From Victivallales bacterium (GTDB taxonomy: Bacteria; Verrucomicrobiota; Lentisphaeria; Victivallales; SZUA-371), in contig JAFGXT010000124.1 in assembly GCA_016936495.1 (NCBI GenBank), forward strand, positions 1-34,088: DNA of 34,088 nt. Direction: 5' to 3'. Shown here piece after piece: positions 1 through 34,088 of this stretch. The notes below the pieces were generated by a model. That model was not told the origin of the DNA. It saw only the letters and a program-made list of their open reading frames with translations, and ran no database searches. The translations under genes were made by a program, and so were the position numbers. Position 1 is the first letter of the stretch; each line of letters opens with the position of its first letter.

Positions 1-772
1 ACATATTTTCGGATTTTTTTGCTCGTTCATGATCAATGGATTCAATTTCTTTGATGAACAGCGTTTTATTTCTTTTGAGAATATCGAGCAAAATTGATAG
101 AAAGCTCGGATTCCATATAGATATAAGAGCCAGATTACCAGCTGATACCAGATGGCGCATTGTATGCAGATAAAAATCATCAATTGTATCGGAAGCGGCA
201 ATATCTCCGGGAACCGCCATAACATATTTCATGGCATGGCGCATGATATAATTCAAATACACAGTATCATCCTGGAATCCAATTGGAATACCGCTGGTGG
301 TAAATCTTTTCTGATGCTTAACAGGAGAAATAGACCAATATGCGGATCCTTTCATCAGGCCCGGATTGTGAGTAAACATGGAAAATATCCATGGGGCAAT
401 ACCAGCTTGAAACTCTTGATGCAACGCTCGATTATATGGAATTAACTTATTGGTTGAACTGGTTCCGCTGGTTGGTTCAAAACACCAGGGATGTCCGGGA
501 AACAATACATCAGGTTTTCCAGCGGCAATCTCATCAATGTACGACTCAAAGTCCTGATATTCAGAAACGGGAACTCGTTCGCGAAAATCTTCCAGCGAAT
601 TGATTGAAGCAAAGTCATGCTTCCGTCCGAATTTTGTTTCACGGGCAGTCCTTACAAGTTTAAGCAATCGCTGCATCTGCGTCCGCTTCACATTGCGGAT
701 ACCACGCTTATATGCAATGTATCCGGGCAAAGTCGAACAGTACCACGCAAAATTCACCAGTAGTGTTTTCAT
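1..772 (-). CDS. GH3-family acyl-adenylating enzyme (partial, C-terminus beyond window)
   Basis: About 257 N-terminal residues are present; the frame is open to the left edge. Residues 99-113 read EPTSGTSSTNKLIPY, the Ser/Thr-rich ATP/AMP-binding motif of the ANL-like GH3 family (known from plant acyl acid-amido synthetases and bacterial relatives). The preceding stretch, with a basic RLLK..R.A.ETKFGRKHDF segment at about 35-54 and a FRERVPVSEYQDF segment at 63-75, is also typical. By family, it would activate a carboxylic acid as its adenylate and pass the acyl group to an amine or thiol. The start codon overlaps the stop of the upstream gene by one base (TGATG), so it is probably translationally coupled as the last visible gene of the operon promoted near 8790. 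Substrate unknown. Family call fairly sure; role inferred. Confidence 0.82.
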   Translation of the reverse strand, partial: MKTLLVNFAWYCSTLPGYIAYKRGIRNVKRTQMQRLLKLVRTARETKFGRKHDFASINSLEDFRERVPVSEYQDFESYIDEIAAGKPDVLFPGHPWCFEPTSGTSSTNKLIPYNRALHQEFQAGIAPWIFSMFTHNPGLMKGSAYWSISPVKHQKRFTTSGIPIGFQDDTVYLNYIMRHAMKYVMAVPGDIAASDTIDDFYLHTMRHLVSAGNLALISIWNPSFLSILLDILKRNKTLFIKEIESIDHERAKKSENM

Positions 773-1494
773 CACATTGCATCCAGCTCCTTACGCACCA
801 TCCGCCAGGACATGCGATGGAGATTTTCTATGCTCAGTTCCGTTAGACAAGCCAGTTGCGTACCGGTCTTCCAACATGGATTCATTGAGGCAAAAAAACG
901 GATATGCGGTTTCTGTAGTTCACGTGACGTAATATCGCCGATTCCGTCGCGTAACCAGTAGTCATTCGGGGTCGCTATTATTCCCGTTTCCGAATTAAAA
1001 TCATCGCCAAAACGTGACAAGGCAAGCGTGTTTAAGACTTCCGCTTCAAATGGAGGCGTAACCACATCTAAGGCTGGCCAGTAACGGCGAAAGTGAACTT
1101 GCAGATAACGGTAAGTACGATATCCTTTACAAATAATAAACCAGTACCAGCGAAATTGCGGTTGCTGAAGCACGCGATGATAGATGAAGGGCATGCACAT
1201 TCGTTCAAGCGAAAATAACTGTCGACAATGCTGCGTCACAATGGTATCACCGGAATAAAAAGCGCGAACAGCTACTCCGTTGACCTTGGCATGCATAACA
1301 GCCATAATGGAAAAACCGCCGAGGATGCCGTTTTCGTCGCGTAACAAAGCCACCCATTCTTTGTCGGACAAATCATGCTCAAATGAGCTACGTTCTACTC
1401 TGGAGAAATGCTCACACATCAATCGGTACATGCCTTCGCGCAACTCAGGAGTGAGCCGGTCTACGGGTATAACTTCTGCAGTCAGTTCATTCAT
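772..1494 (-). CDS. GNAT-like hypothetical protein
   Basis: About 240 aa with no strong family signature. The N-terminal half has the feel of a GNAT acyltransferase fold: an LREGMYRLMCEHF helix, then WVALLRDENGILGGFSIM, which looks like the beta strands before an acetyl-CoA site. A Trp/Tyr-rich centre (WYWFIICKGYRTYRYL) follows. I chose the ATG at 1492-1494 (MNELTAEV), which lies just after the upstream stop; an ATG at 1516-1518 would add 8 residues and overlap the upstream gene. No signal peptide or clear membrane helix. It sits between a double-GNAT gene and a GH3-type gene, so acyl transfer in the same pathway is plausible but inferred. It could equally be a structural protein of unknown fold. 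Confidence 0.7.
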   Translation of the reverse strand: MNELTAEVIPVDRLTPELREGMYRLMCEHFSRVERSSFEHDLSDKEWVALLRDENGILGGFSIMAVMHAKVNGVAVRAFYSGDTIVTQHCRQLFSLERMCMPFIYHRVLQQPQFRWYWFIICKGYRTYRYLQVHFRRYWPALDVVTPPFEAEVLNTLALSRFGDDFNSETGIIATPNDYWLRDGIGDITSRELQKPHIRFFASMNPCWKTGTQLACLTELSIENLHRMSWRMVRKELDAM

Positions 1495-1498
1495 ATTG

Positions 1499-2605
1499 TT
1501 ACAACATTCCCAATTCAAAATAATTTATTCGTCCATCTGGCTCTGGCAACGGTTTTTCCGGGTCAGGCCAGTAAACCTGGAAAATATTACTCTTCAAAGT
1601 CAGATGCCATGGTGTTGTAATCTCACGCAGTAACGGATCCTGACTATCGATTCCAATGGCAAGATACCCAGTTGCTTTCTTTTTTAGCTCATACATCGCA
1701 GCATCCAGCAAGGCACGAAATACTTTGCGACAATTATTCATAATAACAATGCAGGATGCCAATTTAACTTTTATCGGATTTTCCGGATCAGGCAACAAGT
1801 CCGTTTTGCAAATACAGTCAGAAAGCTTTTTAACAATTCCCATTCGTCCATGATAAGATCGGATTACAATATTCTTTTGTCGCGATTGATCCCATATTGC
1901 CAGTGCTCCAATAATCTGTCCGGCATCATCCCGGGCTATAAAAAAATTATCAATGCCGATGCCTTTTAAAGGTCCGGTTTCGCCTTCCAATTCCGCTCTT
2001 GAAACGACCGGGAAAAACTGCTTTTGGGAACCTTCGCGATGCAGAAAATCAAGTAATGTCGGAATGACCTCTATCGTTCCACGGGTTATGCTTATCCCAG
2101 AAGTCGCTACCGAACGTTTTCCGCTCCTGAAGATCGGCAACAGCAATGTATGATAAGTAGCAAGCAGCTGATAAACTGGAAAGCCCACACGTTCTTCGGT
2201 TAAAACAATGGCAGCTGCATTGTCAGCCATGATTGAACTGAGATAAAAAGGGACATTGAATTCAGTATTATGCAATTTCCGTAAAAACTGATACCCCCGG
2301 GCAAGTATCAATGATTTACGGTGAGCTTGAGAAATACGCAAATGACTCAGATAGCCGATCTCAAGCGGCAAACCATTAAAATAGACCTGACGCCGAGAGA
2401 TCACTCCAACGGCAATGATATTGCCGTTTCTTTCCGTCACCATGACGACAGGTTCACTGCCCTGTATTTCCAGCGCAGAAAAAAAAGATTGTTCGTAATC
2501 ATAGGTCAACGCCAACGCCCCATTCATTTCCGCTTCCCGGAGCAACTGTCGAATTGCCGAATCATCATCAGGAACGGCAAGTCTAAAACATAATTTTGAA
2601 TTCAT
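1499..2605 (-). CDS. Tandem GNAT-domain acyltransferase
   Basis: 368 aa, long enough for two GNAT folds. Domain one (about residues 6-150) starts with the typical FRLAVPDDDSAIRQLLREAE opening and contains IGYLSHLRISQAHRKSLILA, where the R..HR..G/A acetyl-CoA pyrophosphate loop is expected. Domain two (about 190-350) includes FFIARDDAGQIIGALAIWD and a later NCRKVFRALLDAAMYELKKK helix. GNAT enzymes move an acyl group from acyl-CoA or acyl carrier protein to an amine; tandem forms include aminoacyl-dependent transferases. Start ATG follows an AAGGA-type site 11 bases after the upstream radical SAM stop. Part of the same operon; the acceptor cannot be told from sequence. Confidence 0.78.
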   Translation of the reverse strand: MNSKLCFRLAVPDDDSAIRQLLREAEMNGALALTYDYEQSFFSALEIQGSEPVVMVTERNGNIIAVGVISRRQVYFNGLPLEIGYLSHLRISQAHRKSLILARGYQFLRKLHNTEFNVPFYLSSIMADNAAAIVLTEERVGFPVYQLLATYHTLLLPIFRSGKRSVATSGISITRGTIEVIPTLLDFLHREGSQKQFFPVVSRAELEGETGPLKGIGIDNFFIARDDAGQIIGALAIWDQSRQKNIVIRSYHGRMGIVKKLSDCICKTDLLPDPENPIKVKLASCIVIMNNCRKVFRALLDAAMYELKKKATGYLAIGIDSQDPLLREITTPWHLTLKSNIFQVYWPDPEKPLPEPDGRINYFELGML

Positions 2606-2616
2606 TACCTTGTTCC

Positions 2617-3948
2617 TTATGTTTCATCTCTGACTCCAAGCGGAATTCCGCGTTTGCTGGAAATCTCCCTATGCAATAACGCATTTACACTGAGATAGCG
2701 CCATAAATTCTTAAAACTTGAACAATTACAGCGAAAATCAATTGCTCGTTTCAGAATTGCACCAATGGAGAAAAATCTGCGCCTGGCCTGCAAACAATTA
2801 AGCTCAAGTTCCCGGGAGGTCATTCTCTGCGGCTTGACTGGAGACTGACCAAAATAAAAATCATCGTCCAGCCACCAGTGTTCGCTGAGCAACTCTCCAT
2901 TTTCTTTAAGTTCCCTGTAGAGCGGTGTACCTGGAAAGGCTACCAAATGATTAAAAGCCGCGATAAACATCTTTTCCCGCATGGCAAAACTTACGCTTGA
3001 ATCAAAACTATCGGGAGTATCATCCGGATATCCGAACATAAAAGTCCCATAAACAAAAATTCCGTTATTTCTTAGATTTTCAAGCACTTCAGTATATTCT
3101 TCAGCTTTATTGGCACTTTTATTCATGGCTCTCAAGTTGGCAGGATTAAGCGACTCAAATCCTATCAACAGGCCAAGACAACCGCTTTCTGCCATAAGCC
3201 GTACCAGTTCAGGATCTTTTAGCCCAGAGATTCCACACTGCGTTATCCATTTACAGCCAAGTGGTTTCACCGCACGGCAGAGTTCTTTTGTCCCTTCCTT
3301 ATTCCCGGCGAAATTATCATCGACAAAAAATATATATTTATGCCTGGCTTCCCTGATTTCTCGTACCACATCTTCAGGCGGACGCTGACGGTATGTAGAC
3401 TTATAAAATGCGGCAATGGAACAAAAACTACATTTCATCGGGCACCCTCGGCTGGTTTCAATCAAGGAAAGTGGCATGTAATTTTTTCCTTTGAAAATAT
3501 CACGCCGGATTTTCAAGTCTTTTAAATCACAGGGAGAAGCTGCCTTGTAGCGCATTTGAAGTTTGCCTGCAACAACATCGTTCAGGATATTTCCCCAGAT
3601 GCCTTCCGCTTCTCCAAGACAAATAGCATCGGCATGCTCCAAAGCCTCTTCAGGACACAATGTAGCATGATATCCTCCAAAAATAACCGGAATTTTTTTG
3701 CTTCGAAATTTTTCCGCAATTTGATAGCCACGCTTGGCGGTATAGGTTTCAAGCGAAATTCCCACCAGGTCTGCAGACTGGTTGTAATCGATTTTTTCCA
3801 CGCGGTCATCAAAAAATACCACTTCCCAGTTTTCGGGAGTCAATGCAGCCAGAATTCCCATTGCCAACGGTTCCTGCTGCCATGACCTGACAAACTTTTT
3901 ACCGGGTCGCCGTCCCATTGCAGGATATATCAAGATTAATTTTGGCAT
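2617..3948 (-). CDS. B12-binding-domain radical SAM enzyme (A)
   Basis: 443 aa. Residues 1-130 form a Rossmann-like cobalamin-binding domain (start PKLILIYPAMG; SADLVGISLETYT at 58-70; IPVIFGGYHATLCPEEAL at 86-103). No DxHxxG motif is seen, as is usual in class B radical SAM enzymes. Residues 160-380 are the radical SAM core with CPMKCSFC (Cys 169, 173, 176) binding the 4Fe-4S cluster, followed by IFFVDDNFAG and GLLIGFESLNP. The roughly 80-residue tail is rich in Arg/Phe, as in HpnJ/BchE-like proteins. Known relatives methylate unactivated carbons or carry out cyclisations and rearrangements. A very strong AAGGAGG site lies inside the end of the upstream gene, which it overlaps by 13 bases. 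Substrate unknown. Confidence 0.9.
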   Translation of the reverse strand: MPKLILIYPAMGRRPGKKFVRSWQQEPLAMGILAALTPENWEVVFFDDRVEKIDYNQSADLVGISLETYTAKRGYQIAEKFRSKKIPVIFGGYHATLCPEEALEHADAICLGEAEGIWGNILNDVVAGKLQMRYKAASPCDLKDLKIRRDIFKGKNYMPLSLIETSRGCPMKCSFCSIAAFYKSTYRQRPPEDVVREIREARHKYIFFVDDNFAGNKEGTKELCRAVKPLGCKWITQCGISGLKDPELVRLMAESGCLGLLIGFESLNPANLRAMNKSANKAEEYTEVLENLRNNGIFVYGTFMFGYPDDTPDSFDSSVSFAMREKMFIAAFNHLVAFPGTPLYRELKENGELLSEHWWLDDDFYFGQSPVKPQRMTSRELELNCLQARRRFFSIGAILKRAIDFRCNCSSFKNLWRYLSVNALLHREISSKRGIPLGVRDET

Positions 3949-5330
3949 GTCTGCTCCTCCTTGAAATTAGTGTTGTAGTATTCGGCTGGAGGTGCGACAC
4001 CGGGACAGTCTCGCGAATAAGGAGTATCAAATCTCGGTTCAGTATTGAGACGCTTTACGAAGATACGATAGGCAAGGTTACCGCAGAAATTTATAGCGCT
4101 ATTAATTCCGAAGCCCCGCATACGACCAAGTATATGCTGTAGTTTAAAGGTATCCTTATAAGCCTGCTTGAATCCGCTAAAAAGTTCATCCGGAGTCATC
4201 TTAGCCGGTTGTATAACTACATGCATAGTGTCGTAATCATTCCAGTTAAAACTGATAATCCGCTTTTCAGCCAACAGCCGCCGGAATAATCCGGTTCCAG
4301 GATATGGGGTGTAGATGGAATACCTCGGAATATCTATTTTAAGCTCACGCACCCGTTCAACAGTTTTGTTGAAAATATCATGATCATCATCGTCAAATCC
4401 GAAAACAAAACACCCTTGAACCGAGATTCCCAACGAGTGCATCGTCTCCATAACCTCATGGTAATTTACCGGCTTATTAAATCCTTTATGTATCTGTTTT
4501 AATACCGCCTCTTCGTTTGATTCAAAACCAAACAGCAGAAAGGAGCAACCGCTCTGAGACATCAGCGACAATAATTCCTGGTCTCTGATAATATCTACAG
4601 TCGCCAGACCTCCCCAGCGTTTTTTCAATGGGATCATAGCCTTAAACAACTCTTTTGCGTACTCCGGGTCTTCCGCGAGACTTACATCATTTAACGCAAT
4701 ATAACGTCCCGGTACCTTACGAATATCTCGCACGACATCTGCAATCGGACGCTTCAGGTATTTTGGCCAGACTGCCGGAACCGTACAAAAATCGCAGTTT
4801 CTGCGACACCCCCGAGTGGCATGCACCGCATAAGGAATCATGTAACCATGTTTTCGATGCAGGTCATGCCTCGGTAATGGAACATCAAGAAGCTCATCAC
4901 CGTCAATAGGCTGTTCACGATATACTTTGCGCATTATTCCGCGCATAAAATCCCGAACCAATTCCGGCCACGAATGTTCTCCGCGTCCAATCATAATTGC
5001 ATCAGCATGATTGATTGCTTCTCCAGGTAAAATGGTCACATGGACCCCGCCTAGAACTACCGGCGTACCGTTTTTTCGGTAGTGGTCGGCTATCTGGTAA
5101 GCACTCAAAGCACAACCGGTAATCACGCTGATACCAACCAGGTCAGCCGGATAATCCAGGGGGATATCTTCCACACTGCCGTCGATTAACTTGATATTAA
5201 TTCCGGGAATATCGGAAATCATTGCCGCCAATGTACAGATTGATAAAGGCATCTCACGCATTGAACGAACAAATCTACCGATACGAATCTTATGCATGTG
5301 GGCATCCGGCATAATCAGTAAAATCTTCAT
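3936..5330 (-). CDS. B12-binding-domain radical SAM enzyme (B)
   Basis: 464 aa, same architecture as its downstream neighbour: cobalamin-binding domain at 1-130 (ADLVGISVITGCALSAYQIA at 62-81; VVLGGVHVTILPGEA at 91-105), radical SAM core at 165-375 with CRRNCDFC (Cys 175, 179, 182), GFESNEEAVLKQIHKGFNK after the core strands, and a C-terminal tail of about 90 residues. The two proteins look like diverged paralogues and may act one after the other on the same molecule. The gene starts by ATGA overlap with the upstream radical SAM gene, with GGGAGG seven bases before the ATG. Class B enzymes include methyltransferases and the BchE oxidative cyclase; which chemistry applies here is not visible. 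Confidence 0.9.
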   Translation of the reverse strand: MKILLIMPDAHMHKIRIGRFVRSMREMPLSICTLAAMISDIPGINIKLIDGSVEDIPLDYPADLVGISVITGCALSAYQIADHYRKNGTPVVLGGVHVTILPGEAINHADAIMIGRGEHSWPELVRDFMRGIMRKVYREQPIDGDELLDVPLPRHDLHRKHGYMIPYAVHATRGCRRNCDFCTVPAVWPKYLKRPIADVVRDIRKVPGRYIALNDVSLAEDPEYAKELFKAMIPLKKRWGGLATVDIIRDQELLSLMSQSGCSFLLFGFESNEEAVLKQIHKGFNKPVNYHEVMETMHSLGISVQGCFVFGFDDDDHDIFNKTVERVRELKIDIPRYSIYTPYPGTGLFRRLLAEKRIISFNWNDYDTMHVVIQPAKMTPDELFSGFKQAYKDTFKLQHILGRMRGFGINSAINFCGNLAYRIFVKRLNTEPRFDTPYSRDCPGVAPPAEYYNTNFKEEQTCQN

Positions 5331-6472
5331 TTTTCAACCTCCCGTACTTTATCCGCTAGGCATAACGGTACCAGACGACCGTTTTTCACGGTCGCGTCTG
5401 GACAATTTCGACAATGAACAACCGTGCCGTTGTCAATAACCTCCGCGGGTTGCTGTAATAATATTCGCAACGCTCTCAGCTTTGCCTTACGGCGTAACGA
5501 ATAAGTCAGCAACTTAAGATTACCGAACAGGCAACCTCCACTGAAAGCATTCAACAGCAGTTGCATACGAAACTGCAGAGCATTTTGATGGGTGTAAAAA
5601 GGATAACGCCTCTTAAAACAATAATAGATCTGTAAGTAAATTTTTTCTATTAGCCCAGTATGGCAAGAAGCATAATATTTTTTCCCATCCGGCAAGTTCA
5701 CGACTCCAGTCAGGAATGACAACCAGCGAGTATCCATTTTATCTAAATTGGAACCGACCCGGGCAAAAGGCCTTAAGCGATAGTTTTTCTGAAACCATTT
5801 AACCACCGAAGCAATACATGGGACCTCGGATGATACTTTTCCTGAGCCGATTTGTCCACTCATTCCGGCAATAATATCACCTTCAACCCAGTCTATCTGC
5901 GAATTGTTCCGACACAGAGTTACCAGCAGATAAGTTATGCCGGGAATACTCACTACCAGATCTGCAAACTGCGGCAATTCCAGCTCATCGCAAGCGGTAA
6001 ATACCACTCCTGTCTCCATTCCGTAGGAACAAATCAGCCTGGTCTTTTGCTCTATCAATTTCCGGCAATCTTCAAATGACGACGAATCCGGCAAATCAGT
6101 ACGTTGTTGTGACGGCTCAATATGCAGAAAGATCAGATCAGCTCCGGCTGCGCTTAGTTTCATCGACATAGCATCATCCAGCAATAAACCGTTGGTAAAA
6201 ATCTCCACCGTTATACCGCGTTGTTTAATCATCTTAACTATTTCCGGCAATTGAGGATGAAGCATAACTTCCCCTCCGGCAAGAGCAAGAGAATCAATTC
6301 GACGCAATTTGATCATGATATCAAGTTCATCGCGAATTTCATCCAGAGTTTTATTATGCGGAGCAGCTTCGTTATAACAGGCTCTGCAGATAATATTACA
6401 ACCGCGATTAATATCAAGGACTCCGTGTGGGACTCTGTCGGCGCTCCAAGGAAGATGCCATGCGTTATTCAT
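5327..6472 (-). CDS. Radical SAM enzyme with C-terminal Cys motif
   Basis: 381 aa with the start set at 6472: a perfect AGGAGG lies six bases upstream of this ATG, inside the end of the preceding gene. A longer reading from 6583 would overlap that gene by over 100 bases and has no conserved sequence. CNIICRAC (Cys 25, 29, 32) is the CxxxCxxC cluster motif very near the N-terminus, followed by ALAGGEVMLHPQLPE (the GGE SAM-binding motif) and TVEIFTNGLLLD. The tail has Cys 354, 357 and 371 (HCRNCPD ... LC), which may hold an auxiliary cluster in the manner of short SPASM/twitch domains. No B12 domain. First of three consecutive radical SAM genes; downstream overlap is ATGA. Confidence 0.88.
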   Translation of the reverse strand: MNNAWHLPWSADRVPHGVLDINRGCNIICRACYNEAAPHNKTLDEIRDELDIMIKLRRIDSLALAGGEVMLHPQLPEIVKMIKQRGITVEIFTNGLLLDDAMSMKLSAAGADLIFLHIEPSQQRTDLPDSSSFEDCRKLIEQKTRLICSYGMETGVVFTACDELELPQFADLVVSIPGITYLLVTLCRNNSQIDWVEGDIIAGMSGQIGSGKVSSEVPCIASVVKWFQKNYRLRPFARVGSNLDKMDTRWLSFLTGVVNLPDGKKYYASCHTGLIEKIYLQIYYCFKRRYPFYTHQNALQFRMQLLLNAFSGGCLFGNLKLLTYSLRRKAKLRALRILLQQPAEVIDNGTVVHCRNCPDATVKNGRLVPLCLADKVREVEK

Positions 6473-7427
6473 TAGCCACCTCCTGTCGTGATTGATTCTG
6501 GGGGAAACGCAAAAGCGTTGCCCCTCGATGAAAGAATTCCGAAGAAAATCCCATTTTCTGAAGAAAAAGGTAGTGCCGGTCAAAAGGATTTTTTACAGCG
6601 GTCAATTCTTTGACCTGATTCCAACCCAAACGAAATAAACCGCTCCACAACCATGGTTTCATTGGCAGATCAGATGCATATAAAACTTTGTCTTGCAGCC
6701 TGGAATCATCCAGCAGAATTTCGAGGTATTTTATTCTGGTCGGTAGAATAAATGCGCTGGTATCGCCATAAAAATTCTCATATTCCAGTGCCATTTTACG
6801 CCAATATTTAAAGTAGCATTTTTCATGCAGGAACATTCTTGCTCCGCAATGTGCGCCGATAACCGTAACCCCTTTATTCAGCGCAGGAATCAGTCTTAAC
6901 GGATCATTGAGACGATTGTTTTGATGTGGCATAAAATGTTCGTTTCCAGTATGGCACAACAACGGAAGGCGATAATGAGCCATCATTTCGTAAAAAGGTA
7001 TACAGCGACTATCTGCCGGATCGATATTCTGAACCGAAGGTAACCATTTCACCAGACATGCTCCGGCCTTTACCGCATTCTCCAGCTCAAATATAGCATT
7101 TTCTCGATACGGGTTTATACTGGTACCAAACAATACCTTGGAATGGTTTTCTGCCAATCCGGCGACATATTCATTTCTGACTTTAAAAATATCCCGGTCA
7201 GTGATAACGTCATTTCTTCCGACCGGACCATCCATCGCCAGAAAAACCGCTTTGTCAATCATCCGACAAGAGTCAAGGGTTTCAGCCATTGCTTTCCCAT
7301 CATGCGAAATAAGATCGGATTTTTTGAAGATTAACCGTCCCCGCAAAGTTTGTCGAAGCCGTGCGGCACGCTCACTGCCTGCATGACTTGTAAGCTCTAT
7401 GGCGTGAACATGAATGTCACAAATCAT
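6465..7427 (-). CDS. Amidohydrolase-2 family TIM-barrel metal-dependent hydrolase
   Basis: 320 aa from the ATG at 7425-7427, which overlaps the upstream TAA by one base (TAATG). Metal-ligand pattern is complete: DIHVHA with His 6 and His 8, LLCHTGNEH with His 159, IGAHCGAR with His 193, and YASDLPMKP with Asp 253. This matches the amidohydrolase-2 (PF04909-type) group, whose members hydrolyse amides or lactones or decarboxylate aromatic acids. Lys 127 (CLVKWLP) also fits the barrel. No signal peptide, so cytoplasmic. It sits between a membrane acyltransferase and a radical SAM gene, which suggests a dedicated processing step rather than general catabolism. Reaction not assignable from sequence. 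Confidence 0.87.
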   Translation of the reverse strand: MICDIHVHAIELTSHAGSERAARLRQTLRGRLIFKKSDLISHDGKAMAETLDSCRMIDKAVFLAMDGPVGRNDVITDRDIFKVRNEYVAGLAENHSKVLFGTSINPYRENAIFELENAVKAGACLVKWLPSVQNIDPADSRCIPFYEMMAHYRLPLLCHTGNEHFMPHQNNRLNDPLRLIPALNKGVTVIGAHCGARMFLHEKCYFKYWRKMALEYENFYGDTSAFILPTRIKYLEILLDDSRLQDKVLYASDLPMKPWLWSGLFRLGWNQVKELTAVKNPFDRHYLFLQKMGFSSEFFHRGATLLRFPQNQSRQEVANE

Positions 7428-8113
7428 TATTCTTTTGCACTCTTGTTGTCTACTCTTCTGCCATTTTCCCACCGAGTAAAGGGAGGAAACGACATCATTG
7501 CCCTTGTACATTCACCATCGGCAATTTCTGTCCCTGCTGTCAACAGTGAATAACCACCCACAATGACATTGTCCCCGATTATTATTGGGGACAGCAATAA
7601 TTCAAGATTGCCGTCATCACTCTTTACTAAGACATGACCGTTCAGCCGAACCCCAGCACCGAAAATAACGTTGTTACCAATTTTCAGGCAATGCCGATCA
7701 AGAATTTTTGTCCCTGGGGACCAGTAAGTTAAACGTCCGATTTCAGCCCCCCATAGTCGCAGCCAATGGCTGTATAGACCAGGGATCAACCGCAGCAATT
7801 CTTCAAGAGCAGGAAACCTGCAAAAGATTATTTGCAGATTAGTCATGGCCCACCATGTAAAATATTCTCGACTGCCTACTACTATTCGCTTTTTTTTGAT
7901 TGGTAGTATCATTTTGATAAGTCGTGCTGCAATCGGTGGAAAAAGGTAAATACAGCCAATTCCTGACACACATCGAATCCATCCCCTTTCCCAAGGATAC
8001 ACAAAGAGCAACACGACCGATAGTGCCAGAAAAAACTGAATACTATTCAGAAATAACATCAGCAAGCATTGCGTAAAACTGAAATCTGAAAATCTTACCA
8101 CATTGCCGTTCAT
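7427..8113 (-). CDS. Membrane-anchored hexapeptide-repeat acyltransferase
   Basis: 228 aa from the ATG at 8111-8113, overlapping the upstream TGA (ATGA). Two hydrophobic segments near the N-terminus (about residues 14-38 and 48-66) are followed by a basic stretch (LPIKKKRIVVG) and an amphipathic region with WWAMTNLQIIFCRFPALEEL. The C-terminal half, about 120-205, is a left-handed beta-helix of LbetaH/hexapeptide type: IGRLTYWSPG, LKIGNNVIFGAGVRLNGHV, PIIIGDNVIVGGYSLLTAGTEI. Such proteins transfer acetyl or longer acyl groups from CoA or ACP; the membrane anchor suggests a lipid or membrane-bound acceptor. Relation to the rest of the operon is inferred from coupling. Confidence 0.83.
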   Translation of the reverse strand: MNGNVVRFSDFSFTQCLLMLFLNSIQFFLALSVVLLFVYPWERGWIRCVSGIGCIYLFPPIAARLIKMILPIKKKRIVVGSREYFTWWAMTNLQIIFCRFPALEELLRLIPGLYSHWLRLWGAEIGRLTYWSPGTKILDRHCLKIGNNVIFGAGVRLNGHVLVKSDDGNLELLLSPIIIGDNVIVGGYSLLTAGTEIADGECTRAMMSFPPFTRWENGRRVDNKSAKE

Positions 8114-8730
8114 GCTGTTTTTGCCGTACATTTTCTTAATTTCCGAACAACAAACATCAATATCAGCGCGACAATCAATCCGGCAAGGAAACCGAGAATC
8201 AGTAGCCATACGCCTTGTTTGACCGCATGGTTCAATATCGGATTATTCAGAAAATCTACTCCTGCATGAGCTGCCGCTATCTTCCATTTTCCGTTTTGCT
8301 TGACAACCACAGCAGTCCAACGGGATTGCTGTACAATCTCACGTCCATCTTTCAGCTTATAAGTTTCCTGGTTAGTGCCATAGCAATATCCCGTATTGGC
8401 ATCAATAAACCGGGTTAGAATATCCGCACTAGGCTTACACTTCATGCTAATCAGCATAGAATCAGGACTTTTAAACATCAGCTGAAAGAATTTATCAACC
8501 TGAGATGCTGATGTCAAAGTTGTCTGATTGACAGTAGTGAAAGCAAAATCAGGAGTAAAGCAAGAGTTCAATAGCTTCATATCGCAATTGTTAATTGCCG
8601 TAATGACTGTATCTTTTAAGGTTCGCAAGGCTTGGTGCTTTACTTTACTGGGGTCATCTTCAGCTCGAAGGTTTCCACCAAACAGCCCTGCCAGCATTGT
8701 TATAAAAAAAATCCATCTATTTCTGCGCAT
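8110..8730 (-). CDS. Exported, C-terminally anchored NTF2/SnoaL-like protein
   Basis: 206 aa from the ATG at 8728-8730, which has AAGGA seven bases upstream; a longer reading would add 27 residues without a ribosome site. Residues 1-23 (MRRNRWIFFITMLAGLFGG, then an A-type cleavage at LRA) are a signal peptide. About 28-150 looks like a DUF4440/SnoaL-type NTF2 fold: TVITAINNCDMKLLNSCFTP, a Q.TLTSASQVDKFFQLMF helix, and a final SRWTAVVVKQNGKWKIAAAH strand pair. Residues about 172-197 form one transmembrane helix with an RKLRK tail, so the fold faces the periplasm. First gene of the nine-gene operon. The NTF2 fold serves as a small-ligand pocket or enzyme (isomerase, cyclase) in many pathways; activity here is unknown. 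Confidence 0.8.
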   Translation of the reverse strand: MRRNRWIFFITMLAGLFGGNLRAEDDPSKVKHQALRTLKDTVITAINNCDMKLLNSCFTPDFAFTTVNQTTLTSASQVDKFFQLMFKSPDSMLISMKCKPSADILTRFIDANTGYCYGTNQETYKLKDGREIVQQSRWTAVVVKQNGKWKIAAAHAGVDFLNNPILNHAVKQGVWLLILGFLAGLIVALILMFVVRKLRKCTAKTA

Positions 8731-8782
8731 TCTCACATCCTTTATTTTACTTACCCCAAAAAACAAATGATTAACCTTTCCA

Positions 8783-8811
8783 AATATATCAAACAAAAGG
8801 TAATTTTCCAA
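8783..8811 (-). promoter_or_regulatory. Sigma-70-like promoter of the nine-gene cluster
   Basis: Read on the minus strand: -35 TTGGAA (8806-8811), 17-base spacer, -10 TATATT (8783-8788). Start of transcription is expected near 8776, giving a leader of about 46 bases to the ATG at 8730. Five of the eight visible junctions in the operon overlap by 1 or 4 bases, one overlaps by 13, and the two in the GNAT part are tight fits (a 4-base and an 11-base gap), so this promoter may drive everything down to position 1. Confidence 0.5.
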
Positions 8812-8837
8812 TAAAATACTCTTAATTATCAGTAATT

Positions 8838-8857
8838 GTATTCATATGTATTCATAT
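8838..8857. repeat. Perfect 10-bp tandem repeat upstream of the cluster promoter
   Basis: GTATTCATAT occurs twice with no gap, 27 bases upstream of the -35 hexamer of the cluster promoter. One turn of helix per unit makes it a possible activator site; it may also be chance in AT-rich DNA. Confidence 0.5.
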
Positions 8858-8971
8858 TTGACGGCAGTCTCAAGCGGTATTTCTGTACGTAAAACACCCG
8901 CCTTGGTTAATCAGTATTTATATCTCATTGTAAAAGATTTGTCGCCAGTCTCAATCTTTTCAAATTATTTA

Positions 8972-8996
8972 CCTGAAAAAAATCCTTTTTTTCAGG
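8972..8996. repeat. Perfect 11-bp inverted repeat (AT-rich hairpin)
   Basis: CCTGAAAAAAA and its complement TTTTTTTCAGG flank a 3-base loop. The stem has only four G:C pairs at its base. It could form a hairpin in RNA from either strand, and lies some 180 bases past the tRNA 3' end on the minus strand, so it might end tRNA transcripts. No T tract beyond the stem. Confidence 0.6.
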
Positions 8997-9176
8997 ATAA
9001 TATTTTATTTGAACGGGTTCCTGAAGCTGTCACGCTGACAAACGGAATAATAGGGGAGCTTGCGACCGGTTATGCCGGATTGCAGCTTAATTGCAAAAGG
9101 GTTCCGGTATCCCATGGCAGAAAGAGCAGAAAAACCGAAATTACATTTTAACTTAAAAAATAAGCATAAAAGAAGA

Positions 9177-9263
9177 TGGTGCCGAAGGTGGGATTCGAAC
9201 CCACACTCCCTTTCGAGAACTGCGACCTGAACGCAGCGCGTCTGCCAGCTCCGCCACTTCGGC
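9177..9263 (-). tRNA. tRNA-Leu (anticodon CAG), CCA encoded
   Basis: On the minus strand the acceptor 5' strand GCCGAAG (9257-9263) pairs with CTTCGGC (9181-9187), followed by discriminator A (9180) and an encoded CCA (9177-9179). The anticodon stem CTGCG/CGCAG holds the loop TTCAGGT, giving anticodon CAG, which reads CUG leucine codons. A long variable arm (TTCTCGAAAGGGAG region) marks a class II tRNA, as expected for Leu. The T arm has GGTTCGAATCC. All helices pair fully. Confidence 0.96.
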
Positions 9264-9393
9264 ACCTGAAATAAAATCTTTTTCAATCAACAACGTCTTA
9301 TCTACAGAGTTGTGAGTTCATATTTTACTCGTTTTCTTTGGCTTTACAAGCGGGGAAATAAAAAAACACAGAATTTTTTATTTTCGCTGGAGT

Positions 9394-9421
9394 TTGACCG
9401 TATCTTGCGCTATGTTAAAGT
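9394..9421 (+). promoter_or_regulatory. Possible recJ promoter
   Basis: TTGACC (9394-9399), 16-base spacer, TAAAGT (9416-9421). The -35 is good, the -10 weak. It is the best match in the 185 bases between the tRNA and recJ and points the right way. Confidence 0.3.
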
Positions 9422-9448
9422 TAAAAGAATAATAGAAAGAGAAAAGGA

Positions 9449-11164
9449 ATGGTAAATAAATTATGGGTATTGTCAAATAATGCCCCGACAAGTGTAGAGA
9501 AAACTCTTATAGAGAAGTATTCGTTTCCCAGACCTATTGCAGTGTTTCTCGCGGCGCGGGGAATCACTCCGGAAAACGTGGATGTATTTTTGCATCCGAG
9601 TTTGGCAAAGATGTCAGATCCATACCGTTTTCCTAATATACAAGTGGCGGCTGCGAGGCTGTGGGATGCGATATGTAATCGGGAACTTATTTTAATTCAT
9701 GGCGATTATGATACCGATGGAGTAACTGCTACGGCTTTGCTTGCGTGGGTGTTACGCAGAAACGGCGCAATCGTGGAATCATTCATTCCCCATCGTTTTG
9801 ACGATGGTTACGGCTTTACTCCGGATTCGCTTGACAAGGCGGTTGCCGATCTGAAGCAGCCATGCAAGGTGTTGATAACCGTTGACTGCGGGATCACCAG
9901 TATTGATGCGGTAAAGCATGCAAGGCTCAAAGATATTGATGTAATCATCACCGATCATCATGAGCCCAGCGATGAATTGCCTGAGGCTTTGGCGCTGGTA
10001 AATCCGAAAATATATCCGGAAATGGAGGATCTGCATCTTCTGTCCGGGGCGGGCTCGGCGTTCAAACTGTGTCATGCGTTTATCAAATATGGCCGGGAAA
10101 ACAATCTGGGGGGATTTACCACCAAGTTGCAGGATATTTTAGATTATGTCGCGCTGGGGACGATTGCCGACATAGTACCGATTCTTGGCGAAAACCGTAT
10201 TATGGTAAAATATGGAATAGATTTGCTGAAGAAACAATTACGTCCGGGCATAAGGGCGCTGATAGAGACCTCCCGAATCAAAGGAGGGGTCAAACCATCG
10301 GATATTACGTTCAAGCTGGCGCCGCGCATCAATGCCGCCGGGCGGCTGGGCGACGCCAACACCGCCTTGAAACTGCTTGAGGCGGAAAACATCGTCGACG
10401 CCTATCGTTACGCCAGTATGCTGGAGGATTATAATTCACAACGTCAGGAAAAAGAGCAGGAAATCTATCAGGAAGCTCACGAGCAGATAGAAAAATATAT
10501 TGATATTGAAAATAAATATTCCATTCTGGTGGCAGGCGAAGGCTGGCATCAGGGGGTCATAGGGATTGTGGCGTCGCGTCTGGCGCGGGACTACAACCGC
10601 CCGGCTATCGTGCTTACCATCCAAGATGGCGAGGCTCACGGTTCAGGCAGGAGCATCGGCAACCTCAATCTGGTAAAGGTGCTGGGCGCGGCGGATCATC
10701 TGCTGACCCGTTACGGCGGGCACCCTATGGCGGTAGGTCTGGGGCTTGAGGAGAAAAACCTCAAGACATTTTATGACACCATAGAGGCGTATATCCGCAC
10801 CGAGCTCAATGCCGATGACCTCAAGCAGGTTACGGAATATGACGGTCATGTGGGATTCAATGAAATAGATGATGAATTCTTTGGTTTCTTAGAGCAATTA
10901 CACCCATTCGGGCACAAGAACAGCAAGCCGGTATTTATGTTTAGCGGAGTGCGGGTTGTAAAATGTTCGCCGATAGGGCACAAACATTGCCGTGGCATTC
11001 TGGCTGACAAATATAATCAGACTATGGATTTCATCGCATTCAACCGGGACGCGTCGGAAATGCGAAATATTACCATGGATGTGCTGGGTACGCCGCAGAT
11101 CAATGATTATTATCATGAGAAGCGTCCGCAGCTTCAGATACTGGATTGCCGTCTAAGTTTCTGA
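9449..11164 (+). CDS. recJ: Single-stranded-DNA-specific exonuclease RecJ
   Basis: 571 aa, normal length for RecJ. It degrades single-stranded DNA 5' to 3' in recombination and mismatch/base excision repair. DHH-family motifs are all present: HGDYDTDG at 84-91 (Asp 86, 88, 90), ITVDCGITS near 143-151 and TDHHEPSDELP at 168-178, followed by the DHHA1 domain (GEGWHQGVIGIVASRLARDY; GSGRSIGNLNLV; RYGGHPMAVGLGL) and a C-terminal OB-fold segment. The VNKLWVLSNN opening matches typical RecJ starts, so the ATG at 9449 is kept; AAAGAGAAAAGGA precedes it. It is alone on the plus strand, convergent with queC. Nothing unusual. Confidence 0.96.
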   Translation: MVNKLWVLSNNAPTSVEKTLIEKYSFPRPIAVFLAARGITPENVDVFLHPSLAKMSDPYRFPNIQVAAARLWDAICNRELILIHGDYDTDGVTATALLAWVLRRNGAIVESFIPHRFDDGYGFTPDSLDKAVADLKQPCKVLITVDCGITSIDAVKHARLKDIDVIITDHHEPSDELPEALALVNPKIYPEMEDLHLLSGAGSAFKLCHAFIKYGRENNLGGFTTKLQDILDYVALGTIADIVPILGENRIMVKYGIDLLKKQLRPGIRALIETSRIKGGVKPSDITFKLAPRINAAGRLGDANTALKLLEAENIVDAYRYASMLEDYNSQRQEKEQEIYQEAHEQIEKYIDIENKYSILVAGEGWHQGVIGIVASRLARDYNRPAIVLTIQDGEAHGSGRSIGNLNLVKVLGAADHLLTRYGGHPMAVGLGLEEKNLKTFYDTIEAYIRTELNADDLKQVTEYDGHVGFNEIDDEFFGFLEQLHPFGHKNSKPVFMFSGVRVVKCSPIGHKHCRGILADKYNQTMDFIAFNRDASEMRNITMDVLGTPQINDYYHEKRPQLQILDCRLSF

Positions 11165-11171
11165 GCCTGTA

Positions 11172-11197
11172 TCCGGCGAGCTCTGAGTGCCGCCGGA
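11172..11197. terminator. Hairpin between convergent recJ and queC
   Basis: TCCGGCG (11172-11178) and CGCCGGA (11191-11197) form a 7-bp GC-rich stem in the 45-base gap between the two stop codons. It is symmetric, so it could act for both transcripts, but no T tract follows on either strand. Confidence 0.45.
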
Positions 11198-11209
11198 ACA
11201 GTTGATTAA

Positions 11210-11887
11210 TCAGGCGTATATGGTGGGGTCGGGTACTCCGGCTTCACTGAATCCCTGGCTGCGAAGGCGGCAACTGTCGCATTTACCACAAGCCTTGCCT
11301 TCCGGCGAAGGGTTGTAACAGCTGTGAGTGAGCGAATAATCCAATCCCAGGTCTGAGCCGAGTTTTATGATCTCATGCTTTTTCAGATACTGTAGCGGGG
11401 CATGAATGATGAACTTCCAGTTTTCATCGCAAGCTTTAGTGCCAAGTCTGGCGGTTTCAGAAAAAGACGCGATGAATTCCGGGCGGCAATCCGGATAGCC
11501 GGAGTAGTCCACAGAATTCACGCCGACAAAGATGTCGCGTGCGCCGAGTGTTTCCGCCCAGCCTACGGCGAAAGACAGAAAAATGGTGTTTCGAGCCGGC
11601 ACGTAAGTTATTGGGATACCAGTGGCGGAACCAGCTTCCGGTACTTCTATGTTATCAGTGAGCGCGGAACCGCCCCATTTGCGCAAGTCAATGTTGATGA
11701 AGATATGTTCTTTAACGCACATGGTAGCGGCAATTTTCTTGGCGGCTTCTACTTCATTTCTGTGGCGTTGTCCGTAGTCAAAACTTAGTGCGTAGCATTC
11801 AAAATTCTCTTTTCTGGCGATTGCCAGACAAGTGGCTGAATCCAGTCCGCCGCTCAACAGAATTACCGCTTTTTTCTTATCACTCAT
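11210..11887 (-). CDS. queC: 7-cyano-7-deazaguanine (preQ0) synthase QueC
   Basis: 225 aa. It makes preQ0 from 7-carboxy-7-deazaguanine, ATP and ammonia in queuosine synthesis. The PP-loop SGGLDS is at 12-17, FDYGQRH at 36-42 and [11 protein letters not shown] at 95-105, and the zinc site is Cys 190, 200, 203 and 206. The start at 11887 has AGGAG nine bases upstream, within the end of queE; a longer reading to 12016 would overlap queE by 125 bases and adds no conserved residues. Last gene of queD-queE-queC. No oddities. Confidence 0.96.
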
Positions 11888-11891
11888 AACT

Positions 11892-12551
11892 TTAAACTCC
11901 TTTTTTTTCCGAACCCCATATATATTTGTGCATCTGGAGTTGAAGTCGTGCCGGGGCACGATCAGCCACCATCCATTCCACCAGCGTTTGCGGATCAAGA
12001 GCAGCCCAGGCGGCACTGAAAATCAGCGTTCCACCCCACTGGTCGAGTTGATAGCGGTTGATTACTTCAAGCGAATATTCGTAATCATTTCTATCGGCGA
12101 TGACAAATTTTATCTCATCGCGTTCTGAAAGTCGCGTATAATTTTCCGCGAGCATCTTTCCTGCTTCCCCGCTGGACGGAGTTTTGCAATCCACTATTTT
12201 TATGACCTTTTCCGGGAGCACGCTTACATCCAGTGAGCCATTGGTCTCCACCAACACCTCAAAACCATCATAGATCAGTGCCTCACATAGTTCAGGACAC
12301 GCTGCGGACGTCAGCGGTTCGCCACCAGTTATTTCCACCAGGCGGCAGCCGGAATCGCGTACTGCAGCCAACAACGAGGCAACCGTTTCCGGCTGTCCTG
12401 AGGCGGCGTCCTGCGCGTAAAGCGTATCGCAATAGGCGCAGGACAAATTGCAACCCGCCAGGCGGATAAAATAACACAGGCGTCCGGCATGGGTGGATTC
12501 CCCCTGAATACTCAGGAATTTCTCATTAACGATCAAGCTGGCGGAATCCAT
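11892..12551 (-). CDS. queE: 7-carboxy-7-deazaguanine synthase QueE
   Basis: 219 aa. This radical SAM enzyme contracts the ring of 6-carboxytetrahydropterin to 7-carboxy-7-deazaguanine. It opens with the usual [16 protein letters not shown] substrate strand, then CNLSCAYC (Cys 34, 38, 41) binding the 4Fe-4S cluster; here the spacing is the standard CxxxCxxC. EITGGEPL at 73-80 contacts SAM and VETNGS follows. The start is six bases after the queD stop, with GGAG inside the end of queD. Its product goes to QueC, encoded four bases downstream. Confidence 0.95.
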
Positions 12552-12557
12552 CTGCGT

Positions 12558-12929
12558 TTATTCTCCGAAGTATGTAGCGCCGGAGCCCGGCGACTCACAT
12601 ACTCTTACCCGGTGAACGCTTACGCGTTCGTCATTGATACTTGCCGAAAGTCTGTCAAATATCACTTTAGCGATCAATTCACTTGTCGGATTCTGATTTT
12701 TAAAGCATTCCAATTCAGAAATATTGGTATGATCGAACTCCTCAAGAATGCTTTCCAGTTCCTCTTTGAGTTTACGAAAATCCACCGCGATACCTATTCC
12801 ATCCAATTTTTCGGCTCTGACAAAAGCCTGCACCATCCAGTTATGACCATGCAGCTTTGAACAATTTCCTTGGTATCCGCGCAAGCAGTGGGCGGCGGAG
12901 AAATCCCGTTGTATATCTACTTCAAACAT
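12558..12929 (-). CDS. queD: 6-carboxytetrahydropterin synthase QueD
   Basis: 123 aa. It converts dihydroneopterin triphosphate to 6-carboxytetrahydropterin, the first committed step to preQ0. The zinc ligands are His 14, His 27 and His 29 (SAAHCLRG; CSKLHGHNW), the catalytic Cys is Cys 23, the Asp 66/His 67 pair lies in EEFDHTNI, and Glu 112 is in ESPGSGATY. AAGGA lies seven bases before the ATG. First gene of the que operon, divergent from dapB. A folE homologue, which would supply the substrate, is not in the window. Confidence 0.95.
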   Translation of the reverse strand: MFEVDIQRDFSAAHCLRGYQGNCSKLHGHNWMVQAFVRAEKLDGIGIAVDFRKLKEELESILEEFDHTNISELECFKNQNPTSELIAKVIFDRLSASINDERVSVHRVRVCESPGSGATYFGE

Positions 12930-12943
12930 TTACTTATCCTTAA

Positions 12944-12955
12944 ATTATAATTATA
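12944..12955 (-). promoter_or_regulatory. Overlapping -10 elements upstream of queD
   Basis: Two adjoining TATAAT hexamers on the minus strand (12950-12955 and 12944-12949), 15-26 bases before the queD ATG. No good -35 is visible at 16-18 bases. I found no preQ1 riboswitch pattern in this leader. The 161-bp gap to dapB also holds a TATTAT (13051-13056) that may serve dapB. Confidence 0.35.
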
Positions 12956-13090
12956 CGGCTGTACTGGTAACTTTACGACCATGCGCGAAAAAGTCAACAT
13001 AAAAAATTGAAAGACTGCGTGGAATTGCTATATTAAGTATCCAAGTGTTGTATTATAGACTAAAAATGGAATAGTGGAGAACTTTTTATT

Positions 13091-13894
13091 ATGATCAGAA
13101 CAATAGTTATAGGAGCTGCCGGACGAATGGGCAGACGCCTCGTTACTAATATTATGGAAGCTGAGGATATGGAACTCGCGGGAGCCATCGAATGGAGCGG
13201 GTCGCCGGATCTAGGCAAAGATGCGGGTCTACTGGCAGGTTGCGCCGAATCCGGAGTCAAAATAACTTCTGAATTGAAACCGTTGCTGACTGACGCCGAC
13301 GCCATCATTGATTTCAGTACCGGAGACGTTACCATCAATGCCGAGCTCGCGGTAAAAAATAACTGCGCGGTAGTCATCGGCACCACCGCACTTGATGAAA
13401 AGGGCAAAGAGAAGCTCAAAGAGCTGGGCAAAAATGGCAAACTGGTGTTTGCTTCGAACATGAGTGTTGGTGTTAATCTGCTTTTCAGTCTAGTCGGAAA
13501 AGTCGCGGGAATTCTTGGCGAAGATTATGATATTGAAATAGTTGAAATGCACCATAATCAAAAGAAAGACGCCCCCAGCGGGACTGCCGTAACTTTGGCG
13601 GAAAGAATTTGTACCGCCACCGGCATGTCATATGAAAATGATGTGGCGCACGGTCGGGAAGGCATCGTCGGAGCCCGTCCGAAGCGCGAGATCGGAATGC
13701 ACGCCGTTCGTGGCGGCGACGTCGTCGGCGACCACACGGTCATTTATGCCACTGGCGGCGAGCGCATTGAACTTACACACAAGGCGTCCAGCAGGGATAC
13801 CTTTGCGAAAGGCGCGCTCCGGGCGGTTCGTTTCCTGTCCGGCGTCAATGCCAACGGCCTCTACGATATGCAGGATGTGCTCAAACTGAAATAA
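13091..13894 (+). CDS. dapB: 4-hydroxy-tetrahydrodipicolinate reductase DapB
   Basis: 267 aa, standard length. It reduces 4-hydroxy-tetrahydrodipicolinate with NAD(P)H in the lysine/meso-diaminopimelate pathway in the cytoplasm. The nucleotide loop GAAGRMGRRL lies at 8-17, DFSTGDVT at 74-81, GTTALDEKG at 97-105, the catalytic MHHNQKKDAPSGTA at 153-166 (His 154/155, Lys 158/159), and the C-terminal ERIELTHKASSRDTFAKGAL signature is intact. GGAGA precedes the start by about ten bases. The gene stands alone between the que operon and the SPFH pair; other dap genes are not nearby. Confidence 0.96.
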   Translation: MIRTIVIGAAGRMGRRLVTNIMEAEDMELAGAIEWSGSPDLGKDAGLLAGCAESGVKITSELKPLLTDADAIIDFSTGDVTINAELAVKNNCAVVIGTTALDEKGKEKLKELGKNGKLVFASNMSVGVNLLFSLVGKVAGILGEDYDIEIVEMHHNQKKDAPSGTAVTLAERICTATGMSYENDVAHGREGIVGARPKREIGMHAVRGGDVVGDHTVIYATGGERIELTHKASSRDTFAKGALRAVRFLSGVNANGLYDMQDVLKLK

Positions 13895-13901
13895 GTTTAA
13901 G

Positions 13902-13938
13902 GTCAGGACGCCGAAACGAAGCGGTGTCCTGACTGTTT
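13902..13938 (+). terminator. Terminator-like hairpin after dapB
   Basis: A 12-bp stem (13902-13913 with 13922-13933, one G:U pair) with an 8-base loop begins eight bases after the dapB stop, followed by TGTTT. Strong stem but a short T run. Confidence 0.6.
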
Positions 13939-13971
13939 ATCCCGATCAGAGAGCTTTCTGGGATAGAATCG

Positions 13972-13994
13972 CTGATTGACCTCAAAGCAATCAG
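13972..13994 (-). terminator. Hairpin after the SPFH operon
   Basis: CTGATTG (13972-13978) pairs with CAATCAG (13988-13994), 34 bases past the stop of the minus-strand SPFH gene. No T tract; a weak terminator or RNA-end stabiliser at best. Confidence 0.35.
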
Positions 13995-14028
13995 TCAAAA
14001 GCGGCGGGTTGAATTTCCCTAAATTCCA

Positions 14029-15720
14029 TCATTTTTTGATTGAAACAGCTCCTGATTTCAAATCCGTCCACATGGTGCCGTTGCCGGCGTAGATCACCTG
14101 AAGTTTCAGATTCGGATTGAGTTTATCCACCAGTTCGAGGTCAGTCATGATACCGCTTTCACCGAGCGCTTGGGCTTTCATCTCAGCGCCCTGCGCGGTT
14201 TCGTTATTGCGCAGGAAGGCAACCTTCACCTCGGTTTCCCCCTTGAGCTTATTGCGCTTGGCGTCGATTTTGGAACGTTCGAGCTGAAGTTTGGCCACCT
14301 CCAGTTCTGTTTCAGCGCCGATCAGGCGAACCGCCTGCTGGCGTTTGGCGGCGATTTCCGCCATCATCTTTTGGGTTTCCTGTTCTATTTCACGGCGCTT
14401 CTGCTCGATCAGCGATGTCTGGGTGTTCAGTTCTGCCTCAATTTTGGCGGTTTCCTGAAGAGAGTAGTTAGTCAGGTTCTGTTCAACAGCGAGACTCGCG
14501 TCCTGAATCGGCTTGAGAATATTCTGGGGAATAGTCACATTACGGATGATCGCGTTGTGAATCACGATACTCTTTTCCTTCATGGCAACGACCAGTTCAT
14601 TACGCAGATTATTCTGAAAGGTCTCGCGGCCTTCACCCATGATGAAATCCTGCGCCTTGTAGCTCGACCCCTTGAGCCGGGACGCCGAAAGAATCTGCGG
14701 CAGGATAATCTTGGCCACCACCTGAGGCAAATCGCCGTAGAACATGTAAATGCGTGAGATGTGCTCCGGCAGCAATTCGAACTCCACAGTCATGTCCATC
14801 ATGATCTTGAAACCGTCACGCGACGGAAATTCCACGAAACTGCCGATACTGTAGATCATATCCGGTGTTTCCGGCGTCGTAGTTGCGACGGCTCCCGACA
14901 CCGCACCCATGACGCGCCGCTTGCTGGCTCGCGCAACCTGGGGCGCGGGCATGTTACCACGCAACGACTTATCGCTTTTAAGCATTTCCTGCCTATTCTG
15001 AAGCTGATTGTTCAAGGTATTGAAGGACATTTCGCTCAAGGCGTCGCTGGCGGCCTCAATCCGGTTCTTGACCTCGATTACACTGCCTTCGCGACCGGTC
15101 ATGCTGACCTGGTTCATGCCGATTTCGATCACATTTACCTGATAAGCACGCGGATTGATGTAGTACAAGCCCGGCTGAAGGATATCCTTTAGCACACCTT
15201 TCTCGCCGGGTTGAGCGAATTCGCCGGACTGGGCAGGCTTGCCGGTCTGGGCGGTAACCACGCCGACATAGCCGAACGGAATGTTGATGGCGTCGACAAC
15301 GTCGACCTGATAGCCTTCCGGATTAAGCCTGTAAACGCCGGGACCAAGCACGTCGCGCCAGACGCCCTGATAAGATTTATCGGGTGCAATGATTTCACCC
15401 GGGGCGAGCGGCTTGCCGACCTTACTGGTTACGATGCCGACCTTGCCGAGCGGAATATTGATTGCTGGAACTATTTTCACATCATGCATGACCGGGTCGA
15501 GGAAATATCGCCCTTCGGGCAATACATCGCGCCAGATGCCTTTCTGTCCACATTCGACCAGCAACGTCCCGGTCGTGGGGGCATCGCCACTCTTGGCGGT
15601 TACGACCGCCATTTGTCCCGGTGCCACATAAATGCGGCAGAATCCCCACAGATAAATCAGATAGACGGCAACTACCGCTACAACCACAACGAGAACAACA
15701 CTGAATAATTGTTTTTTCAT
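14029..15720 (-). CDS. SPFH/Band 7 membrane protein with three N-terminal repeats (A)
   Basis: 563 aa. One transmembrane helix at about 5-26, then three repeats of roughly 55-58 residues (about 30-88, 89-146, 147-200), each with the plan IPxGxVGVVTxxxGKPxxxGE ... KGVWRDVLxPGxYxxNPxxYxV. The SPFH/Band 7 domain follows at about 202-415, interrupted by a low-complexity insert at about 225-285. A long charged coiled coil (415-515, rich in Glu, Lys, Ala and Gln) and an IMTDLELVDKLNPNLKL tail end it. SPFH proteins oligomerise at membranes and organise proteases, lipids or cell-wall enzymes. The gene starts one base after the paralogous gene, with GGAAGGAG inside the end of that gene, so the two are co-expressed and probably form one complex. 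Confidence 0.88.
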   Translation of the reverse strand: MKKQLFSVVLVVVVAVVAVYLIYLWGFCRIYVAPGQMAVVTAKSGDAPTTGTLLVECGQKGIWRDVLPEGRYFLDPVMHDVKIVPAINIPLGKVGIVTSKVGKPLAPGEIIAPDKSYQGVWRDVLGPGVYRLNPEGYQVDVVDAINIPFGYVGVVTAQTGKPAQSGEFAQPGEKGVLKDILQPGLYYINPRAYQVNVIEIGMNQVSMTGREGSVIEVKNRIEAASDALSEMSFNTLNNQLQNRQEMLKSDKSLRGNMPAPQVARASKRRVMGAVSGAVATTTPETPDMIYSIGSFVEFPSRDGFKIMMDMTVEFELLPEHISRIYMFYGDLPQVVAKIILPQILSASRLKGSSYKAQDFIMGEGRETFQNNLRNELVVAMKEKSIVIHNAIIRNVTIPQNILKPIQDASLAVEQNLTNYSLQETAKIEAELNTQTSLIEQKRREIEQETQKMMAEIAAKRQQAVRLIGAETELEVAKLQLERSKIDAKRNKLKGETEVKVAFLRNNETAQGAEMKAQALGESGIMTDLELVDKLNPNLKLQVIYAGNGTMWTDLKSGAVSIKK

Positions 15721-15721
15721 C

Positions 15722-17215
15722 TTACTTTACTCCTTCCGTCCACGGTTTGGACACAGCGGGTGCAAACGGCAACCCGAAGGTTCCGCCGGAAACACCGTTA
15801 GTCATGATCGTCTCGATATTGGGGGCGATTTTTCCATAAAATTTGCCTCGAACATAAGCGGCTCCACTGCCAAAAGCAAGAATATTGCGCTTTAACACTT
15901 CGACTTCCGATTGATTGCGTGCGGCAATCACGTTGCGATCGGCTTCAGCCAGCACCAGCATAGCCTTAGCTTCGGCTTCGGCGGTCTGATATTGGAATTT
16001 AGCGGCATCCAGTTCGGTTTTGGCTGCAATGAGTTTTTCCAACTGGGCTTGTTGCGCGGCAATCTCACTGGTGATTTTTTCGGTTTCGGCCTGAACCTTA
16101 CTCTTACTCTGCAAAGCAAGCATGCGTTGTCGTTCCAGTTTAGTGGCGGACTTGGCCTGTTCGATCTGCTGGTGAAACTTCTTGGCTTCCTGCTGTGCAA
16201 GCTCGCGGTTGCGGATGATGCTGGCGATTTCCTGCGGTGGAATGATATCGCGAATCAGCACGGAGTTGATTGAAATACCCCAATTCCGACAATTCTTGCG
16301 CAGGAACTCTTCCAACTGGTTCTGGAAAATCTGACGGCTTTCTCCGACAATGAACTCGGTCGCGCTCTTCTTGCTGCCTTCAATGCGGGCAAAGCCGGAG
16401 ACCGATGGCAATATCAGCTTCTTCATAATATCTTCCATATTACCAACTTCCTGCGTAAGACAGGGCGCAGAATCGGCTGAAATATTAAATTCCACTGTAC
16501 CTTCCAGAGAAATCTGAAAGCCGTCAAGCGTAATGAAGCCGATGGAATCCTTGCCGCTGAATTCATAGCGTTGACTCTGAATGTTCACGATGGCGACGCT
16601 CTGTATGTAGGGATTGATCCGATGGGTGCCTTCCTTGAGAACTCTTTCCTGAACGCCCTTGCGGTCGGGTGCGGTCAGGAATCCCTTGGCATCGGCAAGA
16701 TCATTGGCGGCGCCGGAGAAAATGTCTTTGCCGGAAAGATTGGCGACCACGCCGATATTGCCGGGCATGATTACAATATCATCGCAGATTTTCACGTCAT
16801 AGGCGTATGGGTTGATGCGGTGTTTACCGGTGCCGAGCACATCGCGCACGATGCCCTTGGTTGAATCGTCCGGGGCGATGATCTGACCTTCGGGCAGATT
16901 TTTTCCAAACTTACGCACCAGCACGCCGAATTTTCCGGCGGGAATGTCCGTAACCGGCACAATCTCCCAATCCCAGACGTAAGGGTTACGGAAATAACGT
17001 CCTTCACCGAGAACATCAAGCTGAATGCCTTTGTACTCGGAACTGATGGCGACGATTTCGTCGCCTGGCAGGGTTTTTCCGGTCTTCTTGATTAGAATGG
17101 CTATTTCGCCGTTGCCAGGTTCGATTCGGCAATCGTACCAGACTAACCAGAAGGCGAACAGCGCCAGAACGACTGCGCTCAGCGCCAGAACACCAGGTAG
17201 AATGGGTTTATTCAT
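15722..17215 (-). CDS. SPFH/Band 7 membrane protein with three N-terminal repeats (B)
   Basis: 497 aa. Same plan as its downstream partner: transmembrane helix at about 7-27, repeats at about 31-90, 91-148 and 149-210 (the last with about ten extra residues), SPFH domain at about 211-335 (DGFQISLEGTVEFNIS; GSKKSATEFIVGESRQIFQ; INSVLIRDIIPPQEI), then a coiled coil at about 335-435 rich in Ala, Gln, Glu and Lys. It lacks the insert found in the partner. AAGGAGG is six bases before the ATG. The pairing of two non-identical SPFH proteins recalls HflK/HflC, but these lack the HflK/HflC signatures and no hfl neighbours are present. Function unknown; a membrane-associated cage or scaffold is inferred. 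Confidence 0.88.
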   Translation of the reverse strand: MNKPILPGVLALSAVVLALFAFWLVWYDCRIEPGNGEIAILIKKTGKTLPGDEIVAISSEYKGIQLDVLGEGRYFRNPYVWDWEIVPVTDIPAGKFGVLVRKFGKNLPEGQIIAPDDSTKGIVRDVLGTGKHRINPYAYDVKICDDIVIMPGNIGVVANLSGKDIFSGAANDLADAKGFLTAPDRKGVQERVLKEGTHRINPYIQSVAIVNIQSQRYEFSGKDSIGFITLDGFQISLEGTVEFNISADSAPCLTQEVGNMEDIMKKLILPSVSGFARIEGSKKSATEFIVGESRQIFQNQLEEFLRKNCRNWGISINSVLIRDIIPPQEIASIIRNRELAQQEAKKFHQQIEQAKSATKLERQRMLALQSKSKVQAETEKITSEIAAQQAQLEKLIAAKTELDAAKFQYQTAEAEAKAMLVLAEADRNVIAARNQSEVEVLKRNILAFGSGAAYVRGKFYGKIAPNIETIMTNGVSGGTFGLPFAPAVSKPWTEGVK

Positions 17216-17321
17216 AGGGTTCCTCCTTGTGAAATCAATGGTTTTGTCAAATTATTACTATTAATGATTTCTTGAGTTTAGAGATGTTTTATTTCGCTTT
17301 TGAGATTTGGAGGATGCCCAG

Positions 17322-17338
17322 CTTCAAGCAACTTGAAG
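17322..17338. repeat. 7-bp inverted repeat, 3-base loop
   Basis: CTTCAAG, CAA, CTTGAAG: a perfect small palindrome about 105 bases upstream of the SPFH operon start. Possible regulator site. Confidence 0.4.
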
Positions 17339-17495
17339 ACTGTGCATGCCTGACATGTTTATTCATTACAATTTTATGCGTAAACACATCGCGTCAGAAC
17401 GCATATCACTCGCTTCTGACACTACCGTAATATCATTTTTATTCTTTAAAGTCCCACATCTTATTGCGAACCAGCGTTCAGATAGCAGAGCTGTC

Positions 17496-17526
17496 GGTAC
17501 TGACGAAACGCATATTCGCCAGTACC
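17496..17526 (-). terminator. Hairpin after the LarA-like gene
   Basis: GGTACTG (17496-17502) pairs with CAGTACC (17520-17526), extended by two more pairs past a mismatch. It begins ten bases after the stop of the minus-strand LarA-like gene. No T tract, so only a tentative terminator. Confidence 0.4.
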
Positions 17527-17535
17527 ATCGGATAT

Positions 17536-18825
17536 TTATTTATCCCGGTCAAAAAGCTTTTCTTCAGTTGTCCACAATCCGGCGGAGGGGGTGCTGATAA
17601 AGAATATTTCCTCGCCATCGGGCATGGTATTGAAGCCGTTTTTGAGTTTATCCGGGTTATAACGTTCGAGGGTCTGCTTCAGGTCGGCATAAGAGAAATT
17701 AACTGATTCCATTTCCTCTTTGCCCAGGAATCCCGGCGCGTAGGTAATCTTGAATCTGCCTTCCGAAGAGCCATGGATCAGGTGAGCGGTGCCATGGGTA
17801 AGATCCTGAAGTATGGGCTCGGTCTTCCATAGCTTCATCACTTTTTCCGTACCTGAATAGCCGTAACGGCGGATCATGGAATCGACTTCCTCCTGTTCGC
17901 CAAAACGCTTGAGTCCAGGGGCGACGATCAACAGTTCTCCGCCGTCAGCCATCGCCATACGGGTACGGTAAATGGCTTTATTTGCCACCCAGGTACTGTA
18001 AAACTCATCGCCCTGCATGATTGCCACCACCTTTTTCAGCGGCGGTACAATGGTGATATTCTGACGACGCGAGGCTTCGGCTCCCGCCATATAGGTATCG
18101 GCATCATCTCCCACAAAAAATCCGGTATGTCCGAGTTTTCCGGTTTCATCGTACGCCATCACCACCTGGATAAACATATCAGGCAGGTGAGAAAGATATT
18201 TTTCCTGTGCGAAATTATAGCATGCGCGCAGTGGAGTAATAAGGCGTCCGAGATTATTTTCTATACCGCAACATGCCGCCATCATATGAGACGCGCATAT
18301 CATGGGTTTACCGCCCAGACCGATAAAGTAATTTTTATTATGATTAGCGAAACCGAGCACTTCGTGAGGTACGATGTGCCCGATGTTGATGATAAGATCC
18401 CAGGGTTCATCCAGCAGCATTTTGTTGAGGGATACAGGGATGGCCCAATCGGCACGGCCGCCGGACACTTCCTTGACGAATGACGCAGGTACTTCGCCGA
18501 TCTCGCGTGAGCCATTGCGCCAGTCGTGAATATGTATTTTTTCTTCTGGTACGGAACCGAACATCCAGCGATTCTGTTCAGGGGTATGAGGTACATGTTG
18601 CCCGAGGGTGGGTATCAGGTGGACATCGGCGAATGCGGAGAAAAAGTTATATAATGCTTCGGTTATTTTTCCGGCGCCACTGTGAGCGCGGGTTATATCC
18701 GGCGGCAGCAGTAAAACGCGTGAGGGTTTGCGGCATATGCGATTTAACGCCTCATTCGCCGCGCGCTGTGTAAGTTCCAAAATTTTTTCCTGCGGCAGAT
18801 TTCCTTCCTCTACAAACCAGGGCAT
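17536..18825 (-). CDS. LarA-type nickel-pincer racemase family protein
   Basis: 429 aa, the length of LarA. LarA racemises lactate using a nickel-pincer nucleotide bound to a lysine; homologues act on other 2-hydroxyacids. Key positions appear kept: PPDITR at 41-46, GQHVPHT at 75-81 (His 77), GHIVPHEVLGFANHNKN at 149-165 with His 154 and the candidate cofactor-binding Lys 164, and CASH ending at His 180 as nickel ligand. The central ILRACYNF-type segment has a cysteine pair at 185-186. GGAGG lies nine bases before the ATG. No larB, larC or larE (cofactor synthesis) is in the window, so the cofactor must come from elsewhere. Substrate unknown. Confidence 0.82.
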   Translation of the reverse strand: MPWFVEEGNLPQEKILELTQRAANEALNRICRKPSRVLLLPPDITRAHSGAGKITEALYNFFSAFADVHLIPTLGQHVPHTPEQNRWMFGSVPEEKIHIHDWRNGSREIGEVPASFVKEVSGGRADWAIPVSLNKMLLDEPWDLIINIGHIVPHEVLGFANHNKNYFIGLGGKPMICASHMMAACCGIENNLGRLITPLRACYNFAQEKYLSHLPDMFIQVVMAYDETGKLGHTGFFVGDDADTYMAGAEASRRQNITIVPPLKKVVAIMQGDEFYSTWVANKAIYRTRMAMADGGELLIVAPGLKRFGEQEEVDSMIRRYGYSGTEKVMKLWKTEPILQDLTHGTAHLIHGSSEGRFKITYAPGFLGKEEMESVNFSYADLKQTLERYNPDKLKNGFNTMPDGEEIFFISTPSAGLWTTEEKLFDRDK

Positions 18826-18996
18826 TATTGATATCCTCCGAATGATTTTTTATTTTACAGAACAACCGGGATTTACACTTGAATCCACGGCAATAAGCTT
18901 GATTGCATTGTTCGTGCGGGTGCAAAAAAACACGGCGCTTGCGGATATATGACATACCAGCAAAAGCGTCCGGTGATCTGATAAAGTGAGATATGT

Positions 18997-19041
18997 AAAA
19001 AAAAGCTATCCGTTCCAGTTACTGCCCGGGTGGAACGGATA
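18997..19041 (-). terminator. Strong intrinsic terminator after the 58-aa gene
   Basis: A perfect 11-bp stem (TGGAACGGATA at 19031-19041 and its complement at 19007-19017), a 13-base loop, and then on the minus strand GC followed by eight T (18997-19004). It starts 16 bases past the stop of the small gene and is the best terminator in the window. Confidence 0.9.
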
Positions 19042-19056
19042 ATATCTGAGGCATAC

Positions 19057-19233
19057 TCAGATACTAGCTTTTTCCCATACTGCTTTATTGACGAAAGCAG
19101 TAAGATTGCGACCGTCGGAGGTCTTGGCTTTGAAAGCATATCTTTCATTGCCGGGCTGACCGTAGGTTACCTTCTCAAGAACCTTGGCTGTTACTTTGGA
19201 TTTGGCTTTGACGTCATAAAATGAGTGTTCCAT
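19057..19233 (-). CDS. 58-aa basic protein of unknown function
   Basis: The frame MEHSFYDVKAKSKVTAKVLE... to ...NKAVWEKASI is 58 codons plus TGA. It has an AGGGGA ribosome site six bases before the ATG, a promoter 70 bases upstream and a strong terminator 16 bases past the stop, so it is very probably a real single-gene transcript. The sequence is Lys-rich with alternating beta-type residues (VTAKVLEKVTYGQPGNERYA, FKAKTSDGRNLTAFV), suggesting a small all-beta protein. No signal peptide, cysteines or membrane helix. I do not recognise the family; no function is proposed. Binding to nucleic acid or another protein would fit the basic charge but is only a guess. Confidence 0.85.
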   Translation of the reverse strand: MEHSFYDVKAKSKVTAKVLEKVTYGQPGNERYAFKAKTSDGRNLTAFVNKAVWEKASI

Positions 19234-19267
19234 GATAATTCCCCTGTTTCCTTGTTTGTTTTAGTTC

Positions 19268-19285
19268 AAGTAAGCTCACTTACTT
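19268..19285. repeat. Inverted repeat in the leader of the 58-aa gene
   Basis: AAGTAAG and CTTACTT flank CTCA, a 7-bp perfect stem between the -10 box and the start codon. It would overlap the early transcribed region, so it may be an operator or an RNA hairpin. Confidence 0.55.
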
Positions 19286-19300
19286 TGACTTACAACTAAC

Positions 19301-19329
19301 AATATAATCAATTGCCGGGCGTAATGCAA
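19301..19329 (-). promoter_or_regulatory. Promoter of the 58-aa gene
   Basis: Minus strand: -35 TTGCAT (19324-19329), 17-base spacer, -10 TATATT (19301-19306). Transcription would start near 19294, about 60 bases before the ATG. Confidence 0.6.
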
Positions 19330-19378
19330 ATTTAATTCGCGTCTTGTCGGAATAAACTACTTATAAATCATAAAAAAC

Positions 19379-20731
19379 TCACATTCTGAGGGCGTTTACC
19401 CTATGTATATAGGCTTCTATGTCGAACTTACGTTTAAGACCATTGTCATTCATATATCTTATTTTGCCGAAAATATCGCGTTCTTTCCATGGGCGATCAT
19501 GTTTACCGAAGCACCATGCAACGCCGGCAAAGGCGTTGGGATCCCTGCCGTCGAGTTCATATTTATTATTTAGATGCAGTGCCAGCTGGTAGGCTTGCTC
19601 GGGCGAACGCGTCCACTCCAGTATTTTTTTGCCCCAGTACATACGCATATAGCCGTGCATTTTGCCGGTAATAAGCATTTCCGACTGTGCCGCGTTCCAG
19701 TATGGATCATGAGTGCGGGCGTGTTCCAGTTCCTCTGCGGAATAGATGTATTCTCGCGGGTCGGAGGCATGTTCTTCCAGCGACAGGCGTGCCCAGGTCG
19801 GCAAGCAGGAATAGCTATCGTACGCCGGATTGAAATACACAAAATTTACCGCCAGTTCACGACGGACAATAAATTCTTCAAGAAAGGCTTCGGTGCCAGG
19901 AGAATCAGCATGCTGGACTCTCAATGCGGTGGCAAGCGGGGAAATTTGTCCAAAATGCAAATAGGGGCTCAGCCCGGAACAGTAATCCGTTGCCGGGTCA
20001 TTGCGTTTGTCAGCAAAAAAGTCGAGTTTGTGTTCTATAAATTCATCCAGGCGTTTGTTTGCCCGGGAAGTTCCTCCATGATAAAAATCGACCGTAGCGG
20101 GAGAATCCGATTTAAGCTCAAGCCGTTGCAGAATAGCATCAGGATCGCTGAAATCCTCGCATTCCCAATCCAGTTTTTGAGTATTTTTTAGCTCAGAAAC
20201 GTCAAGTTTGCGCAAAAACCGATCTCTGACGCGGTTAATTCTCGGGCGTAGCGTGGCGGCGGCGTATTCTTCTTTATGAGAGGCGGTTCTGACCGGGACG
20301 ATTACTTCGCCCTCGACTTCCACAACGAGGCAGTCCATGCTTGCCGCCGCTTGTTTTCTCCAGTTACGTTGTATGGCGGTATAAGCTTTGTCGAATACCG
20401 TCAAAGCCGCCTGAGCGGCGAGTTTCACCACGCCTTTTTCCGGGGGTTCCAGTTTAAACACGGGATTTGCCCCCATGGCTTTAAGTCCGGCAAGCGTCTC
20501 TGAAAGTCCTTCAAGCATAAAGCGGTAATGTCGTGGTCCGGCTTCGGGAAAATCATTGCATACGCCGAAATACACCACTAGCGGCAAGTTTCTGCGGTTG
20601 GCTTCCCGAATGGCATATTCCAACGCATGGTTGCATGATATCCGCTGTGCAGCCTGCATCCAGTACAGAACATAACTACCGGAAGAGCCGTAGCCTTGGT
20701 GAATTATTTCAATACGTTCATCATCTATCAT
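19379..20731 (-). CDS. phr: Class II CPD photolyase
   Basis: 450 aa. It repairs cyclobutane pyrimidine dimers with light, using FAD. The N-terminal antenna-type Rossmann domain (YVLYWMQAAQRISCNHALEYAI at about 20-41) and C-terminal FAD domain are complete. Class II hallmarks are clear: GGTSRANKRLDEFIE, SGLSPYLHFGQISPLATAL, FLEEFIVRRELAVNF, HGYMRMYWGKKILEW and the DGRDPNAFAGVAWCFGKHDRPW block (given here in parts: DGRDPNAFAG, then VAWCFGKHDRPW). The start has GGGGAGGGG before it and lies 28 bases after the ROK gene stop, so it is probably co-transcribed with the cupin and ROK genes. Nothing is missing. Confidence 0.95.
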   Translation of the reverse strand: MIDDERIEIIHQGYGSSGSYVLYWMQAAQRISCNHALEYAIREANRRNLPLVVYFGVCNDFPEAGPRHYRFMLEGLSETLAGLKAMGANPVFKLEPPEKGVVKLAAQAALTVFDKAYTAIQRNWRKQAAASMDCLVVEVEGEVIVPVRTASHKEEYAAATLRPRINRVRDRFLRKLDVSELKNTQKLDWECEDFSDPDAILQRLELKSDSPATVDFYHGGTSRANKRLDEFIEHKLDFFADKRNDPATDYCSGLSPYLHFGQISPLATALRVQHADSPGTEAFLEEFIVRRELAVNFVYFNPAYDSYSCLPTWARLSLEEHASDPREYIYSAEELEHARTHDPYWNAAQSEMLITGKMHGYMRMYWGKKILEWTRSPEQAYQLALHLNNKYELDGRDPNAFAGVAWCFGKHDRPWKERDIFGKIRYMNDNGLKRKFDIEAYIHRVNALRM

Positions 20732-20759
20732 GGTTATCCCCTCCCCTGATTTACATGTA

Positions 20760-21926
20760 TCAACGGTCTATCTGCGGACCGGTGCTTTCGAAAATGCCCG
20801 CGCAAATGGCAGCGATCGCGCCATGTATCTTAATAAGTTTAGAACGTTGTATAGCGCAGGTGGCAAAGGCCGGCGGCAGGGCACGCCTTTTCACCGTTCG
20901 TTTAAGCCGGGAGAAACTCTCTTTGTCCAAATCAAACATGGAACCATGAATCACCACCCGTGAAGGGTTGAACAAATTTATAACGTTGGCTATGCCGATG
21001 CTCAGATAGTATATAGCTTCCTCCAGTTCCGCACTGACATCCAGACCTTCCTCACGCACAACCCGGATCAGATCGCGGCATTTCACTTCGCGCCCGAGTT
21101 TCTCCGATAATTTTCCGGCAATGGCTTTATCGCCAGCAAGCATTTCCAGGCATCCATAATTGCCGCAACTACACAGGGGACCATCCGGCTTAACCGTGAT
21201 ATGGCCCAGTTCTCCGCCGAAGCCGTGAGAACCATGCACATAGCGATTGCCACAGAACACCCCCATGCCCATTCCTGAACTGATGTCCACCAGTACAAAA
21301 TCCGGACATGAGGCGGAACTTCCGAATTGCCTTTCCGCCATGCACATGCCGTATTCCTCCTGTACTACGCAAACTTTGCAATCAAGCATTTTGCGCAGGT
21401 CATTGTGGATGTTTCTACCGTTGAGCATAGGAATATTCGGGGATAATTCTATATGACCGTGTGAGTTGATAAGTCCTGGTACGCTGACGCCTACGCCTAG
21501 ACAGCTGCCGCTGTGTCCGGCGGCGGATTCTTTTACGTATCCGGCGATTAAATTAAGCATTTCCCCGTAAGTTCCGGGGGTGGAAAAATTAATGACTCCC
21601 GAAGGTCTGAATTTGCCGTCGAGCCCCGCACATACAGCACGGCATTCGATAATATCAATAACCACTCCCGCAATAAATACAGACTTCTCCGCGAGCCGAT
21701 ACATCTTACTGGGTCTGCCCTTGCCGACCGGATCGACCGTAAATTCTTCGATAAATTTATCCTGTAACAGCTTATCCAGCAGTTTTGACATGGTCGGAGC
21801 GCTCACGCCCAGCATCCGGGTAAGATCCGCGCGCGAGCATTCGCCGTGCAGTTTCAACAGCTCAAGGGTACCGCGAATATTGATTTTTCTCAAGGTTGAA
21901 GGAACAGCGTCAGGAATCAGTTCCAT
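20760..21926 (-). CDS. ROK-family transcriptional repressor
   Basis: 388 aa from the ATG at 21924-21926, which has GGAGA eight bases upstream; a TTG at 21962 would add 12 residues and overlap the cupin gene. Residues about 15-70 form a winged helix-turn-helix (TRMLGVSAPTMSKLLDKLL), and the rest is an actin-like ROK domain. The zinc motif is intact (GHITVKPDGPLCSCGNYGCLE; His 242, Cys 252, 254, 259 in this numbering). Where ROK sugar kinases have the catalytic Asp in ND, this protein has QEEYG, fitting a regulator and not a kinase. NagC/Mlc-type relatives sense sugars or sugar phosphates. It sits between a cupin and a photolyase; its target is unknown, possibly its own operon. Confidence 0.9.
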   Translation of the reverse strand: MELIPDAVPSTLRKINIRGTLELLKLHGECSRADLTRMLGVSAPTMSKLLDKLLQDKFIEEFTVDPVGKGRPSKMYRLAEKSVFIAGVVIDIIECRAVCAGLDGKFRPSGVINFSTPGTYGEMLNLIAGYVKESAAGHSGSCLGVGVSVPGLINSHGHIELSPNIPMLNGRNIHNDLRKMLDCKVCVVQEEYGMCMAERQFGSSASCPDFVLVDISSGMGMGVFCGNRYVHGSHGFGGELGHITVKPDGPLCSCGNYGCLEMLAGDKAIAGKLSEKLGREVKCRDLIRVVREEGLDVSAELEEAIYYLSIGIANVINLFNPSRVVIHGSMFDLDKESFSRLKRTVKRRALPPAFATCAIQRSKLIKIHGAIAAICAGIFESTGPQIDR

Positions 21927-21954
21927 AATAAAATTCTCCGGTAAATATACACTC

Positions 21955-22443
21955 TCAATCAAGCCCCAGTTCAGTCATCGCTTTCGCCGCTTCAGGATAT
22001 AAACGCATCAGTTCTTTGCCTGTTCCTTCTTCAAAGTCAGCATATTCAAAACCGGGAAACACCACCGCCCCGAACAACCCCCAGTTTACCGTTGCACCGG
22101 GGTCAAGTATCGCCGCCTGCCAGGTTCCGGCTGGAATAATGCTTTGAGGGACATGCCCGGCTGCGAGATCGCCGCCGATTACGCGTTTTTCCCACGAGCC
22201 GTCGGCAAGCAACAGCAATTGAATTGCCGGCGCACCGAGGTGGTACATCCATATTTCATCGGATTTGACCCGATGCCAGCGAGACAGTTCTCCGGTTTTC
22301 AGCAGATAGTATATGCTTGTGCCGATACAGCGTTCACGCCCGGCAAGTATTTCCGCAGATCTGTAGGTCTCTTTGAAATAACCACCCTCAACCGTAAGAG
22401 GTTCCAGTTTAAGATGTTCAATAACCTGTTTCGCGTCCATCAT
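21955..22443 (-). CDS. Cupin-fold protein, DUF985 type
   Basis: About 162 aa. The sequence fits the DUF985/cupin_5 family: the LKLEPLTVEGGYFKETYRS opening, IGTSIYYLLKTGELSRWHRV, SDEIWMYHLGAPAIQLLLL with the metal-site HxH-like Trp-His pair, and a closing VFPGFEYADFEEG. The start is taken at the ATG 22441-22443, preceded by ACGGGGGAAAT; an upstream reading to 22470 is less supported. The activity of this family is not firmly known. It lies directly upstream of the ROK gene, 28 bases apart. No sign of secretion. Confidence 0.85.
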   Translation of the reverse strand: MMDAKQVIEHLKLEPLTVEGGYFKETYRSAEILAGRERCIGTSIYYLLKTGELSRWHRVKSDEIWMYHLGAPAIQLLLLADGSWEKRVIGGDLAAGHVPQSIIPAGTWQAAILDPGATVNWGLFGAVVFPGFEYADFEEGTGKELMRLYPEAAKAMTELGLD

Positions 22444-22524
22444 ATATTTTATTTCCCCCGTAATTACCAAAACAATACTAATCTAACATGATTTCTATAA
22501 AAACAAAAGCACAATGCAAAAAAA

Positions 22525-23550
22525 TCATACTCTTTCTGCAAGGTGTGCGAAAGCGTTGTACACCCGGTTTATTGTAACAAAGGGTTTCCAGATACGCTTT
22601 GCCGTCGCCGGAAGCTTTATCCGCATAAAAGGTGAAACCACCGCTGAATCCGTCCAATCCGGACGCCAACGATGCAACCCTCCCTTTCGGGATATGGTTA
22701 CAGTCGGAACCCCCAGACTTGATGCCAGGTTTACGCTTCCTGAGTCATTACCTATCAAAATTTTTGATTCATATATGAAAGCGGCAAAATCACTCAGGTC
22801 TGCAAAGACCGGAGCTTCAAAAGCACCATCGGAAAAAGGCAGAAAAAGTTTTTCACGTTCAGAGGGAGACATAGTAAAAACAGGATTCCAGCCTTGAGCT
22901 TTTAATTTTGCGGCAAGCGTAAAGAATTTTTTAAGGGGCCAGTTTTTGTCCGGAGTACTGCTGAAGGGGTGAAGCAGTACGCGCCGGTTAAAACGATGTT
23001 TTTGCAACTGCAATTCTTTCGGAGGGGTGAACCCCGAAGACGGCACACAGTCTTTAAGCTTAAGCACATTGGAACAAAAAGCCACCGCATTTTTCACCAT
23101 TGTAGTATCACGACAGTTATTTTGAAACCGGATTTCTCCGGCACACGAACACAGGTTCATAAGTTTATTGAATTTCTCAGGAGACAACTTCGCCCGCAGT
23201 CTCTGACTATGATCCGCCTGTAATTCCTTTTCTACTTTCCCAACCCCCAGATATACATATTTCTCCGCCAGTTCGGAAAATTGCTCCGGCTGAAAATGCG
23301 GTTTTCCCAGAATCGAAATACTATCCGCCAGAACCAGATCATAATCGGCAAATTCGGCATCGCATTTTTCCTGAGCAGGGTAAGGTTTTACCGTCATCTG
23401 CGGAAGCCATGCGTGCAATTGTGATATGGGATTACTGTAAAAACTTACCTTAAAACCATTTCTGACCAAGTTTTCGGCGATGATCAAATAAATCGCGGCA
23501 TCACCGACGCCTACCGACGCCACCATTGCAATTTCCGGTGTATCGCTCAT
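22525..23550 (-). CDS. Family 9 glycosyltransferase (heptosyltransferase-like)
   Basis: 341 aa. GT9 enzymes add ADP-heptose or related sugars in LPS core synthesis. Two Rossmann domains: MVASVGVGDAAIYLIIAENL at about 9-28 in the first, and in the second LLHPFSSTPDKNWPLKKF followed by ILIGNDSGSVNLASSLGVP, the GNDSG donor-site motif with TVTISR after it. A WRP segment follows the site. It is coupled after queA with AAGGA seven bases before the ATG. Its presence implies a Gram-negative envelope. The acceptor is not known, and the sequence is not close enough to call waaC or waaF. Confidence 0.87.
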   Translation of the reverse strand: MSDTPEIAMVASVGVGDAAIYLIIAENLVRNGFKVSFYSNPISQLHAWLPQMTVKPYPAQEKCDAEFADYDLVLADSISILGKPHFQPEQFSELAEKYVYLGVGKVEKELQADHSQRLRAKLSPEKFNKLMNLCSCAGEIRFQNNCRDTTMVKNAVAFCSNVLKLKDCVPSSGFTPPKELQLQKHRFNRRVLLHPFSSTPDKNWPLKKFFTLAAKLKAQGWNPVFTMSPSEREKLFLPFSDGAFEAPVFADLSDFAAFIYESKILIGNDSGSVNLASSLGVPTVTISRKGGLHRWRPDWTDSAVVSPFMRIKLPATAKRIWKPFVTINRVYNAFAHLAERV

Positions 23551-23587
23551 CTTATTGTCCTTATATATTTTGCGTAAGTGCGCATAC

Positions 23588-24646
23588 CTACTTCAACAGC
23601 ATACAGTCGCCATAACTGTAAAAACGCATTTTCTCACGAATCGCCAGCTCATATGCTTTCAAGACGTTTTCGCGTCCGGCAAAGGCAGACACCAGCATCA
23701 GTAAAGTGCTTTCAGGCAGGTGAAAATTGGTCAACAGCATATCCACGCATTTAGGTTTATATGGAGGATATATGAAGATATCGGTGGAGCCGGTACGCGC
23801 GCTCAACTTACCATCGGCATCGGCACAGCTTTCCAGCACTCGCACGGATGTGGTACCTATGGCAAGCACTCTGCCTCCTGACACGCGGGTGGAGTTAACC
23901 ATATCCGCCGTGTCCTGACTGAGCACATAACGTTCGGTATGCATCTTATGATCCAGTACGTTTTCGACCGCAACGGGTTTGAACGTGCCGGCGCCGACGT
24001 GTAAAGTTATATGAGTGTGCCGGGTGCCTTTGTCCGCGATCTTCTTCAATATTTCCGGAGTAAAATGCAGTCCGGCGGTAGGAGCCGCCACCGCACCGGA
24101 TTCTTTGGCGAAGACGGTCTGGTAACGCTCCTGATCAAATTCAGAATCTGAACGTTTTATGTATGGCGGTAACGGCATATGACCGTATTTTTCTTGAAGA
24201 GAGAAATTGTCCGGATTATTGAATTCCACCTCGAAAGTACCATCCGGATAGTGCTCGCATACGCGGAACCAGTCATCGTCGCCAAACGAGCCATCCTGCT
24301 TGACCAGCCTGACTTCCGTGCCGGGTTGAACTCTCTTTCCGGGTTTAAGCATACACTGCCAGCGCAAATTGGAAGCGTCTCTTGCTTCCATCAGCAGAAT
24401 CTCTATCATGGCTCCGTCAGGATTGCCGTTTTTAAGTCCGTACATCCTGGCGCTCATTACTCTGGTATTATTGGACACCATGCAATCAGCGGGGGTCAGG
24501 TAGTCGATTATATCCTTGAACATACGCAATTCACATTCACCGCTGACACGATCGAGCACCAGCATACGGGACGCGTCGCGGTCTTTTGAGGGAAACTGAG
24601 CGATAAGTTCTTCCGGCAGATCATATTTAAATAAATCGGTACGCAT
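23588..24646 (-). CDS. queA: S-adenosylmethionine:tRNA ribosyltransferase-isomerase QueA
   Basis: 352 aa, standard length. It transfers and isomerises the ribosyl part of SAM onto preQ1 in tRNA, giving epoxyqueuosine. Signature segments: FKYDLPEELIAQFPSKDRD at 6-24, MVSNNTRVMSARMYG, MPLPPYIKR, GAVAAPTAGLHFTPEIL, ITLHVGAGTFKPV, HTERY, AIGTTSVRVLES, TDIFIYPPY, LLTNFHLPESTLLMLVSAF and the final RFYSYGDCML. The start is 20 bases after the rhomboid stop with CCGGAG upstream. It is apart from the queDEC operon at 11.2-12.9 kb. tgt and queF are not in the window. Confidence 0.96.
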   Translation of the reverse strand: MRTDLFKYDLPEELIAQFPSKDRDASRMLVLDRVSGECELRMFKDIIDYLTPADCMVSNNTRVMSARMYGLKNGNPDGAMIEILLMEARDASNLRWQCMLKPGKRVQPGTEVRLVKQDGSFGDDDWFRVCEHYPDGTFEVEFNNPDNFSLQEKYGHMPLPPYIKRSDSEFDQERYQTVFAKESGAVAAPTAGLHFTPEILKKIADKGTRHTHITLHVGAGTFKPVAVENVLDHKMHTERYVLSQDTADMVNSTRVSGGRVLAIGTTSVRVLESCADADGKLSARTGSTDIFIYPPYKPKCVDMLLTNFHLPESTLLMLVSAFAGRENVLKAYELAIREKMRFYSYGDCMLLK

Positions 24647-24666
24647 GTTTGTCAGAGAGCTCCGGT

Positions 24667-25590
24667 TCAGTAATCGCGTTTCATCTGTTTTCTTGCCAGA
24701 CGCAGCATTTGCAATTCATCCGGGCTGAGGCTATTTATGCCGGAGGCAGATATTTTGTCCAGTAAACGGTCGATTTCCTTGGGAGGCACAAATCCTTCCT
24801 TGTAAGCTTTTGAATCATATGAGGCTCTGGGAACATCATCGCCGCGTCTGGCGTCAAAATTTTTATTTTCTGTTTTATGTATGGTCCAGCCTTTAGGCGC
24901 ACGCGGTCTGGCGTTTCTGCGGGCGGCGGCGCCAGGGTCAAGAAAACCCAGCGGATCCCACTGTACCAGCTTTGAACACGCATATCTGATATAAAAGTAA
25001 GCCGCGACAAATCCACCCAGATGCGCGAGATGCGCAATATTAGTTCTGCTGTTTGACATCTGTGAGATGAATTCGATCGCGGCATAGACCACTATCAGAG
25101 TACGGCACTTTACCGGAAAAGGGAAAAACAGCAGAATATATTCACGTTCAGGATTAAGCATCGCCATTGCCAGCATTACTCCAAACACCGCACCGGAAGC
25201 TCCCACTACCGGAATCATGCCATTCCAGTTCGCCGCCGTCCAGAGCAAGCCACCGAAGATACCGCTGATAAAGTACAACATAAGAAATTTCTTTCTGCCC
25301 AATTCCTCCGCGACCGATTGTCCGAAAATATAAAGCCCCCACATGTTGAACAGCAAATGCCAGAAATCCCCGTGCAGAAACATATACGTTACGAATCGCC
25401 ATAATTGATAATCCTTGATCGCCGCCGGATACAATAGAGACAGTGCGAAAAGCGTACTGGATCCGGGAGTCTGGATTATGTGAGTCCAAAACCACACCAC
25501 TACATTTATAATTATGATAAGGGTAAGAGCTTTCCTGCCACTTTCGGCGGAATACAAAGGGTTACGCATATAAGGTCTGTCTGATAACAT
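24667..25590 (-). CDS. Rhomboid-family intramembrane serine protease
   Basis: 307 aa with six likely membrane helices, followed by a soluble Arg-rich tail of about 95 residues. The catalytic serine is in GASGAVFG (Ser 132) and the histidine in AHLGGFVAAY (His 190). HLLFNMWGLYIFG carries the His and Asn residues of the oxyanion hole (His 78, Asn 82). Rhomboids cut substrates within the membrane. The tail (KNFDARRGDDVPRASYD; EIDRLLDKISASGINSLS) ends with a repeated ISASGINSLSPDELQMLRLAR-type motif that resembles the C-terminal helix seen in some bacterial rhomboids. First gene of the rhomboid-queA-GT9 operon with a clear promoter at 25708-25735. Confidence 0.93.
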   Translation of the reverse strand: MLSDRPYMRNPLYSAESGRKALTLIIIINVVVWFWTHIIQTPGSSTLFALSLLYPAAIKDYQLWRFVTYMFLHGDFWHLLFNMWGLYIFGQSVAEELGRKKFLMLYFISGIFGGLLWTAANWNGMIPVVGASGAVFGVMLAMAMLNPEREYILLFFPFPVKCRTLIVVYAAIEFISQMSNSRTNIAHLAHLGGFVAAYFYIRYACSKLVQWDPLGFLDPGAAARRNARPRAPKGWTIHKTENKNFDARRGDDVPRASYDSKAYKEGFVPPKEIDRLLDKISASGINSLSPDELQMLRLARKQMKRDY

Positions 25591-25634
25591 ATTGTTCTAT
25601 TTCCAAAGTATTTACAGTTGCTTCTCGTTTCCGG

Positions 25635-25697
25635 CTACGCTCTGCCGCCGCCGGACGCTTTGTTTTTGCCGGTCTTGTCCGCAGTAGCGAAAAACAT
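25635..25697 (-). CDS. Possible 20-aa leader peptide
   Basis: MFFATADKTGKNKASGGGRA followed by TAG. It begins only about four bases after the expected transcription start of the rhomboid promoter, so translation would be nearly leaderless, and it has no ribosome site. Kept as a weak candidate only. Confidence 0.2.
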   Translation of the reverse strand: MFFATADKTGKNKASGGGRA

Positions 25698-25707
25698 TGA
25701 CTGACTT

Positions 25708-25735
25708 ATTATAAGGCTTTTTTCTGAAAGTTCAA
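25708..25735 (-). promoter_or_regulatory. Promoter of the rhomboid-queA-GT9 operon
   Basis: Minus strand: -35 TTGAAC (25730-25735), 16-base spacer, -10 TATAAT (25708-25713, perfect). Transcription should start near 25701, leaving a leader of about 110 bases. Confidence 0.7.
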
Positions 25736-25855
25736 AACACCAAAGCATATTTGCTCCGTTTATTTGCGCTGTGTTACGCTAACCAGCCCGGGGACGGCAT
25801 TGACAAAGTTGTGGTTGTACCGCCCCCTCCCCTAACAGGGTGTGCGTTTGCTTTT

Positions 25856-27820
25856 TTAATTTACACCGGCGGGCATACGGAACCAGACGAGATGTCCGTT
25901 TTCGTCCCGCCAGCCTAGATGCGTAGCATTAAGAATGAAACCGGTCGCGTACAAATAAGGACGCGGACGGCATATAAGCTGACCGAAGACTATGACTTCT
26001 TTATCATCAAGAAAACTTAATTGTTCCGGTTTAATCCATGAGAAGAGCACCAGCCGGAGCTCGCGCGCAAGAATAGTATGATCAGCGTTAAGCGGAGTAA
26101 ACGGCCAAAACTGCATCATGTTCGGACTGCAGGTCATGCCTTGCCCTGCTTTGTCATAGATCATATCACGGGTATTTAAACGGGTTATCCACCAAGCGTG
26201 GCGTCCATTATAATCCTCAAACGATGCTTGCGGGAAGCGGTTCCATATCCGGTCAAGCCCGGCGGAATCCAACAGCGGTTGCGGCGTGGCAAATATCTTC
26301 TGCATGATGGTATTATCAACTACCGGAGGCGGATCCTGAGCAGGAGCGCAAAGTTTTATCATTCCCGGTACTACAAAGAATATCACCACGCTCACAGTCA
26401 GCGCGGTCAGTGCCGGTTTAAGTTCAAGTACGCTCAAAGGGCTCACCGGACTTTCAGTTACCGACAGCCGCAAACCATACAGGCGCATCGTTCCGATTGC
26501 CGTTATCAGGAAAATAAATATATCACTACCGATCTTTATACGATCATGCCCGTCATCCCCCACCAGCGGCAGAGACAGAATTATCCCGGCAAAATACAGC
26601 ATGGCAAAACAACTCAGGGGCGAACGCCATTGCTTAACCATCACCACCATGCCGCAAAGAAACATCAATGTAAAAAAATATGGATAAAAGACTATAGCCA
26701 TGAGGGTTCCGGCGGCGGTCAGAGACAGTTTAAGTTTGGAGTTCCCCACACCTATGAACAAATTTTTCACCTTACCCGGCTCATTAATGAGTATCAACAA
26801 CGCAAATACCGCCAGCATCCAGTACGGCGTCGCCGGGGCGTTGCCAAAGGCATTGGGAAAATGCAAAACATATGTCTTCAAGCTCAACCAGGAGGACTTG
26901 ACTATACCCGACGGCTTAGCCTTGAATACGTCCCATATGCGACGGTAAACGATTTTACGAAGTTCTGATGCCGGAAGGTTGTGATCGTCGCGCGCTTGTT
27001 TTATCACCGGATCATAGTAATACGCCATCCACGAACCGCCCGCAACCCTGCCGTATATCGCCTTGGGATGATTTCCGCTTACGGTTCCCGGGGCATTGAA
27101 GAGCATTGCCGACGCCTGATGAAAAGCAAAACCCGTCACCCCGGCAAAACACAGAACAAGCCATTCAACAGCAAGCCGTTTGGCGTCGCGACGGTTTTTC
27201 ACATACGCAAAGACAGCCAGCGGGATCAACGCCAGCGAAAAAATATTCCAGGGGCGGATCGCCTGAAACAAGCCGTACAAAAATATCCCGCAAATACGGT
27301 CTTTACGTGAATTTTCAGTAAATCCCCTGATAAGTAAAGCGAACGCCGGAAGCAGTACGATCATCCCCGGCACCTCGGTAACAAACGCCGTCTCCACACC
27401 CGGACGCCATACGCACAAAAACGCAACGAACAGCAACATCACCATGCGTTGCCCGTTGCGGCGCAAAATATAAAACGCCCATGCCACAGCCAGCACGACC
27501 AATGTCCCTTGAAGTATCATAGCCGGAAAATACCGCGACGCGCAAATACTGAACACCCAACTCAAAAACAGCGGGGTAAGCGGACGGAACGCCGGATATC
27601 CGGTCAGTTCCATACCGCGCATAACAGCGAACGCGCCGTCAGACCAGCCACGGGCGTCCGACCAGGGAATAAGCCCGATGCGAAATACATCGGCAGTATA
27701 ATATTGTCCAAGGGTATTCCAAGCGCAAAACATACGGAAAAGCACCCCGCACAGTACCAGCGCAAGCATGGTGAGGCAGATGTTCTTTTCCGGTATATGG
27801 CTTTTCAGTTTTTTAAACAA
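25856..27820 (-). CDS. GT-C-like multi-pass membrane protein
   Basis: 654 aa with about ten or more hydrophobic helices, a large extracytoplasmic first loop and a 180-residue soluble C-terminal part. It has the plan of GT-C (PMT/ArnT-like) glycosyltransferases: after the first helix comes SDARGWSDGAF with acidic residues, then GYPAFRPLTPLFLS. No exact family signature is seen. The start is a TTG overlapping the GH106-like gene's stop by eight bases; there is no good ATG nearby. Family call is by topology and motif feel, so moderate. It may transfer a sugar from a lipid carrier to an envelope acceptor. Confidence 0.62.
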   Translation of the reverse strand: MFKKLKSHIPEKNICLTMLALVLCGVLFRMFCAWNTLGQYYTADVFRIGLIPWSDARGWSDGAFAVMRGMELTGYPAFRPLTPLFLSWVFSICASRYFPAMILQGTLVVLAVAWAFYILRRNGQRMVMLLFVAFLCVWRPGVETAFVTEVPGMIVLLPAFALLIRGFTENSRKDRICGIFLYGLFQAIRPWNIFSLALIPLAVFAYVKNRRDAKRLAVEWLVLCFAGVTGFAFHQASAMLFNAPGTVSGNHPKAIYGRVAGGSWMAYYYDPVIKQARDDHNLPASELRKIVYRRIWDVFKAKPSGIVKSSWLSLKTYVLHFPNAFGNAPATPYWMLAVFALLILINEPGKVKNLFIGVGNSKLKLSLTAAGTLMAIVFYPYFFTLMFLCGMVVMVKQWRSPLSCFAMLYFAGIILSLPLVGDDGHDRIKIGSDIFIFLITAIGTMRLYGLRLSVTESPVSPLSVLELKPALTALTVSVVIFFVVPGMIKLCAPAQDPPPVVDNTIMQKIFATPQPLLDSAGLDRIWNRFPQASFEDYNGRHAWWITRLNTRDMIYDKAGQGMTCSPNMMQFWPFTPLNADHTILARELRLVLFSWIKPEQLSFLDDKEVIVFGQLICRPRPYLYATGFILNATHLGWRDENGHLVWFRMPAGVN

Positions 27821-30800
27821 TTCTCAGGTTATCAACTCCGAATTCCACAAAACAATAAGCGTCGTTCCAATCAATATAGCCTCCGCTCCATGTTCTTGCA
27901 AATACTCCGGGTTCTTTATAGAAAGAAGAGGGACAAACTCCGTAAGATTCGCCTTCTTCCAAATGATGCGGTCCGAGCACATTGCGCAAACCATTACAAA
28001 GTTCTATTTCAATGGTATTCGCACCCGCCTGGAGAATGCCATCAAGAGGTGCGGCGAAAGGTCTCCACAAGAACTTACCGGCTTCGCAACCGTTGATCTT
28101 GATCTTTGAGATCATAGCCTTTTGCGCATCAAATACGAGGAAACGTCCATTGAGCTCATTAGCACCCAGTTTAAACTCCCGCTTCAGCAATACTGTACCA
28201 CCAAAGAACGGCAAACGGCATTCATGCAGTTTGCCCAACTCCACCTGTTCCGGCGCGGCGGACAGAGTAAAGCCACCCGCATAACGTACCGCCTCACGCT
28301 CTAACGGAATAAAGCCGCCAGTGGTTTTCACGCCAAAATTACCCGCGATATAAATCGATTCGATTTCCATATCATAGCTGAGTTTATTCTTTTCAGATTC
28401 AAATATAGCGGCAGCGTCAACGCTCTTATACACCTTTTCCGACTGCGTAAACAACACCTCAAGGGTAATGATATTTTCCCCCGGACGCACCATGCCTGTT
28501 ATCGGCACACGCTGGAAAGCCGGATCGTACATAAAACCGCTGGCGGAGGCGTCAGTTTCAGCACCGTTGACTTTGATTTTATACAGTTCAGGGCATTCCA
28601 TGACCAGATAAAGCTCTTCTTTAAAGTCAAAATCTGCGTCAATATTGAGTTTAAAATTCATTTCAAGATTCACCGGACGGCGTTTTTTCAGCAGACGATC
28701 CTGTATCACCATCACATACTCGTTTTCCTCCTGAAGTTCGCCATCGAAACTGAACGAACAATAATCCAGCGTGATGATGTTTTCTGTTGCGAGTTTTATG
28801 TCATAAAGCCCGTTAAGGTCTACCGGCTTGAACCCGGAATTGAGTTTCGCGGGAGCCGTACGGCTAAGCTCACTCCCGGCACCGGACTGACTTGCCGCCG
28901 CATGCTTTCTGCCAACAAGGATCAGATCACCCGCCGGAGAAAAATAATGCGAGACCTTGAACATATCCCCTTGCCGCTCAAATTCCACAGCGGTAAACTC
29001 TCCGGTGGCGGCATCAAAACATTCCGCCGGAGCATACGGCAGATAGACTTCAGCATCATAACCGTTTTTCAGGTCATTGTTTACATAATAATACACCACA
29101 GCCTCAGAACCATTGAGTTCATCAAAAAATCTTCTGGTACAATTGATCTGTTCCAGCTGACTACTCAGTTCGTTAACGTGTTCCACCTGAGTTCCGGTTT
29201 TGACCACCGGCATACACGCGGCATACTTATTCAGAGCCGCCGCGAGCGTGGCTTCATCATCAAACCATACAAAGCGGCTCTGAAGCTGTTCCATTTCCGG
29301 ATGCAGCTCTCCATCGACATAGCATACGCCATCACCGATAGTATCTCTAACCGCCAGCACTTTACCGCCCTGTACGGTGAACTCGTTCAACATTGCAAAC
29401 ACCTTCGCAGAAAGGTTTTCCATACGCGGCATGACCAGGACTTTATAATTCTGAGCACCGATGACAAACTTACCGCCGGAAACTTTGCCATGCATTTCCG
29501 CCATGGTCTCGTCTCCATAATGATAATTGATATGCGCATTGTCCAGCAATTCACTGAGTTCATTAAAACTTTTAAAATATTTTTCGATGCTTTGGTTGTT
29601 TTTTTCGTTGGCGTTATACTCCAGCCATGCACTGGATTGACCGTGCATCATCAGCACATCCACTTTGATTCCGCCTTCGGCGATCAGCACTCCGACACGA
29701 CTGGCGTAGTCAAAGAAATCACGATAATCCGCCCACCAGGGCTGATGACGAAAATGTGATGCCGGATAATCACGCTTTCTTATCCCCTTGAGGGAGTAGC
29801 TTTCAAGATGCGGGCACAACAAATTTATGCCATGCACCATCTGCCATTGATACATCCACTTAAGCTCTTCCGGTTTGACATTCCACCCGCACAAGGCAAA
29901 AGTCTCCGAAAGTATCTGCTTTTTACCGAGCTGAGCGCAGACCGACGCCACCTGAACAGGGGTCGTTACCGGTTTGATATGCCGCCCGAGCCAGTCCATA
30001 CCGGGAATGTGATAATACTGATACTGGGGCATGACCGCGCCATTGCTGGTAAGCTGCGACCAGTAACTTTCTTCACAGACATGATGCCCGGTAACCTGCC
30101 AGCCGCGCTCACCGCACCAATCGTGTATCGGCTTCATGAAATTATTCATAAACAATTGCGTAATAAGCTTCCATACCCGGTAACGGGTACGCCTGAAATC
30201 GCCTTCGCGATAAAACATATGCGGCAACACATCAAGCAGTTCTTCGCCATACGCGGCACGGTATTCGTCTTCCATAATCAGCGACCATGGCATGCCACTA
30301 CGGGAAATTTGCGGTTCATCGGTAAAAAATCCGGTCAGTTCCGATGGTGAACGCCCTTCCTGGTCAAGCCGCTCGTAATATTTCTGATAAATAAGTTCAA
30401 TGAATTTCACGGTAACTTCCCGGTCAAGAGTGTCCACATAAAATTCATTTACATCGTAATACAAATGCAGAACGTCTCCTTTGACGTTGCTGTTTTCACC
30501 GATACGCTCCTTACCATTGACGGTATATACGGCTACGGTGTGCCCGGAACATTTCAGTTCGCAAGCGGGAATGACTTCGGCGCGGAGGTATTTCTGCTGA
30601 TACTTCTCTCCCAGACCATTGACTTTGCCATCGCCGAAGCCGCTGGGCCAGCCGTTTTCATCATAAGCCCAACTGTGCATTTCCAGTTCCGCGCCTTTGT
30701 CGAGGCAGGCATCCACAGCGTTAAACCATTCTTCGCCCATATATTCAGTAAGCAATCCGCCGCGGGCGTGCATGAAGTATCCGCCTAGACCGACGTCGTG

Positions 30801-30914
30801 CATATGCTTGATCTGAAGGCGCAATTCATCATTTTCCAGTTTATCATTCCAGCTCCAAAATGGCACAGGTCTGTACTTCATGGACGGATTTTTTATATTG
30901 TTTTCAATGCTCAT
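27813..30914 (-). CDS. GH106-like glycoside hydrolase (alpha-L-rhamnosidase-type)
   Basis: 1033 aa without a signal peptide, so cytoplasmic. The N-terminal barrel begins RPVPFWSWNDKLENDELR at 15-32, then GLGGYFMHARGGLLTEYM and MHSWAYDENGWPSGFG, a start typical of a large uncharacterised group near GH106 (alpha-L-rhamnosidases). Candidate catalytic acids are Asp 199/Glu 200 in FFTDEPQ and Glu 337 in KQILSETFALCGW. A Rossmann-like trimerisation-type domain (VLVMPRMENLSAKVF) and beta-sandwich domains (ISKIKINGCEAGKFLW; GANTIEIELCNGLRNVLG) follow. GGAGA lies ten bases before the ATG. It is divergent from the GntR-type regulator; an external substrate or an imported oligosaccharide is inferred. 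Confidence 0.82.
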   Translation of the reverse strand: MSIENNIKNPSMKYRPVPFWSWNDKLENDELRLQIKHMHDVGLGGYFMHARGGLLTEYMGEEWFNAVDACLDKGAELEMHSWAYDENGWPSGFGDGKVNGLGEKYQQKYLRAEVIPACELKCSGHTVAVYTVNGKERIGENSNVKGDVLHLYYDVNEFYVDTLDREVTVKFIELIYQKYYERLDQEGRSPSELTGFFTDEPQISRSGMPWSLIMEDEYRAAYGEELLDVLPHMFYREGDFRRTRYRVWKLITQLFMNNFMKPIHDWCGERGWQVTGHHVCEESYWSQLTSNGAVMPQYQYYHIPGMDWLGRHIKPVTTPVQVASVCAQLGKKQILSETFALCGWNVKPEELKWMYQWQMVHGINLLCPHLESYSLKGIRKRDYPASHFRHQPWWADYRDFFDYASRVGVLIAEGGIKVDVLMMHGQSSAWLEYNANEKNNQSIEKYFKSFNELSELLDNAHINYHYGDETMAEMHGKVSGGKFVIGAQNYKVLVMPRMENLSAKVFAMLNEFTVQGGKVLAVRDTIGDGVCYVDGELHPEMEQLQSRFVWFDDEATLAAALNKYAACMPVVKTGTQVEHVNELSSQLEQINCTRRFFDELNGSEAVVYYYVNNDLKNGYDAEVYLPYAPAECFDAATGEFTAVEFERQGDMFKVSHYFSPAGDLILVGRKHAAASQSGAGSELSRTAPAKLNSGFKPVDLNGLYDIKLATENIITLDYCSFSFDGELQEENEYVMVIQDRLLKKRRPVNLEMNFKLNIDADFDFKEELYLVMECPELYKIKVNGAETDASASGFMYDPAFQRVPITGMVRPGENIITLEVLFTQSEKVYKSVDAAAIFESEKNKLSYDMEIESIYIAGNFGVKTTGGFIPLEREAVRYAGGFTLSAAPEQVELGKLHECRLPFFGGTVLLKREFKLGANELNGRFLVFDAQKAMISKIKINGCEAGKFLWRPFAAPLDGILQAGANTIEIELCNGLRNVLGPHHLEEGESYGVCPSSFYKEPGVFARTWSGGYIDWNDAYCFVEFGVDNLRIV

Positions 30915-30953
30915 AGTGCAATATTCTCCAAATTAAGTTTTTTACATAAACAT

Positions 30954-30982
30954 ATTGTAGCTCACTCCCGGCAAAATAGTAA
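30954..30982 (-). promoter_or_regulatory. Possible promoter of the GH106-like operon
   Basis: Minus strand: TTACTA (30977-30982), 17-base spacer, TACAAT (30954-30959). Both hexamers are imperfect. It shares the 223-bp divergent region with the regulator promoter. Confidence 0.4.
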
Positions 30983-31073
30983 ACCCTCAAAACAAATTAA
31001 CCGTAAAAGAAAGTAATACATGTATACCCCCACAAAAAAGTCAAAAGTTTTTTAATATTTTTTTTATATTGCA

Positions 31074-31102
31074 TTGACACGTAAGTATAATCACTTTAGA
31101 AT
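31074..31102 (+). promoter_or_regulatory. Promoter of the GntR/sugar-binding regulator gene
   Basis: -35 TTGACA (31074-31079, perfect), 17-base spacer, -10 TAGAAT (31097-31102). Transcription should start near 31109; AGAGG lies eight bases before the ATG at 31138. AATCA repeats overlap it. Confidence 0.75.
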
Positions 31103-31125
31103 CACAGTATAATCAAGAATAATCA
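31089..31125 (+). repeat. Four AATCA direct repeats on the regulator promoter
   Basis: AATCA begins at 31089, 31100, 31111 and 31121, spacings of 11, 11 and 10 bases, so all lie on one face of the helix. They span the promoter spacer, -10 box, start site and leader. Two units are the longer GTATAATCA. Candidate autoregulatory operator. Confidence 0.6.
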
Positions 31126-31137
31126 GAGGCATTTACA

Positions 31138-32313
31138 ATGATAGCTATAAACACAGATAAAGGTGGAGCCGTCCCTGTATACCAACAGATCAGCCGTCAG
31201 ATAGAGGAATACATAAGAAGCAAAAAACTTCCTGCGGATACAGCTCTTCCAAATATAAAAGACATAGCCGGGCTGGCAGGAGTCAGCCTGAGAACCGCGG
31301 ACATGGCGTTGCGCGCACTGATAGATGAGGGTATATGTTATCGACGTCCTAAAAAAGGAACTTTTGTAGCCGGTCGAATGTCTGAAGGTCTTTACAGACG
31401 CAAAATCGTCGGCGTAAATTGTCCATTCAAACCCGATAGTCTCAACGCACATCATGTGGAAAACGCCATTTACATGGGTCTCATCCAGAACAGCGGAGAA
31501 TATGGTTTTACACCTTTTTTTATAAATGACGATTTAGAAGCAAACATCAAATTTTACCGGGACAGTCGGGAAACGTTGCTCGAAGGAGTGATCATGCTGT
31601 CCGGTTCATCCGGACAAGAGGAACTTAATACTCTGGAACACTACGCTCCGACTCCCTTTATTCTAATAAATTATGACAATACAGGCGGCGCGCTGGAATC
31701 CCTGCCGGAAAATATCCATTGCATATTCAACGATGATTATCTGGGGGCATATCAGGCGGCTGAACATTTGATCCGTGCCGGACATCGCGACTTTGCCATT
31801 ATCACTTTCGATATAGACAACGACAACTACCGCAACCGTGTTGCAGGCTACCTTCAAGCTATCAGCGACAACGGTTTACAATTTCGTCCAGAATTACTTA
31901 TCAACGGTGGAAGGGCTGCGGAAGCTCCTGAACCGGATCTGGTGAAAAGTGGCGAAAAAATTCTGCGCGGCAGCCGTCTGGGCTGGATAGAGTATCCGTA
32001 TCTGCGCGGGCAGATCGGACTCGGTGCGGAACTGTTGAACCGTGCACAGAAGACCGGGATAGATTTCAGTGCTGCGTTATGTGTGAATGATTATCTGGCG
32101 TTCGGGGCTACATGTTCGGGAGCCGACATCGCCGTAACAGGTTATGATAACATTATGCCGGAGCTGTCACGCGAAGGGGGATTCCCGACTGTCGCCATAG
32201 ATTTTGCGGAAATGGGAAAGCGCGCGCTTAAAGTGCTTGCCGGAGATATTCCGGCGGCGAGCCGGGTTACCCGTGTAATGCCTCAACTTATACCAAGAAA
32301 CCAACAAGGATAG
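31138..32313 (+). CDS. GntR-type regulator with LacI-like sugar-binding domain
   Basis: 391 aa. N-terminal GntR winged helix at about 12-80 (PVYQQISRQIEEYIRSKKLP, LPNIKDIAGLAGVSLRTADMALRAL, EGICYRRPKKGTFVAG), then a periplasmic-binding-protein-like effector domain as in LacI regulators (KIVGVNCPF; GVIMLSGSSG; FNDDYLGAYQAAEHLIRAGHRDFAIITF; AALCVNDYLAFGA; IAVTGYDNIMPELS). The GntR head on a sugar-binding body is the same arrangement as in AraR-type regulators. It probably responds to a sugar released by the flanking glycosidases and controls both divergent units. The stop is nine bases before the GH42 start, so the two are co-transcribed. Confidence 0.92.
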   Translation: MIAINTDKGGAVPVYQQISRQIEEYIRSKKLPADTALPNIKDIAGLAGVSLRTADMALRALIDEGICYRRPKKGTFVAGRMSEGLYRRKIVGVNCPFKPDSLNAHHVENAIYMGLIQNSGEYGFTPFFINDDLEANIKFYRDSRETLLEGVIMLSGSSGQEELNTLEHYAPTPFILINYDNTGGALESLPENIHCIFNDDYLGAYQAAEHLIRAGHRDFAIITFDIDNDNYRNRVAGYLQAISDNGLQFRPELLINGGRAAEAPEPDLVKSGEKILRGSRLGWIEYPYLRGQIGLGAELLNRAQKTGIDFSAALCVNDYLAFGATCSGADIAVTGYDNIMPELSREGGFPTVAIDFAEMGKRALKVLAGDIPAASRVTRVMPQLIPRNQQG

Positions 32314-32321
32314 AAATTGAG

Positions 32322-34088
32322 ATGTCTGATATTTTAAACAATGAATTTACTTATGCCACACAATATTACCGTCCGCCTACACCGCTCCCGGATGAATGGG
32401 AAAACGATATAGACCGGATGCACAGTCTGACCGGTGTCGATACTTTCCAGCTACGGGTACAGTGGCGCTGGCATGAGCCGCGTGAAGGGGAATATGTTTT
32501 TGACGATCTGGATGAACTTTTTGAATTGGCGGCACGTTACGGACGCAAGGTGTTGTTTAAATTTCTACTGGAAAACGCACCTGACTATATTTATCATCGT
32601 TATGGCGGCACGCGCAGGGACATGAACGGTACGGCGATGCGGCCCTTGGCGCATGGAGCGTATTATTGCGGCGGCTGGCTGCCCTGTTTTGACAATCCGG
32701 ATGTATTGCGCAAGGCTGGAGAGTTTGTCCGCGTCATGGTCGAACGTTACAAAGACAGACCGGAATTACTGCTGTGGAATGTGTGGAATGAGCCTATAGC
32801 CAGACCCATAGGGGAATGCGGTTGCACTCATTCAGTGGCGGCTTATCGCGACTGGCTAAGACGTTCTTATGGCGATATCGGCAGCCTGAATAATTTTCTA
32901 GGCAAGCGCTGGGAAAGCTTTGAAACAGTGGAGCCACCGGCTTCTCCCACTGATTACGCGGAACTTTTTATGTGGCGGCAGTGGGCTTTGGAAGCAGTTA
33001 CAGAAAGGGTTCGTTTTGTATATGATATTGTCAAAGGATTGGATTCCACCCGTCCGGTTATAACTCATGTTGGTGGATGCAGTATCCTTCAGGACGTCGC
33101 GGGCGGAGGCTCAGATGACGTCAGCAATGCAAAAGCCGTTGATTTTTATGGTTGTTCGCTACCGACCGCCACCGTATTGGGCAACCCGATCAACGATTGC
33201 TGGCCAGCATTGCAGTGCGACTGGCTGCGTTCGGTTTCACCGTATTACTGGGTCTATGAACTCTACCCGGATTGGGGAGCCTGGCACCCGCGGGTACGTA
33301 TCGGAGACTACAAGACCAAGGTATTATCGTCACTTGCCTGCGGGGCGAAAGGAATAGTTTACTGGCAATACCGGGCGGAACGGCTGGGAATGGAGAACAA
33401 CCTTTCAGGTCTGGTAAATATTGATGGTTCCCCCAAAGCGGTCAGTAATGAATCAGTAAAGATAGCCGGTCTCATACGAGAACACAGTGACTTCCTGATG
33501 AGCTCCCGGGTCAAAACATCATCTATCGCGTTGGTATACAGCCTGAAAAGCGACCTTATAAGCCGGGTGGAAAATACTGGAAGCGGCGGCATGTGGGATT
33601 TCAGTTTACGCAACCCGGACGGCAGTTATCTGTACAAAAAGGCCTTATGCGGCGCATATGCGCTGTTCCGGGAGCTAGGCTATACCGTGGAATGGCTGGA
33701 TTCAAGGGCTTTGGCTAAACGGGCACAGGATTTCGAACTTATATATTTACCGGAATATTTCATGCCGGAAGCCGGAGAAAGTCAAGCATTGCAACAATTT
33801 GCAAAAAATGGCGGCAAGCTTATCGCCGAAGAAGGCGTCGGGCTTAGACAGGCAAACACCTGGGTCAACGGCTCCTGGCCGGCGGAACCCTTCCGGGATA
33901 TGTTCGGAGTCAAAATCGATGACCGTGCTCTAGGAAGCTTCAAGCCTGAACGTTTAATGCTCAACAACACGGAAATTATCCCCGGCACGGATAATTTCAT
34001 CAGCTCGTTGATTCCAGAAAAAGGAGAAGTAATCGGCACATGGTCTGATTCTTCTCCGGCGGTAGTGAAAAACAATAACTGCATCCTG
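32322..34088 (+). CDS. GH42-type glycoside hydrolase (partial, C-terminus beyond window)
   Basis: 589 codons are open to the right edge. GH42 (beta-galactosidase-type) features: an opening YYRPPTPLPDEWENDIDRM, TFQLRVQWRWHEPREGEYVFDD, WNVWNEP with the acid/base Glu 157, and WVYELYPDWGAWHPR with Glu 313 as likely nucleophile. Cys 116, 166 and 168 could form the metal site known in some GH42 enzymes (CGG; ECGCTH). A trimerisation-type domain begins near residue 400 (SSIALVYSLKSDLISRV) and continues to the edge. No signal peptide. AAGGA precedes the ATG by 11 bases, just after the regulator gene. It probably acts on a beta-galactoside or similar in the same sugar pathway; exact substrate uncertain. 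Confidence 0.85.
   Translation, partial: MSDILNNEFTYATQYYRPPTPLPDEWENDIDRMHSLTGVDTFQLRVQWRWHEPREGEYVFDDLDELFELAARYGRKVLFKFLLENAPDYIYHRYGGTRRDMNGTAMRPLAHGAYYCGGWLPCFDNPDVLRKAGEFVRVMVERYKDRPELLLWNVWNEPIARPIGECGCTHSVAAYRDWLRRSYGDIGSLNNFLGKRWESFETVEPPASPTDYAELFMWRQWALEAVTERVRFVYDIVKGLDSTRPVITHVGGCSILQDVAGGGSDDVSNAKAVDFYGCSLPTATVLGNPINDCWPALQCDWLRSVSPYYWVYELYPDWGAWHPRVRIGDYKTKVLSSLACGAKGIVYWQYRAERLGMENNLSGLVNIDGSPKAVSNESVKIAGLIREHSDFLMSSRVKTSSIALVYSLKSDLISRVENTGSGGMWDFSLRNPDGSYLYKKALCGAYALFRELGYTVEWLDSRALAKRAQDFELIYLPEYFMPEAGESQALQQFAKNGGKLIAEEGVGLRQANTWVNGSWPAEPFRDMFGVKIDDRALGSFKPERLMLNNTEIIPGTDNFISSLIPEKGEVIGTWSDSSPAVVKNNNCIL

Follow-up and report, generated by a model that had tools for sequence, protein, structure and literature searches.

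The cluster of nine genes at one end of a contig from a Victivallales bacterium raises the question of what its products, which include three radical SAM enzymes, make together. The window analyzed here (34,088 nucleotides) makes up one entire contig, which comes from a MAG of 4.5 Mb with a relationship to Lentisphaeria. At positions 2–8811 the window holds nine open reading frames, all on the minus strand and in the place and order that a preliminary description had given. The eight junctions between them, in order of transcription, measure −4, −1, −8, −4, −13, +11, +4 and −1 nt. Such tight junctions make a single promoter for all nine genes plausible, as had been claimed, although promoter-like sites were little above chance (29 vs. 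20.4, sd 4.4). Better starts were assigned at 8730 (ATG) for the NTF2-like protein, 8113 for the hexapeptide protein and 7427 for the amidohydrolase and, among the downstream genes, at 6472 for rSAM1, 1494 for the GNAT-like protein and 772 for GH3. The left edge of the window is the contig end, where GH3, the last gene transcribed, is truncated, in agreement with the earlier view that the cluster continues past that edge. A search of the whole MAG found neither a second GH3 of the cluster type nor the missing GH3 piece in its own assembly. Pfam agreed with the classes proposed for GH3, the three radical SAM enzymes (two of them B12-binding), Amidohydro_2, Hexapep and DUF4440/SnoaL. The label of GNAT held less evenly, having modest support for a tandem protein of 368 residues but weak support for a 240-residue protein, with no Pfam or NCBIfam model for either.

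rSAM1 (5327..6472, minus strand; Pfam Radical_SAM) has a CX3CX2C motif and, close to its C-terminus, a CxxC...C motif, and residues C25, C29, C32, C354, C357 and C371 were invariant in its alignment (A13); it had no SPASM match in Pfam. Enzymes a (3936..5330) and b (2617..3948), both on the minus strand, match the Pfam B12-binding and Radical_SAM families. Their B12-binding scores of 38.9 and 37.6 bits exceed the cut-off of 32.1, and CX3CX2C was present in 50 of 50 relatives, a combination of domain and core that places both among the B12-dependent radical SAM enzymes. Enzyme a was 80% identical to its counterpart in a genome of the same family (G001) and 53% identical in G008, the latter genome having a counterpart to enzyme b with 47% identity.

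The closest solved relatives of enzyme b are AprD4 (6fd2) and 9ccb, and HpnJ is the closest curated model for both B12 enzymes (108 and 91.5 bits). These likenesses favor a product of the aminosugar or cyclitol type, for which the B12 enzymes would dehydrate, epimerize or contract a sugar ring, like AprD4 and HpnJ, while the GNATs and the hexapeptide protein would acylate amino or hydroxyl groups and GH3 would attach an acid. Enzymes with hexapeptide or GNAT folds often act on amino sugars, and one member of the GNAT-like family had a weak match to WecD. However, every score is far under the family cut-off, no gene for a glycosyltransferase or for nucleotide sugars was recognized within the conserved core, and desaturase and PAP2 neighbors at related loci indicate lipids. 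We consider such a sugar-derived product unlikely.

Downstream of the radical SAM genes lies a trio consisting of the tandem GNAT, GNAT-like and GH3 genes. The GH3 acyl acid amido synthetase (2..772, minus strand; Pfam GH3, 134 bits) is represented by its N-terminal 257 residues, with the nucleotide motif PTSGTSSTNKLIPY; the motif PTSG[ST]xxxxKLIPY is conserved among its relatives, which at full length have ~460–600 residues. Its membership of this family is supported by two results: a search with the family profile hit plant GH3 structures at 1e-34, and in the full-length GH3 of G008 each of the three Pfam GH3 domains exceeds its cut-off, of which the window copy has the N-terminal one only. 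The tandem GNAT-type protein (1499..2605, minus strand; 368 residues) belongs to no Pfam or NCBIfam family, and a modest case for its GNAT assignment comes from its relatives, 5 of 17 of which match Acetyltransf_1 (best E 5.8e-5). For the 240-residue GNAT-like protein (772..1494, minus strand), likewise without such a family, the motifs SGDT, KGxRTY and NPxxxxGxEL are conserved; its assignment is weak, with a Pfam match in 1 of 16 relatives and a profile-profile E of about 4e-4 at a probability of only 24–35%. Searches of PDB sequences with the two proteins returned nothing usable, and their predicted structures had low pLDDT (34.5 for the tandem GNAT from a two-row alignment, 37.0 for the GNAT-like protein from a single sequence). 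The usual (R/Q)xxGx(G/A) loop was not kept in either family (alignments A7 and A8, judged by eye), and acyl-CoA may therefore not be the donor.

The missing CoA loop would also suit an aminoacyl-tRNA-dependent, peptide-like synthesis, in which the tandem GNAT would act as a FemX-type transferase and the radical SAM enzymes would modify a small peptide. In the window, as in G305, the cluster does adjoin a tRNA-Leu gene, and in G382/G417 it lies beside tRNAs with Leu anticodons. Nevertheless, we regard this route as improbable, given that the tandem GNAT had no FemAB match, that no precursor peptide was found among the nine proteins, and that an adjacent tRNA is missing at most loci. In addition, the tRNA of the window is an ordinary class II tRNA-Leu(CAG) (9177..9263, minus strand, 3′ end toward the cluster), and genes for tRNA-Leu often serve as island sites. 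Possibly, this tRNA marks an island boundary, based on its position and a change in G+C from 43.5% inside the cluster to 48.6% outside. The same arrangement of tRNA and cluster was seen in L063, with tRNA-Leu(CAA); no second copy of the tRNA-Leu 3′ end was found.

The three genes transcribed first are less widely kept. The NTF2/SnoaL-like (DUF4440) protein (8110..8730, minus strand; Pfam DUF4440, 34.5 bits) has a signal peptide and a C-terminal TM helix at residues 204–222 of its 233-residue frame, and is therefore predicted to be periplasmic and membrane-anchored; its relatives adjoin the trio in L063, L068, L069 and L075. The hexapeptide-repeat acyltransferase (7427..8113, minus strand; Pfam Hexapep, 28 bits) has two N-terminal hydrophobic segments by TM scan. 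The amidohydrolase-2 family metal hydrolase or decarboxylase (6465..7427, minus strand; Pfam Amidohydro_2) has the putative metal ligands H6 and H8 (HxH), H159, H193 and D253, the last three invariant in alignment A12, and the HxH, two further histidines and aspartate place it in the amidohydrolase superfamily. Relatives of this enzyme adjoin the trio in L027, L041, L063, L070 and L071. Those away from the cluster stand alone and give no functional hint.

Since C–C or C–N bonds could be cut by the amidohydrolase and by the radical SAM enzymes, and many Lentisphaeria degrade complex substrates, the genes might instead form a catabolic or salvage operon that degrades an unusual amide or lipid. 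We find this very improbable, as GH3 spends ATP in forming amides, the two GNAT-type proteins and the hexapeptide acyltransferase are anabolic types, the set is without an uptake transporter, and the Acinetobacter version has an exporter.

Our comparison of genomes demonstrated conservation, adjacency and congruent trees, by which we take the nine genes to be one inherited biosynthetic unit. The trio is kept in ~25 related loci, mostly beside B12 radical SAM genes, and the distant genome G305 has all nine families in almost the same order, with five or more of the nine in each of G008, G350 and G413. Profiles for the tandem GNAT matched 18 of 388 genomes of the phylum (about one in twenty) and those for the GNAT-like protein the same 18 plus one, while all seven of the phylum genomes with the hexapeptide protein (7/388) are among the 18 that bear the core. 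Trees of the tandem GNAT, GNAT-like, GH3 and B12 enzyme b families were congruent (r = 0.70–0.88, Mantel p ≤ 0.0005). It is true that the amidohydrolase, NTF2 and hexapeptide genes are absent at many loci, and that amidohydrolase relatives occur alone elsewhere, as expected were unrelated genes side by side by chance; for the core, however, this is contradicted by the adjacency of the genes in ~25 loci, by their identical sets of genomes and by the congruence of their trees, and we give it almost no credence. A modular gene unit is well supported. In a scan of genome contigs, the only matches were G008 itself and a single radical SAM hit in Planctomycetes, which was weak.

Beyond this phylum, where the distribution was drawn from plasmid and phage collections, the trio occurs with five radical SAM genes on a Citrobacter plasmid from gull gut, and the cluster genes of that plasmid were in no E. 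coli genome in a search of that species. Burkholderia and Acinetobacter have the trio without radical SAM genes, the minimal trio of Acinetobacter being accompanied by an EmrAB-TolC exporter. AurF-like, Rieske or desaturase genes adjoin the trio in G401, G207 and Burkholderia. G207 also retains both B12 radical SAM enzymes, so that no clean swap of one chemistry for the other is seen there. GNAT-like relatives in Azospirillum do not have the other cluster genes alongside.

The cluster probably makes a chemically modified, fatty-amide-like molecule that is seemingly undescribed. In the pathway that we propose, an acyl-amide scaffold would be formed by GH3 and the two GNAT-type proteins acting jointly, with GH3 using ATP to activate a carboxylic acid, probably a fatty or short acyl one. 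The amidohydrolase and rSAM1 may prepare or trim a building block, and the two B12 radical SAM enzymes would methylate, cyclize or otherwise activate unactivated C–H carbons, with O2-dependent AurF-type, Rieske or desaturase enzymes potentially added or substituted in some lineages. An additional O-acyl group would come from the membrane hexapeptide protein, and the NTF2-like protein would bind or process the product in the periplasm; these steps suggest a lipid-like amide that is finally exported or associated with the membrane. An acyl amide is indicated by the GH3 family being one of acyl acid amido synthetases, of which the bacterial member OlsH joins fatty acids to ornithine (PMC12493201). 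It is also indicated by the closest solved relative of rSAM1, the tetraether synthase 7tol (61 bits), acting on lipids; by the PAP2 phosphatases, fatty-acid desaturases and membrane parts that recur at related loci; and by the exporter and the oxygen-dependent enzymes beside the trio described above. Against it, rSAM1 resembles tetraether synthase in sequence only within the radical SAM core, the window itself lacks PAP2 and desaturase genes, and the core has no recognized acyl-carrier, ketosynthase or lipid-synthesis gene; the weak GNAT assignment of the 240-residue protein counts in the same direction. The unit itself is observed, and that it assembles, modifies and exports or anchors a lipid-like acyl amide is a reading to which we give slightly less than an even chance. 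A little more tentatively, we suggest that the trio builds a class of scaffold that is tailored by B12 radical SAM or by diiron, Rieske or desaturase enzymes depending on lineage, and so represents an unrecognized class of biosynthetic gene cluster for membrane-linked or exported acyl amides in Verrucomicrobiota and some Proteobacteria.

The locus merits attention as a conserved unit of patchy distribution in which several radical SAM enzymes have no assigned reaction and two protein families lack a Pfam or NCBIfam model. If its product is a new lipid or signaling amide, it would account for some of the chemistry that is unassigned in Verrucomicrobiota. The Citrobacter plasmid and the small Acinetobacter version would then be tractable entry points, and radical and oxygen-dependent modification could be compared on possibly one scaffold.

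Comparison with characterized pathways produced no match, consistent with the initial impression of an undescribed system: no curated family reached its NCBIfam cut-off on the cluster enzymes, no open-access paper describing this gene set was found, and Pfam and NCBIfam revealed no class-defining core enzyme or precursor of PKS, NRPS, terpene or RiPP systems among the nine proteins. The B12 enzymes share an N-terminal B12 domain and CX3CX2C core with HpnJ, ladderane-type enzymes and BchE. They score far below the equivalog cut-offs of these and of HpnR (67–108 bits for HpnJ, ladderane and BchE vs. 360–578; HpnJ 108/578, ladderane-type 91/360), and no hopanoid or ladderane gene set is present here. 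With Tes/GDGT-MAS, rSAM1 has in common a radical SAM core with extra cysteines, but it reached 40 bits against the Tes model (NF045702, cut-off 450 bits). The match of enzyme b to the diol dehydratase AprD4 (53 bits) covers the radical SAM core only, and no AprD3-type partner was seen here. A weak core match of rSAM1 to viperin-like prokaryotic radical SAM proteins (46/180 bits) comes with no nucleotide kinase or defense context in this cluster. The cluster GH3 is of the same fold family as the plant enzymes JAR1, GH3.5 and GH3.15 over most of its length and keeps the nucleotide motif, but is divergent in sequence. It fell short of OlsH membership (NF052613, cut-off 620), with 50.2 bits for the truncated window copy and 38.4 bits for the full-length G008 protein. 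Unlike the OlsH/OlsI ornithine-lipid pathway of planctomycetes, the mapped loci of this cluster have no recognized OlsI-type gene, and the paper on OlsH mentions no radical SAM or GNAT genes (PMC12493201). What the two systems share is a bacterial GH3-like enzyme able to join a fatty acid and an amine with ATP.

Our analyses showed that the cluster is a conserved module. A profile for the tandem GNAT (368 aa), built from two sequences, matched 10 of 198 genomes of the class and 18 of 388 of the phylum. The smaller GNAT-like protein (240 aa) was found in exactly those 18 genomes and one more, and the hexapeptide acyltransferase in seven, all among the 18; both profiles were built from core loci, and it is the lack of matches in other genomes that is informative. 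Trees of GH3, the tandem GNAT, the GNAT-like protein and the second of two B12-binding radical SAM enzymes (B12-a and B12-b) agreed, their pairwise distances being correlated (r = 0.70–0.88, Mantel p <= 0.0005).

Loci were mapped by BLAST with proteins of the window and of G008, a Lentisphaeria MAG (WFSE01000100), which located partner genes beside the tandem GNAT, and iterated HMMs filled in the rest. All nine families occur in genome G305, in the order B12 radical SAM, NTF2-like, hexapeptide, amidohydrolase, rSAM1 (the third radical SAM enzyme), three B12 radical SAM, tandem GNAT, UbiE-like methyltransferase, GNAT-like and GH3. A genome from the window's family (G001) has rSAM1, B12-a and B12-b ordered as in the window at 70–82% identity. 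The G008 locus comprises GNAT-like, GH3, B12-a, B12-b, tandem GNAT, an MBL-fold gene and an additional B12 radical SAM, with, on the opposite strand, amidohydrolase and an rSAM1 that is fused to a PLP enzyme. This PLP partner (L027 9476–11707) is of the D-cysteine desulfhydrase/ACC deaminase type. Solitary amidohydrolases of the cluster's subfamily occur without the cluster in many Verrucomicrobiota (G204, G227, G256 and others).

The window is the entire contig C341 of a 4.5 Mb assembly in 401 contigs. Reading frames confirmed the proposed run of nine minus-strand genes from 8811 to 2, and co-transcription is very likely based on junction spacing (-4, -1, -8, -4, -13, +11, +4 and -1 nt with corrected starts). 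The single promoter claimed in the preliminary description is plausible from the junctions, but sequence patterns lend it no support, promoter-like sites being little more frequent than by chance. The cluster does continue past the left edge, where the contig end cuts GH3 after ~257 residues; since GH3 in relatives has ~460–600 aa and is usually the last core gene, the lost sequence is probably the remainder of GH3 and little else. Outside the cluster, 9449–34088 carries, by appearance, housekeeping and carbohydrate genes (RecJ, QueC/QueE-like, two Band-7 proteins, lactate racemase-like, photolyase-like, ROK, glycosyltransferase family 9, rhamnosidase and beta-galactosidase).

Beyond the phylum, a plasmid of gull-derived Citrobacter portucalensis encodes GNAT-like, GH3, two B12 radical SAM, tandem GNAT, two further radical SAM, PAP2 phosphatase, NTF2-like protein, a fifth radical SAM and desaturase. 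Burkholderia arboris has the trio of tandem GNAT, GNAT-like and GH3 with a Rieske-type gene. In Acinetobacter baumannii (L077 8365–16044) the trio is embedded in an exporter operon, interspersed with its EmrAB and TolC genes; this locus has no radical SAM gene. Within the phylum, the trio of G401 accompanies two desaturases of fatty-acid type, an AurF-like gene and a Rieske gene (L068 3299–7085), and that of G207 adjoins AurF-like and fatty-acid desaturase genes (L074 9803–11682) alongside two B12 radical SAM. The latter two neighborhoods suggest that O2-dependent chemistry supplements or replaces radical SAM chemistry.

In the window, G+C drops from 48.6% to 43.5% at an ordinary tRNA-Leu(CAG) (9177–9263) whose 3' end faces the cluster (1–8811). 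G305 has a matching arrangement with tRNA-Leu(CAA) (48.6% vs 55.7%), and the remaining loci have no consistent G+C difference. The cluster looks like a tRNA-Leu-targeted island; searches found no integrase and no second copy of the window tRNA-Leu end. Horizontal transfer is suggested by the G+C step at tRNA-Leu, the sparse occurrence of the cluster and its presence on a plasmid. Three tandem short tRNAs lie directly downstream of GH3 in G382 (L072 511–748) and G417 (L073 12831–12908). They have leucine anticodons CAG, CAA and GAG, are 77–79 nt long without a long variable arm, and are not expected to be normal leucyl-tRNAs.

Pfam matched GH3, the two B12-binding radical SAM, the third radical SAM, Amidohydro_2, Hexapep and DUF4440/SnoaL. 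The proposed GNAT identity of the other two proteins fared unevenly: the larger is weakly supported through matches of its relatives and the smaller marginally, and neither matched a Pfam or NCBIfam family. By eye, alignments of both families lack the usual CoA loop, so acyl-CoA may not be their donor. The GH3 match to plant acyl acid amido synthetases spans the alignment, CX3CX2C is kept in all 50 B12 radical SAM relatives at the loci, and the C-terminal CxxC...C of rSAM1 is invariant.

Potentially, GH3 and the GNAT-type proteins assemble an acyl amide, radical SAM or O2-dependent enzymes functionalize unactivated carbons, and the membrane acyltransferase and periplasmic NTF2-like protein act late. 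A sugar-like product is possible, as is tRNA-dependent synthesis. We infer a lipid direction based on recurrent desaturase and PAP2 genes, the membrane parts, the nearest solved relative of rSAM1, tetraether synthase (7tol; similarity confined to the radical SAM core), and the GH3 precedent of OlsH from the ornithine-lipid pathway (PMC12493201). As in the first proposal, we matched the set to no known cluster: none of the enzymes scanned reached an NCBIfam equivalog cut-off, and full-text searches of a limited open-access library found no description of the gene set. A new scaffold, if demonstrated, would make a strong case for a new cluster class.
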